From contig NZ_BMOC01000007.1 of the NCBI RefSeq assembly GCF_014646875.1, positions 62,001 to 126,000 on the forward strand: a stretch of DNA of 64,000 nt, read 5' to 3'. Position 1 is the first letter of the stretch; the number at the start of each line of letters is the position of its first letter. Below are positions 1 through 64,000 of the stretch, piece by piece. Source of the stretch: Halobellus salinus (lineage in GTDB: Archaea; Halobacteriota; Halobacteria; Halobacteriales; Haloferacaceae). Under the pieces are notes generated by a model. That model was not told the origin of the DNA. It was given only the letters and a program-made list of their open reading frames with translations, and searched no databases. The position numbers and the translations under genes are program-made.

Positions 1-1428
1 GTCGATGTCGACGGCGACGTTCGGATCCGCCCCGACGCGCTCGAACACCCCGACGAGATCGTCCCCGAGCGCGTGCTCGCCTTCTTCGCGAGGAACCGCT
101 CCCGGCTCCTCGCGGCCGCCGAGGTCGCCGAAGCCGCCGGCATCTCCCCCGGCTGCGACCTCGACGCCCTCCGGAACGCGCTTGACCGAGTCGACGACGA
201 CGGCACCGTGGTTGGCGACGTGGAACTCGGCCGTCTGTTGACCGCGGTCGGCGACCTCGACGCCGCGGTCAGTACGGCAGAATCGGTCGCTAACGACCGG
301 CTGCGCGACGCGATCCGGGAGCGCGACGTGACCATCGATGGCACCGACTTCCTCTCCTTGGTCGAACAGGGCGCCCGCGTCGACTCCCTGTTAGACCGGG
401 AGCTCGCCGACGAGTACGCCGACGCGGTCGACGCCGCCCGCGGGCACCTGGTTGAGGCGCTCGATCTCAAGCCCGAGGAGGCGGGGTTCGCCGAGCGGGC
501 ATTTCCCGAGGACCCCGCCTTCCCCGTCGCCCACGAGGAGTCGGTGATCTCGCGGCTCCGGACCGAACTCAAAACCGCGAGAGACCGCCGCGCCGCCCGG
601 TTGAAGCGGGAACTCGCGGCCGATCTCTCCGGGTTGCGCGACCCCGCGGAGTCGCTGGTCCGCGACGCACTGGAAGTCGACGTGGAGCTCGCAGTCGCGC
701 GCTTTGCCGCCGACTTCGAGTGTACGCTACCGACATTCGTCGAGAGTGATGAGAGTGAAGGAAGCGAATCCGACGCCGACGGGGACGGTCACGGCATCAC
801 CATCGAGGGCGGCCGCTCGCCGCTCTTGAACGTCGATTTCGAGAACGTCGACCCCGTCGACTACGCGGTGTCGGGCCCGACGCTGCTGTCGGGCGTCAAC
901 TCCGGTGGGAAGACCTCGACGCTGGATCTGGCGGCGCTTGTGGTCGTGCTCGCTCAGATGGGGCTGCCCGTTCCCGCTGACCGGGTCGAACTCGCGCGCT
1001 TCTCGGAACTCCATTACTACGCGAAGACCCAGGGCACCCTCGACGCGGGGGCGTTCGAGAGTACGCTCCGGGATTTCCGGGGGGTCGCCGACGGCGCCGA
1101 AAACCGGCTCGTACTCGTCGACGAACTCGAAAGCATCACCGAACCCGGTGCCTCTGCGAAGATTGTCGCCGGGATCCTGGAGGCCTTAGCGGAGCAGGCC
1201 GCGACTGCGGTGTTCGTTTCGCATCTGGCCCGAGAGATCAGCGAGGCCGCAGACTTCGACGTCGCGGTCGACGGTATCGAGGCGCTCGGACTCGAAGACG
1301 GCGAACTCGTGGTGAACCGGTCGCCGGTCAAGGATCACCTCGCGCGGTCGACCCCCGAGCTCATTGTCGAGAAACTGGCCGAAGATGACGGCTCGGGCTT
1401 TTACGATCGGCTGCTGCGGAAGTTCTGA
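1..1428 (+). CDS. MutS-family DNA-binding ATPase, 5' end outside window
   Basis: The reading frame is open from base 1, so the true start is upstream. The visible 475 residues end in a MutS-type ABC ATPase domain: Walker A GVNSGGKTS at about 891-917, then RLVLVDELES as Walker B (about 1105-1134), followed by the VFVSHLA strand-and-histidine motif (H-loop). The middle is helical and charged (about 250-780), like the lever/clamp region of MutS relatives, with a short Ser/Asp/Glu-rich linker just before the ATPase. No Smr endonuclease domain follows, so it is not a full MutS2. Haloarchaea carry such proteins annotated as MutS-like DNA structure-specific ATPases; a role in recombination or mismatch handling is inferred from the family only. 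Confidence 0.85.
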   Translation, partial: VDVDGDVRIRPDALEHPDEIVPERVLAFFARNRSRLLAAAEVAEAAGISPGCDLDALRNALDRVDDDGTVVGDVELGRLLTAVGDLDAAVSTAESVANDRLRDAIRERDVTIDGTDFLSLVEQGARVDSLLDRELADEYADAVDAARGHLVEALDLKPEEAGFAERAFPEDPAFPVAHEESVISRLRTELKTARDRRAARLKRELAADLSGLRDPAESLVRDALEVDVELAVARFAADFECTLPTFVESDESEGSESDADGDGHGITIEGGRSPLLNVDFENVDPVDYAVSGPTLLSGVNSGGKTSTLDLAALVVVLAQMGLPVPADRVELARFSELHYYAKTQGTLDAGAFESTLRDFRGVADGAENRLVLVDELESITEPGASAKIVAGILEALAEQAATAVFVSHLAREISEAADFDVAVDGIEALGLEDGELVVNRSPVKDHLARSTPELIVEKLAEDDGSGFYDRLLRKF

Positions 1429-1444
1429 CTGGCCGGCGTGGGCG

Positions 1445-1612
1445 GTGGATTTTCACGTAGCGCTCGCAGGGATCGGACTCGCAGTCGCGGTCGGCGGGAT
1501 CGAGCCGTTCCTCCGCGGGTCCGTGTCCCTGACCGCGTTTGTGGCCGGCGTCGTCGCGCTCGCGGTCGCCGTCTTCGCCGCGGTTCGCGCCTACCGCCTC
1601 GTCACAGAGTGA
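1445..1612 (+). CDS. small two-helix membrane protein
   Basis: A 55-residue frame begins with GTG at 1445, 17 bases after the stop of the MutS-like gene. It shows two hydrophobic segments (about residues 4-20 and 29-50) separated by a short PFLRG turn and ends in a basic AYRLVTE tail. The frame is also open further upstream, but that part overlaps the preceding gene out of frame, so GTG 1445 is the sensible start. Position and orientation suggest cotranscription with its neighbour. No family is recognised. Confidence 0.55.
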   Translation: MDFHVALAGIGLAVAVGGIEPFLRGSVSLTAFVAGVVALAVAVFAAVRAYRLVTE

Positions 1613-1689
1613 GCCGCCCGGAACCCCCGATTCCCCCCGCATCGCCGGCTGGGGAACGGTTAAGTGAGTTCCTCGCCGTCGTTCACGTG

Positions 1690-2814
1690 ATGAGCGACGA
1701 CCCCGACGAGGGGATGCTGTCGTGGGACGAGTCGGTGTTCCGCGACGAGCACGTCTTCGAGATCGACTACGTGCCCGAGACCTTCGAGCACCGCGAGACC
1801 CAGCTCGAAAGCCTGAAATACGCGCTCCGCCCGGCAGTCCGCGGCTCGCGCCCGCTCAACACGATGATCCGCGGCCCGCCCGGGACCGGAAAGACCACCG
1901 CGGTCCAGAAGCTCTTCGGCGAACTCGGTGTCCAGACCGACGTCCGGACCGTCCGGGTCAACTGCCAGGTCGACTCGACGCGGTACGCCGTCTTCTCCCG
2001 GGTTTTCGAGCACATCTTCGAGTACGAACCACCCGCCTCGGGCATCTCTTTCAAGAAGCTGTTCGGGCAGATCACCGACCGACTGGTCGAAGACGACGAG
2101 GTGCTGGCGGTCGCGCTCGACGACGTGAACTACCTCTTTTATGAGAACGAGGCCTCCGATTCCCTCTACTCGTTGCTCCGCGCCCACGAAGCGCACTCGG
2201 GAGCGCGAATCGGTGTGGTCGTCGTGTCCTCTGATCTCTCGCTCGACGTTATCGACGAGCTTGACGCCCGGGTCCAGAGCGTTTTCCGACCTGAGGAGGT
2301 GTACTTTCCGGTGTACGACGTCGACGAGATCGTCGACATCCTGCGGGAACGCGTCAAGCGGGGCTTCCACAGTGGAGTCGTCGGCGCCCCTGAACTCGAC
2401 CGCGTTGCGGAACTCACCGCCGAGAGCGGCGACATCCGCGTCGGGATCGATCTGCTCCGGCGGGCCGGGCTCCACGCGGAGATGCGCGCCAGCCGGACCG
2501 TCGAGACCGAGGACATCGAGGCGGCCTACGAGAAGTCGAAACACGTCCACCTCTCGCGGAGCCTCCGCGGCCTCTCCGACCGGGAGCGCGAACTCGTCGC
2601 GGTCATCGCCGACCACGACGGCGACCGAGCCGGCGAGGTCTACGAGGGCTTCCACGAGGAGACCGGGCTCGGCTACACCCGCTACTCAGAGATCGTGAAC
2701 AAGCTCGACCAGCTCGGGGTTGTCGACACCGCCTACGCCGACGTGGAGGGCCGCGGCCGGTCGCGGTCGCTGTCGCTGGCGTACGACGTTGACGCCGTTC
2801 GCGAACGGCTGTGA
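1690..2814 (+). CDS. Orc1/Cdc6-type replication initiator ATPase
   Basis: A 374-residue AAA+ protein. The frame extends upstream, but ATG 1690 gives the usual acidic haloarchaeal N-terminus (MSDDPDEGMLSWDESVF). Walker A is GPPGTGKTTA (about residues 63-72), Walker B is VALDDVNYL (about 140), and the C-terminal third is a winged-helix domain that ends RSRSLSLAYDVDAV. Orc1/Cdc6 proteins bind origin recognition boxes and load the MCM helicase. Haloarchaea have many paralogues; this one has no recognisable ORB repeats or AT-rich unwinding element beside it, so it is probably not adjacent to its origin. Length matches the family (about 370-420 residues). Confidence 0.88.
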   Translation: MSDDPDEGMLSWDESVFRDEHVFEIDYVPETFEHRETQLESLKYALRPAVRGSRPLNTMIRGPPGTGKTTAVQKLFGELGVQTDVRTVRVNCQVDSTRYAVFSRVFEHIFEYEPPASGISFKKLFGQITDRLVEDDEVLAVALDDVNYLFYENEASDSLYSLLRAHEAHSGARIGVVVVSSDLSLDVIDELDARVQSVFRPEEVYFPVYDVDEIVDILRERVKRGFHSGVVGAPELDRVAELTAESGDIRVGIDLLRRAGLHAEMRASRTVETEDIEAAYEKSKHVHLSRSLRGLSDRERELVAVIADHDGDRAGEVYEGFHEETGLGYTRYSEIVNKLDQLGVVDTAYADVEGRGRSRSLSLAYDVDAVRERL

Positions 2815-2888
2815 CACGTCGGCCCCAGCAGTGACGACCACCGGCCCACAGCGGAACTTTTGTCACCCGCCTCCCCGAGACGGCTGGT

Positions 2889-3575
2889 ATGAAGACCACG
2901 GACGGCACCGACGGCCAGAAGCGGCGGGCGGGCGAGCGCGCCGCCGAGGCGGTGGAGGACGGCGACGTGGTCGGGTTGGGGACCGGCAGCACCGCCGCAC
3001 ACGCCATCCGCGCCATCGGCGACGCGGTCGACGCCGGACTGGACGTTCGAGGCGTTCCCACGTCGTTCGACGCCCGCCGGCTCGCACGGGACGCCGGGAT
3101 CCCGCTCCGGTCACTCAACGAAGTCGACGGCATCGACCTCGCGATCGACGGCGCCGATCGGATCGACCGCGACTGTACGGCGATCAAGGGTGGCGGCGCG
3201 GCCCACGCCCGGGAGAAGGTTGTCGACGCTGCTGCCGACCGGTTTGTGGTGGTCGCGGACCCCTCGAAGGTCGTCGACACGCTGTCGCACCCGGTGCCCG
3301 TGGAAGTGCTCCCCGACGCCTACACCGCGGTTGAGCGGGCGGTCGCAGCGCTCGACGGGGAGCCGACGCTCCGACGCGCGGAGGCGAAGGACGGTCCGGT
3401 GATCACCGACAACGGAAACCTGGTGTTGGACTGCGCGTTCGGTCGGATCGACGATCCTACGGGGCTCGCACGGCGGTTGTCGCCGGTCCCCGGGGTGGTC
3501 GAACACGGGCTGTTTGTCGGCCTCGTGGACACCGCCTACGTCGGCACCGACGACGGGGTCAAGCGCTTGGAGTGA
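2889..3575 (+). CDS. rpiA: ribose-5-phosphate isomerase A
   Basis: A 228-residue RpiA interconverting ribose 5-phosphate and ribulose 5-phosphate in the cytoplasm, supplying PRPP for nucleotides. Signature segments are VGLGTGSTAAHAI (phosphate-binding loop, about residues 33-45), the DGADRID motif (about 85-91) and KGGGAAHAREK, which carries the catalytic-loop lysine. Length and motif order are those of a complete archaeal RpiA. It follows the orc gene in the same direction with a 74-bp gap. The start at ATG 2889 gives MKTTDGTDGQKRRAGERAA, typical of halophile orthologues. Confidence 0.95.
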   Translation: MKTTDGTDGQKRRAGERAAEAVEDGDVVGLGTGSTAAHAIRAIGDAVDAGLDVRGVPTSFDARRLARDAGIPLRSLNEVDGIDLAIDGADRIDRDCTAIKGGGAAHAREKVVDAAADRFVVVADPSKVVDTLSHPVPVEVLPDAYTAVERAVAALDGEPTLRRAEAKDGPVITDNGNLVLDCAFGRIDDPTGLARRLSPVPGVVEHGLFVGLVDTAYVGTDDGVKRLE

Positions 3576-3663
3576 TCGGTACACCCTCTCGTCGTGACTG
3601 CCCCCGCGGGCGCATCGCTGACCGTATCGAGATGAAAAATCGGGGTCAGAACCGTGAACCGAG

Positions 3664-3831
3664 CTACAGGTCGCGGGGCTGCACCGTCTTTCGGTCGTTC
3701 GCTTCGGCACGCCGGGCGGCGTCTTCGAGCAGTTCGGTGACTTCGTCGTCGAGTGCACCGTAGAAGTCGGACGAAACGTTCTTGTCGTCGAGCGCTTCCT
3801 TGACTGCCGCTTTGACAATAAGGTCTGCCAT
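3664..3831 (-). CDS. DUF1931 small histone-fold-like protein
   Basis: The complement strand from ATG 3831 to TAG 3664 encodes 55 residues starting MADLIVKAAVKEALDD and ending DRKTVQPRDL. This matches the haloarchaeal DUF1931 family, compact helical proteins related to archaeal histones (Aquifex homologue solved as a histone-fold). The -TVQPRDL end resembles the histone-fold strand-loop motif that precedes the last helix. A strong TATA box sits about 27 bases upstream of the ATG, so the mRNA is probably leaderless. It lies convergent to rpiA. DNA binding is a family-level expectation, not shown here. It is easily missed because of its length. Confidence 0.88.
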   Translation of the reverse strand: MADLIVKAAVKEALDDKNVSSDFYGALDDEVTELLEDAARRAEANDRKTVQPRDL

Positions 3832-3852
3832 ACGCGTCGTTCTACACCGGCA

Positions 3853-3863
3853 CTATATAAAAA
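3853..3863 (-). promoter_or_regulatory. TATA box of the DUF1931 gene
   Basis: On the minus strand the sequence reads TTTTTATATAG inside an AT tract (3852-3872), centred about 27 bases before the ATG at 3831. That spacing puts the transcription start at or next to the start codon. Confidence 0.7.
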
Positions 3864-3925
3864 TATTTTCCAAAACGCCGGCGTCTCCGGCCGTGCTTGT
3901 CGTCTGTAGGGTTTCACAGTAGAAT

Positions 3926-3937
3926 GATTTATATACC
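3926..3937 (+). promoter_or_regulatory. candidate plus-strand TATA box upstream of larB
   Basis: GATTTATATACC stands out in GC-rich DNA. A start about 26 bases on (near 3957) would give larB an unusually long leader of roughly 135 nt. No other gene begins where a leaderless transcript would need it. The leader contains a repeated CCGCCGCGG word (about 3960-3982). Confidence 0.4.
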
Positions 3938-4094
3938 CGGATACCCGAACAGGGCTCCGGCCGCCGCGGGACCGCCGCGGAGAGGCGGGTCAGCCGGTTG
4001 GGGTGCCGGATCCAGCCGACGGGTGCGGCCGAACAGACGCGTGTGTCGCCCGGCGAGCGTCACATACGTCCCACTTCGCCGCCGAGGGAGGGGT

Positions 4095-4859
4095 ATGCGA
4101 GAGTTACTCGAAGCGGTTGCAACTGGCGAGGTCTCCCCGGCCGAGGCCGAGACGCAACTCCGGGGCTACGCCACGACCGATGCCGGCCGGTTCGACGCCG
4201 GCCGGGAGACACGGCGCGGGGTACCGGAGGGGATCCTCGCGGCGGGAAAGTCGCCGTCTGCGGTCGCAACGCTCACACAGGCCGCACTGGAGACGACGGG
4301 CCACGCGCTCGTCACTCGTGTCTCCGAGGCCGACGTCACCGCCGTGACCGACGAAGTCGCCGACGGCGTGACTGTAGCCCACGACGAACGCGGGCGGACC
4401 CTCGTAGCGCGGTGCCGCGGGGACGAGCGTCCGACGGTTGATGCCGAGGTCACAATCGTCACCGGCGGGACCGCCGACGCTGCCGTTGCGGCCGAGGCCG
4501 AGACCGTGCTCAGCGTGATGGGCGTTGACACGACACGGGTCGACGACGTCGGTGTCGCCCACCTCGGTCGGGTGCTGGACGAGACCGAGGAGCTGCGGGC
4601 TGCGGACGTGCTGGTCGTCGCCGCGGGACGCGAAGGGGCGCTTCCGACGGTCGTTGCCGGCTTGGTCGACACGCCGGTCATCGGTGTGCCGGTGTCGTCG
4701 GGTTACGGCCACGGCGGGGACGGTGACGCCGCCTTGGCCGGCCTCCTCCAGTCGTGTACGGTGCTGTCTGTCGTCAACATTGACGCGGGGTTCGTCGCCG
4801 GAGCCCAAGCGGGGCTCGTTGCCCGGGCGGTCAGCGACGCGCGTCACGGGTCGACGTGA
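4095..4859 (+). CDS. larB: LarB, nickel-pincer cofactor biosynthesis carboxylase/hydrolase
   Basis: From ATG 4095 the product is 254 residues (MRELLEAVATGEVSPAEAE...). LarB carboxylates and hydrolyses nicotinic acid adenine dinucleotide, the first step in making the nickel pincer nucleotide of lactate racemase-type enzymes. The C-terminal two-thirds is PurE/AIRC-like: TIVTGGTADAAVA, ADVLVVAAGREGALPTVVAG, VDTPVIGVPVSSGYG and GDGDAALAGLLQSC are typical LarB segments. Frames open upstream of 4095 are GC-driven and lack a sensible start. No larC or larE lies next to it, but a LarA-like protein is encoded at 31070-32365, a possible client of the cofactor. Confidence 0.9.
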   Translation: MRELLEAVATGEVSPAEAETQLRGYATTDAGRFDAGRETRRGVPEGILAAGKSPSAVATLTQAALETTGHALVTRVSEADVTAVTDEVADGVTVAHDERGRTLVARCRGDERPTVDAEVTIVTGGTADAAVAAEAETVLSVMGVDTTRVDDVGVAHLGRVLDETEELRAADVLVVAAGREGALPTVVAGLVDTPVIGVPVSSGYGHGGDGDAALAGLLQSCTVLSVVNIDAGFVAGAQAGLVARAVSDARHGST

Positions 4860-5052
4860 GCAGCACGGACACGTCACCGGGTGGAGGGCCCAGCCGTGTG
4901 CGGGCCACGGGTTTCCTCCAAGAAAGCCAAGAACGGTCAGTTATGTAGCGGTCTTCTGAACGTTTCTCGGCTTCGCGCGCGTGCGCGGGAAGCCATATGT
5001 ATGCCGGGTGTGTACCCGAAGCACCGGCAACAGGTGGCTGCCGGACACACGC

Positions 5053-5202
5053 ATGCCAAGTTGTGACCACTGCGGGTCACACGTCTCCGACCGGTTCGCG
5101 CGCGTCTTCGCCGACAAGCACGGGCGACTCCTCGCCTGTCCAAACTGTTCGGCGAACGCGGGCATCGCCGAAGTCGCACGGCGGCGGACCCGCACAGCGT
5201 GA
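5053..5202 (+). CDS. small CxxC zinc-finger protein (DUF7563-like)
   Basis: From ATG 5053 a 49-residue protein reads MPSCDHCGSHVSDRFARVF... and has two CxxC pairs, CDHC near the N-terminus and CPNC about residues 32-35, spaced as in a single treble-clef-like zinc site. It resembles the haloarchaeal DUF7563 micro-proteins. An in-frame GTG at 4981 would add 24 residues with another CRVC pair, but that extension looks unlike the family. No clear TATA box lies at the leaderless distance. The function is unknown. Confidence 0.72.
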   Translation: MPSCDHCGSHVSDRFARVFADKHGRLLACPNCSANAGIAEVARRRTRTA

Positions 5203-5382
5203 CCACTGAAGCGAACCCAGACCACCACGCGAAGCCGTACTCCACGTGTTCCGGTTGGGCGGTAGGACCGCCCGACCACCGTGGCGACACTAGCCTTCCA
5301 GCGGGTGCTCTCTGATCGATCCGGCTGTCTCCACCGGAACCGGACCGGAAGGGCTACCTGCGGTTCGACGAAGATGGCACTG

Positions 5383-6249
5383 ATGGCTGCCAACCCCACG
5401 ATCCTGCTGACGAACGATGACGGGATCAACGCCCCGGGGCTCGCGACGCTCCGGACGGAGCTCACCGCGTTCGGCGATGTCACCGTCGTGGCGCCGGAAT
5501 CAAACCAGAGCGGCGTCGGCCGCGCCCGAAGCGAGGCCGCGGTGGTTCGCGACCACCCGTGGGGGTACGGGCTGGTCGGGACACCCGCTGACTGCGTCGC
5601 CTACGCACTCCGCGGACTCGACACCGACTTCGACATCGTGGTGTCCGGTGTCAATAGCGGCCCAAACGCCGGCAACTACGTCGTCGGGCGCTCCGGGACC
5701 GTCGGTGCAGGGATCGAGGCTGCGTTCTTAGGAACGCCGGCACTCGCGGTTTCGGCGTACCACTCCACCGACTTCTTTCTCTCGCCGCCAGCGGAGTACG
5801 ACTTCGGCCGCCCAGCCCGGATCGCCGCCCGGCTGATCTCCCGGGCGGTCGATGTCGGCGTCTACGACGATGTCGACCTGCTGAACGTCAACGCACCGGT
5901 CGACGCACCGAACCCGCCGGTCGTTCTCACCGAGCCGTACCACGACTACGGACAGGACGTAGAGCGGCTGGAGGTCGCAGACCGCGACACCACCGAACTC
6001 GGGGTCGACGCCGGGGAACTCGGCGACGACGAACACGTTGTTCGCCTCCGTGACCGGACCTGGCCCGGCGTCGTGGGGTGGGAAAACCCGTTCCCACCGA
6101 CCGACGAGCACCGCAGCCGGTACCCGGTCGGGACCGACCGCCGGGCGATGGTCGACGCCGCAGTCAGCGTCTCCCCGCTGTCGGTGCAGCACGCCTCGCC
6201 CGACAGCGCCGCGCTGGCGGAGGTCGTCGAGACGCTTGACACGGAATGA
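5383..6249 (+). CDS. surE: 5'/3'-nucleotidase SurE
   Basis: SurE is a metal-dependent phosphatase acting on 5'- and 3'-nucleoside monophosphates. From ATG 5383 (MAANPTILLTNDDG) the product is 288 residues. It has the metal-binding LLTNDDGINAPG motif at the N-terminus, an SNQSG-type loop (PESNQSGVG), and SGVNSGPNAGNYVVGRSGTVGA, the metal-binding asparagine loop with the adjacent substrate segment. ATG 5374 is an alternative nine bases upstream. Length is typical for archaeal SurE. It is followed 25 bases later by the GIY-YIG gene in the same direction. Confidence 0.93.
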   Translation: MAANPTILLTNDDGINAPGLATLRTELTAFGDVTVVAPESNQSGVGRARSEAAVVRDHPWGYGLVGTPADCVAYALRGLDTDFDIVVSGVNSGPNAGNYVVGRSGTVGAGIEAAFLGTPALAVSAYHSTDFFLSPPAEYDFGRPARIAARLISRAVDVGVYDDVDLLNVNAPVDAPNPPVVLTEPYHDYGQDVERLEVADRDTTELGVDAGELGDDEHVVRLRDRTWPGVVGWENPFPPTDEHRSRYPVGTDRRAMVDAAVSVSPLSVQHASPDSAALAEVVETLDTE

Positions 6250-6274
6250 CCGGCGAGTCGAGGGGTGAGTAACG

Positions 6275-6547
6275 GTGGAAGCCGCCGATTTCGACGCCAG
6301 CGCCGACCACTACGTCTACGTCCTGGAGTGTGCGGACGACTCGCTGTACACCGGCTACACGACGGACGTCGAGCGGCGCGTCGCGGAGCACAACGCGGGC
6401 GACGGCGCGAAGTACACCCGGGGTCGGACGCCGGTCGAGGTGATCCACGTCGAGACGTTCGACACCAAGTCGGCGGCGATGTCCCGCGAGTACGAGGTCA
6501 AGCAGCTGTCGCGCGCCGCGAAGAAGCGGTTGGTCGGCTGGGGATGA
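6275..6547 (+). CDS. GIY-YIG nuclease domain protein (YhbQ/UPF0213-like)
   Basis: A 90-residue single-domain protein starting at GTG 6275. The motif is [19 protein letters not shown] (GIY...YTG), followed by RRVAEHNAG with the conserved arginine and histidine, and GAKYTRGR. This matches the short YhbQ-like GIY-YIG group, whose members are thought to act on nucleic acids. The glutamate expected late in the domain is supplied by [10 protein letters not shown]. It forms a probable pair with surE. Confidence 0.88.
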
Positions 6548-6869
6548 ACGGGCCGGGTGGCGCGTTGCGGACGGCGACCCGCCGCGGGCGGCAAGGGAGA
6601 GCCGCCGCGCGTCGGCGACAGCGACCGGTCGGCCCGGGTGTCGCATCCGAAGATAACGAACAGTCGGCACACCTGTTGCCCGCGTCGACGTGCCGAGCAA
6701 TCGCTGCCCGACGCGGGGTCGCTCTCAGGTCACGGGAGCGGTGGCCGCGGAATCGTATATAAACCCACGGCGTGAGACACCCGATACCGGCGCTCGCTCG
6801 CTGGCGGGACCGACAGTTGACCAGACGCGCTGCCGCACCTTTTTGCCCGGTGGCGGCGAGGCGGGTGGT
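6548..6869 (+). promoter_or_regulatory. 322-bp intergenic region with a TATA box
   Basis: No gene is seen. A strong TATA-like GTATATAAA lies at 6755-6763, whose transcript would start near 6785 and give the next gene an ~85-nt leader. A weaker T-rich box (CCTTTTTGCC, about 6838-6848) sits at the leaderless distance from ATG 6870. One may be the mutase promoter and the other may drive a short RNA ending at that T run; the sequence alone cannot decide. Confidence 0.4.
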
Positions 6870-8243
6870 ATGAACGCGATCTCTTTCGGCACGGACGGGT
6901 GGCGCGCAACCCTCGATACGTTCACCGACGAGCGGGTGCGGATCGTCGGGCAGGCTGTCGCGGACTCCCTCGCAGACGCGGGTCGGGACGACCCCGTGAT
7001 CGTCGGCTACGACGCCAGAGAGACCTCCGAGGGGTTCGCGGAGTCGCTTGCCGACGTACTCTCGGGCAACGGCTTCGATGTCCTCCTCCCGGAGCGGGAC
7101 TGCCCGACTCCCCTCGTCGCGCACGCGGTCGTTGACCGCGGACTCTCCGGCGCGCTGATGATCACGGCGTCGCACAACCCCCCGGAGTACAACGGCGTGA
7201 AGTTCATTCCTGCCGACGGCGCCCCCGCGCTCCCCGAGGTCACCGACGCGATCGCGACCCGCCTCGCCGAGCCGACTCTGCTTCCACCCGCCGAACACGG
7301 CTCGGTCAAGACCGTCGACGTGGTGACGCCCCACGCCGAGCGCGCTCGCGAGTTGGTCGACGCCGACCTTTCGGGGGTCACGGTCGTCTACGACGCGATG
7401 CACGGGTCGGGGCGGGGCGTCACCGACGACCTCCTCCGGTCTGCGGGTGCGGATGTGGTGAGCATCCGCGACGGCCGCGACCCCGAGTTCGGCGGCACGC
7501 CGCCGGAGCCCAGCGCGGAGAACCTCGCCCCCCTGGTCGACGCGGTCAAGGCCCACAACGCGGATCTGGGGGTCGCAAACGACGGCGACGCCGACCGCGT
7601 CGCGTTTGTCACGCCGGGCCGCGGGCACCTCGATGAGAACCTGTTCTACGCCGCGGCGTACGACTACCTGCTCGAATCGGATTCGGGGCCGGCAGTCCGG
7701 ACGGTCTCGACGACCTTTCTGATCGACCGGATCGCCGACGCCCACGGCCACGAAACCGTCGAGACCGCGGTCGGGTTCAAGTGGGTCGCGGAGGCGATGG
7801 CGGACAGTGACGCCCTCATCGGCGGAGAGGAGTCCGGCGGGTTCTCGATCCGCGGCCACGTCCGTGAGAAAGACGGCGTCTTGGTGGGACTGCTCGGCGC
7901 GGCCGCGACCGCCGCGGAGCCCATCGGCGCCCGCGTGGACCGCCTCATCGGCGAGCACGGCGACATCGTCGCCGACAAGATCAGCCTTGAGTGCCCCGAC
8001 AGCGAGAAGCGCCGCGTCATCGACGAGCTTGAAGCGACACTTCCCGAGGACGTCGCCGACCGCGAGGTTGCCGACGTGGTGACGCTCGACGGGTTCAAAC
8101 TCCTGCTCTCGGACGGGTCGTGGCTCTTGGTCCGGCCGTCGGGCACCGAGCCCAAGATGCGCGTCTACGCCGAGGCCGGGAGCCGCGAGCGGGCCGATGC
8201 GCTGCTCGACGCGGGCCGGGATCTGGTCGCGCCGCTCATCTGA
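6870..8243 (+). CDS. phosphohexomutase (phosphoglucosamine/phosphomannomutase family)
   Basis: A 457-residue alpha-D-phosphohexomutase. All four domain signatures are present: TASHNPPEYNGVKF with the phosphoserine (about residues 97-110), the Mg-binding DGDADR (about 237-242), the sugar-binding GEESGG (about 317-322) and the C-terminal phosphate-binding RPSGTEPKMRVY. The enzyme moves phosphate between C1 and C6 of hexose or hexosamine phosphates for glycan and S-layer precursor synthesis. Substrate (glucosamine, mannose or glucose) cannot be fixed from sequence; haloarchaeal relatives are often called GlmM. Start ATG 6870 follows the pattern GGTATGAACG. The 3' end overlaps the convergent GNAT gene by 8 bp. 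Confidence 0.9.
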   Translation: MNAISFGTDGWRATLDTFTDERVRIVGQAVADSLADAGRDDPVIVGYDARETSEGFAESLADVLSGNGFDVLLPERDCPTPLVAHAVVDRGLSGALMITASHNPPEYNGVKFIPADGAPALPEVTDAIATRLAEPTLLPPAEHGSVKTVDVVTPHAERARELVDADLSGVTVVYDAMHGSGRGVTDDLLRSAGADVVSIRDGRDPEFGGTPPEPSAENLAPLVDAVKAHNADLGVANDGDADRVAFVTPGRGHLDENLFYAAAYDYLLESDSGPAVRTVSTTFLIDRIADAHGHETVETAVGFKWVAEAMADSDALIGGEESGGFSIRGHVREKDGVLVGLLGAAATAAEPIGARVDRLIGEHGDIVADKISLECPDSEKRRVIDELEATLPEDVADREVADVVTLDGFKLLLSDGSWLLVRPSGTEPKMRVYAEAGSRERADALLDAGRDLVAPLI

Positions 8244-8712
8244 GGACGCCACGGAGGCGGTCGCGGTCCGAATCCTCCGGGTCGTCCTCCCCCACGCTCT
8301 CCGGCGCGTCGATCGCAAACCCCAGCGACTCGTAGAACGGCCGGACGCTCTCGCGGAACCGCGCGACGAGCGGACCGTCGGTCCGTGCCGCGGCTGTCTC
8401 CACCAGCGACGCGCCGACCCCCCGCCCCCGACGCGACCGATGGACGGCGATCTGTTCGACCTCGGGTGGGCCCGCTCTCGGATCGCTGAGAACGCAAGCG
8501 CCGACCACGCGCTCGTCGCGCCCCGCGGTGTCGCCGTCGGTGGACGCCCGACGCTCCTCACGGCTGTGCCCGCGGACGACCGCCACGAGCACGTCACCGT
8601 CTGTGACCCGGCCCCGGGCTCGCCCGCGGTCGAACTCCAGCATCGCGGCGTCGAGCAGCCGGACCACGCTGTCGGCGTCGCCGTCGGTCGCCTCGCGGAC
8701 GGTGTGGGTCAC
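8236..8712 (-). CDS. GNAT-family N-acetyltransferase
   Basis: A 158-residue GNAT protein beginning with GTG at 8712. It shows the beta4-beta5 region [35 protein letters not shown], where RRGRGVG is the acetyl-CoA pyrophosphate-binding Q/RxxGxG/A loop, and ends with the FYESLGF motif. The substrate is unknown. Its start overlaps the stop of the SAMP2-like gene by four bases (GTGA), implying translational coupling, so the pair forms an operon. It overlaps the phosphohexomutase tail-to-tail. Confidence 0.85.
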
Positions 8713-8939
8713 GACGGGGGGCCGAGAGTTGCGCCCGAGGACCCTCCCTTGATCAATCGGAGCACCCGCACGCGGCCGGCGTCGACGGGTTGGTCCTCGG
8801 GCACGGGGCTTCCGTCGACCATCACAGACACCTCGTGGGGCGAGTAGCCGACCGCCCGCGCGAGGTCGGCGTACGTCGCGTCCGCGGCGACGTCGACGTT
8901 CCGGGTCTCCTCGCCGACGACTTCGACGGTCACGCGCAT
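8709..8939 (-). CDS. samp2: SAMP2-like ubiquitin-like modifier with C-terminal tail
   Basis: A 76-residue beta-grasp protein: [12 protein letters not shown], then [18 protein letters not shown] and [10 protein letters not shown]. This is close to Haloferax SAMP2, which is attached to lysines of target proteins and also serves in tRNA thiolation via the E1-like UbaA. In the known protein the diglycine is the C-terminus; here Gly65-Gly66 is followed by ten further residues ([10 protein letters not shown]) before the stop. Either a protease removes the tail, as for eukaryotic ubiquitin precursors, or this copy cannot conjugate. The stop overlaps the GTG of the GNAT gene. Divergent from rfc, the same neighbourhood as in Haloferax. 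Confidence 0.88.
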
Positions 8940-9068
8940 ACTCTCGTGTGGACGCTACCGGGGTTTCCCGGTTTCGCTCGGTGTCGGTGGCGGCCGACCG
9001 TAACCGTCGTCGATGCCTGCCGGACGCAACGCGGGTGGTTTATGACCCGCCGGATCCGTCCTTCCCGT

Positions 9069-12053
9069 ATGAGCGAGGCCGACGCGCCAGCGGACGCCGC
9101 GGCAGGGCGGGAGATCTGGATCGAGAAGTACCGCCCGGAGCGTTTCGAGGACATCCACGGCCAGGAGGACATCGTCGCTCGCCTCCAGTCGTACGTCGAA
9201 CGCGACGACCTGCCCCACCTGCTCTTTGCGGGGCCGGCGGGTACCGGGAAGTGCGTCACCGGAGACACACCCGTCCTCACGAACCGTGGGATCGAGCGTG
9301 TCGAATCGGTAGTCGGCGACGTCGACGGGTTCGGCACGCCCGACGACGGAGTAGAGGTACTATCACTCACCGACGCAAACGAGTTCGAGTACGTGGAGCC
9401 GTCCCACGTGTTCGGAAAAGAGGCGTCTGAGCTCCGGCGAATCGAGACACGTGACGGAGAGACGATGGAGGTCACGCCGGAGCACAAGCTCCTCGTTCTC
9501 ACGAAGGACGGGCTCACGTGGAAGGAGGCGGATTCCGTCGGCGATGGGGATCGGATCGCACGACCACGGCGCGTTCCGACGCCCCGCGTTCGTGCCGAAT
9601 CGGAATCGACGGCGCAGTCCGATGTACGGCTAAATTGGCTCGAAAACGTCGACGACGAACGCATCCGGATTCGTCTCACCGAGGAGTTCGCATCGGAGCT
9701 CGGACAGCCGAGTACGACCATCTCTCCCGACAGACTCCGAGCACTGGAGCCCGACACGGAAGCGCTCGAAGCCGGCGTCGAGTCGATCCAGTACGTCAAT
9801 TCGGTCGGTAGAGAATCACGACCCGTCACGCCGCCGTGGCGACTGACGCCCGAACTGGCCCGGTTCGTCGGCCTCGCTGTCGCGGAAGCACGCATCGATG
9901 GGGGACGGATCAAGTTCTACAACACCGACAACGACCTCTGCGACGCGTTCGCCGAAGCGGCCCGATCGCTGTTCGGTCTCGAACCGAAACGCGGGACACA
10001 GAAGGATGTACCCTACGTCGCGGTCCGGTCGCAGACGCTCACGCATCTGCTCCGGGAGTCGTTCGATGTCTTCCGGAGCGCGAGCGGCGATCAGGGGATC
10101 GGATCGACGCTCGTGTCCGGCGACGACGAAAGCCGCGCCGCATTCGTTCGAGCGATGTTCGATGGGGAGGCGCACGTCTCCGACAACGGGATCATCGAAC
10201 TGACACAAAAGAACGGAGATCATATCACACTTCTCTCCTATCTCCTCTCGACGTTCGGGATCCCGAGCCGTCGGCAGACGGTCCAGAAGTCGGCGACGAA
10301 CGGTTCGGGCATCGAGCGTGAGTACCACGTGTTGTACGTGTCCGGCGCTCGGAACCTCCGGCAGTTCGCCGACGAGATCGGGTTCAGTATCGAGCGGAAA
10401 CGGCGTCGGGTCGAGACACACGCTCGGAAAGAAGCCAATCCCAACCACGACACGATCCCCCGGCAGCGTGCCGCTCGGCAACTGTGCGCGGAACTGAACC
10501 TCCCTACCCAGTCGCTGCTGTCGGACACGCTCGATCCGGACAGTCCCGGGCGGAAGGCTCACGAATCGGAGCTCGCAGACGTCGTTGCGGCAGCGACGGA
10601 CCGTATCGAGGCGGCACAGGAGACGCTCGCGGCGATCGAACAGCTCTCGTCGGAGCTGAAAAGCGCCACTGCGGCCCCGGCCGAGTGGGTTCGCGCCAGA
10701 GAACAGTTAGAGCCGATAACGTCCCGACGCGACGTATCCGAGTCGACCGGCGTCCGTAGCGATCGGCTGCTGGAGTACGCCGACGGTCGTCGGACCCCGT
10801 ACGTGTCGCGGGTGACGACGTTACTTTCCGAACTCGATGGAGAGGAACGCGACACGACAGCTTCAGATGCAGGCCAAACCGCGAATATCGGACGCCTCAA
10901 CCAGGAACTCTCCGCGTGTGTCGACGCACTAGGGGTCTCGTACGAGCGCGTCGCCGAGGGGACAGACCTACGCGGCACCGACGTGAACCAACTCCTGACG
11001 GCGGACGGTCAGGAACTCGATGGGCTCGTCAGGTTCGAGACCGTCGCCGACCGGCTGCGCGAACTGGCCGACGGGATGCTCTCGCTCGACGTGATCGAAC
11101 GTCTCGATTCGATCTCCCGCGTTGCGGACGCTGATCTGTACTACGACGAGGTGACGAGCGTCGAGACGATCAAGGAGCCGCGGCGCGTCTACGATCTCAC
11201 GGTCCCGTCCTCGCGGAACTACGTCGCCGGGACGAACCCTACCGTGATGCACAACACGACCTCGGCCACTGCCATCGCCCGTGCGGTCTACGGCGACGAC
11301 TGGCAGAACAACTTCCTCGAACTCAACGCCTCCGACGAGCGCGGGATCGACGTGGTGCGCGACCGGATCAAGAACTTCGCGCGGTCGTCGTTCGGCGGGT
11401 ACGACCACCGGGTGATATTCCTCGATGAGGCGGACTCCCTCACGGATGACGCACAGGCAGCACTCCGCCGCACGATGGAGCAGTTCGCGGACAACACCCG
11501 CTTTATCTTGTCGTGTAACTACTCCTCGAAGATCATCGACCCGATCCAGTCGCGGTGTGCGGTGTTCCGGTTCTCCCCGCTCGGCGACGACGCGATCGCG
11601 GCGCAGGTCGAGGAGATCGCCGACGCGGAGGGGATCGAGGTGACCGAAGACGGTCTCGACGCCCTCGTCTACGCCGCAAGCGGCGACATGCGCCGCGCGA
11701 TCAACGCCCTCCAGGCCGCGGCCACGACCGGGGAGGTCGTCGACGAGGAGGCGGTGTATCTGATCACCTCCACCGCCCGCCCCGAGGACATCGAGGAGAT
11801 GGTCGAGGCCGCGATCGACGGCGACTTCGCGGCCGCGCGATCGCAGTTGGAGACGCTGCTCGTCGACACCGGGATGGCCGGGGGCGACATCATCGACCAA
11901 CTCCACCGGTCGGCGTGGGACTTCGACCTCGACGACCGGACCACCATCCGGCTGATGGAGCGGATCGGCGAGGCCGACTACCGGATCACCGCGGGCGCCA
12001 ACGAGCGGGTCCAGTTGGAGGCGCTTCTGGCGTCGCTGGCGGCCGAGGAGTAG
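9069..12053 (+). CDS. rfcS: replication factor C small subunit, intein-containing precursor
   Basis: The 994-residue precursor starts at ATG 9069 ([26 protein letters not shown]). Exteins join to 326 residues, the normal length of an archaeal RFC small subunit, the clamp-loader AAA+ ATPase that places PCNA on primed DNA. The N-extein ends inside Walker A (GPAGTGK, residues 55-61); the C-extein resumes with Thr730 and contains [13 protein letters not shown], the Walker [11 protein letters not shown], the SRC arginine-finger motif ([10 protein letters not shown]) and the collar domain. The intein must splice out to restore GKT, so activity depends on it. Upstream open frame before 9069 is not coding-like. 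Divergent from samp2. Confidence 0.95.
9252..11255 (+). mobile_element. intein with LAGLIDADG homing endonuclease in RFC Walker A
   Basis: The 668-residue insert begins with Cys ([13 protein letters not shown], block A; residue 62) and ends PTVMHN, followed by the extein Thr of GKT. Block B is TPEHKLLVL; block F is [16 protein letters not shown]; block G is VMHN. The endonuclease shows two LAGLIDADG-type motifs, [14 protein letters not shown] (block C, last Gly replaced by Ala) and [13 protein letters not shown] (block E), so it may still cut or be decaying. About 230 residues after block E, including HTH-like helices, may contact DNA. Codon choice looks less GC-biased than the exteins. Insertion in the P-loop is a known RFC intein site in archaea. 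Confidence 0.93.
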
Positions 12054-12136
12054 GTCGGCTCGCGGCCGTTCGCGGAATCCGTGGCGTCGACTGCCAGTGT
12101 TCGGGGGAGCGATGGCTGAGCGAAAACCTACCGGGT

Positions 12137-12258
12137 GGGACTGGAAGGGGCCGCGTTCTCGCTGAGCGAGACGACGCAAGGACCGCAGGCGCGAACGAAG
12201 CGAGCGCCGAGGACCGCAGCGAGTCGCAGCCAGCGAGAACGCGGGGGCTTCCGAGGTC
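12137..12258 (+). repeat. interspersed structured repeat, copy 1
   Basis: Lies in the 301-bp gap between rfcS and alaS. It opens with GGGACTGGAAGGGGCCGCG and closes with GGGGGCTTCCGAGG. A perfect 14-bp stem pairs 12151-12164 (CCGCGTTCTCGCTG) with 12231-12244. Inside, ACCGCAGGCGC at 12182-12192 and GCGCCGAGGACC at about 12204-12215 form a second hairpin (GGCGC/GCGCC). The same layout with compensatory changes occurs at 47200-47366. Either a structured RNA or a hairpin-type mobile repeat; no protein-like frame is credible. Confidence 0.7.
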
Positions 12259-12354
12259 CCGACTGATCCGCTCAAGACAGTTTCATCGAAATGTAAATCG
12301 TATCGACCCCGGTCCCGGAACTGTTTTACCCGGCCACTGGCCAACTCACGGGCA

Positions 12355-15129
12355 ATGAGTGAGCTCGAAGCGGAGTACCGACTCGACTACTTTGAGGAGG
12401 AGGGGTTCCACCGGAAACAGTGTCCGGTGACCGACGTCCACTTCTGGACGCGCGACCCCGACCGCGAGACGTGCGGCGAGCCGCCCGCCGACGACTACTC
12501 CTTCATCGACAATCCCGGCTTCGACGAGGCGTACACCTTAGCGGAGATGCGCGAGGCGTTCCTCTCGTTTTTCGAGGCCAACGACCACGAGCGGATCCAG
12601 CCGTACCCCGTCGCCGCCAACCGGTGGCGCGACGACGTGTTGCTCACCCAGGCGTCGGTCTACGATTTCCAACCGCTTGTCACCTCCGGGCGGAGCCCGC
12701 CACCGGCCAACCCGCTGACTATCTCTCAACCCTGCATCCGGATGCAGGACATCGACAACGTGGGCAAGACCGGTCGGCACACGATGGCGTTCGAGATGAT
12801 GGCCCACCACGCGTTCAACACCCGCGAGGATGCCGACAACGAGTACGCCTACGAGGGGGAAGTCTACTGGAAGGACCAGACCGTTGAGCTCTGCGATCAG
12901 TTCCTCGAGCACATGGGCGCCGACCTGGAGGAAATCACCTACATTGAGGACCCGTGGGTCGGCGGCGGCAACGCCGGCCCCGCCTTCGAGGTGCTCTACC
13001 GCGGCGCCGAACTCGCGACACTCGTCTTCATGTCGATGGAGCAGGATCCGGAGGGCAACTACGAAATGAAAGACGGCAACCGGTACTCGCCGATGGACAC
13101 CTACGTCGTCGACACCGGGTACGGCCTCGAACGCTGGACGTGGGTCTCTCAGGGCACCGCCACCGTCTACGAGGCGATCTACCCCGACGCCATCGAGTTT
13201 CTCAAAGACAACGCCGGGGTCACCCTGAGCGAGGAGGAGGAAGACCTCGTCCACCGGGCGGCGAAACTCTCCGGATACCTCGACATCGACGAGGTCGACG
13301 ACCTGACTGCGGCCCGGGCGGAGGTCGCCGACCAACTCGACGTCGACGCCGACGAACTCACCGAACTCCTCGAGCCGCTCGAGACGATCTACGCCATCGC
13401 GGATCACTGTCGGACGCTCGCGTACATGTTCGGCGACGAGATCGTCCCCTCGAACGTCGGCACCGGATACCTCGCGCGGATGGTGCTCCGGCGGACCAAA
13501 CGCCTCGTCGACGATATCGGCGTCGACGCCCCGCTCGACGAACTCGTGGACATGCAGGCCGAGCGGCTGGGGTACGACAACCGCGACACCATCCGCGACA
13601 TCGTCCGGACCGAAGAGCGAAAATACCGCGAGACGCTCGAGCGCGGCCGCCGCAAAGTCGAAACGCTGGCCGCGGAGTACGCCGATCGTAACGACCCCAT
13701 CCCGGTCGACGAACTCATCGAACTGTACGACTCCCACGGTATCCAACCCGGGATGGTCGAAGACATCGCCGGGGAGTATGGGGCAACAGCCACCGTTCCC
13801 GACGACTTCTACTCGCTGGTCGCCGACAGACACGCCGGCGCGGACGCAACGGCGGCCGCGGAGGGCCACGACGACCGGCTCACGGACCTCCCGGAGACCG
13901 AGAAGCTGTTCTACGACGATCAAGAGCGGACCGAGTTCGAGGCGGTGGTTCTCGACGTCTTCGAGCGCGACGGCGACGAGGGCGCGTACGACGTGGTGCT
14001 CGACCAGACCATGTTCTACCCCGAGGGCGGCGGCCAGCCCGCCGACCACGGCACCCTCGCGACCGACGACGCGACCGTTCGGGTGACCGACGTCCAGAAG
14101 CACGACGGCGTGGTCGTCCACCGGACCGACGGCGACCCGGGGACCGGGGAGTTCGTTCGCGGCCAACTCGACGTGGAGCGTCGCCGGCGGCTCATGCGCC
14201 ACCACACCGCGACTCACGTGGTCGGGCTCGCTGCCCGACAGGTCCTCGGCGAGCACGTCCGGCAGGCGGGCGCCCAGAAGGGAACCGACAGCGCGCGGCT
14301 CGACATCACCCACTACGAGCGGCTCGAACGCGAGGACGTGACGCGGATCGAAGCCGTCGCAAACGAGATCGTGATGGAGAACACGCCGGTGGAGCAGGCG
14401 TGGCCCGACCGCAACGAGGCGGAGGCCGAACACGGGTTCGACCTCTACCAGGGCGGGATTCCGCCGGGAGATCAGATCCGGACGATCACCATCGACGACG
14501 ATGTCCAAGCCTGCGGCGGCACCCACGTGCACCGGACCGGCGACATCGGCGCGATCAAGCTGCTCTCGACGGAGCCGGTCCAAGACGGGGTCGAGCGGCT
14601 GACGTTCGCCGCGGGCGACGCTGCCGTTGAGGCCACCCAGCGCACCGAGGGCGCGCTCTACGACGCCGCAGAGGTCCTCGACGTGACCCCCGAGGACGTG
14701 CCCGCGACCGCAGAACGGTTTTTCACCGAGTGGAAGGAGCGCGGCAAGACCATCGACCGGCTGCGGACGGAACTTGCTGAGGCCCGTGCGAGCGCCGACG
14801 ACGCGATTGATATCGACGGCACGCCTGCGGCGGTGCGCCGACTCGACGCCGACGCCGACGAACTCCGCGCAACCGCGAACGCGTTGGTCGATAACGGAAC
14901 CATCGCCGTGCTCGGCTCCGGCGCCGGCGGCAGCGCGCAGTTCGTGGTCGGCGTCCCCGACGGCGTCGGCATCAACGCCGGGGAGGTCGTCGGTCGACTC
15001 GCGGCGGCGGTCGGCGGCGGGGGCGGCGGTCCGCCGGACTTCGCACAGGGTGGTGGCCCCGACGTCGACACTCTCGACGACGCCCTTGAGTCGGCGCCGG
15101 AAGTCTTGCGGGCGGTCCACCGGGCGTAG
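12355..15129 (+). CDS. alaS: alanyl-tRNA synthetase
   Basis: A 924-residue archaeal-type AlaRS that charges tRNA-Ala. The N-terminal class II catalytic core includes [16 protein letters not shown] (motif 2 region) and [16 protein letters not shown] (motif 3 region, about residues 244-260). The editing domain has the zinc-type HHTATH (about 617-622) and CGGTH (about 720-724) motifs that clear Ser-tRNA and Gly-tRNA. A helical segment and the glycine-rich C-Ala domain ([16 protein letters not shown]) finish the protein. Archaeal enzymes carry the extra N-terminal ~60 residues seen here ([21 protein letters not shown]). A T-rich box about 31 bases before ATG 12355 may be its promoter. Confidence 0.97.
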
Positions 15130-15205
15130 CCGGGCTTCCGCACCGACAGGCCACGAGCGCGTGGTTTGCGCTACGTCCACCGGGTGGCACCGCCGCGACC
15201 AGCAC

Positions 15206-15215
15206 AAAATTTATT
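15206..15215 (+). promoter_or_regulatory. TATA box for the gene at 15239
   Basis: AAAATTTATT centred about 28 bases before GTG 15239, fitting a leaderless transcript. Confidence 0.6.
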
Positions 15216-15238
15216 CGTAACTGTTGTCCATTTAACGT

Positions 15239-15832
15239 GTGGACGATGTATCGCGAACCGCCTCCCGGATCGACGGGGCGTCGTCGGTGCTGATCCTGCG
15301 CCCGCAGTCGGCCGCGCGAGCGGACACCGCGTGGAGACGGGCGCTCGTCGACGATCCAGAGTCAGTCAAGTTGGTCGGTGTGTGCCTGTCCGACCGCCCG
15401 GCGGAGTGGTACAAAGAGTGGCGTGAGGTGCTCGGGACCGAACCCGCGGCAGCGGCGGTGATCACGACGCCGGAACTGGCGGGCGACGACGACCCCGACA
15501 GCGTCGAGTTGAAAACCGTCTCGACACCCTCGAACCTCACGGGAATCGGGGTGAAGACCACGCCGTACCTGAACCGGTGGGATGACGCGGTCGCAGTGGT
15601 CGACCCCCTAACGGTGTTGTGCCAGTACGCTGACACGCAGGAGGTCTATCAGTTCCTCCACGTGCTGTTGGCGCGGCTCCGGGGCAGCGGCCAGGCGCAG
15701 GTCTACGCCGACCCGGTAGTCGATGACGAACGCTCGATCGAACTCCTCAAATCACTCTTCGACGCCGTGGTCGAGTACGATCCCGAGGGAGAGCACAACG
15801 GCGACTGGAACGCTCGGCGCCGCCAGTCGTGA
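15239..15832 (+). CDS. haloarchaeal DUF7504-like (HTR-like) protein
   Basis: A 197-residue protein starting at GTG 15239. It resembles the haloarchaeal DUF7504 group, RecA/KaiC-like folds without a good P-loop: SVLILRPQSAARADTAWRRAL takes the place of the Walker A strand and loop, and LVGVCLSDRPAEWYKEWREVLG and DDAVAVVDPLTVLCQYADTQEVYQFLHVLL follow. The expected GxxxxGK is absent, so nucleotide binding is doubtful. It may be regulatory; many relatives sit near signalling genes. The family assignment rests on memory of the pattern and is moderate. Confidence 0.65.
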   Translation: MDDVSRTASRIDGASSVLILRPQSAARADTAWRRALVDDPESVKLVGVCLSDRPAEWYKEWREVLGTEPAAAAVITTPELAGDDDPDSVELKTVSTPSNLTGIGVKTTPYLNRWDDAVAVVDPLTVLCQYADTQEVYQFLHVLLARLRGSGQAQVYADPVVDDERSIELLKSLFDAVVEYDPEGEHNGDWNARRRQS

Positions 15833-15871
15833 GTCGGGTGAAATAACCCGAACCGACGTCTCGAGTGAGGT

Positions 15872-16645
15872 ATGCCGACAGTCACGAACGGCGCCGAGAT
15901 CTACTACGAGACCGTGGGGACGGGTGAGACGGTCGTATTCGTTGGTGACGCGGGGTACGGCGCGTGGCAGTGGGGGTGGCAACACCCCGCCGTCGCTGGC
16001 CCGTACGAAGCCATTGTGACGGACCTCCGGGGAGTCGGTCGCTCCGACCGGGGAGCGACGGTCGACGGTGTCGAGACCCTGGCTGCGGATCTCACAGCAG
16101 TACTCGCCGACGCCGGTGCCGACGCTGCCCACTTGGTCGGGGCGGGACTCGGCGGGATGGTGGCGCTCCAAGTCGCGCTTTCGACCTCTCGAGTCGAGAG
16201 TCTGACCCTGGTCGGGACCGCCGCGCGCGGCCACGGTCTCGACCTCGGCCCGCTGTGGGGCGACCCCGGCGACCCCGATACACTCGAACGGTCGGTCGCG
16301 GCCGGACTCTCCGATGCGTTCCTCGACGCACACCCCGACGCCGTTGAGCGGATGGTGGGGTGGCGGGCCGAGGAGGACGCCCCCCGGCCGGTGTTCGAGG
16401 CCCACGCCGCCGCCGTGGCGAGGTTCGACGTGTCCGACCGGCTCTACGAGGTCACCCAACCGACGCTGGTCGTCCACGGCGGCGACGACACGGTCTGGCC
16501 CCCCGAACGCGGCGCCGCGCTGGCGGAGGACCTCCCCCGCGGGGAGTTCCACGAGGTGGCCAACGCGGGCCACTTAGTCCACGTCGAGGCGTCGCGTCGG
16601 GTCAACGATGACCTGCTCGGGTTCCTCGCGGGGGTGTCATACTGA
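15872..16645 (+). CDS. alpha/beta-hydrolase-fold protein lacking the nucleophile
   Basis: A 257-residue alpha/beta hydrolase fold: DLRGVGRSDR (about residues 51-60), the nucleophile elbow region HLVGAGLGGMVALQ (87-100), HGGDDTVWP (acid turn) and NAGHLVH (catalytic histidine). In the elbow the canonical GxSxG reads G-A-G-L-G, so Gly92 occupies the serine position. The acid and histidine remain. It may be a pseudo-hydrolase or use another chemistry. It follows the DUF7504-like gene by 39 bp in the same direction. Substrate unknown. Confidence 0.85.
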   Translation: MPTVTNGAEIYYETVGTGETVVFVGDAGYGAWQWGWQHPAVAGPYEAIVTDLRGVGRSDRGATVDGVETLAADLTAVLADAGADAAHLVGAGLGGMVALQVALSTSRVESLTLVGTAARGHGLDLGPLWGDPGDPDTLERSVAAGLSDAFLDAHPDAVERMVGWRAEEDAPRPVFEAHAAAVARFDVSDRLYEVTQPTLVVHGGDDTVWPPERGAALAEDLPRGEFHEVANAGHLVHVEASRRVNDDLLGFLAGVSY

Positions 16646-16778
16646 GAGCACTCAGTACGAGCGGGTCGGGCGTCGCCCGTCGCGTTCGACCGGCAGTCGG
16701 CGAGGGGCGGTGGGCCACGGCAGCAATCCGTTGTCAGGGTCGCAAGGAATTTGAGCTCCGGCCCCGTCTCGGGTAGTA

Positions 16779-17483
16779 ATGAGTCGACACGACGACCGGC
16801 TCCGGGTGGCGCTCCTCGACGCCTCACACGGCGACACCCACACCCGTCGGAACTTCCGGCGGGAACTCGACGCGGAGCTCGTGGAGTTCGACGTGACCGA
16901 GGGCGACCGCCCGGCCGGCTTCGAGTTCGATGGCGTGGTGATCACCGGCTCCCGGGCGTCGGTCTACTGGGACGAGGGGTGGATCGATCCACTGGTCGAC
17001 TACGTCGCGAGCGCCCACGACCGGGGGATCCCCATTCTCGGCGTCTGTTACGGGCACCAGGTTCTCGCCGCGGCGCTCGACGGCCGCGTTGAGTCGATGG
17101 GCGAGTACGAACTCGGCTACCGCGAGGTGACTCGTGTCGGGGACGACGACCTCTTCGAGGGGGTCCCCGAAACGCTCACCGCGTTTATGTCCCACTCCGA
17201 CGCCGTCACCCAGCTTCCGGCAGGAGCGGAACTGTTGGCGGAGAACGACTACGGGATCCACGCGTTCCGCCGGGGCCGCGCGTGGGGCGTCCAGTTCCAC
17301 CCGGAGTACGACCGTGAGACGGCCACGACGCTCACGAAACAAAAGGACCTCGACGAGGAACGCATCCGGTCGGTCCTCAACGGCATCACCGCAGAGAACT
17401 ACGACGCCGCCTGCCGGGCCAAACGGCTCTTCGACAACTTCACGCAGTACGCCCGCCGGGTGCGGGCGGAAGCGACCGCCTGA
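16779..17483 (+). CDS. class I glutamine amidotransferase-like protein
   Basis: A 234-residue GATase1 domain. The nucleophile elbow is GVCYGHQVLA (Cys about residue 88), and the triad is completed by VQFHPEYD (His and Glu). GSRASVYWDEGWI matches the stand-alone GMP-synthase-subunit-like group. There is no synthetase partner beside it. The C-terminal 55 residues form a helical extension (LTKQKDLDEERIRSVL). Such proteins hydrolyse glutamine or gamma-glutamyl compounds; the acceptor is unknown. Confidence 0.85.
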   Translation: MSRHDDRLRVALLDASHGDTHTRRNFRRELDAELVEFDVTEGDRPAGFEFDGVVITGSRASVYWDEGWIDPLVDYVASAHDRGIPILGVCYGHQVLAAALDGRVESMGEYELGYREVTRVGDDDLFEGVPETLTAFMSHSDAVTQLPAGAELLAENDYGIHAFRRGRAWGVQFHPEYDRETATTLTKQKDLDEERIRSVLNGITAENYDAACRAKRLFDNFTQYARRVRAEATA

Positions 17484-17709
17484 TACGTCGGGATCGTTCC
17501 CACCACCCGACCCCGGCTCCGCGCACACCCCGATCTTCTCCGAGTCGAGGTCCGCTGTCACGCCGGGGTCCCGCATCGCCGACACGCCCTCCAGAGGCGC
17601 GTCAGCGCTCGTGACTCCGACTCCTCGTCCCGGGGCCGGCCGCCACCCAGGGTACCGGCGTCCGGGTCACCGACCGACGGGATTTTCCACCGCGCCCGAG
17701 TACCCGTAG

Positions 17710-18033
<324 letters not shown>

Positions 18034-18083
18034 ATCGCCTCGGGGTCAACCCCTGGGGCACTCTGCTTGTATACTGTGACCTA

Positions 18084-18141
18084 CCCCGCCCCACTCGCTC
18101 CCGCTCGCCCTGCGGCGGTCGGTCACTCCGCGAGGGCGGGG
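18084..18141 (+). repeat. 58-bp GC-rich hairpin repeat, module A copy 1
   Basis: Starts CCCCGCCCCACTCGC and ends GCGAGGGCGGGG, so the ends can pair. Copy 2 at 19646-19703 is the same length with two mismatches. Located just downstream of the ferredoxin gene; may act as a hairpin terminator or be a mobile intergenic repeat. Confidence 0.75.
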
Positions 18142-18146
18142 CTGGA

Positions 18147-18207
18147 GGGGGCTTCCGAGGTCTTCGCTCTCTCGATCTGCCCGATGTCACTCCTAACTGA
18201 ACAGTAC
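18147..18207 (+). repeat. GGGGCTTCCGAGG repeat, module C copy 1
   Basis: Begins GGGGCTTCCGAGG and ends ACTCCTAACTGAACAGTAC. The same ~60-bp block follows the structured repeat at 47353-47412, so the 3' end of that repeat family is present here without its 5' half. Confidence 0.6.
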
Positions 18208-18224
18208 CCGCGCTTCCCTGCCGA

Positions 18225-18275
18225 CCTGCTCGCTTTGCTCGCCGAGGCCGGGGGCCCCGCGCTCCCGACTGCTGA
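18225..18275 (+). repeat. 51-bp repeat, module B copy 1
   Basis: Runs from CCTGCTCGCTTTGCTCGCC to GCTCCCGACTGCTGA. Copy 2 at 19954-20004 is the same length with few changes. In both places B lies downstream of module A with the same orientation, bracketing the histidine kinase gene region. Spurious frames across it give LLALLAE-type peptides. Confidence 0.65.
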
Positions 18276-18332
18276 ACGCCGGGCTGTCGTGACAGCGCGG
18301 AGGACCGGGGGCCGTCTCCACTCGAAGGCGGT

Positions 18333-19469
18333 TCACGCCGCCTGCTCGGCGGCGAGCGACGGACTCGGCGTGGATATGGTTGACGCCGCGCGGGCTCGTC
18401 GCAGTCGGAGACACACCACAGTTCCCCCGGATGCGCTCTCCTCGAACCGGACCGAACCGCCGGATTTCACTACGATCCAGTTGACGAGCCACAGTCCCAG
18501 CCCGCTCGCGTGTTCCAGGTTGGTCTCATAGCCCCGGTCGAACGCCGCGAGTTCGCTATCCGGAATCCCCGGACCGTTGTCCGCCACGCGGAGGGTGACG
18601 AACTCGTCACCGTCCTGCGGGGGAGTCGTCGAGCCGATGGTGACGTGAGGCGCCTCGGCGTCGTTGTGTTCGACGGCGTTTTCCACCACGTTCATAACCG
18701 CGGACTTGACGAGTGGATGGGCGACCGCCGGGAGCGTCGGTGGGAGCGAGACGTCGATATCGGCGTCCGAATACTCCGCGCGGATCTGTTTACAGCAGGT
18801 TTCGACGAGCGCGGCGAGATCGACGTCTTCGCGTTCCGCGTCGCTCTTGTAGAACAGCCGCTCGATCTCTCTGGCGTGGTCTCCGAGTTCGACGAGGGTG
18901 GCCGCCTGTCGCTCGATGGTGCGGGCGTGCTTGATCGATGCTGTGTCCCCGTCAGCGAGCAGTTCGGCGTGGCCCTGGATGACGTTCGCACTCGTGCGGA
19001 TGTCGTGCCGGAGCACACGGTTGAGCACAGTAAGGTGCTGGCTCAGCTGGTTGGCCTCCGCTCTGGCAGCGCGCTGGCGGGTGTCGTAGACGCCAACAAT
19101 AAGCCCGACCAAGCCACCCGCCGACGCCGCAGTGACCACGACGACCATCTGGTCGCTCACGGTTACGCCGCGGGCCTGCTGGGAGAGGATCGTGAGCTCC
19201 GCCCCGAGGGACAACACGACGGCTCCGCCGACACACCACGCCGCAACGCGCGGGAACTGCGCGCCGTCGACATCGAGTCGACGGAGTTGGGCGCCGCCCG
19301 CCAGGATCCCCACGGCGAACCCGGCCGGGATCAACAGTCCGAGGAAGAGCGCCCGGAGGCTCTCGTCAGCGCTGAGGGCGTGGACAGTATGGAGGCCGAA
19401 AAGCCCCAAACCGGTGCCGAAGATACCGCCCAACCCGGCGTACTCCTTCCAAGATCCCGATGCGGACAT
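18333..19469 (-). CDS. membrane sensor histidine kinase
   Basis: A 378-residue protein with four hydrophobic segments (about residues 11-31, 38-60, 74-95, 107-127), then a histidine kinase core: H-box LNRVLRHDIRTSAN with His155, N-box MNVVENAVEHND (259-270), G1 box DNGPGIPDSE (about 300) and GLGLWLVNWIV (G2). No PAS or receiver domain is visible, and no response regulator is adjacent, as is common for haloarchaeal orphan kinases. Signal unknown; the membrane part resembles generic haloarchaeal 4-TM sensors. The gene sits between two pairs of repeats. Confidence 0.9.
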   Translation of the reverse strand: MSASGSWKEYAGLGGIFGTGLGLFGLHTVHALSADESLRALFLGLLIPAGFAVGILAGGAQLRRLDVDGAQFPRVAAWCVGGAVVLSLGAELTILSQQARGVTVSDQMVVVVTAASAGGLVGLIVGVYDTRQRAARAEANQLSQHLTVLNRVLRHDIRTSANVIQGHAELLADGDTASIKHARTIERQAATLVELGDHAREIERLFYKSDAEREDVDLAALVETCCKQIRAEYSDADIDVSLPPTLPAVAHPLVKSAVMNVVENAVEHNDAEAPHVTIGSTTPPQDGDEFVTLRVADNGPGIPDSELAAFDRGYETNLEHASGLGLWLVNWIVVKSGGSVRFEESASGGTVVCLRLRRARAASTISTPSPSLAAEQAA

Positions 19470-19645
19470 TTTGCGAACCTGTTACATATCGTAAAAGTCA
19501 GGTGATAAAAAAGCGCGCACCGCACTATCAGTTTCGATATTTGTGGTGTCCGACGGGTCCGTGCCGGTGGGCGTTCACAACTCGACCGCCCACAGGGTTC
19601 CGCAGACCCGCCCGTCGCTCGTCAGGGTGTCCGTCGGGGAAACTT

Positions 19646-19703
19646 CCCCGCCCCACTCGCTTCCGCTCGCCCTGCGGCGGCCGGTCACTCCGCGAGGGCG
19701 GGG
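19646..19703 (+). repeat. 58-bp GC-rich hairpin repeat, module A copy 2
   Basis: Near-identical to 18084-18141 (two differences in 58 bases, none in the outer pairing arms). It lies in the 19470-20018 gene-free stretch between the kinase start and the thpR remnant; apart from modules A and B I see nothing else there. Confidence 0.75.
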
Positions 19704-19953
19704 CTGTACCGCACCGATACTGCGCCCGCGGTCCCGTGCGTGGGCGCGGCCCGACTCTCTCTTCGCGTCCTGCCGTCGACGTGAGTGCATTGATGCTGCT
19801 TCCCGGTGTGCTCGCGCTTTCCTCAACGCGGGGACGGAATTGCCCCGGCCCCAGCCCCGGCCCCGGCCGCGGTCGCCGGTCCCGGGTACGGGGTGCGTTG
19901 GAACCGCACCACGGGAGCCAGTTCACTCGTGTGCGAACGCGCTTTCTCGCCGG

Positions 19954-20004
19954 CCTGCTCGCTCTGCTCGCTGAGGTCGGGGGCTCCGCGCTCCCGACTG
20001 CTGA
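19954..20004 (+). repeat. 51-bp repeat, module B copy 2
   Basis: Matches 18225-18275 in the same orientation. It abuts the 3' remnant of the thpR pseudogene, whose homology stops about 15 bases away, so repeat insertion or recombination may have truncated that gene. Confidence 0.65.
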
Positions 20005-20018
20005 TCTCCTCGACCCGG

Positions 20019-20539
20019 ACCCCCGAGGCCCGGGTCGGTCACCTGAACGACGCGCTGCACGAGGTCTTTCCCGCGGGCGTCGGCCGTCCGGGCGAGCGTG
20101 ATGTTCGGCGTACATTGCCTCGGGGGTGTCGCCCTCGAACACTGGCGCTTCGAGTTCGCGCTCAACGGCTCCGTTGCGTCGGGTTGTTTCGGCACGGACC
20201 CCTGCGAACACCGGTCCAGACCACGCTGCTGTCCTCCAGAGCGGGGAAAACGCCGACCCCGCCCACGCGCATCCCCAAGGGATCCACGCCGGCGTCGTCG
20301 GCTGCGCGTTCCAAGGCTGATCCGTTCCCGTCGATCCGATCAGGGTCGACCTCCCCGATAACAAAGAGGGTACGGTGAGCGGTGTCGGGGTCGACGAACC
20401 GCAACCCGTCGGGGTCGACGAACCGCAGCCCGTCGGGGTCGACGAACCGCAGCCCGTCGGCGTCGGCAAAGCGGTCCTGCGCGTCCGCGACAGCGTCGAC
20501 GAGGTGGTCAGGGAGGTCGATGCTGACGAAGACTCGCAC
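20019..20539 (-). pseudogene. thpR: decayed RNA 2',3'-cyclic phosphodiesterase
   Basis: Homology to ThpR/LigT starts at GTG 20539 (MRVFVSIDLPDHLVDAVADA) and runs to GVFPALEDSSVVWTGVRRG, continues in a second frame as RRNGAVERELEAPVFEGD, then in a third as TPNITLARTADARGKDLV and QRVVQVTDPGLG near 20019. At least two frameshifts are needed. Of the two catalytic HxTx motifs, the first reads HRTL and the second NITL, so the second histidine is lost. The 3' end is missing. An 8-residue DGLRFVDP repeat (three copies) interrupts the first motif region. An 80-bp palindrome sits 11 bp upstream of the start. Intact enzyme would process tRNA-type 2',3'-cyclic ends. Confidence 0.82.
20384..20455 (-). repeat. 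3 x 24-bp tandem repeat inside the thpR pseudogene
   Basis: Three in-frame 24-bp units, encoding DGLRFVDP on the minus strand, differ by one base in unit 1. Intact homologues have this segment once, so it is a duplication. Confidence 0.8.
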
Positions 20540-20550
20540 GCGGGGTTCTC

Positions 20551-20630
20551 ATACTGTCGGCTATAACTACGTGAAGATTTTCGACACCCCGGGGTGTCGA
20601 AATACGTCACGCGACTATAGCCGACAGTAT
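20551..20630. mobile_element. 80-bp palindromic MITE-like element, copy 1
   Basis: Exactly 80 bp with 15-bp inverted ends ATACTGTCGGCTATA and TATAGCCGACAGTAT, and a perfect central palindrome TTTCGACACCCC / GGGGTGTCGAAA. Copy 2 (61794-61873) differs at one base. Too short to encode a transposase. It lies 11 bp upstream of the thpR pseudogene start and about 66 bp upstream of the divergent TPR gene. Confidence 0.8.
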
Positions 20631-20696
20631 CACTCCGAATCCACCGAACGTTCCAGTGACGCAGTCCTTAACCGTTCCGACGACCAACTTCGGGGT

Positions 20697-21443
20697 ATGA
20701 CAGACGGCGACGCCGACAACCACGAGTTCTCCTCGGGGCAGGGGTTCGACGCCGAGTACGAGGAGTTCACGCTCGATCCGCCGGAGTTGAAGGTGGATCC
20801 GGCGACGGTCGACCCCGTCGACACCCGGGTCGTCACCGACGAACTCGACCGGCGGAACATCGCGTCCGACCAGGTCGATGTCGAACAGCTCATGGACGTC
20901 GGGCTGTCGTACATGCAGATCAACCGGTTCGAGGAGGCCACCGGCACCTTCGAGCGCGCCGCGCAGTTCGCCGACGAGGACTCCCTCGAAGCTCAGGAGG
21001 CGTGGGTGAACAATGGTGCCGCGCACGCCGAACTCGAGGAGTGGGACGACGCGATCGGCGCCTACCGGGAGGCGCTCCGGATCGACGACGACTCCGAGCA
21101 CGCCGCCTCCGCGGAGACCAACCTGGCGTACGCACTGTGGAACGCCGGCGAGACCGAGTCGGCGCTGCGGCACGCCGAGCGCGCGGTCGAGATCGACCCG
21201 CGGTTCGCCCAGGCGTGGTACAACCGCGGGTTCTTCCTCCGGGAGCGCGGGCTGAACGACGAAGCGGTCAACGCCTTCGACAACGCGATCCGGCTGGGGA
21301 TGCAGACCGCAGACGTGTTAGAAGAGAAAGCCGCCGCCTTGGAGGAGCTCGGGGAGGACGAGCAGGCCGAAGAGGTCGCAGCACGGGCCGAAGACATCCG
21401 TCAGGAACGCGAGCAGGAACTGCTCGAACAGCGGGACCAGTGA
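20697..21443 (+). CDS. tetratricopeptide-repeat protein
   Basis: From ATG 20697 a 248-residue acidic protein. About 65 N-terminal residues are low-complexity and acidic, then three to four TPR units follow (LSYMQINRFEEATGTFERAAQ, NNGAAHAELEEWDDAIGAYREAL, TNLAYALWNAGETESALRHAERAVEIDP, WYNRGFFLRERGLNDEAVNAFDNAI is the last pair in order), ending in a charged coiled helix rich in Glu. TPR proteins scaffold protein contacts. It is followed by the DUF424 gene 10 bp downstream, so the two are likely cotranscribed. The open frame before 20697 runs through the palindromic element and is not coding. Confidence 0.85.
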   Translation: MTDGDADNHEFSSGQGFDAEYEEFTLDPPELKVDPATVDPVDTRVVTDELDRRNIASDQVDVEQLMDVGLSYMQINRFEEATGTFERAAQFADEDSLEAQEAWVNNGAAHAELEEWDDAIGAYREALRIDDDSEHAASAETNLAYALWNAGETESALRHAERAVEIDPRFAQAWYNRGFFLRERGLNDEAVNAFDNAIRLGMQTADVLEEKAAALEELGEDEQAEEVAARAEDIRQEREQELLEQRDQ

Positions 21444-21453
21444 GGTGACGCGG

Positions 21454-21753
21454 ATGCTCCTCCGCGAGCGGCAGACCGCCGAGGGGCTGCTCGTGTCGGT
21501 CTGCGACGCGGCGTGCCTGGGCGAGACCTACGAGGAGGGCGAGGTGTCCCTGAACGTGACCGAAGCGTTCTACGGCGGGGACGACGCCGAAGCGGTGGGC
21601 GACGACGCGGTCGTCGAGAGCTTGGCGCGGGCCAGCGTCGCCAACATCGTTGGCGAGGCGTCCGTCGCCGTCGCGATCGACGCCGGGGTCGTCGACGAGA
21701 CACGCGTTCTCTCGATCGAGGGGACGCCGCACGCACAGCTCGTTCGGATGTGA
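21454..21753 (+). CDS. DUF424 family protein
   Basis: From ATG 21454 a 99-residue protein (MLLRERQTAEGLLVSVCDAACLGETYEEG) that matches the archaeal DUF424 family, small conserved archaeal proteins of unknown role. Conserved features are LVSVCD..CLGETYEEGEVSL, FYGG and NIVGE. A GTG at 21445 would add three residues. Lies 10 bp after the TPR gene. Confidence 0.85.
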   Translation: MLLRERQTAEGLLVSVCDAACLGETYEEGEVSLNVTEAFYGGDDAEAVGDDAVVESLARASVANIVGEASVAVAIDAGVVDETRVLSIEGTPHAQLVRM

Positions 21754-21841
21754 GGCTCGCGCGGCTCGGGACCCGGAGTCGGCACGCGACGGACTGGATC
21801 GACCGAAGCCGTGTTAGTCCTGGGGCCCGTATCGGAGCGTA

Positions 21842-23119
21842 ATGGGAACGCAGGAAACGTATCCGATCGACGTCGGCGCAATCCGCGAGGACTTCCCGAT
21901 CCTGGACCGGATGGTCGGCGGCGACATCGAGACGCCTGGTGAGGGAGAGGGCGACACGCAGCCGCTTGTGTACCTCGACAACGCCGCCACCAGCCACACC
22001 CCGGAGCCGGTTGTCGACAGCATAGCCGACTACTACCGCGGGTATAACTCCAACGTCCACCGCGGAATCCACCACCTGAGCCAGGAGGCCTCCGTGGCCT
22101 ACGAGGCGGCTCACGACCGCGTCGCGGAGTTCATTGGCGCGTCGGGCCGCGAGGAGGTGGTGTTCACCAAGAACACCACCGAGGCCATGAACCTCGTGGC
22201 GTACGCGTGGGGGCTCGCCGAACTCGGCCCCGGCGACACGGTCGTCCTGACCGAGATGGAACACCACGCCTCGCTTGTGACCTGGCAGCAGATCGCCAAG
22301 CGAACGGGCGCCGACATCGAGTTCATCCGCGTCGATGACGAGGGCCGGCTGGACATGGACCACGCCGCGGCGCTGATCGACGACTCGACCGAGATGGTGT
22401 CCGTGGTCCACGTCTCCAACGTCCTCGGGACCATCACGCCCGCTGCGGAGCTGGCGGAGATGGCGCACGCCCACGACGCGTACATCTTCGTCGACGGTGC
22501 GCAGTCGGCGCCGACCCGGCCAGTCGACGTCGAGGCAATCGACGCCGACTTCTTCGCCTTTTCGGGACACAAGATGCTCGGCCCGACCGGGATCGGCGTG
22601 CTCTACGGGAAAGAACACCTCCTTGAGGCGATGGACCCCTACCTCTACGGCGGGGAGATGATCCGAAGTGTCACCTACGAGGACTCCACGTGGGAGGACC
22701 TCCCGTGGAAGTTCGAGGCCGGCACACCCGTGATCGCTCAGGGGATCGCGCTCCACGCCGCAATCGATTACCTCGACGACATCGGGATGCAGAACGTGCG
22801 GGCCCACGAAGACCACTTGGCGGAGTACGCTTACAACCGGCTGGCGGGGTTCGACGACGTGGAGGTCTACGGCCCGCCGGGCGACGAGCGCGGCGGCTTG
22901 GTCGCGTTCAATCTGGCGGGCGTCCACGCCCACGACCTCTCCAGCATCCTCAACGACCACGGGGTCGCGATCCGCGCGGGCGACCACTGCACCCAGCCGC
23001 TGCACGACAAACTCGGCGTCCCGGCGTCGACGCGGGCGTCGTTCTACATCTACAACACTCGCGAGGAGATCGACGCCTTGGTTGACGCCGTCGACGACGC
23101 CCGGCAGTTGTTCGCGTAG
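21842..23119 (+). CDS. sufS: cysteine desulfurase SufS
   Basis: A 425-residue class V PLP enzyme that removes sulfur from cysteine for Fe-S cluster assembly. It shows VYLDNAATSHTPEPVV (N-terminal), NTTEAMNLVAYAW, HVSNVLGTITP, the PLP lysine in FSGHKMLGPTGIGVLYG (about residues 241-257), and the catalytic cysteine in RAGDHCTQPLHDKLG (about 380). The short loop around the cysteine places it in group II (SufS/CsdA). There is no sufBCD in the window. SAMP2-linked tRNA thiolation may draw on the same sulfur source, which is inference. Confidence 0.95.
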   Translation: MGTQETYPIDVGAIREDFPILDRMVGGDIETPGEGEGDTQPLVYLDNAATSHTPEPVVDSIADYYRGYNSNVHRGIHHLSQEASVAYEAAHDRVAEFIGASGREEVVFTKNTTEAMNLVAYAWGLAELGPGDTVVLTEMEHHASLVTWQQIAKRTGADIEFIRVDDEGRLDMDHAAALIDDSTEMVSVVHVSNVLGTITPAAELAEMAHAHDAYIFVDGAQSAPTRPVDVEAIDADFFAFSGHKMLGPTGIGVLYGKEHLLEAMDPYLYGGEMIRSVTYEDSTWEDLPWKFEAGTPVIAQGIALHAAIDYLDDIGMQNVRAHEDHLAEYAYNRLAGFDDVEVYGPPGDERGGLVAFNLAGVHAHDLSSILNDHGVAIRAGDHCTQPLHDKLGVPASTRASFYIYNTREEIDALVDAVDDARQLFA

Positions 23120-23262
23120 CCCGGCGGTGGCCGGTCACCACCGAGGCGATGCTGCGGGACACACACCGCCGTTGCACCGGGGCGGGTGTGCCGGCTTCGG
23201 AGGCTTCCACTCGGGTTTCACCTACCGGTATACGTTTGCCGAGTCGGTTCTATGGCCGCGGT

Positions 23263-25011
23263 ATGACCGACGACGACGACCTCGGAGCGGAGGTCCGAAA
23301 GCTCCGTTCGGAGGTCGACGCCCTCCAGCATCGCGTCGGGCGGCTCGAATCGAGGCTGGACGGCGAAACGCCGTTCGAAGGGCACAGACCAGGCGAGAGC
23401 GACTCCGTCGACGCGCGTTCCGGTGCGGGCGATACACCCGCCGCCGCCGCCGACCACGACCGAAACTGGGAGCGGGACATCGGAACCAAGTGGCTGGGTC
23501 GTGTCGGCAGCGTCGCGCTCGTGTTCGGCGCCGTCTTCTTCATCCGGGTGGCGATCGAAGCCGGAATCCTCGGCCCGCTCGGCCGGGTCGCCGCGGGGGC
23601 TGCAGGCGGCACCGCACTACTCGCCGGCGGGCGGTACGCTGCGCGCCACCGTGGATACAAGCGGTGGGGACGCGTCACCGCCGGCACCGGGCTCGCGATC
23701 GCTTTTTTCAGCGTCTATGCGGCCTACGGGTTCGAGTCCTACCGGACTGCGATCGGGACGCCGCTGTGGGGCGTTCTCCTGGCACTGACCGTCCTCGTTG
23801 GAGCCACCGTTGTCGTGTCCGTGTTCGACAGCGATCCGCTGGTGGCCGGCGAGGCGTTCCTGCTGGGGTATGTGACTGCGTACCTCGGGCTCGACGCCGG
23901 GAGCTTCGTTGTGACGCCCGCGTATGCACTCCTGCTCGCCGTCGGGTTGGTGGGTATCGCCGGGATCCGGCCGTGGGGCCGGCACGTGACCGCAAGCGTC
24001 CCCCTGACGTACGGACTCGTCGTCGCGTGGGCCGCCGATCTCGATCCGGGGTGGGGGGCCGTGGCCGGTGTCACCCTCGCCGGCTTCGCGACCTACATCG
24101 CGGGGCGCGTCGTACTCGGACGGAACAGCCGGACTGACGCGTGGACCCACCGCCTGCAACAGGCGTTGACACCCCTCAACGCGGCGTTCGCAGCACCACT
24201 GCTGGAGTGGACCACTCGTGAGTGGCTCCCGGAGCTACCGGTGGAGGGAGTCGCCGTCGCGGTGATCGCGGTCGCGCTCGCCGGGGTCTACGCCGCGACG
24301 AGTCACCGGTCCACCGCCCGGGACGACGCGGCCGGGACAGCCGCGGTCGTGCTCTTCGGTGTCAGCGTGGTGGTGGCTGCGGGAACATTCAGTGCAACCG
24401 TCGGACTGCTCGCGATCACCTGTGGCGCGGTCGCAGCCACGTGGTACGGCGCCGGTGACCCGCCCCGGAGGGGCGCACACCTCGTTGCGGCCGGGACCGC
24501 CGGCAAACTCCTCGCCGTCGACGCGGGAGCGTTGCCCGGACTCACCCTCGCGGACCCGCTTGCAACCGCGACCGGGCGGCCAGCCGCGTTTCTCCTCGTA
24601 ATCACGGTGTTCTACGGCCTCGCGTGGTGGTTCCGGGGTGACACGCTCGCGGTTCCGCGGCGGGACGACAGCGTCGGACTGGCGGTCCCGTATCTCCTGG
24701 CCGCGACCACACTCACCGTCGTCGGGCTCGGGCTCGAACTGTCCGGGTTCGGGCTGTCGGTCGCGTGGGCGGCGTTCGGCGCAGCGCTCCTTGGGGGCGG
24801 CCTCCGGAGCGAAACGCGCGCGTTCCGGCTCCAGGGCGTGGCCGTGTTCGGCGTGACGACGGCTAAGGCGTTCCTGTTCGACACCCAGGGGCTCGACCCG
24901 GTCGCCCGGACCATCTCGTTTCTGGTCCTCGGGAGTTCTCTCCTGGCGGCGTCGTACGCGTACGCCCGCCGGCAGGGCGACCGTCCGCTTGACCGCCTCA
25001 GGGAGGTCTGA
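23263..25011 (+). CDS. DUF2339 multi-pass membrane protein
   Basis: From ATG 23263 a 582-residue protein. The N-terminus is a coiled coil (AEVRKLRSEVDALQHRVGRLES), then a soluble acidic linker, then DIGTKWLGRVGSVALVFGAVFFIRVAIE, the characteristic DUF2339 start of the membrane region with GxxxLxRxG pattern, and about fourteen further hydrophobic segments to the C-terminus. The role of DUF2339 is unknown; it is widespread and annotated only as a predicted membrane protein. A TATA-like GGTATACG at about 23227 lies roughly 30 bases before the ATG. Confidence 0.85.
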   Translation: MTDDDDLGAEVRKLRSEVDALQHRVGRLESRLDGETPFEGHRPGESDSVDARSGAGDTPAAAADHDRNWERDIGTKWLGRVGSVALVFGAVFFIRVAIEAGILGPLGRVAAGAAGGTALLAGGRYAARHRGYKRWGRVTAGTGLAIAFFSVYAAYGFESYRTAIGTPLWGVLLALTVLVGATVVVSVFDSDPLVAGEAFLLGYVTAYLGLDAGSFVVTPAYALLLAVGLVGIAGIRPWGRHVTASVPLTYGLVVAWAADLDPGWGAVAGVTLAGFATYIAGRVVLGRNSRTDAWTHRLQQALTPLNAAFAAPLLEWTTREWLPELPVEGVAVAVIAVALAGVYAATSHRSTARDDAAGTAAVVLFGVSVVVAAGTFSATVGLLAITCGAVAATWYGAGDPPRRGAHLVAAGTAGKLLAVDAGALPGLTLADPLATATGRPAAFLLVITVFYGLAWWFRGDTLAVPRRDDSVGLAVPYLLAATTLTVVGLGLELSGFGLSVAWAAFGAALLGGGLRSETRAFRLQGVAVFGVTTAKAFLFDTQGLDPVARTISFLVLGSSLLAASYAYARRQGDRPLDRLREV

Positions 25012-25026
25012 GAACGTGGGCTACGG

Positions 25027-25602
25027 CTAGTCGCCGGGGTTCTCGAACCGGAGTTCGACCGCGCGATCGGGGGCGTCGTCCCTTTCGGGAGCGCCGACCG
25101 CGTCCGGGTGGGCCGCGAACGCGTCGCGCAACCGATCGTATGTGTTGTCGAGCGCCTCCACGATCACGCTGGTGTCGCCGATCGTGGCCATGAAGTTCGT
25201 GTCTCCGCGCCACCGCGGCACCAGGTGGGTGTGGACGTGATCGTCGATTGATCCGCCGGCAGCGTCGCCGCCGAGGTTCTCGCCGGCGTTGATTCCGTCG
25301 GGGCCGAGGCCGTCGTGGAGCGCGCCGATCGTCGCGACCTTCACCCGGGCGTGATCCAGGAGTTCGGCGGCCGAAAGCGTCCTCCACTCGCCGGTGTGGC
25401 GTCGTGGAATCACCATCGCGTGGCCGGGATTGTACGGGTAGTTGTTCAGGATGACAAAGGAGTGTTCGCTCCGGGCGACGATTCGGCTCTCCCGATCCGC
25501 GTCGCGGTCGGGCAACACGCAGAACGGACAGCCGTCGATGTCGTCCGCGTCGGGGTCGCGTTCGACCCACTCGATCCGCCAGGGTGCGAAGATCTGGTCC
25601 AT
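25027..25602 (-). CDS. HIT-family nucleotide hydrolase/transferase
   Basis: From ATG 25602 (MDQIFAPWRIEWVE) a 191-residue HIT protein. It has a CPFC pair (about residues 26-29) that may bind zinc, NNYPYNPGHAMVIPRRH, and the histidine triad HVHTHLVPRW. Proteins of this type act on dinucleoside polyphosphates or nucleotidylated intermediates. A GTG at 25611 would overlap the stop of the upstream map gene by four bases; ATG gives the standard haloarchaeal start. Cotranscribed with map. Confidence 0.9.
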   Translation of the reverse strand: MDQIFAPWRIEWVERDPDADDIDGCPFCVLPDRDADRESRIVARSEHSFVILNNYPYNPGHAMVIPRRHTGEWRTLSAAELLDHARVKVATIGALHDGLGPDGINAGENLGGDAAGGSIDDHVHTHLVPRWRGDTNFMATIGDTSVIVEALDNTYDRLRDAFAAHPDAVGAPERDDAPDRAVELRFENPGD

Positions 25603-25607
25603 CCGAC

Positions 25608-26498
25608 TCACGCGGTCAGGATCTCACACCCGTCGCTGGTGATCACCACGGTGTGTTCGGCCTGGGTCACGAGTTCGCCGTCGGTTTCCTTCAGCACGGG
25701 GTAGCCGTGGAGGACGCCCCGCTGTTCCAGCCGCCGGACCGCCATCTCCGCGCGCGGGGAGTCGAGCCACCGGGTCGCAAAGGGCAGCGTCCGGTACTCT
25801 TCGGTCACCTGTTCGAGGACCTGCCTCGCCGTGCGGTTCCGGACCGACCGGTCGGCTTCGAGGCTGTAGATCTCCTCTTTCGATCCCTCGGAGACCTTCC
25901 CACGGCCGGTGGTTGCGAACGGTTCGATCGCGACCACGTCGCCGACCTCCAACTCAACGCCGCGGTCGGTGCCGCGGTTCGGAACGGTCGGCCCGGTGTG
26001 GGCGTCCCACCGAGCGACGCCGTGGCCCGAGAGGTTCAGCACGGGGGTGTAACCGTAGCCGCGGATCACGTCCTCAACTGCGGCACCGATGTCGCCGGTC
26101 TCAACACCCGGACCGACCACGTCGAGGGCGGCGTCGAGCGCTTCCTCGGCGGCCTCGGCGAGTTCCGATTCGCCTGCGAGGTCGACCGTCACCGCGGCGT
26201 CGGCGATGTAGCCGTCGACGTGGACGCCGCAGTCGAGACAGACGACCTCCTCGCCGAACTCGGTGTCGTCGTCGGCAGCGGGGGTGGCGTGGGACGCTTC
26301 CTCGTCGATGCTGATGTTCGCGGGGAAGGCGCAGCCGTCCGCCTCCTTGTTGATCCGCTCCTCGGCGAACTCCGCGACGTCGAGGTGGGACGCGCCGGGT
26401 TCGATCAGCTCTGCGGCGTCGTCTAACACCCCCCGGAGTACGGTGCCGGCCTGCCTGTACTTCTCCAACGTCTCGTCGTCGAGCGATCCATAACTCAT
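25608..26498 (-). CDS. map: methionine aminopeptidase, type II
   Basis: A 296-residue archaeal MetAP that removes the initiator methionine. The five metal ligands are recognisable: Asp in CLDCGVHVDGYIADAAVTVDL (two), His in NLSGHGVARWDAH, Glu in VAIEPFAT, and Glu in TQAEHTVVI near the C-terminus. The ~60-residue insertion between the last two ligands is the type II hallmark. ATG 26498 is chosen because the open frame upstream is not conserved-looking. Upstream of the HIT gene in the same operon. Confidence 0.95.
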   Translation of the reverse strand: MSYGSLDDETLEKYRQAGTVLRGVLDDAAELIEPGASHLDVAEFAEERINKEADGCAFPANISIDEEASHATPAADDDTEFGEEVVCLDCGVHVDGYIADAAVTVDLAGESELAEAAEEALDAALDVVGPGVETGDIGAAVEDVIRGYGYTPVLNLSGHGVARWDAHTGPTVPNRGTDRGVELEVGDVVAIEPFATTGRGKVSEGSKEEIYSLEADRSVRNRTARQVLEQVTEEYRTLPFATRWLDSPRAEMAVRRLEQRGVLHGYPVLKETDGELVTQAEHTVVITSDGCEILTA

Positions 26499-26559
26499 AC
26501 GCGTAGCATCGGCCGAACGACCCAAAGAGGTTCCGAAGGCAGTGGTGGTGTGTCCGCAA

Positions 26560-27207
26560 CTACTCGCCGATCGACCCGACCAACTCCCGGAGGTAGTCGA
26601 TCTCCTCCTCGAAGATGCCGTGGCCGCGGCCGTGGTACTCGTCGAACCGCACGTCGGCGCCGAGTCGCTCGAAGACCGCGACGGTCTCCTCCGCGCGCGA
26701 CACCGGGATGTGGGGGTCGTCGTCGCTGACACCCAGGAAGAACGGCAGCCCGTCGGCGTCGCCGCCGTGGTCGAACTCCGTCCCCTCCGCGCCGATCAAC
26801 CCGCCAGACAGCAACACTAACCCGGCGTACTGCTGCGGGTCGCGCGCCACGAACTCCGAGGCCAGACACGCCCCCTGAGAGAACCCCACGAGGAGCACCT
26901 TCTCGGCCGGGAGCCCGCCGGAGCGGGCGTGTTCGACCGCCCGCCCGACGTGCGCGAGCGCCGAGTCCAGATGCGGCTGGTTCTGCTCGACCGGGGCGAG
27001 AAACGAGTTGGGGTACCAGGTGCCGCGCTGGGCCTGCGGCGCTGCGTAGTGGAGCCCTTCCCGTCCGAACTCCCGGGCGAACTGGAGCATCCCATCGGCG
27101 CGCGCGCCGCGACCGTGGACCAGTACGACTGCCGCGTCGGCGTCCGCGACATCGGTGCCGGCCGTCCGGATCGGTTGGCCGCTGTGGGGACCGTCGGCGT
27201 GGCTCAT
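26560..27207 (-). CDS. phospholipase/carboxylesterase-family hydrolase (MhqD-like)
   Basis: From ATG 27207 a 215-residue alpha/beta hydrolase. LVHGRGARADGM is the oxyanion segment, GFSQGACLASE the nucleophile elbow, and DPHIPVSRAEETV and YHGRGHGIFEEE supply Asp and His. The layout is that of the MhqD/YtpA-type carboxylesterases that in Bacillus belong to quinone and catechol stress regulons. Here an HxlR-type regulator starts divergently at 27568, but no ring-cleaving dioxygenase (MhqO) is seen. Physiological role inferred from context only. Confidence 0.85.
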   Translation of the reverse strand: MSHADGPHSGQPIRTAGTDVADADAAVVLVHGRGARADGMLQFAREFGREGLHYAAPQAQRGTWYPNSFLAPVEQNQPHLDSALAHVGRAVEHARSGGLPAEKVLLVGFSQGACLASEFVARDPQQYAGLVLLSGGLIGAEGTEFDHGGDADGLPFFLGVSDDDPHIPVSRAEETVAVFERLGADVRFDEYHGRGHGIFEEEIDYLRELVGSIGE

Positions 27208-27567
27208 CCGGCCACCTCTCCCTCCGCGAGCACCCCGGGAGTTCCGCCCGGTTCCTCCCGGCACGACCCCGGCGGCGCACCCCCCACGGGAACGGACGCG
27301 AGCGCGGCGTCCGACTCGTCAACCCGGGTTCGATCGCATCTGTGGTGCGTTGTCGTGTCGTCGATGCCGACTCTCCCCGTGATGCCCTCCGGTCCGAGGC
27401 CGTTCGTGTCGAACCGACGGTTCTCCTGTGGGTCGCTCGCGGCGGCCGTGGCGTGGTGTGGTCCATCCGTGTCCATTGTGCTGTCTCCGAGCGCAGTGCC
27501 GGTATCGCTCTGTTACCTGCTATACCACCGAAAGGGTTTGTACCTTCGCGGACGAACGCGACACCAA
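27208..27567 (+). promoter_or_regulatory. 360-bp divergent intergenic region, esterase and HxlR regulator
   Basis: No convincing gene. AT-rich stretches at 27519-27530 (CTGCTATACCAC) and 27535-27546 (AGGGTTTGTACC) lie upstream of the HxlR start; the second is at the leaderless distance. A minus-strand frame (27204-27476) overlaps the esterase start by four bases but looks compositionally unlike a protein. Confidence 0.4.
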
Positions 27568-27978
27568 GTGACATCCGTGCCTCCCGACTCACACCCGACC
27601 GGCGACGAACCCTGCCTGGTCATCGACTCGCTGGAACAGATCGGCTCCCAGTGGCGGCTGATTGTGCTCCACGATCTCCAGGGGGGCGAAAAGCGGTTCA
27701 ACGAGCTCAGACGCTCCACCGACGCCAGTTCCCGGACGCTCTCGCGGGTGCTTGACGACCTCCAAGAGTTGGGGTTCGTGAACCGCCGGCTCGAGGAGGA
27801 CGCGCCGGTCGCGACGTTCTACTCGCTGACCCCCAAGGGGCGCTCGCTGTGCCCGGTGTTCGACGAGATCGAGGCGTGGGCCGACCAGTGGCTCCACGCC
27901 ACGCCGACCGGCGAGGACCCGGCGGCCGTCGCGGCGGACGGCGGGGACTCCGAGGCGGGGTCCGAACCGGCCGAGTGA
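27568..27978 (+). CDS. HxlR-family winged-helix transcriptional regulator
   Basis: A 136-residue regulator from GTG 27568 (GTG 27577 is possible). CLVIDSLEQIGSQWRLIVLHDLQGGEKRFNELRRS is the HxlR N-terminal motif with the conserved Cys (about residue 15), then TDASSRTLSRVLDDLQELGFVNRR (recognition helix and wing) and YSLTPKGRSL. HxlR proteins often sense quinones or aldehydes through that cysteine. It is divergent from the MhqD-like esterase and probably controls it or itself. The acidic C-terminal tail is halophilic padding. Confidence 0.88.
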   Translation: MTSVPPDSHPTGDEPCLVIDSLEQIGSQWRLIVLHDLQGGEKRFNELRRSTDASSRTLSRVLDDLQELGFVNRRLEEDAPVATFYSLTPKGRSLCPVFDEIEAWADQWLHATPTGEDPAAVAADGGDSEAGSEPAE

Positions 27979-28126
27979 GTCGATCCAAAGCGGCATACAC
28001 GCTGCCGCTCGGCTTCGGGATTCCGACGAGCGACACGTAGCGAGCGGACCGCGTCGCCACCGACGCCTCCGAGTTACCGGGGCCCGTTCCGGACGTATCA
28101 TTTTTATGTTAATTGTCTGACGGTGA

Positions 28127-28149
28127 TTTATAGTTCTGCCCCGCAGAAC
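28127..28149 (+). promoter_or_regulatory. TATA box and overlapping inverted repeat before the coiled-coil gene
   Basis: ATTTATAG at 28126-28133 is centred about 27 bases before ATG 28157. Directly after it, GTTCTGC-CCC-GCAGAAC (28133-28149) is a perfect 7-bp inverted repeat with a 3-base spacer, in the region where transcription starts. It could be an operator or a 5' hairpin. Confidence 0.55.
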
Positions 28150-28156
28150 GGAGTGT

Positions 28157-28732
28157 ATGAGCAGTAAGACCCCCGATTCGAACTCCGACGCCGAACAGGA
28201 TCAGTCCGCCGACGCCGAACAGGATCAGTCCGCCGACGCCGAACAGGATCAGTCCGCCGACGCCGAACAGGATCAGTCCGCCGACGCCGAACAGGATCAG
28301 TCCGCCGACGAGACCCCGGAGGCGAACCCGCTCCAGATCGCGCTGCCGGACGGGAGCGCGAGCGTCTCCGACGCGATCGTCACACACAGGGAGATGCTGC
28401 GCGCCCCGCAGGAACACGGACTGGCGACCGAGCAGGACGTCACCCACCTCTCTGAGGCGATCGAGTCGCTCTCCGCGAACATCTCTGAGACCAACCAGGA
28501 ACACGACGAGAGCCGGTCACAGATCGACAAGCTTCAGGACGTTGTGGAACAACAGCGCGGGCAGATTGACGAGCTTCAGGACGTTGTGGAACAACAGCGC
28601 GGGCAGATCGACGACCTCCAGAGCGTCGTAGAACGACAGCACGGACAGATCGACGAACTTCAGTCGATGGTCTCTTCGCTCGCGGGCATTCTTGGAACCG
28701 AGACGGAGTGGGACACCTTCGACGAGGAGTAG
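28157..28732 (+). CDS. repeat-rich acidic coiled-coil protein
   Basis: A 191-residue protein of unrecognised family. Residues 11-50 are five identical DAEQDQSA units. A central part (about 57-115, LQIALPDGSASVSDAIVTHREML...) is non-repetitive. Residues 116-170 contain 14-residue repeats based on LQDVVEQQRGQIDE, two heptads each, which should form a long parallel coiled coil. The tail is acidic (WDTFDEE). Similar halophile proteins are sometimes labelled bZIP-like from the coiled coil alone; there is no basic DNA-binding stretch here, so I do not support that. No signal peptide or TM. Monocistronic with its own leaderless promoter and operator-like repeat. Confidence 0.85.
   Translation: MSSKTPDSNSDAEQDQSADAEQDQSADAEQDQSADAEQDQSADAEQDQSADETPEANPLQIALPDGSASVSDAIVTHREMLRAPQEHGLATEQDVTHLSEAIESLSANISETNQEHDESRSQIDKLQDVVEQQRGQIDELQDVVEQQRGQIDDLQSVVERQHGQIDELQSMVSSLAGILGTETEWDTFDEE
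28187..28306 (+). repeat. 5 x 24-bp perfect tandem repeat (VNTR)
   Basis: Five identical 24-bp units encoding DAEQDQSA, in frame inside the coiled-coil gene. Lack of any silent difference points to recent expansion or ongoing gene conversion. Confidence 0.95.
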
Positions 28733-28766
28733 CCGGGCCGGCTTCCGGTATCGACCACCGTGGCAC

Positions 28767-29426
28767 CTACTCGTCGCCGACCAGTCGCTCGAGTTGCTCC
28801 GGGGGGACGGCGCCGCGAGCGGCGTAGCCGTCTGCGACGAACGTCGGCACGCCCGTGACCCCCTCCGATTGGGCATCCCGGAACTGCTCGCGGAGCGCAG
28901 CCCGGCGCCCATCGTCAGCGAGGGCGTCCCGGACGATACCGGGATCGACGCCGGCGTCCTCTGCGAGTTCGATCAGTACGTCCCCGTCGCCGATGTCGCG
29001 GCCGTCGTGCCACAGCGCCTCGAACACGGCTTCGTCGAACTCAAGCCACGCGTCGTAGTCGCACGCGTCGCGGACGGCGACGGAGACGAGTTGTGCGGGC
29101 AGCGAGTCCACCTCCGTCGCGAGGTCGAGTTCCATTTCGTCGGCGCCGTACTCCTCGCGAAGGCGCCGGACGTTCTGTTTCGCCTGCTCGAAGTACGCTT
29201 CGTCTTTCCCGTCGTCGGCGTCGTGATCGATTGACCCGTCGGGGTTGCGCTTGCCCGACCGGAGGTCGAACGGCCGCCAGTCGATCTGCAGTGGGTCGTC
29301 GCGCCCGGAGTTGTAGGTTTCGAGCGACTGCCGGCCCAGGTAACAGAACGGGCAGACGTAGTCGGAGTAGACGGTGATCGTCCCCGTCGCGTCGGTCTCG
29401 GCGGCCGTGTCGGGTGCGTCGCTCAT
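28767..29426 (-). CDS. DsbA-family thioredoxin-fold oxidoreductase (FrnE-like)
   Basis: From ATG 29426 a 219-residue protein. TITVYSDYVCPFCYLGRQSLE carries the CPFC active site (about residues 25-28), and GVTGVPTFVADG supplies the cis-Pro loop. The helical insertion between them is typical of the FrnE/2-hydroxychromene-2-carboxylate isomerase branch of DsbA. There is no signal peptide, so it is likely cytoplasmic, possibly in thiol redox stress. It is convergent with the coiled-coil gene. The 317-bp gap to icd (29427-29743) holds only the icd promoter region. Confidence 0.9.
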   Translation of the reverse strand: MSDAPDTAAETDATGTITVYSDYVCPFCYLGRQSLETYNSGRDDPLQIDWRPFDLRSGKRNPDGSIDHDADDGKDEAYFEQAKQNVRRLREEYGADEMELDLATEVDSLPAQLVSVAVRDACDYDAWLEFDEAVFEALWHDGRDIGDGDVLIELAEDAGVDPGIVRDALADDGRRAALREQFRDAQSEGVTGVPTFVADGYAARGAVPPEQLERLVGDE

Positions 29427-29743
29427 CGCGTTCTCGTAGGTCCCCCGCGCACAAGAACCCCGGCCGTTCGTGAGCGTCGCGGTCACAACTGCAGACCGCG
29501 GCGGGGCGCTCGGCGAAGTGACCGTCCGGGACCCACCACACCGAGGTTCACATCCCGTCGGCGGTCGAGGGCCCGTGGGTCGCAGTCCGTGACCCACACA
29601 AACAACCGCACCGGCGGTGCCCCGCGTTCTCCCGCTCCGGCCGTCGGCACGGTCACGCGATTTCGCCACTCCTCCGGCAGCATTTGCCGGGCGCGGCGGT
29701 AACGGCACTGATTTACGGCCGGTGCGGAAAATGGCGGGTGTTT

Positions 29744-31006
29744 ATGAGCTACGATCAGGTCACGGTCCCCGACAAGGGATCGAAGATCACACTCGCCGAT
29801 CCGAAGACCGGTGAGCTGGACGTTCCCGACACGCCCATCATCCCGATCATCCACGGGGACGGGATCGGGACCGACGTCGGGCCCGCCGCACAGCAGGTGC
29901 TGGACGCCGCCGCGGAGGCGACCGGACGCTCCGTCGCGTGGATGCGGCTCTACGCCGGTAGTTCCGCCCGCGAGACGTACGGTGAGAACCTCCCCGACGA
30001 CACCGTCAACGCGATCCGGGAGCACCGCGCCGCGATCAAGGGCCCGCTCACGACGCCAGTCGGCTCCGGCTTCCGCTCGTTGAACGTTGCGCTCAGACAG
30101 AAACTCGACCTCTATGCCAACGTCCGGCCCACCTACTACCTCGACGGCGTCCCCTCGCCAGTAAAGAACCCAGAGGAGATGAACATGGTCACCTTCCGGG
30201 AGAACACCGAAGACGTCTACGCCGGCATTGAGTGGGAGGCCGGAACCGACGGCGTCGAGGAAGTGAAGTCGTTCATCGAAGACGATATGGGATACAACGA
30301 GATGCTCCACGACGGCCCCATCGGAATCGGGATCAAGCCGATCACGGAGTTCGGCACCAAACGGCTGGTTCGGCAGGCCATCGACTACGCGCTCGCAAAC
30401 GACCGCGACACGGTGACGCTGGTCCACAAGGGAAACATCATGAAGTTCACCGAGGGCGCGTTCCGCGACTGGGGCTACGAACTCGTCGAGGAGGAGTACG
30501 ACGACGTGGCGATCACCGAGGACGAACTCTGGGAGGAGTACGACGGCGAGGCCCCCGACGATATGCTGGTCGTCAACGACCGGATCGCGGACAACATGCT
30601 CCAGCAGCTTCTCACCCGAACCGACGAGTATGAGGTTATCGCGACCATGAACCTCAACGGCGATTACATGTCCGACGCCGCCGGCGCCCAGATCGGCGGC
30701 CTCGGCATCGCGCCCGGCGCCAACTTCGGCGACGGACTGTGTCTCGCGGAGCCGGTCCACGGATCCGCACCCAAATACGCCGGTGAGGACAAGGTCAACC
30801 CCACCGCCATGATCCTGTCCGGGCGGCTGCTCTTCGAGTACCTCGGGTGGGACGACGCCGGCGCCTTGGTCCGCGACGCTGTCGAAGACGCCATCGCATC
30901 CGGGGAGGTAACCTACGACCTCCACCGCCAGATCGAGGGCGGCACGAAACTGTCGACTTCGGAGTTCGCCGACGCGATCGTCGAGCGGATCCACGACCTG
31001 GCCTGA
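29744..31006 (+). CDS. icd: NADP-dependent isocitrate dehydrogenase
   Basis: From ATG 29744 a 420-residue homodimeric-type ICDH oxidising isocitrate to 2-oxoglutarate in the TCA cycle. IPIIHGDGIGTDV (N-terminal), the phosphorylatable-type loop and substrate residues in LTTPVGSGFRSLNVALRQKLDLYANVRP, TFRENTEDVYAGIEW, LVHKGNIMKFTEGAF, NLNGDYMSDAAGA (metal ligands) and PVHGSAPKYAGEDKVNPTAMILS (cofactor region) are all present. A TATA-like GATTTACGG lies about 30 bases upstream. Confidence 0.97.
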   Translation: MSYDQVTVPDKGSKITLADPKTGELDVPDTPIIPIIHGDGIGTDVGPAAQQVLDAAAEATGRSVAWMRLYAGSSARETYGENLPDDTVNAIREHRAAIKGPLTTPVGSGFRSLNVALRQKLDLYANVRPTYYLDGVPSPVKNPEEMNMVTFRENTEDVYAGIEWEAGTDGVEEVKSFIEDDMGYNEMLHDGPIGIGIKPITEFGTKRLVRQAIDYALANDRDTVTLVHKGNIMKFTEGAFRDWGYELVEEEYDDVAITEDELWEEYDGEAPDDMLVVNDRIADNMLQQLLTRTDEYEVIATMNLNGDYMSDAAGAQIGGLGIAPGANFGDGLCLAEPVHGSAPKYAGEDKVNPTAMILSGRLLFEYLGWDDAGALVRDAVEDAIASGEVTYDLHRQIEGGTKLSTSEFADAIVERIHDLA

Positions 31007-31069
31007 GCGGAGCCACGCCGGCGACGACCGACCCTGTCCGCTTTTCTGCGTGCCCGAACGGGGACGCGT

Positions 31070-32365
31070 ATGGAGTTTCCCGACGCCGAGACCGTTGACG
31101 CCACCCTCCCCGAAGTGACGTTTCCGACGTTCGCGCGGGTGTCGTACGACCCCGAGACCCCCGAGATCGACGACGTCCGCGCAGCGACCCACGATGCGGT
31201 CGCGTCGCTGCCGCTCTCGGAAGTCCCCGCGGGCGGCACCGTCGCAGTGGGCCTCGGGAGCCGCGGCATTCACGATATCAAGCCGATCGCGGAGACGGTG
31301 ATCACGGACCTGTCGGCCGCGGGGTACGACCCCGTAGTCGTCCCGGCGATGGGGAGCCACGGCGGGTCGACGGCCGCGGGCCAGCGCCGGACGCTCGCGG
31401 CGCTCGGGCTGACCGAGGACGCGCTGGGGTGTCCGGTTGACGCGCGGATGGACGCCGAGGCGGTCGGGACGACCGACCGTGGCCACGGGGTGCCGGTCGC
31501 GACCGCCGCTCTGGAAGCCGACGGGATCGTGGTCGTCAACCGGGTGAAACCCCACACCAACTTCTCCGGGCGGGTTGAAAGCGGGGTCTCGAAGATGCTC
31601 ACCGTCGGACTCGGGAAGCGCGCCGGCGCGCGATCGTTCCACGAGGCCGCACTGACCCACGGCTACGTCGACACCATCGAGCGCGCGCTCGGTGTCGTCC
31701 GTGACAACGCACCCGTGATCGGCGGTGTCGCGGTCGTAGAGAACGTCCGCGACCGGACGGCGCACGTCGAAGGGATCCCCGCCGTCGACCTCCCCGACGC
31801 AGAGGCAGCCCTCCTGGAGCGGGCGACGGAGTACCTGCCGACGCTGCCGTTCGACGACCTTGACGCGCTCGTGGTTGAGCAGATCGGCAAGGACGTGTCT
31901 GGGTCGGGGATGGACACGAACGTGATCGGGCGGTACGGCGTTGTGAACGCCGCTGATCCTCCGACACCCGACATCGACCGGATCATCGCGCTCGGGCTGA
32001 CCGACGCGACTCACGGCAACGGCCACGGCATCGGGCTGGCGGACGTGACAACTGCCGAGGTCGCCGCGGAGTTGGATCTCGACCAGATGTACACCAACGC
32101 CCTAACCAGCGGGTCGCTGTCGCGGTCGTCGATCCCGGTCGTGCTCCCGTCCGACAGGCACGCACTCCGAGCCGCGGTCGCGACTGCCGGGGACTACGAC
32201 CCGGACGAAGCGCGGATCGCGTGGGCCCGCGACACGGCTCACCTATCGTCGTTCCGCGTTTCGGAGGCGCTCCTCGGCGAGGTCGACGACGCCGTGACCG
32301 TCGAGCGTTACGAGCGGCTGACGTTCGACGGCGGCGACGCGAGGTTCGCTCCGGTCGGGGAGTAG
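31070..32365 (+). CDS. LarA-like nickel-dependent racemase/epimerase family protein (DUF2088)
   Basis: A 431-residue member of the lactate-racemase superfamily. The N-terminal half has VAVGLGSRGIHDIKP and VPAMGSHGGSTAAGQ, with the His that in LarA neighbours the nickel; RVKPHTNFSGRVESGVSKMLTVGLGK provides the further His and the Lys that anchors the pincer cofactor; GARSFHEAAL provides the last His. Thus the catalytic set appears conserved, though the true substrate is unknown (lactate, malate or other hydroxyacids are catalysed by relatives). LarB is encoded at 4095; no LarC/LarE lie in the window. Follows icd by 63 bp in the same direction. Confidence 0.8.
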   Translation: MEFPDAETVDATLPEVTFPTFARVSYDPETPEIDDVRAATHDAVASLPLSEVPAGGTVAVGLGSRGIHDIKPIAETVITDLSAAGYDPVVVPAMGSHGGSTAAGQRRTLAALGLTEDALGCPVDARMDAEAVGTTDRGHGVPVATAALEADGIVVVNRVKPHTNFSGRVESGVSKMLTVGLGKRAGARSFHEAALTHGYVDTIERALGVVRDNAPVIGGVAVVENVRDRTAHVEGIPAVDLPDAEAALLERATEYLPTLPFDDLDALVVEQIGKDVSGSGMDTNVIGRYGVVNAADPPTPDIDRIIALGLTDATHGNGHGIGLADVTTAEVAAELDLDQMYTNALTSGSLSRSSIPVVLPSDRHALRAAVATAGDYDPDEARIAWARDTAHLSSFRVSEALLGEVDDAVTVERYERLTFDGGDARFAPVGE

Positions 32366-32422
32366 TTACCGCCACCTGTTTCGGGCCGAAGGTTCAAACC
32401 GGACGCCGCGGAATGGAGGCGT

Positions 32423-32950
32423 ATGTACGCTGTCGTCGGCTGTTCCGAGTGCGACCACCTCTGGCTGCTCTCGGACCCCCGGACCGCCGAGACGGCCACG
32501 TGCCCGCGGTGCGGCCGGACCCACCGGACGAAGAAGCTCCGCCGGCTCGCCGAAGACGAGGACCGCCAGGCCGTCCGCCAGGCCCGCGCGGCGCTGCTCG
32601 CGAAGCGCGGCGGCAACAGCGAGGCGTTCGCCGACACCGCCCACGTCGCGGCGATGGAGTCGGAGATCGGCGACAGCGGTGTCGACGACCGGGAGTACCT
32701 CGAAGGGTCGGGGCTGGACGCCGACGCGGTCGCGGCCGCCGGCGAGCGGGCGTCGTCGCGGTCGACCTCCCGAAGCCGAGACGAGGTCGTCCGGGACGCC
32801 ATCCGGGAGCAGGACGCCCCGACGGCGGGTGACATCGCCGCGTACGCCGAGTCCCACGGCGTTCCGGGGGAGAAAGCGCGGGAACTGCTGGAGACGCTCG
32901 CCCGGCGCGGGGACGTCTCCGAGTCGAACGGTTCGTACCGACTGGTATGA
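32423..32950 (+). CDS. DUF5817-like zinc-ribbon and winged-helix protein
   Basis: A 175-residue protein: an N-terminal zinc ribbon (GCSECDHLW...TCPRCGRTH, two CxxC pairs in residues 7-31), a charged helical middle, and a C-terminal winged-helix-like segment (REQDAPTAGDIAAYAESHGVPGEKARELLETLARRGDVSES split over about residues 125-170). This resembles the haloarchaeal DUF5817 family, probably nucleic-acid binding. Its last four bases overlap the start of the next gene (ATGA), so the two are coupled. Confidence 0.78.
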   Translation: MYAVVGCSECDHLWLLSDPRTAETATCPRCGRTHRTKKLRRLAEDEDRQAVRQARAALLAKRGGNSEAFADTAHVAAMESEIGDSGVDDREYLEGSGLDADAVAAAGERASSRSTSRSRDEVVRDAIREQDAPTAGDIAAYAESHGVPGEKARELLETLARRGDVSESNGSYRLV

Positions 32951-33309
32951 GCGGCACACCGTCGTTCGGGTCGGATGTGGTGGGGTGGATCGCCCGCGGG
33001 TCCACCGCCGCCTGCTTCGTGGGCGGGGCGTGGCTCGCGGTGACCGGCCGGCTGGTGATCGCGGGGGTCGCGTTCCTCGCGGCCCACACCCTGCTCGGCG
33101 GCGCGGCGGTGGTCCAGGGGCAGCGCCGGCGCGGGGCAGGGCTGTCGCTGTTGGGACTGGGGTGGCTCGCGATGTCGGTCGGGATCGCGGCCGAAAGCGG
33201 AGGCGAGGTCGGACTGCCGGCGACGCCGTTGCTCGCCCTCGGCGCCGGCCTGGTCGGAGTCGGTGCGCTCCTCACCACGGGCGGTATCAGCGTCGCCTCG
33301 AGCGAGTAG
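32947..33309 (+). CDS. small four-helix membrane protein
   Basis: A 120-residue hydrophobic protein with four predicted TM segments (about residues 17-34, 36-55, 63-81, 92-112). It starts in a 4-bp ATGA overlap with the zinc-ribbon gene, forming a two-gene operon. No recognised family. It is convergent with hmgA. Confidence 0.75.
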   Translation: MSGTPSFGSDVVGWIARGSTAACFVGGAWLAVTGRLVIAGVAFLAAHTLLGGAAVVQGQRRRGAGLSLLGLGWLAMSVGIAAESGGEVGLPATPLLALGAGLVGVGALLTTGGISVASSE

Positions 33310-33322
33310 TCGCCTGCGACCG

Positions 33323-34546
33323 TTACCGCCCCAACTCGGCGTGAGCGCTGGAGAGGTGCCGCGACGCCAGCGCCGACAGCAGGGAGAGTTCGCCGGCGAG
33401 CGCGCCCGCTGCGATGTACTCCGCGAACGCGTCGGCGTTCGACCCTGCGGGGTCGCCGCCGCCGCGGATCCCCAAGACGTCGAGCGCTTCGGCCTGCGTC
33501 GGGAGCTTCGTCCCCCCGCCGACGGTGCCGACCTCCAGCGACGACAGCGACACCGACACGTAGAGGTCGCCGTCCGACCCGCTCCCGCGGACCTCCGCGG
33601 TGGTGATCGCGTTCGCGCCCTCGACCACCTGGGCCTCGTCCTGGCCGGTCGCGAGGAACATCGCCGCGACCACGTTCGCGACGTGGGCGTTGAACCCGAG
33701 GCTCCCCGCCTTCGCCGACCCGATCAGGTTCTTGCGGGTGTTTAGCTCCGCGATCGCCTCGGGGGTGGTGTGGAGCCGCTCTGTGACGACCTCCCGGGGG
33801 ACGGCGACGTCCGCGGTCACGCTCCGCCCCCGACCCTCGACCGCGTTGATCGCGGCGGGTTTTTTGTCCGTACAGAGGTTCCCTGACAGCGCCACCAGCG
33901 ACGCATCGGTTTCGGCCTCGATCACGTCACAGGCGGCCCCGGTCGCGATCGTGGCCATGTTCATCCCCATGGCGTCTTTGGTGTCGTAGCGGAACCGGAG
34001 GTAGACGGAGTTCCCGACGACGTACGGGGTTACGTCAAGGAGTTCGCCGTGGGTCGTGGTTTCGGCGGCCGCCTCCCGTAGCCGGTCGACGTTGTCGCGC
34101 ACCCACTCGACGAGGGCCTCGGCCTCAACCACGTCTGTGACCCGGAACACCGGCGCGCGGGTCATCCCGGATTTGGTGACGCGAACGTTGGCCCCGCCAG
34201 CGGCGTTGACCACCGAACACCCGCGGTTGACGCTCGCCAGCAGCGCGCCCTCGGTCGTCGCAAGCGGGAGGTACGCCTCCCCCTCGGCCGCGCCGCCGTC
34301 GACCGCCACGGGGCCGGCGACCCCCATCGGAACCTGGACCGCGCCGATCATGTTCTCGATGTTGGGTTCGGCGGCGGCCGCGGGGAAGCCGTAGTCGCCG
34401 ACGGAGTCCAGCGACGCGTCGGTCTCGGATTCGACCAGCTGGCGGCGTGCCGCGGCGGCGACGTCGGGATCGGCGTGATCGTCCAATTCGTGGAGTCGGA
34501 GCTCCCCTTCGCGGACGCGGGCGGCGAGGTCTACGGCGTCTGTCAT
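33323..34546 (-). CDS. hmgA: 3-hydroxy-3-methylglutaryl-CoA reductase (class I, NADPH)
   Basis: A 407-residue HMG-CoA reductase, the committing step of archaeal isoprenoid lipid synthesis. Key segments are ENMIGAVQVPMGVAGP, LATTEGALLASVNRG (catalytic Glu), RYDTKDAMGMNM (catalytic/NADPH), CTDKKPAAINAVEGRGRSV (catalytic Lys and Asp region), GFNAHVANVVAAMF, GTVGGGTKLPTQ and the C-terminal LASRHLSSAHAEL, with the catalytic histidine in the last ~10 residues. The length and absence of a membrane anchor are typical of archaea. This is the target of statins in halophiles. No other mevalonate genes adjoin. Confidence 0.97.
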   Translation of the reverse strand: MTDAVDLAARVREGELRLHELDDHADPDVAAAARRQLVESETDASLDSVGDYGFPAAAAEPNIENMIGAVQVPMGVAGPVAVDGGAAEGEAYLPLATTEGALLASVNRGCSVVNAAGGANVRVTKSGMTRAPVFRVTDVVEAEALVEWVRDNVDRLREAAAETTTHGELLDVTPYVVGNSVYLRFRYDTKDAMGMNMATIATGAACDVIEAETDASLVALSGNLCTDKKPAAINAVEGRGRSVTADVAVPREVVTERLHTTPEAIAELNTRKNLIGSAKAGSLGFNAHVANVVAAMFLATGQDEAQVVEGANAITTAEVRGSGSDGDLYVSVSLSSLEVGTVGGGTKLPTQAEALDVLGIRGGGDPAGSNADAFAEYIAAGALAGELSLLSALASRHLSSAHAELGR

Positions 34547-34759
34547 ACGCGCCCGTTCCGGGGCGGGCGCCTAACGGTTTCCGGTCGATGCTTTTCGAAT
34601 AGAAGTAGAGAACGTTCGAGAACGGCGGGGAGACGACGCCAGAAGCCCCCGCGGTCTCGCAACCCGTTCCTGGACACGACTCCCAGTCGCGCGACGAGGA
34701 CGGATCCGGAAGTCGGGCGGAAGGGAAACCTACTCGGCGCCCGGCGCGGAGACACAGGT

Positions 34760-35569
34760 ATGACCGCCGCCTTCTTCGATCGTCTCGGCGACCGGATCGA
34801 CCGGATCGACAGCGTCGTCTCGGTTGGGCTCGACGCCGACCCGTCACGGATTCCGGAGCACCTCCACGGCGCGGACCTCCCGCGGTGGGCGTTCAACCGT
34901 CGGATCATCGACGCGACTCACGAGTACGCCGCCTGCTACAAGCCGAACGCGGCGTTCTACGAGACCAGTGACGGATGGCGCGCGCTCCGGGAGACGATCG
35001 CGTACGCTCACGGGAAGGACGTCCCAGTCCTGCTCGACGCCAAGCGTGCTGACATCGGGAACACCACCCGACAGTACGCCGAACTTCTCGACCACGCCGA
35101 CGCGATCACGGTCAACCCCTACCTGGGGCGGGACTCGTTGCAGCCGTTTCTGGACCGTCCCGACAAGGGCGTGTTCGTGCTCTGTCGGACCTCCAACTCC
35201 GGCGGCGCCGACCTCCAGGACCTGGACCTCGCCTCGGGGGAGCCGGTCTACGAGCGGGTCGCCGCGTTGGCGGACCTCTGGAACGAACACGGCAACGTCG
35301 GGTTAGTGGTCGGCGCGACCGCACCCGAGGAGTTGGCCGACCTCCGCGAGCAGGTGCCCGACCTACCGTTCCTGGTGCCGGGCGTGGGTGCGCAGGGCGG
35401 TGACGCCGAGGCCGCGGTCGCGTACGGCCTGGCCGACGGCGTCGGGGTGGTGAACTCCTCGCGAGGAATCATCTTCGCGGGCGAGGACCGCGGCGAGGAC
35501 TTCGCGGGGGCGGCGGGCGAAGCGGCGAAACGACTCCGGAACCGGTTGAACACCTACCGCGCCGATTGA
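34760..35569 (+). CDS. pyrF: orotidine 5'-phosphate decarboxylase (type 2)
   Basis: From ATG 34760 a 269-residue OMP decarboxylase, last step of UMP synthesis. Conserved parts are VVSVGLDADPSRIPEH, CYKPNAAFYE (substrate Lys), VLLDAKRADIGNTTRQYA (the DxKxxD catalytic array, about residues 94-100), TVNPYLGRDSLQPF, and GVGAQGGDAEAA with NSSRGI for phosphate binding. The size and motif order are those of the longer type 2 family used by haloarchaea. The divergent hmgA leaves a 213-bp gap. Confidence 0.96.
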   Translation: MTAAFFDRLGDRIDRIDSVVSVGLDADPSRIPEHLHGADLPRWAFNRRIIDATHEYAACYKPNAAFYETSDGWRALRETIAYAHGKDVPVLLDAKRADIGNTTRQYAELLDHADAITVNPYLGRDSLQPFLDRPDKGVFVLCRTSNSGGADLQDLDLASGEPVYERVAALADLWNEHGNVGLVVGATAPEELADLREQVPDLPFLVPGVGAQGGDAEAAVAYGLADGVGVVNSSRGIIFAGEDRGEDFAGAAGEAAKRLRNRLNTYRAD

Positions 35570-35608
35570 ATCCGGACGACGGGGACTCCGAAGCACTCCC
35601 CGGCGTCG

Positions 35609-35800
35609 CTACCGGAACTCGGGGACGTCGTCGCCGGCGGGCTGGGCGAACACGTCTTCGGTCCCGTCCGGGTCAGCACAGTGGACGCAGACGCCGCGGT
35701 CCTGCTCGAAGTGCACCGGACACACCGCCGCGCCGCACTGGTGACAGGTGTACTCGGCCTCTCGACTTTCGCACACCTGACAGAGGCCCGTGACGCTCAT
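35609..35800 (-). CDS. small HIT-type zinc-finger protein
   Basis: From ATG 35800 a 63-residue protein with eight Cys/His ligands in the order CQVCESREAEYTCHQCGAAVCPVHF then VCVHC, resembling a B-box/HIT-type double zinc site as in the haloarchaeal HIT-zinc-finger micro-proteins. Acidic tail. Function unknown, likely protein or RNA binding. Confidence 0.8.
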   Translation of the reverse strand: MSVTGLCQVCESREAEYTCHQCGAAVCPVHFEQDRGVCVHCADPDGTEDVFAQPAGDDVPEFR

Positions 35801-35931
35801 ACCCGTGGGTACGACCCCCACACACTTCATTGGCAGGGGCCGAGCGAAACGCCCAAACCTGTGGCCCCTTCGACCTGCTCGCGGCGTCTCCCCGAGCAAA
35901 CCTCTTTGTCCCGGCGACCCCACGTCGGAGT

Positions 35932-36177
35932 ATGAGCATCGAACTGTACGCGCTCGACGGCTGTCCGTACTGCGAGGCGGTCCACGACGCCCTCTCGGAA
36001 CACGGAATCGGGTACGAGACCACCTGGGTCGAAGGACTCCACTCCGAACGCGACGGGGTCAAGCGCGTGAGCGGCCAGCGCGCGGTCCCCGTGCTGATCG
36101 ACGGCGACAACGGCGTGACGATGTCCGAGAGCGAAAACATCCTGACGTACGTCGAGCGTACGCTCGCGGACCGATGA
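35932..36177 (+). CDS. glutaredoxin-like protein
   Basis: An 81-residue thioredoxin fold starting at ATG 35932 with the CPYC redox site (residues 11-14), the cis-Pro loop AVPVLIDGD, and TMSESENILTYVE (C-terminal helix). It resembles glutaredoxin/GST N-terminal domains. Haloarchaea lack glutathione and use gamma-glutamylcysteine, so the physiological thiol is probably different. Its stop overlaps the next start by 4 bp (ATGA), linking it to the cobalamin adenosyltransferase gene. Confidence 0.9.
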   Translation: MSIELYALDGCPYCEAVHDALSEHGIGYETTWVEGLHSERDGVKRVSGQRAVPVLIDGDNGVTMSESENILTYVERTLADR

Positions 36178-36707
36178 AGATCTACACCGGCCGCGGCGAC
36201 GAGGGGATGACAGACCTCCGGGACATGTCCCGAGTGTCGAAGACGAGTGCCCGGATTGAAGCGTACGGGACCGTCGACGAGGCGAACGCGTTGATCGGGA
36301 CCGCGCGCCCGACGGGCTACAACGACGTCGACGACACGCTGGAATCGATCCAGAACCAGCTCCACATCGTCCAGGCCGACTTCGCGAACCCGGACCCGGA
36401 CGAGGACGACCCGGAACTGACGACGGCCCACGTCGAGACCATAGAAGACGCGATCGACGAGGCCGAGGCGGAGCTCGACCCGCTCACGTCGTTCATCCTC
36501 CCCGGCGGCAGCGACGCGGGTGCGACCCTCCACCACGCCCGCGCGGTGGCCCGTCGAGCGGAGCGCCGCGCGGTCGCACTGGCGGCCGACGAACCCGTGA
36601 ACGGGGAGGCGATCCGCTATCTCAACCGGCTCTCGGACGGGCTGTTCGTGTTCGCGCGGCTGGTGAACGCCCGCGACGGGGTGCCCGAGGAGTCGCCGAC
36701 GTACTGA
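36174..36707 (+). CDS. cob(I)alamin adenosyltransferase, PduO type
   Basis: A 177-residue ATR that transfers the adenosyl group of ATP to cob(I)alamin. Signatures: KIYTGRGDEGMTDL (ATP-binding N-terminus), KTSARIEAYGTVDEANALIG, FILPGGSDAGATLHHARAVARRAERRAV (the RxxxRRxER-type ATP and cobalamin motif) and LNRLSDGLFVFARLVN. Length is typical. It overlaps the glutaredoxin gene by four bases; a low-potential thiol protein beside an enzyme that needs reduced cobalamin could be functional, which is inference. Confidence 0.95.
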   Translation: MKIYTGRGDEGMTDLRDMSRVSKTSARIEAYGTVDEANALIGTARPTGYNDVDDTLESIQNQLHIVQADFANPDPDEDDPELTTAHVETIEDAIDEAEAELDPLTSFILPGGSDAGATLHHARAVARRAERRAVALAADEPVNGEAIRYLNRLSDGLFVFARLVNARDGVPEESPTY

Positions 36708-36763
36708 TACTGATTCCTCTCGTCTCTTACGGAGAATCGAGGAGAAAGCCCCGTGCTTTAGCG

Positions 36764-37007
36764 CTGTCTCTTACCCACAAATCGAGTTGTTGCCGAGGTC
36801 GATTACTTCGGGCAAAATATCGATATCTGCGGGCGTTATACCGTTATGGACCGATTTTGGCGATCTTGGTTACCCGTGTTCAGTAACCCCCGACTGCCGA
36901 GATCACCGCCCGACTCACTCCTTACCTCGATCTTCTGAGTATAGATTGGGGTCGACAGCGTCTGAAACGTCTGTTTGGAACTTGGTGGACTTATGGGTAA
37001 GAGACAG
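36764..37007. mobile_element. MITE-like element, copy 1 (244 bp)
   Basis: Terminal inverted repeats CTGTCTCTTACCCA / TGGGTAAGAGACAG (14 bp and a few more with mismatches) flanked by a perfect 10-bp direct repeat TGCTTTAGCG (36754-36763 and 37008-37017). Ends and duplication length resemble IS4-family elements; there is no transposase frame. The insertion splits the loop of a long palindrome (arms TTACGGAGAATCGAGGAG..., 36728-36753 and 37018-37044). Copy 2 is at 46887-47131 in the opposite orientation. It occupies the 398-bp gap between the adenosyltransferase and the HTH gene. Confidence 0.85.
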
Positions 37008-37105
37008 TGCTTTAGCGCGGGGCTTTCTCCTCGATTCTCCGTAACGAACGCGTCGCTTCGCTCCCCGGTTCTGTGTAGCCGTTCCGGGATGTGCGTCTCG
37101 AACAG

Positions 37106-37708
37106 TCACTCGTCCAGAAACGACTCCCAGAAGACGTCCGGCAGCTCCTGGTCCGGATTCTTCTCGAGGTAGTCCTGTTTCGTTAGGTTCGCCTCTTCGA
37201 TGAGTGCGGCTGCCTCGCCAGCCCAGGCGTAGAACCCGATGAGCGTCTCGCGACGCATCCGTTCGAGGTCGATCGAGTGGTACACCTTGACAACGCCGCC
37301 GCCCTCTCGGTTGAGTTCGGACCGTCGGAGCAGTCCCAACTCGACGAGTTTGTTGAGATACCGCGTGACGGTGCTTCGGTCGTAGCCGAGTTGCTCGGCA
37401 ACCTCGTTTGCTGACAGTGGCCCTTCACCGATAACGCACAGGCAGATGTCCAGTCCCGCTTTCGGGAGGCCGAACGCCTGGAGGAGGACTTGGCGCACAT
37501 CGGGTGAGTTGACGCTCATCTCTACGTCCATCACCCGCTCCATCAGTTGGTCGTGACAAGACATCGGCGGGTCGTCGCTTCCAACGACGAGAACGACGTT
37601 ATCACAACCGGAGACGGTGCATTCGTAGATATCGTACCGACCGGAGTTCGGATCGTACTGGACCTCGTCACGCTCGTCGTTGGATCGGGCGCTGTTTTGA
37701 TCAGACAT
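37106..37708 (-). CDS. zinc-ribbon/winged-helix transcriptional regulator
   Basis: From ATG 37708 a 200-residue protein. The N-terminal segment YDIYECTVSGCDNVVLVV..PPMSCHDQLM has three cysteines and a histidine in a zinc-site arrangement. The middle is a MarR/TrmB-like winged helix (LDICLCVIGEGPLSANEVAEQLGYDRSTVTRYLNKL split over about residues 83-125, then LVELGLLRRSE). The C-terminal third is helical. It is probably a DNA-binding regulator; the target is unknown. It lies beside MITE copy 1 at the border of the accessory region. Confidence 0.8.
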   Translation of the reverse strand: MSDQNSARSNDERDEVQYDPNSGRYDIYECTVSGCDNVVLVVGSDDPPMSCHDQLMERVMDVEMSVNSPDVRQVLLQAFGLPKAGLDICLCVIGEGPLSANEVAEQLGYDRSTVTRYLNKLVELGLLRRSELNREGGGVVKVYHSIDLERMRRETLIGFYAWAGEAAALIEEANLTKQDYLEKNPDQELPDVFWESFLDE

Positions 37709-37783
37709 CAACCGGTGAATCCTCCATTTGTTCGACTGTTAGCCCCCGCGGCGGTAAATACCGGTCCCCCGCGCTGGAGACCG

Positions 37784-38038
37784 TTACGGAGAATCGACAA
37801 CCACCAGCTCGTCGGTGTCGAGAGCCAGCAGCTCTTCGCCGGTGATCGTTATCCGCACGCTGCCGTCCGGATACGGTTTGGCCAGTTCGCACGCTGTGAG
37901 TCCATCCACGTGGGATTCGACCGTCGGTTCGTCGGTGTCGAGCGTCGTCGCAAGCGCCTCAAAGGTGGTCGTCTCCCGTCGTGTCGCGTCGGTCGCGGCA
38001 GCGAGCTGTTCGAGAACGGAGCGTCTGGTCACGGACAT
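37784..38038 (-). CDS. small winged-helix-like protein
   Basis: An 84-residue acidic protein (MSVTRRSVLEQLAAATDATRRE). VLEQLAAAT, TFEALATTLDTDEPTVESHVDGLTACELAKPYPDGSVRITITGEELL is a helix-turn-helix then beta-hairpin wing pattern (split here only to name segments: recognition helix about residues 37-50, wing about 54-66). Probably a DNA- or protein-binding regulator of unknown target. Same strand as the zinc-ribbon regulator, 75 bp upstream of it. Confidence 0.7.
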   Translation of the reverse strand: MSVTRRSVLEQLAAATDATRRETTTFEALATTLDTDEPTVESHVDGLTACELAKPYPDGSVRITITGEELLALDTDELVVVDSP

Positions 38039-38657
38039 CGGTGGTGAGAGGCGTTCCGCGTCGGGAGGCCAGCCACCCGCGTCAGTACCATCGTTGCGCC
38101 CCCCGTGTGGTGGTCGCCGCCGGCGGTGGGTCGAGATGTCGGGAGCGGGGTGTGGATTCCATCGTTTCTCTGGGGGTACTCCTTGACCGTCCGCGGGGGG
38201 CGGCCGAAGGAGGCGTCCGGGAGTGGCGGGCCGGCTGCGGCGGGGGGTGCTCCAGCGCGATACGTGTGAGGCGTGTTCGCGACGGCCTGCGGTGGATTCA
38301 CCACGGGCGTCGTTCCGCTGATCCTGTCGGTCTCCTTGCTGTCGTGGGTCCTCGCCACGCCCACTCGCCGTGTCCCGGCGTCAGCCCACGCGGTATCGAC
38401 ACCTGCGGACCGCGACGAGTCCGTCGCGCCCTCCGGCTCGGGCAGATTGGAAGAGGCAGTCACGAACGTTACCCTGTCTCGTATCGATGATCACCATTAT
38501 TATCGGTTCCGCGAGCGTGTAACACGGTTACAACCGCCCTTTCGGGGGAAATCGACACGGCACGTCGTGTGGACCCCGTCCGGGTGGTCGGGTTCGCATT
38601 CCGGTGACGGGGTTGCGCCCTACAGAGTTTTATATCATACCTCATTAATCGGGATGT
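38039..38657 (+). other. 619-bp region without a secure gene
   Basis: No frame shows the acidic composition of its neighbours. A minus-strand frame 38029-38463 (144 residues, proline- and histidine-rich) has an AT-rich box about 37 bases upstream (ATAATAATGG near 38500) but is otherwise unconvincing. TGTAAC-ACG-GTTACA at 38518-38532 is a perfect 6-bp inverted repeat that looks like an operator. The right end holds the promoter of the gene at 38658. Confidence 0.45.
38628..38635 (+). promoter_or_regulatory. TATA box for the gene at 38658
   Basis: TTTTATAT centred about 26 bases before ATG 38658, indicating a leaderless transcript for the metallo-beta-lactamase pair. Confidence 0.7.
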
Positions 38658-39464
38658 ATGCCACGCGAGATCACACGCGGGATTCACTGGATCTACGAGC
38701 CGGGCCCGGACAGGACCGAATCGTGGGACCTCGACGACCGCAACCCGGGGTGGTACGAACCGGGAGAGGAGGCGTACGTCCCGCAGTGTGCGTACCTCGT
38801 CGACGGCGGCGAGGAGACGCTGTTGTTCGATACGCTCTCGCCCGCGAGTACCGACCAGATCCTCGAGGTCGTCGACGACCTGGTGGGCGACCGGGGGCTG
38901 GACTACCTCGCGGTCTCGCACCCGGACGTGCCCCACGCCGGCAACACGCTGGCGATTCTGGAGGAACACCCGGAGACGACGCTGGTCGCGCCCGCCTACG
39001 GCAACGACCACGAGCTCTACCACCTCGACGACGGGGTACACGTCGAGGAGGGCGACGAACTCGACCTCGGGACCCGGACCGTGAAGTTCCACGAGGCCAT
39101 ATTCCTCGACTCGCCGGTGTCGGTGTGGATGACCGAGACGGAGACCGGGACCCTGTTCCCCGTCGACTGGATGGGCTTCATCCACCTCGACGACGAGCGG
39201 CTGACCTTCGTGGACGAGCTCGACGGCGAGTTCGACCGGAGCCGGCTGGTGGAGTTCCACGGCCGGGTGCTGTTCTGGTACCAGTACATCGACGTCCCGA
39301 AGACGAACGCCGAGATCGACGCTCTGATCGAGAAGTTCGATCCGGAGATCGTCGCGCCCGCCCACGGGCTCGTCATCCGCAAGGACGCCACAGAGTACAT
39401 GGCGCTGATGAAGGAGGTGACCCGTGAGCTTGACAGCCAGGAACGCATCGGGACCCTCGGGTGA
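38658..39464 (+). CDS. metallo-beta-lactamase-fold protein, ODP/flavodiiron-like (first of pair)
   Basis: A 268-residue MBL-fold protein resembling the diiron domain of flavodiiron proteins (ODP family). The start gives IHWIYEPG and YVPQCAYLVDGGEETLLFDTLSP. The metal motif, H-x-E-x-D-H in flavodiiron proteins, reads SHPDVPHAG: His88, Asp90, Pro92, His93, so one Asp ligand is replaced by Pro. Further ligands may be His in VKFHEA, Asp in FPVDWMGF and His in APAHGLV. No flavodoxin domain follows. Oxygen or NO reduction is therefore uncertain. A paralogue starts 36 bp downstream. Confidence 0.82.
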   Translation: MPREITRGIHWIYEPGPDRTESWDLDDRNPGWYEPGEEAYVPQCAYLVDGGEETLLFDTLSPASTDQILEVVDDLVGDRGLDYLAVSHPDVPHAGNTLAILEEHPETTLVAPAYGNDHELYHLDDGVHVEEGDELDLGTRTVKFHEAIFLDSPVSVWMTETETGTLFPVDWMGFIHLDDERLTFVDELDGEFDRSRLVEFHGRVLFWYQYIDVPKTNAEIDALIEKFDPEIVAPAHGLVIRKDATEYMALMKEVTRELDSQERIGTLG

Positions 39465-39500
39465 GCCGATGACGGGGGCTCACACCACGGAGGCGACGGG

Positions 39501-40241
39501 ATGACGGTCCAGGTCGCGCCGAACGTCGAGTGGATCAACCAGTGTTACGACCACGAGGGGAGCCACGAGCACGTGTCGCTGTACCTCGTCTGCGCCCCTG
39601 AGGGGACGGTGCTGATCGACTCCGGCTCCTTCTACCACCGCGAGGAGATCACCGCCGCCGTCGACGACGCGACCGGCGGCGAGGGGCCGGACGCGATCGT
39701 GCTCTCGCACTCGGATTACCCGCACGCGGCGAACGTCTCCCCGCTCGGCGGCGACACCGACGCGGTGGAACTGGTCGCCTCGTCGGGGTCGCCCGCCCAA
39801 CAGGGCCTCCCCGACGCCCGGAAGTGCGACATCGGCGGCAGCCTCACCGTCCAGGGCCGGAGGTTCAGCTTCATCGACCCGCCGCTGGCCGACCGCTCGC
39901 ACACCACCTGGATCTACGACCACGGCGACGGGGTGTTGTTCACCGCCGACGGGTTCGGGAACTACCACGACCCCGGGCAGTGTGACGCTCTCTCGTGCGA
40001 CTTCCCGGACGTGACCCCCGCCGAGTCGGTGTACGCGTACCACCGCGACAACTTGGTGTGGCTCCGGTACGTCGCCCCCGAGAAGGTCGAACGGACCCTC
40101 GACGACATCTTCTCCGAGTTCGACGTGAGCGCGGTCGCGCCGATCCACGGCAACCCGATCGAGGGGTCGGACCTCGACACCTACCGCGACCGACTCGCCG
40201 ACGCGATGCGCCGGATCGCGGACGAGCACGCCGTCGGGTAG
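39501..40241 (+). CDS. metallo-beta-lactamase-fold protein, ODP/flavodiiron-like (second of pair)
   Basis: A 246-residue paralogue of the preceding product: VEWINQCYDHEGSHEHVSLYLV, then VLIDSGSFYHREEI, the metal motif LSHSDYPHAAN (His70, Asp72, Pro74, His75), FTADGFGNYH with the bridging Asp, and VAPIHGNPI with the last His. The same Asp-to-Pro change as in its neighbour shows it is a family trait. The two genes form an operon and might make a heteromer. Substrate unknown. Confidence 0.82.
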   Translation: MTVQVAPNVEWINQCYDHEGSHEHVSLYLVCAPEGTVLIDSGSFYHREEITAAVDDATGGEGPDAIVLSHSDYPHAANVSPLGGDTDAVELVASSGSPAQQGLPDARKCDIGGSLTVQGRRFSFIDPPLADRSHTTWIYDHGDGVLFTADGFGNYHDPGQCDALSCDFPDVTPAESVYAYHRDNLVWLRYVAPEKVERTLDDIFSEFDVSAVAPIHGNPIEGSDLDTYRDRLADAMRRIADEHAVG

Positions 40242-40277
40242 TCGGACATCGGCGCTTCCCCCGCGGGTACGCTGCCC

Positions 40278-41132
40278 TCACCGGAGCCCGGCAGCTTCTG
40301 CCCGCTCGACGACGGTCCGCGCGCGCTCCACCAGCGGCGGGTCGATCATCTGCCCGTCGACGGTGAACACGCCCTCGTCGGCGTCAGCGGCGCGGTCCTG
40401 CCCGTCGAGCACCGCCTCGGCCCACTCGAGTTGGTCCGGCGTCGGCGTGAACGCGTCGTTGATCACCGGGACCTGGTCGGGGTGGATCGCGAGTTTCCCG
40501 TCGAACCCGATGTCGACCGCGAATGCCGCCTGTTCGCGGAGCCCCTCGAGGTCGCCGATGTCGGTCCAGACGGTGTCGACGGCGTCGACGCCGGCGGCCG
40601 CGGCCGCGACCACGGTCCGCTGGCGGGCGTACAGCGACTCGGTCTTGTCGTCTGTCACCGTCGCCCCAATGTCGGCGGTGAAATCCTGGTCGCCGTAGGC
40701 CACCGCGTCGACGCCGGGCGCGGCCGCGATCTCCTCGACCGCAACGACGCCCCTGGCCGTCTCGATCAGCGGGACGATGTCGACGCCGTCCGCGCCCAGG
40801 TCTGCGAGGTGGTCCGCGAGCGCCTCGACCGTCTCGGGGGTGTCGACCTTCGGGAGCGCGATTGCGTCCGGCGGGGTCGACACGGCGCCAACCACCGACT
40901 CAACGTCCGTGCGGCCGCGGCGGTCGTAGGGATTGATCCGGACGCACCGAGCGGGTTCCGTCCCACCCAGGTCGTTGAGCAGTGACTGAACGGTCCCGCG
41001 GGCGTCGTCCTTCGCGGCGGGCGCGACGGCGTCTTCGAGGTCGAAGATCACCGTGTCCGCGTCCGTCCCGACCGCCGTCTCCATCATCCCCCGGTCGTCG
41101 CCGGGGCAGTACAGCAGCGACCGTCGAACCAT
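40278..41132 (-). CDS. HpcH/HpaI (CitE-like) aldolase/lyase
   Basis: From ATG 41132 (MVRRSLLYCPGDDRGMM) a 284-residue CitE-like TIM-barrel protein. Conserved parts: DTVIFDLEDAVAP (metal-binding Glu/Asp), VRINPYDRRG (substrate Arg), IALPKVDTPE, DIVPLIETARGV (Glu), VAYGDQDFTADIG (Asp) and GFDGKLAIHPDQVPVIN. Family members cleave acyl-CoA aldols such as malyl-CoA, methylmalyl-CoA or citramalyl-CoA; haloarchaea use such enzymes in the methylaspartate cycle. Position near PrpB- and PrpF-like genes suggests C4-C5 acid metabolism. A GTG nine bases upstream is possible. Confidence 0.88.
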   Translation of the reverse strand: MVRRSLLYCPGDDRGMMETAVGTDADTVIFDLEDAVAPAAKDDARGTVQSLLNDLGGTEPARCVRINPYDRRGRTDVESVVGAVSTPPDAIALPKVDTPETVEALADHLADLGADGVDIVPLIETARGVVAVEEIAAAPGVDAVAYGDQDFTADIGATVTDDKTESLYARQRTVVAAAAAGVDAVDTVWTDIGDLEGLREQAAFAVDIGFDGKLAIHPDQVPVINDAFTPTPDQLEWAEAVLDGQDRAADADEGVFTVDGQMIDPPLVERARTVVERAEAAGLR

Positions 41133-41268
41133 ACCGGCCACTCGATGGGAGGTGGGAAAAGCCCGCGGTTGTCCCCGACCTCCCGGTCGTCGGCGTCTCC
41201 CGCGGCGTCCCGATCACCCCTCGACCGCTTCCGGAACACGTTTCCACGACCGTGCGGACACCAGAGGT

Positions 41269-42030
41269 ATGGCTGGGGGAAGCGACCGGAAGCGGTCCGC
41301 GGCGTCCGCGTTCGGTGCCCACGCCGACGCGTACCGCGACAGCACGGTCCACCGCGAGGGCGACGATCTCGACCGACTCGCCGCCTGGTGTTCGGGCGCC
41401 GACCGCGCGGTCGACGTCGCCACCGGGGCCGGCCACACCGCGGGTGCGCTCGCTGCGGCGGGTGTCGACCGGGTCATCGCGGCCGATGCCGCCCCGGAGA
41501 TGGTCGCGACCGCCGCCGCGTCGTTTCCGCGCGTGGAAGGCGTTGTCGCCGACGCCGAACGGCTGCCGTTCGCCGACGACGCCGTCGACGCCGCGGCGTG
41601 TCGGATCGCCGCCCACCACTTCCCCGACCCGGTCGCGTTCGTCGCGGCGGTCGCGCGGGTGGTGAAGCCGGGTGGCACGTTCGCCTTCGAGGACAACGTC
41701 GCGCCCGAGGACCCCGCACTTGACGAGTTTCTCAACACCGTCGAACGGCGTCGCGACCCGACACACGTCCGGTCACACACCGTCGCCGACTGGATCGGGT
41801 GGCTCGAAGACGCCGGGTTCACCGTCGAAACGACCACGGTCGTCACGAAGACGCTCGACTACACGGAGTGGCTGGGCAACGTCGACGCGTCGGCGGAGCG
41901 CCGCCGGGGTGTCGCGGCCGCGTTCGCAGACCCGCCGACGGGTGCCGCCGAGGCGTTCTCGATCACTCGCGGCGCCGACGGCGTCGAATCGTTTGCGAAC
42001 ATGAAACTCCTGGCTCGGGCGACCCGGTGA
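41269..42030 (+). CDS. class I SAM-dependent methyltransferase (UbiE/methyltransferase 11 type)
   Basis: From ATG 41269 a 253-residue methyltransferase. The SAM motif I is AVDVATGAGHTAGALA (about residues 47-62), motif II VIAADAAPEMVA, then GVVADAERLPFADDAVDAAAC and VVKPGGTFAFEDN. The relatives include UbiE/MenG-like and many small-molecule methyltransferases; the substrate is not evident. It lies between the divergent CitE-like gene and the convergent ABC ATPase gene. Confidence 0.9.
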   Translation: MAGGSDRKRSAASAFGAHADAYRDSTVHREGDDLDRLAAWCSGADRAVDVATGAGHTAGALAAAGVDRVIAADAAPEMVATAAASFPRVEGVVADAERLPFADDAVDAAACRIAAHHFPDPVAFVAAVARVVKPGGTFAFEDNVAPEDPALDEFLNTVERRRDPTHVRSHTVADWIGWLEDAGFTVETTTVVTKTLDYTEWLGNVDASAERRRGVAAAFADPPTGAAEAFSITRGADGVESFANMKLLARATR

Positions 42031-42039
42031 CCCGCCCGC

Positions 42040-44199
42040 TCAGTCGGTTCCGACCGGCTCGCCGACCCGTCCGGGGTCGTCGCTCGGCGACGTCTCGGCC
42101 GGGTGAAAACACGCCGCCCCGTGGTCGCCCCGACGCCACGCGTCGAGTTCCGGCTCCGATTCGCGGCACCGGTCGGTCGCCTTCGGGCAGCGCGGCGCGA
42201 ACCGGCACCCGGTCGGGAGGTCTTCGGGATCGGACGGTTGGCCGTCGAGCGCGACCCGATCGCGGCTCCCGCGGGGGTCCGTCTCCGGGACGGCCGCGAG
42301 CAGCGCCTCCGTATAGGGGTGTTGGGGGTCAGCCACGACCTGCTCGGTCGGGCCGGTCTCCACGAACCGTCCGAGGTACATGATCGACAGCCGGTCGGCG
42401 ATCTGAGTGAGACTCGCGAGGTCGTGGGAGATGTACAGCACACCGATCCCCTCGGTGTTGGCCAGGGTGCGCAGCAGGTTCAACACCTCCGCTTGCAGCG
42501 ACACGTCGAGCATCGACGCGGGCTCGTCGCAGATGAGAAAGTCCGGATCGACCGCGAGCGCTCGTGCGATCGCGACCCGCTGGCGCTGGCCGCCCGACAG
42601 CTCGTTGGGGTATTTGTCCAGGTGGCGCTCGGCGGGGGCCATACCGACCCGTTCGAGCGTCTCCCGGACCGCCGCGTCGCGCTCGCCCGACCGGTAGCCG
42701 TGGATTGTCAGCGGCTCGGTCACCAACTGGCCGACGGTGAGCCGAGGGTTCAGCGACTCGTAGGGGTTCTGGAAGACGATCTGGAGCTTCTGTCTGAACG
42801 ACTGGAGGTTCCCGTCGCGGTAGTACTCGTGTGGCCGGCCGTCGAACCTGAACCCGCCGCCGGTGGGCTCCTCCAAGAGCGCGAGCGTCTGGCCCAACGT
42901 CGACTTCCCACACCCGGACTCGCCGACGACGCCCAGGATCTCGCCCCGTCCGACCGACATCGAGACGCCGTCGACCGCGCGCACCGTGGACTCGCTGTCG
43001 TCGAACACCTCGCGGACGATCTCGCCGCGCTGTTCGTACCACCGGGTGAGGCTGTTCGTGAACCCCGTCACCGTCGGGGAGACGCCGCCGAGGGGGATCC
43101 GTCCCAGCAGCGACTCCGAGCGCTCGTAGTGGGTCTGCAACCCGTCGACTTCGAGTAACGCGCCGTCGGCCGTCGACCGGGATCCCTCGGCGCTACCGCC
43201 CCACGTCGCGGCGGTCTCGGCCTCTCGACGCATCACGGCGGCCCGGTCGGCCTCGTGACACGCGACCCGCTGGCTCCGGTAGGGGAGGGCTTCGAGGTCC
43301 GGCGCGACTGTCGCACACTCGTCGGTTGCGAACGGACACCGGGGCTCGAAGACGCACCCCGTCGGCTCCGACTCCAGGTTCGGCGGGGTTCCGGGGACCG
43401 AGATCAGGTCGCCGCCGTCGGCGTCAACGGCCGGAAACGCGTTCTTCAGCCCCATCGTGTACGGATTCGTGGGGTTGAGCAGCAGGTGGTCGACGCGGCC
43501 CTGCTCCAGCACTGTGCCGCCGTACAGCACCGACATCTCGTCGCAGGTCTCCGCGATGACACTCAGGTCGTGGGTTATCAGGAGCAACGAACTGTCGGTC
43601 TCCTCCTGGATCTGGAGGATGTTGTCGATGATCTTGTCCTGGACGATGACGTCGAGCCCCGTCGTGGGCTCGTCGGCGATGATCAGTTTGGGGTCCAGCG
43701 CCAGCGCCATTGCGATCACGACCCGCTGGCGCATCCCGCCGGAGAACTGGTGTGGGTAGTCGTCGACGCGGTCCTCGTCCAGCCCGACGGTCTCGAACAG
43801 TTCCCGTGCCCGCCGGCGTGCGTTCCGCTCGGAGACCTCGCGGTGGGTCTGGATCGCCTGTCTGATCTGTGCGCCGACGGTCATAACGGGGTCCAAGGCG
43901 TCGATCGCGGTCTGTGGGATGAACGCGACCTCCTCCCAGAGGAGGTCCTGGCGCTCCGTCGGTGTCAGCGACCGCAGGTCCCGCCCGGCGAACTCGACAG
44001 TGCCCGACTCAACCGTCGCGTGGTCGGGTAACAGCCCGAGAATCGCCTTTGCCGTCGTCGACTTCCCCGAGGCCGACTCGCCGGACAGCGCGTAGTTGAC
44101 GCCGTCCTCGATGGAAAAGGAGACGCCGTTGACGCTGTGGAGCGGTCCATCGCGGGTGTCGTACCTGACTCGCAGATCCTCCACACGCAGGAGTGTCAT
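42040..44199 (-). CDS. fused dipeptide/oligopeptide ABC transporter ATPase (DppD-DppF)
   Basis: From ATG 44199 a 719-residue protein with two complete ABC domains. First: GESASGKSTT Walker A, FSGGMRQRVVIAMAL signature, LIIADEPTTGLD Walker B, ending in the oligopeptide C-terminal motif FEPRCPFATDEC. Second (from about residue 375): GESGCGKSTL, LSGGQRQRVAIARAL, FLICDEPASMLD, ending FAPRCPKATDRC. These energise peptide, nickel or sugar-oligomer importers of the Opp family. No permease or binding protein lies beside it, although such operons normally carry them upstream; the upstream region is instead a tandem repeat and a divergent MFS gene. The longer open frame above 44199 runs through the repeat and is not coding. 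Confidence 0.92.
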   Translation of the reverse strand: MTLLRVEDLRVRYDTRDGPLHSVNGVSFSIEDGVNYALSGESASGKSTTAKAILGLLPDHATVESGTVEFAGRDLRSLTPTERQDLLWEEVAFIPQTAIDALDPVMTVGAQIRQAIQTHREVSERNARRRARELFETVGLDEDRVDDYPHQFSGGMRQRVVIAMALALDPKLIIADEPTTGLDVIVQDKIIDNILQIQEETDSSLLLITHDLSVIAETCDEMSVLYGGTVLEQGRVDHLLLNPTNPYTMGLKNAFPAVDADGGDLISVPGTPPNLESEPTGCVFEPRCPFATDECATVAPDLEALPYRSQRVACHEADRAAVMRREAETAATWGGSAEGSRSTADGALLEVDGLQTHYERSESLLGRIPLGGVSPTVTGFTNSLTRWYEQRGEIVREVFDDSESTVRAVDGVSMSVGRGEILGVVGESGCGKSTLGQTLALLEEPTGGGFRFDGRPHEYYRDGNLQSFRQKLQIVFQNPYESLNPRLTVGQLVTEPLTIHGYRSGERDAAVRETLERVGMAPAERHLDKYPNELSGGQRQRVAIARALAVDPDFLICDEPASMLDVSLQAEVLNLLRTLANTEGIGVLYISHDLASLTQIADRLSIMYLGRFVETGPTEQVVADPQHPYTEALLAAVPETDPRGSRDRVALDGQPSDPEDLPTGCRFAPRCPKATDRCRESEPELDAWRRGDHGAACFHPAETSPSDDPGRVGEPVGTD

Positions 44200-44236
44200 C
44201 CCCGCCCCTCCGGGGGCGACGACGGAGGGACGGCCG

Positions 44237-44326
44237 GTCGTGAACGGTGGGTGTCGGCCACCCCAGGTCGTGAACGGTGGGTGTCGGCCACCCCAGGTCG
44301 TGAACGGTGAGTGTCGGCCACCCCAG
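44237..44326. repeat. 3 x 30-bp tandem repeat upstream of the ABC ATPase gene
   Basis: Three head-to-tail 30-bp units, starting GTCGTGAACGGTG and ending GGCCACCCCAG, with one change in unit 3. Located in the 324-bp gap (44200-44523) between the divergent ABC ATPase and MFS genes, just upstream of the ATPase start. Nothing else is seen in the gap except an AT-rich spot near 44367-44383 (TATGATTCATCATCGTT). Confidence 0.92.
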
Positions 44327-44523
44327 GTTCGGTTCCGCGCTCGCGTCGACCCGTCATTGAGACACCTATGATTCATCATCGTTATGAACCCTGGGATCGA
44401 ACCGTCGGTCGATATGTCGGCCGAGCGACCGCGTTCCGGTCACCCGCCGGGCCTCACCTCTCGCGTTCCAGTCGTCGACCGCGACCCCGCGGGACCGGGG
44501 TGTGACGCCGGGCGCCGACGGGG

Positions 44524-45747
44524 GTGGCGGTGAGCCGTCTCGAACGGTCGCGCCTCGCACGCTTGGCCCGCTTCGACGCCATCGTCCTCACCTCCGCGCT
44601 GTGGTTTCTGGGGAAGTTCGTCCGGTTCGCGTTCCCGCCGCTGTTCGAGCGGATCGCGGGCGTCTACCAGATCTCCACCGCGGGGCTGGGCACCGCGTTC
44701 AGCGGGCTGTTACTCGTGTACGCAGTGTTGCAGTTCCCTTCGGGGCTGCTCGCCGACCGATTCAGCTCCGTGACCGTCATCGGCGCCGGCGCCACGCTCG
44801 CAGCCCTCGGAGCGCTCGCGCTGGCGGTCGACGCACCCCTCGCCGCGCTGATCGCGGCGATGCTCGTCATCGGTGCGGGGACGGGGACGCTCAAGACCGT
44901 CGGGGTCAGACTCCTCTCGCGGACGTATCCGCGACAGACCGGGCGGGCGCTCGGGGTGTTCGACACCTTCGGCGCCTTCGGCGGCGTCGCCGCACCCGCG
45001 GTAGTGGTCGTCTTCGCCGGGCTCCCCGGGGTCGTCGGCGCCGGGTGGCGGACCACGTTCCTGCTCGCGGGCGTCGTCGGACTCGTCGTGACCGCGGCGT
45101 TCGTCACGCGCGTTCCGGCGCGACTCCCGGACGGTGCCGACGGAGACGACCGCGATGGGGGTGTGCCGGTCCGGGAGTACGCCGCGATGTTTCGGAGTTG
45201 GCGGTTCTCCACCTTCGTGGTGGTGACGATCCTGTTCTCCTTTGCGTATAATGCCGTGATCGCGTTTCTCCCGCTGTATCTCATCCGCGAGGCGGGCGTG
45301 GCGTCGAACACCGCCAGCCTGCTTTTCAGCGCGCTGTTCGCGGTGAGTCTGATCCAACTCGTGACCGGCGAGGTCAGCGACCGGACCGGCACGCTCCCCG
45401 TGATGGGTGTCACGCTGGGGCTCGCTACCCTCGGGTTGGGGTCAGTCGTGGTGCTCACCGGCGTCGCCGGCCCGGTGGCGTTGGGCGCGGCAATTGTCTG
45501 TCTGGGGGTCGGATCGCACGGGTACCGCCCGGTCCGCGGTGCATACCTCATGTCGGCCATCCCGGCGTCGGTGGCCGGCGGGAGCCTCGGCGCGGTTCGG
45601 ACGCTGCTCATGATCGCCGGGGCGTCGTCGCCGGCGCTCGTGGGCGTTATCTCCGAGACCGCCGGATTCCGGCCGGCGTTCTGGCTGCTCACCGCGGCGC
45701 TCGCGGCTGCGACGGTGCTTTCGGCCGTTCTCTGGGCGTTCGAGTGA
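44524..45747 (+). CDS. major facilitator superfamily transporter
   Basis: A 407-residue MFS protein with about twelve hydrophobic helices. LLADRFSSVTVIG is the loop 2-3 motif (GxLaDrxGrr type), and a charged cytoplasmic loop (RVPARLPDGADGDDRDG) separates the two halves near residue 200. The second half has TGEVSDRTGTLPV, the matching loop 8-9 motif. Substrate unknown; neighbours suggest an organic acid or metabolite. Start GTG 44524; GTG 44530 is an alternative. It is followed 64 bp later by the PrpB-like gene in the same direction. Confidence 0.9.
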   Translation: MAVSRLERSRLARLARFDAIVLTSALWFLGKFVRFAFPPLFERIAGVYQISTAGLGTAFSGLLLVYAVLQFPSGLLADRFSSVTVIGAGATLAALGALALAVDAPLAALIAAMLVIGAGTGTLKTVGVRLLSRTYPRQTGRALGVFDTFGAFGGVAAPAVVVVFAGLPGVVGAGWRTTFLLAGVVGLVVTAAFVTRVPARLPDGADGDDRDGGVPVREYAAMFRSWRFSTFVVVTILFSFAYNAVIAFLPLYLIREAGVASNTASLLFSALFAVSLIQLVTGEVSDRTGTLPVMGVTLGLATLGLGSVVVLTGVAGPVALGAAIVCLGVGSHGYRPVRGAYLMSAIPASVAGGSLGAVRTLLMIAGASSPALVGVISETAGFRPAFWLLTAALAAATVLSAVLWAFE

Positions 45748-45811
45748 TCGGTGCGACACCCGACGCCGGGGTTTCGGGTGGTATTTTGCACGGGCGATTC
45801 TGCAGTGCCGT

Positions 45812-46726
45812 ATGTACGGACGCGAACGGCTGGCGGCGTCGCTGGCCGCCCCGGAGATCACGGTTGCACCGGGCGTGTACGACGGCATCAGCGCCAGACT
45901 GGTCGAACAGCAGGGGTTCGAGACCGGGTTCCTGTCGGGTGCTGGTGTCTCAAATAGCCGGCTGGCACAGCCCGACGTCGGATTCCTCTCGCTCCCGGAT
46001 ATCGCGGATCTGACCCGCCACTTGGCAGACGCGGTTGACATCCCGATTTGGGTCGACGCCGACACCGGGTACGGCAACGCGGTCGGCGTCCACCGGACGG
46101 TCCGGCGGCTCGCCGACGCGGGCGCGGCGGCGGTCATGATCGAGGATCAGGAGTGGCCGAAACGGTGTGGTCACATGGCGGGAAAGTCGGTCGTCCCGTT
46201 CGCCGAGGCGGTCGCGAAGGTCGAGGCCGCCGACGCGGCTCGGCGCGAGCACGCGCCGGAGCTCCTGATCAAGGCGCGGACCGACGCCGCGACCACCCGC
46301 GGGCTCGACGAGGCCATCAAGCGGCTCCGCGCGTTCGCCGACGCCGGTGCCGACATCGTGTTCGCGGACGCGCTCACCTCCGAACCCGATATCCGCCACG
46401 TCGCCGCCGAGGTCGACGGCGCCGCCCTCTCGGTGAACATGGGGTTCGGCGTCCGGAGCCGGCCGACGACGCCGCTGATCCCCGCGCGGAAGCTCGAAGC
46501 GATGGGCGTCGACGCCGTGATCTACCCGCGGCTCATCACCGCGGCGGCGACCGCTGGGATGCAGCGCGCGCTGGGGGAGTTACGGACCGCGATCGACACA
46601 CCCGAGACCTACGAGGCGCCCGACACCGTGGTCGACTGGGAGTCGTACATGGATCTCGTCGGGAAACCCGCGGTAGACGACCTCGAAGCGCGGTTCGCGG
46701 TAGACGACGAGGAAACGGCCGACTGA
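45812..46726 (+). CDS. isocitrate lyase/PEP mutase family enzyme (methylisocitrate lyase-like)
   Basis: A 304-residue TIM barrel of the ICL/PEPM superfamily. TVAPGVYDGISARLVEQQGF, IPIWVDADTGYGNAVGVHRTV (metal Asp), IEDQEWPKRCGHMAGKSVVP with the catalytic KRCGH loop (Cys about residue 122), LLIKARTDA and PTTPLIPARKLEAMGV fit 2-methylisocitrate lyase (PrpB), which splits methylisocitrate to pyruvate and succinate; oxaloacetate decarboxylases and CPEP mutase relatives share much of this. A TATA-like GGTATTTTG lies about 28 bases upstream. PrpF-like enzyme is encoded 735 bp downstream beyond a MITE. Confidence 0.85.
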   Translation: MYGRERLAASLAAPEITVAPGVYDGISARLVEQQGFETGFLSGAGVSNSRLAQPDVGFLSLPDIADLTRHLADAVDIPIWVDADTGYGNAVGVHRTVRRLADAGAAAVMIEDQEWPKRCGHMAGKSVVPFAEAVAKVEAADAARREHAPELLIKARTDAATTRGLDEAIKRLRAFADAGADIVFADALTSEPDIRHVAAEVDGAALSVNMGFGVRSRPTTPLIPARKLEAMGVDAVIYPRLITAAATAGMQRALGELRTAIDTPETYEAPDTVVDWESYMDLVGKPAVDDLEARFAVDDEETAD

Positions 46727-46886
46727 CGTTCGGTCGTTGGAGGTTGTGTTCGGAGACGCGGTGGCTGACCCCGAACCCACCGTTGGTGGGAGTGGAAGGA
46801 TCTGCACCCGTCTCGTCCTGTCGACTCTGTCACCGCTTGGGTCTCAGTCCGGCCGTGTTGGTTGACATCCTCCCCGCGCTAAAGCA

Positions 46887-47131
46887 CTGTCTCTTACCCA
46901 TAAGTCCACCAAGTCCCAAACGGACGTTTTAGACGCTGTCGAACCCAATCTGTCATCGGAAGATCGAGGTGATGAGTGATTCGGGCGGTGATATCTGCGG
47001 TGAGGGGTTACTGAATTCGGATAACCGAGATGGGTAAAAACCGTCGCATAGAGGTATCAGATGGGTAGATACAGGATTTTCGTTCGGATTCATCGATCCT
47101 AGCACCGACTCGATTTGTGGGTAAGAGACAG
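46887..47131. mobile_element. MITE-like element, copy 2 (245 bp)
   Basis: Same ends as copy 1 (CTGTCTCTTACCCA / TGGGTAAGAGACAG) with a perfect 10-bp direct repeat CGCTAAAGCA at 46877-46886 and 47132-47141. The ~25 subterminal bases match copy 1 in inverse orientation (ACTTATGGGTAAGAGACAG), while the interior has diverged. The target before insertion reads GACATCCTCCCCG - CGCTAAAGCA - CGGGGCTTTCTCC, which resembles the right-end hairpin of IS200/IS605 (TnpB) elements. It lies in the 735-bp gap between the PrpB-like and PrpF-like genes. Confidence 0.85.
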
Positions 47132-47199
47132 CGCTAAAGCACGGGGCTTTCTCCTCGATTCTCCGTAAGCGGATACCAACCGAAGAACCGCCCTCGGGC

Positions 47200-47366
47200 G
47201 GGACTGGAAGGGGCCGCGGTCTCGACGACGGTGACGAGCGCACAGCTCTCGTCAGCCAACCAGAACGCGGAGCGTTCTGGTGAAGGCGGCCGACGTAAGC
47301 ACCGCAGGCCGTAGGCCGAGGAGCACAACGAAGCCCCCGGGTCGAGACCGTGGGGGCTTCCGAGGC
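47200..47366 (+). repeat. interspersed structured repeat, copy 2
   Basis: Opens GGGACTGGAAGGGGCCGCG and closes GGGGGCTTCCGAGG as in copy 1 (12137-12258). The main stem pairs 47214-47226 (CCGCGGTCTCGAC) with 47341-47353 (GTCGAGACCGTGG), 13 bp with one G-U. A perfect CCAGAACGC/GCGTTCTGG hairpin lies at 47259-47279, and ACCGCAGGCC-GTA-GGCCGAGGA at about 47301-47322 repeats the internal hairpin motif of copy 1. Confidence 0.7.
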
Positions 47367-47412
47367 CGTCTCCCTGGTGTTCCCACCGATATTACTCCTA
47401 ACTAAACACTAC
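47353..47412 (+). repeat. GGGGCTTCCGAGG repeat, module C copy 2
   Basis: The 3' flank of the structured repeat: GGGGCTTCCGAGG through ACTCCTAACTAAACACTAC, matching 18147-18207. It ends about 50 bp before the PrpF-like gene, so it forms part of that gene's upstream region. Confidence 0.6.
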
Positions 47413-47461
47413 CCCCAGTCCCGACCCAACACCTACGTCGGCGCGGGCTGAATCCGCGGCC

Positions 47462-48625
47462 ATGACCGAACCGGCCGGACAGGGGTCGATCAAGGGGACG
47501 GTCCTCCGCGGCGGCACCAGCCGTGGGCTGTACGTGACGCCCGACCAGCTACCGCCGGCGGGCGACCGGCGGGACGCGCTCCTGATCGAACTGTTTGGGA
47601 CGCCCGATCCGCTCCAGATCGACGGCATCGGCGGGGGCAACTCCCACACCAGCAAGGTGATGATCGTCGAGGCGTCCGATCGCTCCGACGCCGACGTCGA
47701 CTACACGTTCGGCCAGGTCGGCGTCGACACCGAAGTCGTGGACTGGTCGGGCAACTGCGGGAACCTGACAAGCGGGGTGGGGGTGTTTGCGATCCTGTCG
47801 GGGCTCGTCGACGCGGCGGAGCCGTCCACGGAACTGCGTCTCTACAACACGAACACGGACACCGACGTCGACCAGGAGATCCCGATTGCCGGTGGGAGGC
47901 CCGCGGTCTGCGGCAACTACCGGGTCGACGGCATCCCCGGAACGGGCGCCTGTATCGACTCGTACTTCCGGGATCCGGGCGGCGCCGTCACCGGCCGACT
48001 GCTCCCGACTGGAAACCGAACCGATACCCTGCGGGTCGACAGCGACGACTACACCGTCTCGATCGTCGACGCCGCGAACCCGAACGTGTTCCTCCGGGCG
48101 CGCGACCTGGGGCTGGACGGGACCGAACACCCCGACGAATTGGCCGGTCCGGATCTGCTCTCGCGGCTGGAACTGCTCCGCGGCGCGGCGTGTGAACGCC
48201 TCGGACTCGTCGACGACAGACGCGATGCCGCCGACGAACGGGCGGCGGTGCCGCAGATCGCGGTGGTGTCGGCGCCGCAGTCCTACGACCGCGTCTCCGG
48301 CGGGCGGGTCGACGCCGACGGGATCGACGTCACGGCCAGGATCGTGACCACGGGGACGCCGCACCACTCCTATGCGACCACCGGCGCGATGTGTCTGGCC
48401 GCCGCGACCCGGATCGACGGAACCCTACCGGCGGCGGTCGCTCGCAACGCCGAGAGGAACACGAAGCCGGTCGACGTGACGATCGGTCACCCGAAAGGGA
48501 CCATCACGATCGGCGTCGAGACGGCGACCCGCGACGGGGACCTCGCGGTCGAGCGCGTCCGCGTCGGCCGTACCGCCCGGCGCCTCGTCGAAGGCAAAAT
48601 GTACTATCGTCGCCCCGTAGAGTGA
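47462..48625 (+). CDS. PrpF-family isomerase (2-methylaconitate cis-trans isomerase-like)
   Basis: A 387-residue PrpF/DUF453 protein, diaminopimelate-epimerase fold in two halves. RGGTSRGLYVTPDQLP (N-terminal), GIGGGNSHTSKVMIV, WSGNCGNLTSGVGVFAI with the first catalytic Cys (about residue 100), and TTGTPHHSYATTGAMCLAAA match the family. PrpF isomerises 2-methylaconitate in the methylcitrate cycle; close relatives act on 4-oxalomesaconate or similar tricarboxylates. Length is normal. With the PrpB-like enzyme upstream a propionate or tricarboxylate pathway is suggested; no methylcitrate synthase or AcnD/PrpD is present here. Confidence 0.9.
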   Translation: MTEPAGQGSIKGTVLRGGTSRGLYVTPDQLPPAGDRRDALLIELFGTPDPLQIDGIGGGNSHTSKVMIVEASDRSDADVDYTFGQVGVDTEVVDWSGNCGNLTSGVGVFAILSGLVDAAEPSTELRLYNTNTDTDVDQEIPIAGGRPAVCGNYRVDGIPGTGACIDSYFRDPGGAVTGRLLPTGNRTDTLRVDSDDYTVSIVDAANPNVFLRARDLGLDGTEHPDELAGPDLLSRLELLRGAACERLGLVDDRRDAADERAAVPQIAVVSAPQSYDRVSGGRVDADGIDVTARIVTTGTPHHSYATTGAMCLAAATRIDGTLPAAVARNAERNTKPVDVTIGHPKGTITIGVETATRDGDLAVERVRVGRTARRLVEGKMYYRRPVE

Positions 48626-48736
48626 CACGAACCGCCGGTGTCGGGTCCCGGTCCTCGCCGACCTGGGTGTGCGACATCCGGGATTCGACAACGGCCCGCC
48701 TCGGTCGGGCGCCGCGCCGTCGGAGCGACGCTGCGG

Positions 48737-49564
48737 TCAGTCGTCGGTCGGGACGCCGTGAACTTCGGGACCGCCGGCGTCCCGGAGGAGGTATCGCGCC
48801 GTGACGACGAGTCCGAGCGCGGCCGCAGCACCGCCCACCGAGACGTACTGGAGGGTCCCGCCGTACACCAGCCGGCCCGCGACCAGCAGCGATACCACCA
48901 TCACCGCGGCGGTGGCGGCGAGGTACCGGATGCGGCGGGCGGAGTGACCGCCGGCCCCCGGCGACCAGACCGCCGCGGTCAACAGGGCGGCGTACGTCAC
49001 CAACCCGGCGAGGTAGTACGCGGCCTGGACGGTCGGGCCGAATGACACGAACGTGTGCGGCGCTAACACCACAAGCACCGGGAGCAGGCCGCCCGCCGCC
49101 GTCAGGGCGATCCGAACCCGCCCAGTGTCGGCGTTGTCGGTGCCGTATGTCCACGCCGCGGCGAGCGCCACGCCGGTGAAGATGATCGACGCAGTGCCGA
49201 AATGCGCGAGCAACACCGCCCACTGGTAGGTGGTGACCGTGAGCGCCCCCAGAACGATCTGGGAGGGAAGCAGTATCGTCGCCGCCGCGAGCGCCGCCCG
49301 AACCCGGCGGTCGGCGCCGTCGCGCCACGCCGTGATCGTGGTGCCGAGGATCACGAATCCGGTGACCATCGCGACGAATCGGTGGAACCACTCGATGAAG
49401 CTGCTCCAGTTCGCGGGGAACAACCCGAGGAAGCCGTCGCAGAGGGGCCACCGCCCCGCGCAGGTCAGCCCCGAACCCGTCGCCGCGGTGTACACCCCGA
49501 GGACCATCAGAACGCCTGTGAGCGCGGCTGAGACACCCACGAGCCGGCGGAGACGCGTATCCAT
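48737..49564 (-). CDS. ctaA: heme A synthase (CtaA/COX15 family)
   Basis: From ATG 49564 a 275-residue integral membrane protein with about eight TM helices. CAGRWPLCDG provides the extracellular cysteine pair, FIEWFHRFVAMVTG and VLLAHFGTASII the first-half heme-ligand histidines; in the second half VLAPHTFVSFGP keeps one His. Heme A synthase oxidises heme O for the terminal oxidase. Archaeal forms are shorter than bacterial ones, as here. The long open frame upstream of 49564 is divergent to the M24-like gene and not used. Confidence 0.9.
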   Translation of the reverse strand: MDTRLRRLVGVSAALTGVLMVLGVYTAATGSGLTCAGRWPLCDGFLGLFPANWSSFIEWFHRFVAMVTGFVILGTTITAWRDGADRRVRAALAAATILLPSQIVLGALTVTTYQWAVLLAHFGTASIIFTGVALAAAWTYGTDNADTGRVRIALTAAGGLLPVLVVLAPHTFVSFGPTVQAAYYLAGLVTYAALLTAAVWSPGAGGHSARRIRYLAATAAVMVVSLLVAGRLVYGGTLQYVSVGGAAAALGLVVTARYLLRDAGGPEVHGVPTDD

Positions 49565-49717
49565 ACCTGTAAGTCGGGGGCGGAGGCACTTACGGATTAC
49601 TGTGCGGTTTCGGCCATCGTCGACCCGGCGGTGCAGTGGCGAAAACTCCGGGAGCGCGGCGCGGTTCGGCGGGGCGGGAGTGATGGGAATCAAGTGTCGG
49701 TACCGAGAGTGTGGGGT

Positions 49718-50947
49718 ATGACCGACGGAACGCCGCCGGGGGGATCCGAGGAACGCGGGGGAGCAACACCGGCCGAGGGGGGCGGGGACAGTGACACCAA
49801 CGGGTCGCAACTCTCTCACCGCCGGGAACGGCTGTCGGCGTTTCTCGACCGGGAGGGGCTCGATGCGGTCTGGTTCGGAAAACCCAACTCCTTCGCGTGG
49901 CTCACCGGCGGCAGCAACGTGGTCGACCGCGACGCCGACGTCGGCGTGGCGGCCGCGGGCTACCACCGGGAGAAGGGGTTCGTGGTCGTCACGACCAACA
50001 TCGAGGCCGACCGCCTCGCCGACGAGGAGGTGCCCGCGGCGTTCGAAGTCGAGTCGACGCCGTGGTACGAGTCGTCGCTTTCATCCGCGGTCGCCGACGC
50101 GACGCCCGGCGACGGCGCGGCCGACTTCGACGTACCGGGGCTCGACTCCCTGGACGCGAGCCGGCTCCGTCGCCCGCTGTCCGCGGGGGACATCGAGCGG
50201 TATCGGGCGCTCGGCCGGGACGTCGCGACGGCGCTGGAACGGGTCGCGGTCGAACTCCAACCCGACGACACCGAGAGCGAGGTCGCTTCGGGGCTCCGAG
50301 TCGCGCTGTCGGCACGGGGAATCGAGGCGCCGGTGGTGTTGGTGGGGGGTGCCGAACGGGCGCAGTCGTACCGCCACTACACCCCGTCGCGGGCGGAACT
50401 CGGGGGGTACGCGTTGCTGTCGGTGACGGCCGAGCGCGGTGGACGCTACGCCAGCGCGACCCGGACGGTCGCGTTCGACAACGCCCCCGAGTGGCTCGAC
50501 GACCGGCACCACAAAGCGATGCGGGTGGAGGCGACCGCGCTGGCGGCGACGGTGCGCGCAAGCGGCGGGAGCGGCGGGAGCGCCAACGACTCCGGGAGCG
50601 ACGACGGGAACGGTGACGCCGGGGACGTCTTCGACGCGATCGCCGACGCCTACGACCACCTCGGAGAGCCCGGCGAGTGGCGGAGCCACCACCAGGGCGG
50701 CGCGGCGGGCTTCGCCGGCCGGGAGTGGGTCGCGACGCCCGACGGCGACGAGCGGGTCGATACCCCGATGGCGTACGCGTACAACCCCACGGTTCGAGGC
50801 GCGAAATCAGAGGATACCGTGCTCGTCACTGGTGATGGGCTTGAGGTCCTGACACGAACCGGTGAGTGGCCCACCCGGACGGTGTCGTCGCGCCGGGGGG
50901 AGGTCACGATCGAACGCCACGCGGTCCGGCGGTTGGGCGGGGAGTAG
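49718..50947 (+). CDS. M24 (creatinase/aminopeptidase P)-fold protein without metal ligands
   Basis: From ATG 49718 a 409-residue protein: acidic tail, creatinase N-domain (RRERLSAFLDREGLDAVWFGKPNSFAWLTGG) and a pita-bread domain (PLSAGDIERYRALGRDVATALERV onward). In active M24 enzymes two Asp ligands lie in a vDxG...sDxTRT pattern; here the strand reads LLSVTAERGGRYASATRTVAF, with Ser and Ala in their places. HHQGGAAGFAGREW is kept. It is probably not a metallopeptidase. A glycine/serine-rich loop (about residues 283-300) is inserted. Divergent from ctaA. Confidence 0.85.
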   Translation: MTDGTPPGGSEERGGATPAEGGGDSDTNGSQLSHRRERLSAFLDREGLDAVWFGKPNSFAWLTGGSNVVDRDADVGVAAAGYHREKGFVVVTTNIEADRLADEEVPAAFEVESTPWYESSLSSAVADATPGDGAADFDVPGLDSLDASRLRRPLSAGDIERYRALGRDVATALERVAVELQPDDTESEVASGLRVALSARGIEAPVVLVGGAERAQSYRHYTPSRAELGGYALLSVTAERGGRYASATRTVAFDNAPEWLDDRHHKAMRVEATALAATVRASGGSGGSANDSGSDDGNGDAGDVFDAIADAYDHLGEPGEWRSHHQGGAAGFAGREWVATPDGDERVDTPMAYAYNPTVRGAKSEDTVLVTGDGLEVLTRTGEWPTRTVSSRRGEVTIERHAVRRLGGE

Positions 50948-51008
50948 GGGTGGGGGCGGCGCCCGGTACTGGGTTCGTCATCCGTCGAACTAGGCTTCGA
51001 CAGGCACC

Positions 51009-51018
51009 TTTTTTTATG
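51009..51018 (+). promoter_or_regulatory. TATA-like box for maeB
   Basis: TTTTTTTATG centred about 26 bases before ATG 51039, consistent with a leaderless transcript. Confidence 0.6.
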
Positions 51019-51038
51019 CCGGGGTTGTCGCCGGGGGT

Positions 51039-53282
51039 ATGGGACTCGACGACGACGCCAGAGACTACCACCGGGAGGAACCGCCCGGAAAGATCGAGAT
51101 ATCCACCACGAAGCCCACCAACACCCAACGGGACCTCTCCCTGGCGTACTCCCCGGGCGTCGCGGCGCCGTGCCGCGACATCGACGCCGACCCCTCGCGG
51201 GGGTACGAGTACACCGCGAAGGGCAACCTCGTGGGCGTGGTCTCGAACGGGAGCGCCGTTCTGGGGCTGGGCGACATCGGGGCGCAGGCGTCAAAGCCCG
51301 TCATGGAGGGAAAGGGCGTGCTGTTCAAGCGGTTCGCCGACATCGACGTCTTCGACATCGAACTCGACCTCGACGACCCCGACGAGCTCGTGACCGCGGT
51401 GCGGGCGATGGAGCCGACGTTCGGCGGCATCAACCTCGAGGATATCAAAGCCCCGGAGTGTTTCGAGGTCGAAGACCGGTTGCGGGAGGCGATGGACGTG
51501 CCCGTGTTCCACGACGACCAGCACGGGACCGCGATCATCACCGGGGCGGCGCTCCTGAACGCCGTCGACGTGGCCGGGAAGTCGCTTGACGAGCTCGATG
51601 TGGTGTTCTCCGGGGCCGGGGCGTCGGCGATCGCGACCGCGCGGTTCTACACCTCGCTCGGCGTTCCCGAGGAGAACATCGTGATGTGTGACTCCTCCGG
51701 CGTCATCGGCACCGACCGCGAGGGGCTCAACGAGTACAAGTCCCAGTTCGCGTCGGACATCGGCGCGGACACCCTCGAAGGGGCGATGGTGGACGCCGAC
51801 GTGTTTGTGGGGCTGTCGGTCGGCGGGATCGTCTCGCGGGACATGGTGGCGTCGATGGCGGACAACCCCATCGTCTTCGCCATGGCGAACCCCGACCCCG
51901 AGATCGGCTACGAGGACGCGAAGGCCGCCCGCGACGACACCGTGATCACGGCGACCGGGCGGTCGGACTACCCCAACCAGGTCAACAACGTGCTGGGGTT
52001 CCCGTTCATCTTCCGCGGGGCGCTCGACGTGCGCGCGACCGAGATCAACGAGGATATGAAGCGGGCGGCCGCGGAGGCGCTCGCGGAGCTGGCCCGGCAG
52101 GACGTCCCCGACGCGGTGGTGAAAGCCTACGGCGACCAGCCGCTGCAGTACGGCCCCGACTACGTCATCCCGAAGCCGCTGGATCCGCGGGTCCTCTTCG
52201 AGGTCGCGCCCGCGGTCGCCGAAGCCGCCATGGACGCCGGGTGTGCCCGGACCGAGGTCGACCTCCAGGCCTACGAGGAGCGGCTGGAGGCGCGGCTCGG
52301 GAAATCGAGGGAGATGATGCGGGTCGTCCTCAACAAGGCGAAATCCGACCCCAAGCGGGTCGCGTTGGCGGAGGGCGGCGACGAGAAGATGATCCGCGCG
52401 GCCTACCAGATGCAGGAACAGGGGATCGCCGAACCCGTGTTGGTGGGCGACCCCGACGAGATCGCCGAGACCGCGGCGGAGTTCGGGCTCGAGTTCGACC
52501 CCGAGATCGTCCACCCCGCCAACGGCGAGTGGGACCACTACGCCGACCACCTCTACGAACTCCGCCAACGCAAGGGGATCACGAAGCGAGAGGCCCACGA
52601 CATGATCCGCGGGAACTCCAACGCCTTCGCGAGCGTCATGGTCGAGCGCGGCGACGCCGACGCCATGCTCACCGGGCTGACCCACCACTACCCCTCGGCG
52701 CTCCGGCCGCCGTTGGAGATCATCGGCACGGCGCCCGACGCCAACTACGCCGCCGGCGTGTACATGCTCACGTTCAAAAACCGGGTGATCTTCGCGGCCG
52801 ACACCACCGTGAACCTCGACCCCGACTCCGGAGTGTTGGCGGAGATCACCCGCCACACCGGCGAGCTCGCCCGGCGGTTCAACGTCGAGCCGCGGGCGGC
52901 GATGCTGTCGTACTCGAACTTCGGGAGCGTCGAGAACGCCGACACCCGGAAGATCCGCGAGGCGGTCTCGGAACTCCACGCCGACGACGCGGTGGACTTC
53001 CCGGTTGACGGCGAGATGCAGGCCGACACCGCGGTGGTCGAGGAGATACTCACCGGCACCTACGAGTTCTCACAGCTCGACGAGCCCGCGAACGTGCTCG
53101 TGTTCCCCAACCTCGAGTCGGGGAACATCGGGTACAAACTGCTCCAGCGGCTCGGCGGCGCGGAGGCCATCGGGCCGATGCTGGTGGGCATGGACAAACC
53201 CGTCCACGTGCTCCAGCGCGGCGACGAGGTGAAAGACATCGTCAACCTCGCGGGCGTCGCCGTCGTCGACGCCCAAGGGTAA
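51039..53282 (+). CDS. maeB: malic enzyme - phosphotransacetylase fusion (MaeB type)
   Basis: A 747-residue protein. Residues 1-415 are malic enzyme: LSLAYSPGVAAPCRDI, GNLVGVVSNGSAVLGLGDIGAQASKPVMEGK, EDIKAPECF, VFHDDQHGTA (metal) and VFSGAGASAIATA (nucleotide-binding). Residues about 430-747 are a phosphate acetyl/butyryltransferase-like domain (RVALAEGGDEKMIRAAY ... VLVFPNLESGNIGYKLLQRLGGAEAIGPML). MaeB decarboxylates malate to pyruvate with NADP; the C-domain binds acetyl-CoA as a regulator and is usually not catalytic. It feeds pyruvate and NADPH from TCA intermediates. Length matches the fused class. Confidence 0.95.
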   Translation: MGLDDDARDYHREEPPGKIEISTTKPTNTQRDLSLAYSPGVAAPCRDIDADPSRGYEYTAKGNLVGVVSNGSAVLGLGDIGAQASKPVMEGKGVLFKRFADIDVFDIELDLDDPDELVTAVRAMEPTFGGINLEDIKAPECFEVEDRLREAMDVPVFHDDQHGTAIITGAALLNAVDVAGKSLDELDVVFSGAGASAIATARFYTSLGVPEENIVMCDSSGVIGTDREGLNEYKSQFASDIGADTLEGAMVDADVFVGLSVGGIVSRDMVASMADNPIVFAMANPDPEIGYEDAKAARDDTVITATGRSDYPNQVNNVLGFPFIFRGALDVRATEINEDMKRAAAEALAELARQDVPDAVVKAYGDQPLQYGPDYVIPKPLDPRVLFEVAPAVAEAAMDAGCARTEVDLQAYEERLEARLGKSREMMRVVLNKAKSDPKRVALAEGGDEKMIRAAYQMQEQGIAEPVLVGDPDEIAETAAEFGLEFDPEIVHPANGEWDHYADHLYELRQRKGITKREAHDMIRGNSNAFASVMVERGDADAMLTGLTHHYPSALRPPLEIIGTAPDANYAAGVYMLTFKNRVIFAADTTVNLDPDSGVLAEITRHTGELARRFNVEPRAAMLSYSNFGSVENADTRKIREAVSELHADDAVDFPVDGEMQADTAVVEEILTGTYEFSQLDEPANVLVFPNLESGNIGYKLLQRLGGAEAIGPMLVGMDKPVHVLQRGDEVKDIVNLAGVAVVDAQG

Positions 53283-53303
53283 GTTCGGGACGGGACCCGG
53301 CGA

Positions 53304-53954
53304 TCAGTCGTCGGCCTCCCCAGCCAGCCGCGACGGCGGCGGGTACTGCGGATCACGTTCCTCCGCGGGGGCCCGGCCTCCCGGGCCGGTCGATCCGGGA
53401 ACCACACACCGGTCGGCGCGACGGTTCACGTGGGTGTAGTCTTCCGGGGCGTTCGCCAGCGGGTGGGCGGGGTTCTCCCGCCCGTCGATCCGGGCGGCTC
53501 TGAGCTCTCCGAAGCCCGCGATCCGGGCGCGGATCCCCCGCCAGTGAGACTCCCCACCCGGCGGCACCCGGCCACGCCCCGTCGGGCGCCAGTCGGCGTC
53601 GCCGCCGCCGGCCAGGACTTCGGCGTTGACCGCGGCCGCGAGTTCGTCGTGGTCGACGAGCACGCCGATCCGGGCGTGGTCCGGGGTCCGGGCAGCGAGC
53701 ACGTCGAGGCCGAGGTGGAGCGCGCGATACTCCGCGACGTTGTTGTCGGGGGCGGCGTCGGGGACGGACACGCGGGCGACCCGGCTGCCGTCCCGGGTTT
53801 CGATCACGGCGCCGAGCCCGCCGCCACTCCGCCGGTAAGAGCCATCGGTCGCGACGTAGAAGTGGCGGTGGTGGGTTCGCGGCGGGTGCGCGATGTGTGG
53901 TGTCGGCGCGTCGTCGAACAGGTCACGGAGCGTCGACCGGCCGTGAGCGGCCAT
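53304..53954 (-). CDS. RNase H-like protein (RNase HI family)
   Basis: A 216-residue RNase H fold. YVATDGSYRRSGGGLGAVI supplies the first Asp, DNNVAEYRALHLGLDVL the Glu, and IGVLVDHDELAAAVN the Asp of the DED(D) set; the last Asp may be DRCVV near residue 180. The N-terminal ~35 residues (TLRDLFDDAPTPHIAHPP) are a haloarchaeal extension, and the insertion rich in Gly/Arg (about 115-140) and the C-terminal tail are unusual for plain RNase HI. It would cleave RNA in RNA:DNA hybrids. Convergent with maeB. Confidence 0.85.
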   Translation of the reverse strand: MAAHGRSTLRDLFDDAPTPHIAHPPRTHHRHFYVATDGSYRRSGGGLGAVIETRDGSRVARVSVPDAAPDNNVAEYRALHLGLDVLAARTPDHARIGVLVDHDELAAAVNAEVLAGGGDADWRPTGRGRVPPGGESHWRGIRARIAGFGELRAARIDGRENPAHPLANAPEDYTHVNRRADRCVVPGSTGPGGRAPAEERDPQYPPPSRLAGEADD

Positions 53955-54050
53955 ACACTCGCTTGCGAGCGGCGGTTGATAAAGATGTCCCGCGGTGGAT
54001 CGGACCTCACTGTCGACACGCTTAGGCAGCGAGCCGACGAACAGCCCGGT

Positions 54051-54566
54051 ATGGCCCCCGCTTCATCCTTGATTGCGGCCGATTTGATGACGACCGACGT
54101 CGACACCGTCGCGCCCGACGACGACATCGGCGAGGTGCTCGGCCGACTCGCCCGTGCGGAGTTCAACGGGGTTCCGGTTATCGACGACGGCGCCCTCGTC
54201 GGGATCGTGACCCAACGCGACCTCGTCGGCCTGTTCGAGACCGAGGACCGGACGCTCTGGATCCCGGTCGGGTTTCCGCCGTTTCTGGAGACGCTCACCT
54301 ACGCCGTCGACGTGTCGTGGGACGATCTCGACCTGGGGATCGACCTCCTGCGCAACACCAACAAACCGGTTCGGTCGGTGATGACCACGGACCTCGTGAC
54401 CGTCGACCGCGAGGCGTCGCTCGACGGCCTGCTGAACCTGCTCGCCGACGAGGAGCGCGACATCAACCGGGTGCCGGTGGTCGACGGCGACGAACTCGTC
54501 GGGATCGTCGCCCGCCAGGACGTGCTCCGGGCGCTCCGCGACGAGCGCCGGGCGGGCGGGGCGTAG
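54051..54566 (+). CDS. CBS-domain pair protein
   Basis: A 171-residue protein of two CBS domains and nothing else. First: LMTTDVDTVAPDDDIGEVLGRLARAEFNGVPVIDDGALVGIVTQRDLV split at about residue 11-58; second: VMTTDLVTVDREASLDGLL and INRVPVVDGDELVGIVARQDVLRAL from about residue 107. A ~45-residue linker (WIPVGFPPFLETLTYAVDVSW) separates them. CBS pairs bind adenine nucleotides or SAM and regulate partner proteins. A minus-strand RNase H gene starts divergently 96 bp away. Confidence 0.88.
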   Translation: MAPASSLIAADLMTTDVDTVAPDDDIGEVLGRLARAEFNGVPVIDDGALVGIVTQRDLVGLFETEDRTLWIPVGFPPFLETLTYAVDVSWDDLDLGIDLLRNTNKPVRSVMTTDLVTVDREASLDGLLNLLADEERDINRVPVVDGDELVGIVARQDVLRALRDERRAGGA

Positions 54567-54611
54567 CGCGTCGGCGCCGCGGCGTTTCGCCGACCCGGTG
54601 ACCCCGGCCGA

Positions 54612-54887
54612 TCAGAACGGCTCCTCGCCCCGTCGTTCGTTGAGCGCGTCGCTTATCAGGAACGCCCCGTCGTCGTCGAACCCGTAGGTGGTCGCGTTCG
54701 CACCGCCGTCGACGACGATCGCGAGCCGGCCCGCGTAGGAGGCGTCGCCCGTCTCGTACCCCTCAATGACGGTCACGGGGAACCCGTCAGTCGAGAACCG
54801 GTCGCCGAACGCGTAGTAGTCGTTGTGCGCGGTTTCGATCCGGTCGCGCTCGTCGTCGGTCGGGGGTCGGGCGGTGAACTCCTCCAT
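54612..54887 (-). CDS. small acidic haloarchaeal protein, function unknown
   Basis: A 91-residue acidic protein (MEEFTARPPTDDERDRIETAHNDYY). It looks like one alpha/beta domain: a helix, then FPVTVIEGYE, RLAIVVDGGANATTYGF and a C-terminal FLISDALNERR helix. No cofactor motif. The composition and start are typical of real halophile genes. I do not recognise the family. It is divergent from the DMT transporter gene. Confidence 0.75.
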   Translation of the reverse strand: MEEFTARPPTDDERDRIETAHNDYYAFGDRFSTDGFPVTVIEGYETGDASYAGRLAIVVDGGANATTYGFDDDGAFLISDALNERRGEEPF

Positions 54888-54971
54888 CGGATCGAGAAGA
54901 TCAGTCGGACGGCAAAAAACCGCCGGCCCACGAACGAAACGTTCAGGCCGGCGGGGCGACCCACTCCGGGT

Positions 54972-55901
54972 GTGAGCCGGTACCGAAACCTCCTGTTGTT
55001 CCTACTGCTCGCAACCGCGTGGGGTTCGGCGTTCATGGCCATCAAGGCGGGGTTGGCCGACATCCCGCCGGTGCTCTTCGCGGCGTTCCGGTACGACATC
55101 GCGGGAGTGTTGATGCTGGGGTACGCGTTCTACGCCACCGACACCCCGATCCCACGGACGCGTGGACAGTGGGGTCTCGTCGCGGTCGGGGCCACACTGA
55201 TCATCGCGGGCTATCACACCCTGCTTTTCATCGGCGAGACCGACCCCGCTGTCACCTCCGCGGCGGCCGCGGTGATCGTCAGTCTCAGTCCCGTACTGAC
55301 GACGGGGTTCGCTCGGGTGTTTCTGTCCGACGAGCGGCTGACCCTTGTCGGGCTCGCGGGGCTGCTCTTGGGGCTGGTCGGGGTTGTCGTCCTGTCGAAC
55401 CCCGATCCGGATAACCTGCTCGCCGGCGGTGCCGTGGCGAAGCTCCTGGTCTTCGGCGCGGCCGCCGCGTTCGCGCTCGGGTCGGTTCTGACCCGCCGGA
55501 TCGAAGCCGAGCTCCCGGTCGAGACGATGGAGGCGTGGGCGATGGTCGGCGGCGCCCTGATCATGCACGGCATAAGTCTCGGGTTAGGGGAGTCAGTCGC
55601 GGACGTAGCGTGGACCGTTGAAGCGGTCGCGGCGCTGGGGTACCTCTCGGTCGTCGCGAGCGCGCTCGGGTTCCTCGTCTACTTCGACCTCCTGGACCGG
55701 TTGGGACCGATCCAAATCAACTTGGTCTCGTACGTCGCGCCGATCTCCGCGGCGATCGCGGGGTGGGTCGTGCTCGCCGAGGTGCCGACGACCAACACCG
55801 CGATCGGATTCGTCGTCATCTTCGCCGGATTCGTGTTGGTGAAGCGGCGAGCGATCCGGTCGGAGATCCCGCGGCTCCGGCGACTGGTGTCGCGATCGTA
55901 G
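54972..55901 (+). CDS. DMT-superfamily (EamA) transporter
   Basis: From GTG 54972 a 309-residue protein with ten TM helices in two EamA repeats: LLFLLLATAWGSAFMAIKAGL begins the first, LLVFGAAAAFALGSVLTRRIEAELP the second, with the FDLLDRLGPIQINLVSYVAPISAAIAG helix pair (described by position, about residues 235-262) as the C-terminal signature. Such carriers export or import metabolites or amino acids; the substrate is unknown. The basic tail RRAIRSEIPRLRRL follows the positive-inside rule. Confidence 0.88.
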   Translation: MSRYRNLLLFLLLATAWGSAFMAIKAGLADIPPVLFAAFRYDIAGVLMLGYAFYATDTPIPRTRGQWGLVAVGATLIIAGYHTLLFIGETDPAVTSAAAAVIVSLSPVLTTGFARVFLSDERLTLVGLAGLLLGLVGVVVLSNPDPDNLLAGGAVAKLLVFGAAAAFALGSVLTRRIEAELPVETMEAWAMVGGALIMHGISLGLGESVADVAWTVEAVAALGYLSVVASALGFLVYFDLLDRLGPIQINLVSYVAPISAAIAGWVVLAEVPTTNTAIGFVVIFAGFVLVKRRAIRSEIPRLRRLVSRS

Positions 55902-55915
55902 TCCCCCTCCGGAGG

Positions 55916-57070
55916 TCAGAACAGCCGTTCGGAGGCCAGTTCCGCCCCGTCGACCAGCGACTCGAGTTTCCTCCAGGCGATCTCGGGGTGGAGTGCGCCG
56001 AAGCCCGCGAACGTCCCCAGTCCACAGTCCGCACCGGCGACGACCCGCGTCGGGTCACCGACCGCGTCGGCGAAGGTCTCGATCCGGTCGGCGATCACCG
56101 CCGGTGGTTCGACGTAGTTGATGTTCACGTCGATCACGCCCGGAACGAACACCCAGTCGTCGGGGAGGTCCGCCTCCGCGAGGGTGACGTGATCGTGTTG
56201 GTGACACGGGTTCGCCTGTTCCAGCAGGAACCCGCCGACGTCAGCCTCCGTCAGGTGGGGTAGCACTTTCTCCAACGCGATGTCGTGGTGGTGCGGGCCC
56301 TCGTAGTTCCCCCAGCACGTGTGGATGCGGACCTGCTCGCGCGGGACGTTCTCGAGGGCCCGGTTGAGCGCCGCGACGTGCGTCTCGACGACCTCGACGA
56401 ACTCCTCGTCGGTCCGATGTTTGAACTTCAGGTGTCGACCCCCGAGCAGGTCGGGGGCGTCGATCTGTAGTGTCGCCCCGGTCTCCGCGACGAGTTCGTA
56501 CTCCGTCCGGAGCGCCTCGGCGACCGCGTCAGTCAACGCTTCGTGACTCCCGTAGTACTCGTTACCGAGGTACGACGAGACCGTCCCGGGCGCGGCAGCG
56601 GTCACGAACGTCCCTTTGAAGTCGGCGTCGACGGCGTCTATCGCGTTGTCGAGGCGGGCGCATTCGGTCCGGGCGGCCGCCTCACCACGGTACTCGATCG
56701 GTCCCGTCGCGGCGGGGATGGTCGCGTCCGGATCGGACCACTCGCCGAACGTCGGCACCTGTTCTGCGTACGTCGGGAACTCCTCCAAGTCGGCCCACTG
56801 GATCGCGGGGACCTCGCCCTCGAATCCGGACAGCCGGTCGACGACGTACGTCACGAACGACGGGCGACCCTGCTCGCCGCCGGTCGCGATGTCGATGCCG
56901 ATCTCGTCCTGTCTGGCAACGACGGATTCGGTGGCTTCCTGGATCGCCCCGTCGAGGGCGTCGGCTGTCCCGTCGTCGCGTTGGAAACGCTCGAGCAACG
57001 ACTCCGGCCGGGGCAGGCTTCCAACGTGGGTCGTGAGAATCCTGTCGTGGCTGCGGGTTGGTGCGCTCAC
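55916..57070 (-). CDS. MetE-like cobalamin-independent methionine synthase family protein
   Basis: From GTG 57070 a 384-residue UROD/MetE-like barrel. TTHVGSLPRPESLLERF (N-terminal), LQIDAPDLL, RIHTCWGNYEGPHHHDIALEK with His and Cys zinc ligands, FLLEQANPCHQHDH, and VVAGADCGLGTFAGFG with the last Cys. This is the archaeal core-MetE type, shorter than plant/bacterial MetE, which methylates homocysteine using a corrinoid protein or methylfolate donor. GTG 57094 is an alternative start. An AT-rich promoter precedes it. Convergent with the DMT gene. Confidence 0.88.
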   Translation of the reverse strand: MSAPTRSHDRILTTHVGSLPRPESLLERFQRDDGTADALDGAIQEATESVVARQDEIGIDIATGGEQGRPSFVTYVVDRLSGFEGEVPAIQWADLEEFPTYAEQVPTFGEWSDPDATIPAATGPIEYRGEAAARTECARLDNAIDAVDADFKGTFVTAAAPGTVSSYLGNEYYGSHEALTDAVAEALRTEYELVAETGATLQIDAPDLLGGRHLKFKHRTDEEFVEVVETHVAALNRALENVPREQVRIHTCWGNYEGPHHHDIALEKVLPHLTEADVGGFLLEQANPCHQHDHVTLAEADLPDDWVFVPGVIDVNINYVEPPAVIADRIETFADAVGDPTRVVAGADCGLGTFAGFGALHPEIAWRKLESLVDGAELASERLF

Positions 57071-57089
57071 ACGTCGACCGTACGTCACT

Positions 57090-57155
57090 GGCACAATAAT
57101 ACTTACTGTAGCGCATATTATATCCTGTATATATTTCCTATAGTTATTATTTGCC
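57090..57155 (-). promoter_or_regulatory. AT-rich promoter region of the MetE-like gene
   Basis: About 65 bp of strongly AT-rich DNA in a GC-rich window. On the minus strand TAAGTATTATTG lies about 30 bases before GTG 57070, and a second TATA-like block, GATATAATATGC, about 15-20 bases further up. Two stacked boxes suggest alternative starts or overlapping regulation. The rest of the 57071-57319 gap holds nothing recognisable. Confidence 0.55.
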
Positions 57156-57319
57156 GCAGCAGGTGGTGCTGCACCGGACGGGAGGACGGGACGTTGCGGC
57201 GGAGAGACTCGCCCGAGTCGTTCCGCGTGGGCACACGTACGGCGGAGAAGACAGGGTCCGAGTCCGGTGCGTGGCGGGAGTTGGCGGCGACCCTGGCGAA
57301 ACGACCGCTACCGGTCCGG

Positions 57320-57931
57320 TCACACCTCAATGTCGTCCGTGTGGAACGCACCCTCATCGACCTCGGGGTCGTACTCCTCGACCGCCGAAAGGATCATCTC
57401 CAGGGTCGACTCGGGGCTCCACCGCGCGGTGTTGATCGCCAGGTCGTAGAAGGAGCGGTCGTCGACGTCGATGCCGTAGTACGAGCGGTACCGGCCGGCC
57501 TCGCTAACCTCCCGGACGCGCATCTCGGCCTCCATCTCTTCTCTGTCCGCTGTCCGCTCGACGCGGACCTCGTCGGGGGCGTCCAACCAGACCCGGAGGT
57601 CCGCGCGGTTGCCCGCGAGCCACCCCGCGAGCCGGGATTCGAGAACGAACGGCTTGTTCGACGCGCCCCACTTCTCGGCGATCGTCCGGAGGCGGCGGTC
57701 CAACGCGCGGTCGATCTCGTCGGTCTCGTCTGTCTTCGCGATGAGTTGCGACAGCGACATCCCCCGGTCGTCGGCCAGCTCCCGGAAGATGTCGCCGCCG
57801 GAGACGTAGCCGCAGTCGAGCGCCGTCGACAACCCTTCACACACCGTGGTGGCACCGCACCCCGGGGGTCCCGAGACGGTGATGAACAGGTTACTGTCGA
57901 CCGACCGCGTCGGAAGGTCGTCGTCAGTCAT
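57320..57931 (-). CDS. cmk: cytidylate kinase, archaeal AAA type
   Basis: A 203-residue P-loop nucleotide kinase phosphorylating CMP/dCMP. LFITVSGPPGCGATTVCEGLS is the P-loop (about residues 15-35; the usual GPPGSGTTT variant reads GPPGCGATT), then YVSGGDIFRELADDRGMSL, VLESRLAGWLA, WLDAPDEVRVERTADRE and RYRSYYGIDVDDRSFYDLAINT, all typical of archaeal Cmk. A TATA-like CTTTTAGTG about 22-24 bases upstream of ATG 57931 suggests a leaderless mRNA. Confidence 0.92.
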   Translation of the reverse strand: MTDDDLPTRSVDSNLFITVSGPPGCGATTVCEGLSTALDCGYVSGGDIFRELADDRGMSLSQLIAKTDETDEIDRALDRRLRTIAEKWGASNKPFVLESRLAGWLAGNRADLRVWLDAPDEVRVERTADREEMEAEMRVREVSEAGRYRSYYGIDVDDRSFYDLAINTARWSPESTLEMILSAVEEYDPEVDEGAFHTDDIEV

Positions 57932-58296
57932 AGTCGGCGGTTGTCGCCTGCACACTAAAAGCCGCTGGGAGACGCCGGTAAGGGCGTGCGAGAGAGTCAC
58001 ACGGACGGCTCAGGCAGCACACAGCGGCAGCGAGGCGGAGCGTCGGTCCCGGCCGGCGTGCGTGGCCGTCGAAATCGGACGGAGCCGCTGCCCGCCACCA
58101 TCGCGGGGTCCGTGTTTCGCGTCGTCTTCTCGACACTTGAGCTCGTGAGAACGATCCAGATCAGAGTATAAACGTTTTTCGCGGCGCTAATCGACGCATA
58201 AAATGTCGATCGAGTCGGTGTGCGGTCCTGAAATCGGGTGAAAACGCGCCAACGCTCTGGCGGCTATATGATCCCCCGAGCCGTGTGTCCGGGTAG
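57932..58296 (+). promoter_or_regulatory. 365-bp intergenic region with three promoter-like AT clusters
   Basis: Divergent gap between cmk and the small membrane protein gene. It holds the cmk promoter (57948-57957), a TATA box GGCTATATGA at 58261-58270 about 30 bases before ATG 58297, and an unexplained AT-rich cluster at 58165-58205 (AGTATAAACG, GACGCATAAAATG). No coding frame is credible. Confidence 0.5.
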
Positions 58297-58578
58297 ATGT
58301 CGAGTTCCCACCCGCCGTTCGGCTCCGAACGCGTCCGCCGGGTCCGTGAAGCGATCGAATCGCCGCCCGCTGGGCTGTCGACACCGGTTGCGTACCTCAC
58401 TGCGCCGATCCGGTTCGTGGCCTTCTGGATGGCGGTCGCGCTGCCGTTCCTCTCGCTCCCGCTTCTCGTGGGGGGACTCGGAGGGAGCGAACCCGTCGTT
58501 CTCGGCGCGCTGCTCGCGGTGAACGTCGTCGCGCTCGTGGTCGGGCACGGCTACCGCGCGGACAACGGCGCCGCGTGA
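58297..58578 (+). CDS. small two-helix membrane protein
   Basis: A 93-residue protein with a polar N-terminus (PPFGSERVRRVREAIESPP) and two hydrophobic helices (about residues 38-58 and 66-84). Own TATA box about 30 bases upstream. Not recognised as a known family. Its acidic/polar start and good promoter support it as real. Confidence 0.72.
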   Translation: MSSSHPPFGSERVRRVREAIESPPAGLSTPVAYLTAPIRFVAFWMAVALPFLSLPLLVGGLGGSEPVVLGALLAVNVVALVVGHGYRADNGAA

Positions 58579-58702
58579 CCCGGTCGGGGGAGTCTGGGCC
58601 GTCCGGCCGTCGAACCGCCCTCCGTCGGGCGCTCACTCGAGGCCTGTCGAGTCGCTCCACGCGGACCGTTAGACGTTACGGGACGGACGGTCTACGCCGA
58701 GT

Positions 58703-59284
58703 ATGGCAGACACACCGGACGACACAGTCGACGGGTACGTCGCCGACCTCCGCGCGAACCGCGAGGAAAAAGACGACTTTTTCTCCGACCACCCGCAGTC
58801 GCCGATCCCGCCGGAACACCGCGAGGCGTTCTCGGGGCTGGACTACTTCGATCCCGCTCTCGACTACCGGGTTGAGGCGTCGGTCACCGTCCACGACGAC
58901 CCCGACCCGGTGCCCATAGAGACCACCGCCGGCAACGAGGTCCGGTACGTCCGGGTCGTGACGTTCGGCTTCGACCTCGGCGGCGAGGCCGTCGAACTCC
59001 ACGGCTACAAGCAGCGGCCCGAGGACGACGAGGAAGCCGTGTTCGTCCCGTTCCGCGACAAGACCACGGGGCAGGAGTCCTACCGCGGGGGGCGCTACCT
59101 CGAACTCCACCCCGAGGGCGACCTCGGCGACGGCGACGGCGACGTCGTCACGCTGGATTGCAACCTGGCGTACACCCCCTTCTGCGCGTTCAGCGACACG
59201 TTCTCGTGTCCGCTCCCGCCCGAGGAGAACTGGCTCGACGTCGCGGTTCGGGCCGGCGAGCGCGGGTGGGACCCAGGGGAGTAG
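58703..59284 (+). CDS. DUF1684 family protein
   Basis: A 193-residue protein matching DUF1684: VADLRANREEKDDFFSDHPQSPIPPEHREAFSGLDYFDPALDY (N-terminal core, about residues 13-55), FGFDLGGEAVELHGYKQ, VFVPFRDKTTGQESYRGGRYLEL and the C-terminal LDCNLAYTPFCAFSDTFSCPLPPEENWLDVAVRAGER region, where CPLPPEEN is the family signature. Function unknown; all-beta fold predicted. No signal peptide. Confidence 0.9.
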   Translation: MADTPDDTVDGYVADLRANREEKDDFFSDHPQSPIPPEHREAFSGLDYFDPALDYRVEASVTVHDDPDPVPIETTAGNEVRYVRVVTFGFDLGGEAVELHGYKQRPEDDEEAVFVPFRDKTTGQESYRGGRYLELHPEGDLGDGDGDVVTLDCNLAYTPFCAFSDTFSCPLPPEENWLDVAVRAGERGWDPGE

Positions 59285-59324
59285 CCGTCGAAAGGGGTTT
59301 GCTTCGGCCGCCGTAGGGGAACGT

Positions 59325-60413
59325 ATGGACCCACGCGTCCGCGAACACGCACAGACGGTCGTCGACCACTCCGCCGACATCGGGTCGGGCGATCAGGTCG
59401 TGATCAGCGCCCCCGCTGCGGCGTCTGATCTCGTGGTCGCGCTCCACGAGGAGTGCGCCGACCGCGGCGCCCATCCGGTCTCACTACACAGCGACTCCCG
59501 CGCGAACCGGGCGTTCCTCCGGCACCACGACGGCGACTTCGAGACGCCCGAACACCTGCTCGCGATGTACGAGGCGATGGACGCCTATATTGCGGTTCGT
59601 GGCGACGTCAACGCCACCGAGACCGCCGATATCGACCCCGAGGTCAACGCCGCCTACCGTCGGGCTATGAAACCCGTTCTCGAAGAACGGCTCTCGAAGA
59701 CGTGGTGTCTCACACAGTACCCCACCTCCGGCAACGCCCAACTCGCGGGAATGAGCACGGAGGGCTACGAGAACTTCGTGTGGGACGCTGTGGGCCTCGA
59801 CTGGGACGAACAGCGGAAACACCAGGCGCGGATGGTCGAGATCCTGGACAACGCCGACGAGGTCCGGATCCGGTCGGGCGAGGAGACCGACGTGCGGATG
59901 CGGATCGCGGGCAACACCACACTCAACGACTACGGCGAGAAGAACCTTCCCGGCGGCGAGGTGTTCACCGCGCCCGTCAAGGAGTCGGTCGAGGGAGAGG
60001 TCTTCTTCGACATGCCGCTGTACCGCCAGGGTCGGGAGATCGAGGACGTCCGCGTCCGGTTCGAGGACGGCCGGGTCGACTCCTACAGCGCCGGGCGGAA
60101 CGAGGACGTTCTCGATGGCATCTTCGAGACCGACGAGGGCGCGCGGTACCTCGGCGAACTCGGGATCGGGATGAACCGCGCGATCGATCAGTTCTCGTAT
60201 AACATGCTCTTCGACGAAAAGATGGGCGATACGGTGCACATGGCCGTCGGGTCGGCGTACCCCGCGACCGTCGGCGACGAGAACGAGACGAACGAGAGCG
60301 CAGAGCACGTGGACATGATCGTCGATATGAGCGAGGACTCGGTCATCGAGGTCGACGGCGAGGTCGTCCAGCGGGACGGGACATTTATGTTCGAGGAGAG
60401 GCTCGAAGAGTAG
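59325..60413 (+). CDS. M29-family aminopeptidase
   Basis: A 362-residue thermophilic-type aminopeptidase (AmpS/PepS). The metal-binding residues fall in NLPGGEVFTAPVKESVEGEVFF (first Glu, about residues 206-216), ELGIGMNRAIDQF (second Glu region), and MGDTVHMAVGSAYP with the His of the C-terminal set; AEHVDMIVDM gives the final HxD-like pair. Typical length is about 365-410 residues. It releases N-terminal residues from peptides in the cytoplasm. Follows DUF1684 by 40 bp. Confidence 0.9.
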   Translation: MDPRVREHAQTVVDHSADIGSGDQVVISAPAAASDLVVALHEECADRGAHPVSLHSDSRANRAFLRHHDGDFETPEHLLAMYEAMDAYIAVRGDVNATETADIDPEVNAAYRRAMKPVLEERLSKTWCLTQYPTSGNAQLAGMSTEGYENFVWDAVGLDWDEQRKHQARMVEILDNADEVRIRSGEETDVRMRIAGNTTLNDYGEKNLPGGEVFTAPVKESVEGEVFFDMPLYRQGREIEDVRVRFEDGRVDSYSAGRNEDVLDGIFETDEGARYLGELGIGMNRAIDQFSYNMLFDEKMGDTVHMAVGSAYPATVGDENETNESAEHVDMIVDMSEDSVIEVDGEVVQRDGTFMFEERLEE

Positions 60414-60461
60414 GACGGATCGTTGTCAGGGACCTCACACGGCCAAAGCCGCGGACGGACC

Positions 60462-60662
60462 TCAGGCGTCGAACCCGTTCCGCCTGAGTGCCTCCGCCAG
60501 GTCGCCGTCGGGGTCGGCCGTGAACTCGACTAGCGACGATTCGGGTCGTGTGGTCGTATACAGGTCCGAGTCGATGTTATCGGGAATCTCGTTCGCGTGT
60601 GTCTGATCGACAACGGCGACGGATAGCTTCGGCCCCGTGTCGGTGTCTGATGACTCACTCAT
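60462..60662 (-). CDS. short acidic protein, function unknown
   Basis: A 66-residue acidic protein (MSESSDTDTGPKLSVAVVDQTHANEIPDNI...DLAEALRRNGFDA). Composition is typical of haloarchaeal proteins. No motif recognised. Convergent with the aminopeptidase gene. A T/A-rich spot 60684-60698 lies at a plausible promoter distance. Confidence 0.65.
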   Translation of the reverse strand: MSESSDTDTGPKLSVAVVDQTHANEIPDNIDSDLYTTTRPESSLVEFTADPDGDLAEALRRNGFDA

Positions 60663-60738
60663 CGGTCGTTCCTACGGGCGAGCGATGTTTGGGTTTTGCC
60701 ATTCGAGGATGTCCGACCACCCGGTGGGGCGGTCCGGG

Positions 60739-61788
60739 TCACTCCCACGCCAACCCGGTGGTGTTCGTCGGTGCCGCGAGCGGGCTGGTCGCCAGGTCCG
60801 TGGGCACGTCGGGGTCGTTGTAGCCGCCGGGCGCGACGTCGTTCGGGCCCTGGGGGTAGAACAGCGACGCCAGCAGTTGGATGTGGTCGCGGCCGACACC
60901 CAACTCGAACTGGCCGCCGCCGTAGAGGGCGACCCCGCGCGCTTCGGCCCACTCGACTGTCTCGAACAGCGACTCCACTGTGCCGAACCGCGAGGGCTTG
61001 ACGTTCAGCCACGCGGGCTCGAACGGCAGGTCCTCAACCGACGCGACGCCCGTGATCGGGTAGTCCCACGAGACCCGCGCTTCCTCGCCGTCGAAGCGGG
61101 GTCGCGTCTCCGGCGTGAGTCCGGGGTCCTCCACGACCGCGCCCGGGAACGCCGAGAGGAGCCGGTCGTAGAGCTCCGGGTCGGGATCGAAGTCGACCCG
61201 GGTGCCCTCGTAGAGCCCTTTCAGATCGAGGATCCGGACCGCGTCGGTCGCCGCGACCGCGTCGATCAGGTCGTCGTCCCACGCCGGTGTGGGGTCGAGT
61301 TTGAACTCCGTGTCCGGATAGGCGTCAAGAACGGCGTCGAGCCGCTCCGTCGTCGGCGGCTCACCCAACCGCATCGACGCGACGAACCGGACGGGATCGG
61401 GGTCGCGACCAACCGCCTCGGCAAGCGACAGGCCGTTCTGGCGGAGCGCCAGGTCGAGCGCGGCGGATTCGACCGCCCACCGGCGGTACGCCCGGCCCGT
61501 CTCACGCTCGGGCGGCTTCGTCGGGAACAGGTCGGTGTCGTCGAGGCGGGCCGAAAACGACGCGACCGTGTACTCGCCCGCGAGGTCGAACGTTGCGCCG
61601 GCGAGGGCGTCGTGGTCCTCGGTGTCGTAGGTGACGTCCTCGCCGCGGCCGGTGTGTCCAGTACCGGAGAGGTGGAACGTGGTCGTCGTCCGGACGAACC
61701 CGCTCGAGGTGTCGCGGTCGCGGCGCTCCCACTCGACCGACTCGACCACCAGTGGCAGATCCGCGACGGCGTCGAAGTACTCGTTCAT
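60739..61788 (-). CDS. enolase-superfamily (muconate lactonizing/OSBS-like) protein
   Basis: A 349-residue protein with the enolase-superfamily layout: an N-terminal alpha+beta cap (RTTTTFHLSGTGHTGRGED, YRRWAVESAALDLALRQNGLSL) and a barrel. Likely metal ligands are Asp in RILDLKGLY, Glu in AVVEDPG and Asp in VSWDYPITG; LNVKPSRFG is the KPSRxG catalytic-lysine motif. The other lysine normally in a KxK motif appears as FKLDP, so chemistry may differ. The substrate is unknown. An 80-bp palindromic element ends only 5 bp upstream of ATG 61788, so its promoter is in or beyond that element. Confidence 0.87.
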   Translation of the reverse strand: MNEYFDAVADLPLVVESVEWERRDRDTSSGFVRTTTTFHLSGTGHTGRGEDVTYDTEDHDALAGATFDLAGEYTVASFSARLDDTDLFPTKPPERETGRAYRRWAVESAALDLALRQNGLSLAEAVGRDPDPVRFVASMRLGEPPTTERLDAVLDAYPDTEFKLDPTPAWDDDLIDAVAATDAVRILDLKGLYEGTRVDFDPDPELYDRLLSAFPGAVVEDPGLTPETRPRFDGEEARVSWDYPITGVASVEDLPFEPAWLNVKPSRFGTVESLFETVEWAEARGVALYGGGQFELGVGRDHIQLLASLFYPQGPNDVAPGGYNDPDVPTDLATSPLAAPTNTTGLAWE

Positions 61789-61793
61789 ACCTC

Positions 61794-61873
61794 ATACTGT
61801 CGGCTATAACTACGTGAAGATTTTCGACACCCCGGGGTGTCGAAATACGTCACGCGACGATAGCCGACAGTAT
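61794..61873. mobile_element. 80-bp palindromic MITE-like element, copy 2
   Basis: Identical to 20551-20630 except one base in the right arm. It lies immediately upstream of the start codon of the enolase-superfamily gene, in the same orientation relative to that gene as copy 1 has to thpR. On the minus strand it contributes GTTATAGCC about 20 bases before the ATG, a possible TATA element. Confidence 0.8.
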
Positions 61874-61930
61874 CACAAGACGCGCGAGACGCTGAAAAGC
61901 GTAGCCTCGCCACGAGAAGCGCGGGCGTCG

Positions 61931-62689
61931 CTACGCGATCCGAAGCTTCTCCTTTTCGACCCGTGTCGCGAACGCGAAGAACGTCGCGAGGAATGTGAGG
62001 GTGACCGCGCCCGCGGCCGCGAGTTGCAACGCTGTTGTTCCGGCGACAACCGCGCTGTCGGCGAGCGGGAACGCGGTGTGGTGTGGGTCGCCGACGATGG
62101 GCACAAAGTAGTCGACGATGTCGTTGAACCCGTACCACGCGAGCGCGACCGCGACGGCGCGGGTGGGAAACTCGAAGACCCGATGCAACACGAACGCCTC
62201 AACCACCATCGCGAGGTGGCTCACGAACAGGAACGCGTACAGCGGGCCCCACGTGGTCGAGAGGAACGCGTCGGCGAAGACCGTGAGGACGTAGGGTGTC
62301 CACAGCCCCAGCTTCCAGCAGCCGAAGAACGCAAGCGCCGCGAGGTACTCGTTGGGGCGGCCGAGTTTCCAACTCGCGAACGCCAGGGCGATAAACAGCG
62401 TCGCCATCGGACTGTCGGGGACGAACGGCCACATCACCACGGGTTCGGTCGCGAACTGCCAGGTGATGAGCGGATCCGAGAGCGGAAGCGGATGGAAGCC
62501 GTAGTACCAGAAGCCGAAGGCGGTGCCGAGCAGGTTGATCGCGACGACCACCCACGCCAGCCGGAGTCCAACGTTTTCGAGCCACGTGGGCAGCGGCGCG
62601 ATCCACCGCGGCAATCCCTCCGACTCCGGCAACCCATCGCCGGACAGGAGTCGTCGTAACCCCGAGGATGATGCGGGCGGCGAAGCCAT
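61931..62689 (-). CDS. DUF1405 membrane protein
   Basis: A 252-residue membrane protein with about seven hydrophobic segments. [44 protein letters not shown] (about residues 51-94) is the DUF1405 signature region, and FDI-type NDIVDYFVP occurs later. Function unknown; the family is widespread in haloarchaea and Bacillus. It is followed on the same strand by the palindromic element and the enolase-superfamily gene. Confidence 0.9.
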
Positions 62690-62787
62690 ACCGGGCGCTT
62701 GTATTCCGGGCGCAAATGGGTGCCGGTTCGCCGACCTGGCGGCTGCCCCGCGGGTGCCTTAAGTACGTCCGACCGTTACGTACGGGT

Positions 62788-63696
62788 ATGTCCGAGGAGA
62801 CTGATCTGTCCGAACTCCGCCGCGGAACCGAACTCGTCAAGCGGGGGTTCGCACAGATGCAGAAGGGCGGCGTGATCATGGACGTCGTTGACGCCGAGCA
62901 GGCACGAATCGCCGAGGAAGCCGGCGCGGTCGCGGTGATGGCGCTCGAAGCCGTCCCCGCAGACATCCGGAAGCGCGGCGGTGTCGCGCGCATGCCGGAT
63001 CCGGCGGAAGTAAAGAACATCGTCAAGTCGGTGTCGATCCCCGCGATGGGGAAGTCCCGGATCGGCCACACCAAGGAAGCACAGATCCTGGAGGCGGTCG
63101 GCGTCGACATGATCGACGAGTCGGAGGTGCTGACGCCCGCCGACGACCGGTACCACATCGACAAGCGGGAGTTCACCGCGCCGTTCGTCTGCGGCGCGCG
63201 TAACCTCCAAGAGGCGCTCCGCCGGATCGACGAGGGCGCAGCGATGATCCGGACCAAAGGCGAAGCCGGGACCGGCGACGTGAACCAGGCAGTCCACCAC
63301 CAGCGCAACATCAAGGGCGCGATCCGCGAAGTCGAAGGCAAGACCCACGAAGAACGCGAAAAGTGGGCGCGCGAGCACGAGGCGCCCGCGGACCTGGTCC
63401 ACGAAACCGCCGAGATGGGCCGGCTCCCGGTCGTGAACTTCGCGGCTGGCGGGATCGCGACCCCCGCCGACGCCGCCCTGATGATGCACCACGGCTGCGA
63501 CGGCATCTTCGTCGGTTCCGGGATCTTCGGCGCGGAGAACCCCCCAGAGATGGGAAGAGCCGTCGTCGAAGCGGTCAACAACTGGGACGACCCCGAAGTT
63601 CTCGCGGAGATCGCCTCGAACCTCGGAGAGGGGATGAAAGGCGAGTCCAACGCGAGTCTGCCCGAAGAAGAGAAACTCCAGGGTCGCGGCGTCTAG
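62788..63696 (+). CDS. pdxS: pyridoxal 5'-phosphate synthase subunit PdxS
   Basis: From ATG 62788 a 302-residue PdxS, the TIM-barrel synthase that makes PLP from ribose 5-phosphate, glyceraldehyde 3-phosphate and ammonia from Pdx[43 protein letters not shown] with the catalytic lysine region, [51 protein letters not shown] and [14 protein letters not shown] are all diagnostic. PdxT is not adjacent. A TATA-like CCTTAAGTA lies about 27 bases upstream. It supplies the cofactor for SufS and others. Confidence 0.97.
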
Positions 63697-63749
63697 GTCC
63701 CGGCCTTCCCGTTCTTCGACCGACTCGTTCTCTCCTGTGTCGAACGCCG

Positions 63750-64000
63750 TCAGTCGTACAGCGTCGCGCCAGCACTCACGCGCGTCTGGTACGCCCGCGA
63801 TTCGACGCCGGCCTCCGCGAAGGCGTCGACCATCGCCGCGGCGACGTGGCGGCGGTTAGACTCCCGGCACGGCGCGATCACCGCGGGGCCGGCGCCCGAG
63901 ACGGTGACCCCCGTCGCACCCGCGTCGAGCGCCGCCGCCCGGACGGACTCGTAGCCGAGTATCAACTCCGCCCGGGCAGGGGTCACGACGCGTTCGTCCA
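63750..64000 (-). CDS. thrB: homoserine kinase, C-terminal part (runs off the window)
   Basis: The minus strand encodes the last 83 residues of a GHMP kinase; the frame stays open to base 64000, so the start lies outside. RVVTPARAELILGYESVR, GATGVTVSGAGPAVIAPC (glycine-rich GHMP motif 3) and DAFAEAGVESRAYQTRV are typical of haloarchaeal homoserine kinase in threonine synthesis. Convergent with pdxS. Confidence 0.85.
   Translation of the reverse strand, partial: DERVVTPARAELILGYESVRAAALDAGATGVTVSGAGPAVIAPCRESNRRHVAAAMVDAFAEAGVESRAYQTRVSAGATLYD

Follow-up and report, generated by a model that had tools for sequence, protein, structure and literature searches.

The original paper on the desampylase HvJAMM1 is reportedly that of Hepowit in 2012. 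Linear linkages are among the substrates of HvJAMM1 (PMC4443979, PMC4048286). In vivo the enzyme is required for cleavage of a linear SAMP1-MoaE fusion, which it severs exactly behind the Gly-Gly; the fusion tested was an artificial one (PMC4443979). CsJAMM cleaves the SAMP precursors of Caldiarchaeum (PMC6043591). The original prediction for the locus described here held that maturation by a protease was not established for SAMPs, a statement that these two reports contradict. SAMP2 is important for the thiolation of tRNA-Lys(UUU) in Haloferax (PMC4048286). At the level of gene order, the association of samp2 with a GNAT gene was already reported in 2010, as was that of a ubiquitin-like protein (Ubl) with a peroxiredoxin in Thermococcales (PMC2948915).

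The window is the whole stretch of Halobellus salinus DNA that was analysed, 64,000 nucleotides in length. The following features of the samp2 region were identified.

8709..8939, minus strand: samp2 open reading frame, a precursor of 76 amino acids plus stop (translation of the frame; NF041919 and PF21965 matches).
8742..8939, minus strand: SAMP2 beta-grasp core, residues 1-66, ending in LRLIKGG (alignment to Haloferax SAMP2; AlphaFold2 pLDDT).
8712..8741, minus strand: post-diglycine tail, residues 67-76, with predicted cleavage between Gly66 and Ser67 (translation; low pLDDT; equivalent tail in G008, a sister species).
8709..8712, minus strand: GTGA, a four-nucleotide overlap of the samp2 stop and the GNAT start (sequence; same junction in G008).
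8236..8712, minus strand: GNAT acetyltransferase of 158 amino acids, second gene of the samp2 operon (Pfam Acetyltransf_7, E 1e-9; neighbour and fusion analysis).

Judged by its sequence, the product of 8709-8939 is a SAMP2 orthologue. The predicted match to Haloferax SAMP2 through LRLIKGG was confirmed: the Haloferax protein (PDB 2l32/4hrs) aligns over residues 1-66 with an E value of 1e-24, the SAMP2 equivalog model NF041919 scores 118.1 bits against a cut-off of 70 (residues 1-66 of 66), and PF21965 scores 111 bits against a cut-off of 27. AlphaFold2, run with 15 relatives, modelled the core as E-E-H-E-E with a pLDDT of about 87-91 over residues 1-60 (pTM 0.63), and this model, together with the sequence match to the solved SAMP2, places the core in the beta-grasp fold. 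The tail is disordered in the same model, with a pLDDT below 50 at residues 66-71. Reading of the frame on the minus strand also bore out the claim that ten residues lie beyond the diglycine and that the stop overlaps the GTG of a GNAT gene. The primary translation product does not end at Gly-Gly (residues 65-66), which is followed by the ten residues and a TGA stop at 8709-8711; this codon overlaps the GNAT start at 8710-8712. The GTGA overlap suggests translational coupling of samp2 and the GNAT gene. SAMP2 is single-copy in the home genome. Supply of its function by a second, GG-ended SAMP2 was rejected, because none was found when the whole genome was searched at E 1e-3.

Neighbour comparison across Halobacteriales gave the operon order samp2, an optional AhpC/TSA redoxin gene and GNAT. 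Gaps between these genes are often small, or the genes overlap slightly, and the redoxin gene comes and goes between close relatives. The GNAT protein of the window is homologous to the domain that is fused behind SAMP2 in two other genera (g18 and g40). A bacterial-type scan found no promoter or terminator, a result that is uninformative for an archaeon. The divergent gene beside samp2 (window 9070-12053, plus strand) encodes the replication factor C small subunit. By reading of its translation, this protein carries an apparent intein at the ATP-binding loop, where AGPAGTGK is followed by CVTGDTPV and the host sequence restarts after TNPTVMHN.

A desampylase is encoded elsewhere in the home genome, at G000:C1:85835-86242. 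It scores 152.8 bits against NF041370, the HvJAMM1 family (cut-off 130), and carries the complete JAMM motif HTHPAGPTHPSTTD, which corresponds to HxH-x7-SxxD. A protease matching a Ubl precursor is therefore present in the same genome as the tailed SAMP2. The genome also encodes a ThiF/UbaA-type E1 (E 2.6e-83 to the ThiF family). The NF041370 desampylases (L139, L127, L138 and L143, for example) are of two sequence types, with either ICALDG.PF.GSWRW or AWRWTGE after the JAMM motif. The type switches from genus to genus in the family and also within single genera, which suggests displacement of one by the other.

The SAMP2 of the window is very probably a precursor that is matured by the desampylase, with loss of the stop codon being tolerated where the protease exists. 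In the proposed process, the folded beta-grasp core would end at Gly66, and the short disordered tail would be cut off between Gly66 and Ser67 by the JAMM/MPN+ desampylase of the NF041370 family. Cleavage would expose the Gly-Gly carboxylate, which UbaA may then adenylate for protein conjugation and tRNA thiolation. Because SAMP2 is important for thiolation, maturation is expected to be necessary in any lineage that has a tailed SAMP2 and no other.

A SAMP2 match was obtained for 155 of the 170 genomes in the family and for 386 of the 392 in the order. Residues after the Gly-Gly were present in 86 of the 237 genomes whose SAMP2 C-termini were read. The short extensions comprise 1-25 residues, and at the far end of the range SAMP2 is joined in frame to the product of the following operon gene. 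In genus g21, which by its size is probably Halorubrum, all 31 sampled genomes have tails of 2-25 residues. An in-frame fusion of SAMP2 to GNAT directly after the Gly-Gly is found in each of the nine sampled genomes of g18 and in G181, a member of g40 in another family. Fusions of SAMP2 to an AhpC/TSA redoxin were identified with Pfam in g15, g17, g28 and g44, in Halorussus ruber (285 amino acids, L019) and in one MAG (L020). The fused parts span 125-220 residues. The domain joined to SAMP2 corresponds to the gene otherwise next in the operon, so tails and fusions look like the result of stop-codon loss inside the operon.

If the desampylase removes the tail, no genome without a desampylase should have a tailed SAMP2, and this prediction was tested. 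The home desampylase protein served as query for the family, and NF041370 for the order. A genome was counted as lacking the enzyme when it gave no match or sub-threshold matches only, a status partly inferred from absence in the order match list. SAMP2 ends in Gly-Gly in all 72 desampylase-lacking genomes, which represent 30 genera. Among the desampylase-bearing genomes, 86 of 165 are tailed (26 of 72 genera), a fraction that is inflated in family f1 by preferential sampling of tailed genomes; this oversampling does not affect the absence of tails in the lacking genomes. Such an association does not by itself amount to proof, and many desampylase-bearing lineages are without a tail. Fisher's test at the genus level gave P = 3e-5, with genera that are not fully independent, and a family-stratified exact test, which absorbs deep phylogeny and was used in place of a species tree, gave P = 6e-4. 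The sole lacking genome with extra residues is a 63% complete MAG (G187, L209), whose SAMP2 ends in GGGG and keeps a terminal diglycine. G094, a 79% complete genome of g18, has a SAMP2 match and no desampylase match; it is outside the C-terminus count, and its incompleteness may explain the missing match.

The same distribution bears on the possibility that another protease, such as a second JAMM protein, a carboxypeptidase or the proteasome, removes the tail and that the link to the desampylase is indirect. A second PF14464 JAMM protein is present in most genomes, but in g8, g12, g14 and g23 of the home family the members that lack NF041370 keep another such protein and have no tails. This indicates an association with the desampylase specifically, not with JAMM proteins generally, and makes the second JAMM protein an unlikely processor. 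Exopeptidases could trim short tails of 1-4 residues, whereas trimming of fused parts of 125-220 residues by such enzymes is unlikely, and cleavage of SAMP1-MoaE in vivo required HvJAMM1 itself (PMC4443979). Processing by a different protease is thus improbable.

Prokaryotic Ubl fusions are predicted to be inactive until they are cut (PMC4443979), and a SAMP2 that kept its tail after stop loss would no longer conjugate or carry sulfur, which would leave it a non-covalent role or none. Retention of the tail in this sense is very unlikely. All 86 tailed proteins keep the Gly-Gly, even though translation places it inside the chain, and simple decay of the C-terminus would not be limited to desampylase-bearing genomes. 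Moreover, the tailed protein is the sole SAMP2 of its genome, and in Haloferax SAMP2 plays an important part in tRNA thiolation (PMC4048286). The invariant Gly-Gly, the single copy and the restriction of tails to genomes with a desampylase together give no sign of a functional change. The original prediction had set maturation by a protease against stop-codon loss with altered function. Maturation is strongly favoured and stop loss is suggested as the origin of the tail, while the altered function gained no support.

The tail is also found beyond this assembly. In G008, the nearest congener (82% protein identity), SAMP2 shares with that of the window the reading frame and the GTGA junction, and its tail of 10 residues starts with SSG. 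At the DNA level, identity falls from 85% in the core to 60% in the tail. Tails starting with SS occur in most congeners. The other congener tails are SSPR, SSRR, SSR, AE and TR, and two congeners stop exactly at the Gly-Gly. The SAMP2 of Halobellus rufus ends in GG-SSPR and that of Halobellus sp. Atlit-31R at GG, and the tails of Haloferax profundi and Halogranum rubrum are RA and SASSPDGSESR, respectively. The SAMP2 sequences of G012 and G009 match those of the two Halobellus strains, which suggests that genus g1, that of the window, is Halobellus. Alignment of orthologues had been proposed as a check on conservation of the tail, and a tail unique to the assembly as a refutation; the tail recurs outside this assembly, so the refutation did not hold, while length and sequence differ among congeners and some of these end at GG. 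A role of the tail as a conserved functional peptide was rejected, because short tails vary from 1 to 25 residues, are simple in composition (Ala, Gly, Asp, Ser, Arg and Thr) and differ more in DNA than the core does (60% versus 85% identity). The sole recurring feature is the residue directly after the Gly-Gly: 60 of the 86 tailed proteins have Ser or Ala there. Three further congeners (G014, G015 and G016, with 89-99% completeness) gave a desampylase-like match and no SAMP2 match at E 1e-3; their SAMP2 is either lost or too diverged. An assembly or sequencing error at the GGGTCC junction, named in the original prediction as a possible refutation and conceivable with a single assembly for the species, has a negligible probability and was rejected, since independent sister genomes have the same architecture, with frame, tail length, SSG start and GTGA overlap shared by G008 and SS tails in most congeners.

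Maturation by the desampylase also offers a route by which tails and fusions could arise through loss of the samp2 stop codon. If the enzyme also cuts linear peptide bonds after the Gly-Gly, such a loss would be nearly neutral. The tail would then extend to the next in-frame stop, or SAMP2 would become joined to the redoxin or GNAT encoded directly behind it in the operon, and the lineage would thereby become dependent on the desampylase for mature SAMP2. Both the cleavage of the SAMP2 of the window and this dependence are suggested by the comparisons above. A broader proposal is more tentative and falls a little short of probable: haloarchaea may have repeatedly evolved obligate SAMP2 maturation through a neutral ratchet, including polyproteins with operon partners (SAMP2-redoxin and SAMP2-GNAT) in which one JAMM cut frees both parts. 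Such polyproteins would co-translate modifier and enzyme in equal amounts, and they would be an independently arisen archaeal counterpart of the ubiquitin-ribosomal protein fusions.

If maturation takes place as proposed, the archaeal JAMM desampylase erases SAMP marks and, in many haloarchaea, also makes SAMP2 usable. Loss of jamm1 should then abolish SAMP2 function in tailed species and leave it in place where SAMP2 has no tail, as in H. volcanii. A tail of zero, two or ten residues or a whole enzyme, combined with presence or absence of the protease in one order, provides a natural experiment on the origin of ubiquitin-type precursors. As a caution, SAMP2 should not be recognised by a C-terminal Gly-Gly alone, and SAMP2-redoxin and SAMP2-GNAT proteins should not be read as stable bifunctional enzymes.

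No earlier literature on haloarchaeal SAMP2 tails, SAMP2-redoxin fusions or SAMP2-GNAT fusions was found in open-licence papers, and their occurrence in desampylase-bearing genomes alone has apparently not been described before, nor have the tails and fusions themselves. SAMP2 of Haloferax volcanii (HVO_0202; PDB 2l32 and 4hrs) shares the orthologous core through LRLIKGG, and Haloferax relatives have a GNAT-family operon partner, as in the window. However, the H. volcanii protein ends at Gly66 and needs no maturation, whereas that of the window runs ten residues further. Eukaryotic ubiquitin precursors (ubiquitin-ribosomal protein fusions, polyubiquitin and SUMO) likewise have an extension or a fused protein after the Gly-Gly, although their tails are not homologous to those of SAMP2. 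They are matured by cysteine-protease DUBs and not by a JAMM enzyme. Ubl-MoaE fusions studied with HvJAMM1 or DrJAMM (PMC4443979, PMC8832034) are also composed of a Ubl with an internal Gly-Gly and a downstream protein released by JAMM; in these, a MoaD-type Ubl is joined to its own sulfur-transfer partner, while in haloarchaea a ThiS-type SAMP2 is joined to a redoxin or GNAT. Candidatus Caldiarchaeum subterraneum, with the SAMP precursors Csub_C0702 and Csub_C1603 and CsJAMM, likewise has archaeal Ubl precursors, which are cut by JAMM in vitro (PMC6043591). Its CsUb-pre, cut by CsRpn11, has nine residues after the Gly-Gly (PMC6043591), compared with ten in the SAMP2 of the window. Caldiarchaeum belongs to a different archaeal phylum, and the haloarchaeal tail, whose cleavage is deduced here from comparative evidence, varies within one genus and reaches whole-gene fusions. 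Ubl precursors are of a known kind, one that includes one other archaeal lineage, and the haloarchaeal series from no tail to fusion, restricted in this sample to genomes with a desampylase, appears to be new.

Follow-up and report, generated by a model that had tools for sequence, protein, structure and literature searches.

A repeat-built protein and its family

In the 64-kb stretch of DNA analyzed here (the window, taken from a 3.07-Mb assembly, G000, whose relatives are haloarchaea), one short gene carries two tandem arrays, and these have the two top scores among the eight TRF rows of the window (Table 1). The initial annotation had described five identical 24-bp units encoding DAEQDQSA, and these were recovered both by TRF (5.2 copies, 100% match) and by copy-by-copy comparison, in which units 1–5 are identical and the next unit has diverged. 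It had also described 42-bp units encoding 14-residue coiled-coil repeats, and this was likewise borne out by TRF (3.4 copies, 86% match) and by the position of the array inside a predicted helix. Copies 1 and 2 of this second array differ at 2 of 42 bases, and copies 3 and 4 are more diverged. Among the other TRF rows are a 24-bp array of 3.4 copies (96% match) at 20384–20465 and a 30-bp array of 3.1 copies (98% match) at 44236–44328. The latter falls early in a long ABC transporter ATPase frame, whose actual start codon may be 3' of the array.

Table 1. Coordinates of the gene, its repeats and its promoter elements in the window.
Feature	Position	Strand	Remarks
Weak upstream TRTC element (GTATC)	28095..28099	+	Lies some 18 bp 5' of the TGTC in the box
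Element TGTCTGACGGTGATTTAT: GTC-T-GAC box directly 5' of BRE/TATA	28114..28131	+	27/29 family-holding genomes
TATA element TTTATA, 25–30 nt before ATG	28127..28132	+	TTTAT conserved in the family
Palindrome GTTCTGC-CCC-GCAGAAC	28133..28149	+	Not conserved in relatives
CDS	28157..28732	+	191 aa; transcript predicted to be leaderless
24-bp tandem array encoding five DAEQDQSA units (flexible acidic tail)	28185..28310	+	TRF; low pLDDT, residues 1–60
Conserved base block PLQIALPDGSASVSDAIVTHREML	28328..28405	+	Family alignment
42-bp tandem array encoding the rod's 14-residue units (two heptads each)	28520..28663	+	TRF; inside predicted helix 92–179
Conserved end block SLAGILGTETEW	28676..28711	+	Family alignment

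An AlphaFold2 model built with 12 sequences (mean pLDDT 75.9, pTM 0.41) consists of a tail modeled with low confidence, a short base that is helical, and a single helix over residues 92–179, with pLDDT above 90 in every 10-residue block from 91 to 180. The coiled coil proposed by the initial annotation thus agrees with structure prediction, and the helix, if straight, would by arithmetic be about 13 nm long. A long helix with heptads is predicted for the window protein, and length changes in the family keep the register, with the exception of the 64-residue form described below. The most fitting reading of the protein is a coiled-coil rod whose length varies, with an acidic tail that is disordered. 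Its long single helix with heptads is reminiscent of coiled-coil-rich cytoskeletal proteins, but the window protein has no match in the PDB by Foldseek and no model at cut-off in Pfam or NCBIfam. The models of these two libraries for SMC, Rad50, eukaryotic coiled-coil proteins, and others fell below cut-off and were set aside as coiled-coil composition; four weak PHROGs matches, all of unknown function, were also set aside, and the plasmid collection held no relative. The small haloarchaeal proteins of DUF7518 (PF24362) share with the window protein a small coiled coil, an acidic tail, and a common promoter box, but their conserved sequence is unlike its own, and PF24362 was absent among the best 25 of 43 families listed (E values up to 1), all of which were below cut-off. 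The earlier statement that no motif decides the role of the protein therefore holds for the domain libraries searched, but two conserved blocks and the shared promoter box do give a lead.

Of 170 same-family genomes searched by profile, 23 contain strong relatives (E ≤ 6.8e-38), and nine others gave weak coiled-coil-type matches only. A scan of named genomes yielded 12 loci, including Halosimplex, Natronobiforma, and Halobellus clavatus, as well as metagenome-assembled genomes (MAGs) assigned to Haloquadratum, Haloplanus, and Salinirussus. After six duplicates between the two sets were merged, the protein family totals 29 distinct genomes. Alignments consist of a variable tail, a block PLxIxLPDGSxSVSxAI..HR.ML, the coiled coil, and a SLAxILGT end, with both blocks conserved across genera. 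Among 28 members from 26 distinct genomes, the tail is 35–39 residues long in 17 and 44–84 in 11, the window protein having 63; one relative (L044) carries a different repeat of its own in the acidic tail, of the DDVADGAETDDAADGAEI type. Of 27 members measured from the first block to SLA, 22 have a rod of 82–83 residues; that of the nearest relative (G008) has 96 and that of the window protein 110. Within this lineage, rods of 82, 96, and 110 residues are steps of 14, so the heptad register is kept; shorter rods of 75 and 64 residues also exist, the latter a non-integral number of heptads away. The rapid turnover predicted from the identical units is visible between species, with one genome compared per species: the nearest relative has one DAEQDxSA unit versus five, along with its shorter rod. 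Expansion of the acidic tail appears to have taken place separately in different lineages. In one genus (g18), the gene has a fixed neighborhood, with a neighbor protein that we take to be CetZ/tubulin-like. At the window locus, no other gene was common to two or more of the other loci, save antisense frames of the gene itself.

A conserved promoter box in place of the palindrome

The initial annotation drew attention to an inverted repeat, GTTCTGC-CCC-GCAGAAC, as an operator-like element overlapping the transcription start. The TATA-to-start spacing usual in haloarchaea puts the start at or beside the ATG of the gene, given the positions of TTTATA and the start codon. The palindrome exists, between these two, but spans roughly −24 to −8, short of the predicted start itself. 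Its part as a dedicated operator was not supported. The proposed search for further copies gave none anywhere in the assembly (3.07 Mb), whether matches had to be exact or could contain one mismatch, and among 28 family promoter spacers (26 distinct genomes) the palindrome was found only in that of the window gene. Inverted repeats with 7-bp arms and a 0–6-bp gap number 91 in the window, or 1.4 per kb. In one relative (G002), a palindrome of other sequence, also with 7-bp arms, occupies this position, and two such spacers of 28, versus 0.10 expected from shuffles, leave a small doubt over rejecting the element; on comparison of the sequences, it is probably not the conserved operator. This small excess, together with an HxlR-type gene upstream on the same strand (27577–27978; HxlR model 75.3 bits), would favor a local regulator such as the HxlR-type protein acting on the palindrome. 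We consider this unlikely, given a palindrome that is single-copy, absent from relatives, and of a kind so common in the window, and an HxlR gene that is not a neighbor common to two or more of the other loci compared. For lack of a shared neighborhood, the HxlR-type protein was rejected as the regulator.

Dedicated control as such was a sound suggestion, but it appears to run through an element immediately upstream that the initial annotation had missed. The common element of the family promoters is TGTCTGACG-N4-TTTAT, and its form at the window gene, TGTCTGACGGTGATTTAT, is the sole match in the window at up to two mismatches (0.08 expected). GTCTGA lies 37–43 nt before the start codon in 27 of the 29 genomes with the protein family, and of 27 distinct promoters, 22 share a box-to-ATG distance of 42 nt; the promoter list comprises 28 members from 27 distinct genomes and omits G011 and G013, both without the box. 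This fixed distance suggests a leaderless transcript. Further upstream, the TRTC element has a T at −19 worth 1.5 bits in the 27 distinct family promoters and is a possible second half-site. No description of the box was found in the full-text literature, a scope outside which preprints and most subscription papers fall. The conserved element replaces a misleading palindrome.

Other genes with the box

To place the window gene among other genes, the box can be followed across related genomes. The exact pattern TGTCTGAC-N5-TTTAT occurs in 147 of 167 of these, versus 6 of 167 for a reversed-pattern control. At least 144 such sites exist, and a start codon (ATG or GTG, with at least 35 codons) lies 40–47 nt downstream of 122 of the 144 sites listed, the other 22 being without one. 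By simple sequence signatures, the genes at these 144 sites include 55 of DUF7518, 31 of ParA type, 18 for small SPYV proteins, 7 of HalOD1, and 5 of the window protein family. Two DUF7518 proteins, one HalOD1 protein, and one ParA-type protein with the box were checked with models; the SPYV proteins have no Pfam match. One HalOD1 box protein passes the DdfA model (72.7 versus 70 bits). With DdfA, the HalOD1 disk-determining factor (PMC10869688), there is one likeness, in that some HalOD1 genes have the same box, and one difference, in that its fold is unrelated to that of the window protein. Several different ParA-type families (L134, L136, L212, L226, and others) have the same box 43–46 nt before the start, and some of the box-bearing genes of this type are on small contigs. 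It is as if partition-type genes use a host signal through the box. The box also occurs in viral contigs, in at least 120 stretches.

Within the window's own genome, the pattern GTCTGAC-N(3-7)-TWTA occurs seven times, versus four for its reversed control. Four of the seven sites have an ATG 42–43 nt downstream and belong to the window gene, a DUF7518 gene, a ribbon-helix-helix (RHH) gene, and a 57-aa SPYV-type gene. At a fifth, the frame opened by a GTG at 43 nt is 366 aa long and hits the Bactofilin model at 41.8 bits (cut-off 27.9); the other two have no clear gene. The Bactofilin-matching frame (L207; G000:C17 near 54597) follows GTCTGAC-N6-TTTA, and its tail contains a 30-bp tandem array of its own (5.3 copies, 97% match), making it a second repeat-tailed protein in the predicted set.

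The assignment of the RHH gene relies on sequence reading and on a weak hit to the CdrS model (20 of 100 bits). In all five of its close orthologs, GTCTGAC precedes the ATG by 43 nt. A box in its own promoter suggests autoregulation. Close orthologs occur in 5 of the 8 window-family genomes examined and in 0 of the 16 examined that lack the family, a comparison that ignores kinship; 15 of the 24 have no match, and four have only distant ones. Many genomes without a close ortholog do have the box, so a more widespread factor than this one would be needed.

The known haloarchaeal factor CdrS, itself an RHH protein, was compared through its targets. In PMC8406309, ChIP sites of CdrS in Haloferax volcanii are given at −47 for dacZ and −50 for ftsZ1, counted from the transcription start; the distances that follow are counted from the ATG. 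For dacZ, 12 starts were located, and 9 of them have GTCWGAC in the 90 nt upstream (background 0.035). The box lies at −48 in each of the five from genus g9 and between −61 and −89 in the remaining ones; of 13 loci, L147 is negative, and L145, with its start not located, was left out. The ftsZ1 gene of the own genome (FtsZ model, 432 bits; probably FtsZ1, since the copy beside cdrS is a different one) has two copies of GTCAGAC, at −66 and −55. The cdrL genes were recognized by their place upstream of cdrS and a zinc-ribbon sequence. Of their 13 promoters, 9 carry GTCAGAC between −48 and −50, and 11 carry GTCnGAC no more than 80 nt upstream; the background rate of GTCWGAC is 0.046 per 80 nt. 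For comparison, a crude test over 1.26 Mb of the own genome put 7 of 89 GTCWGAC sites 40–67 nt before a plausible gene, a weak enrichment and the second-highest rate among 24 like palindromes. An Orc1/Cdc6-type gene (L436; G000:C1 near 391111) has GTCAGAC 63 nt before its ATG.

The agreement of the dacZ and ftsZ1 boxes with the published sites makes CdrS the leading candidate for the factor that reads the box. The likeness to its regulon lies in targets, at near the reported distances, and not in motif letters; the motif is reported as symmetric (PMC8406309). There are also differences. In the own genome, another CdrS target listed in PMC8406309, psmB, lacks any GTCnGAC within 150 nt, and the 18 published sites, as given there, do not name DUF7518, ParA, or the window family. 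The cdrS promoters themselves (L161–L173) have three to five boxes of the form GTCTTAC/GTAAGAC at fixed places in all 13 cases, and in none of the 13 is there a GTCWGAC within 260 nt. These boxes are likely CdrL sites and fit the binding of CdrL reported in PMC7439475, where it is confined to the region upstream of cdrS-ftsZ2. They are one base away from GTCTGAC/GTCAGAC, but the window gene has the GTCTGAC form. From promoter sequence, we infer that the window gene is under the control of an RHH regulator of the CdrS kind.

A rod gene under a proposed RHH-read box

Taken as a whole, the observations are best explained by a coiled-coil rod gene with a GTC-W-GAC box read by an RHH protein and a role in division, partition, or shape, to which we assign a probability of roughly 45%. 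The gene would stand alone and code for a small haloarchaeal coiled-coil rod protein. An RHH regulator, either CdrS itself or an RHH paralog with the box in its own promoter, would bind the GTC-W-GAC pseudo-palindrome and switch the leaderless transcript; the place of the box just upstream of the BRE suits an activator. The protein may oligomerize through its rod, and its two conserved blocks may bind partners at a spacing set by the number of 14-residue units, in the service of division, partition, or cell shape. The 24-bp repeats would lengthen the flexible tail and turn over by slippage.

A somewhat less probable explanation, though one to be taken seriously, is that the box is read by another factor that serves ParA-type, HalOD1, and small coiled-coil genes and not division proper. 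The likeness at ftsZ1, dacZ, and cdrL would then reflect an RHH-type preference or chance. The orientation and spacing of the boxes at these three genes indeed differ from those of TGTCTGAC-N5-TTTAT, the psmB result is negative, and no division gene with the full pattern is among the 144 sites listed. However, GTCWGAC recurs at a fixed place before cdrL, and the uniform position before dacZ in genus g9 stands against a background of at most 0.05 per interval. That the box is instead only a strong generic promoter variant (an extended BRE/TATA), with the protein a fast-drifting accessory that has no set role, would suit the restriction of true family members to 23 of 170 genomes and the quick drift of the repeats. 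Yet one to a few copies per genome, repeatedly before the same target families, is not what a generic promoter would show, and the two blocks of the protein are conserved across genera; we regard this explanation as improbable.

The rod gene under an RHH-read box may also belong to something broader, which we put forward tentatively. A GTC-W-GAC box 5' of the BRE/TATA, read by RHH proteins throughout the haloarchaea, might join the division genes ftsZ1 and cdrL and the c-di-AMP synthesis gene dacZ with partition-type ATPases, HalOD1 shape regulators, a bactofilin-like protein, and several unnamed small coiled coils. The length of the window rod would change by two heptads at a time, and mobile ParA genes would use the box to draw on a cell-cycle signal of the host. 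The window gene is a member of a promoter set whose other members point to partition, shape, and perhaps division, a set undescribed as far as our literature searches reach. If the box is a CdrS-type site, DUF7518, the SPYV peptide, and the window family would become candidate parts of archaeal division, partition, or shape. The box thereby turns an uncharacterized set of haloarchaeal genes into a testable one.
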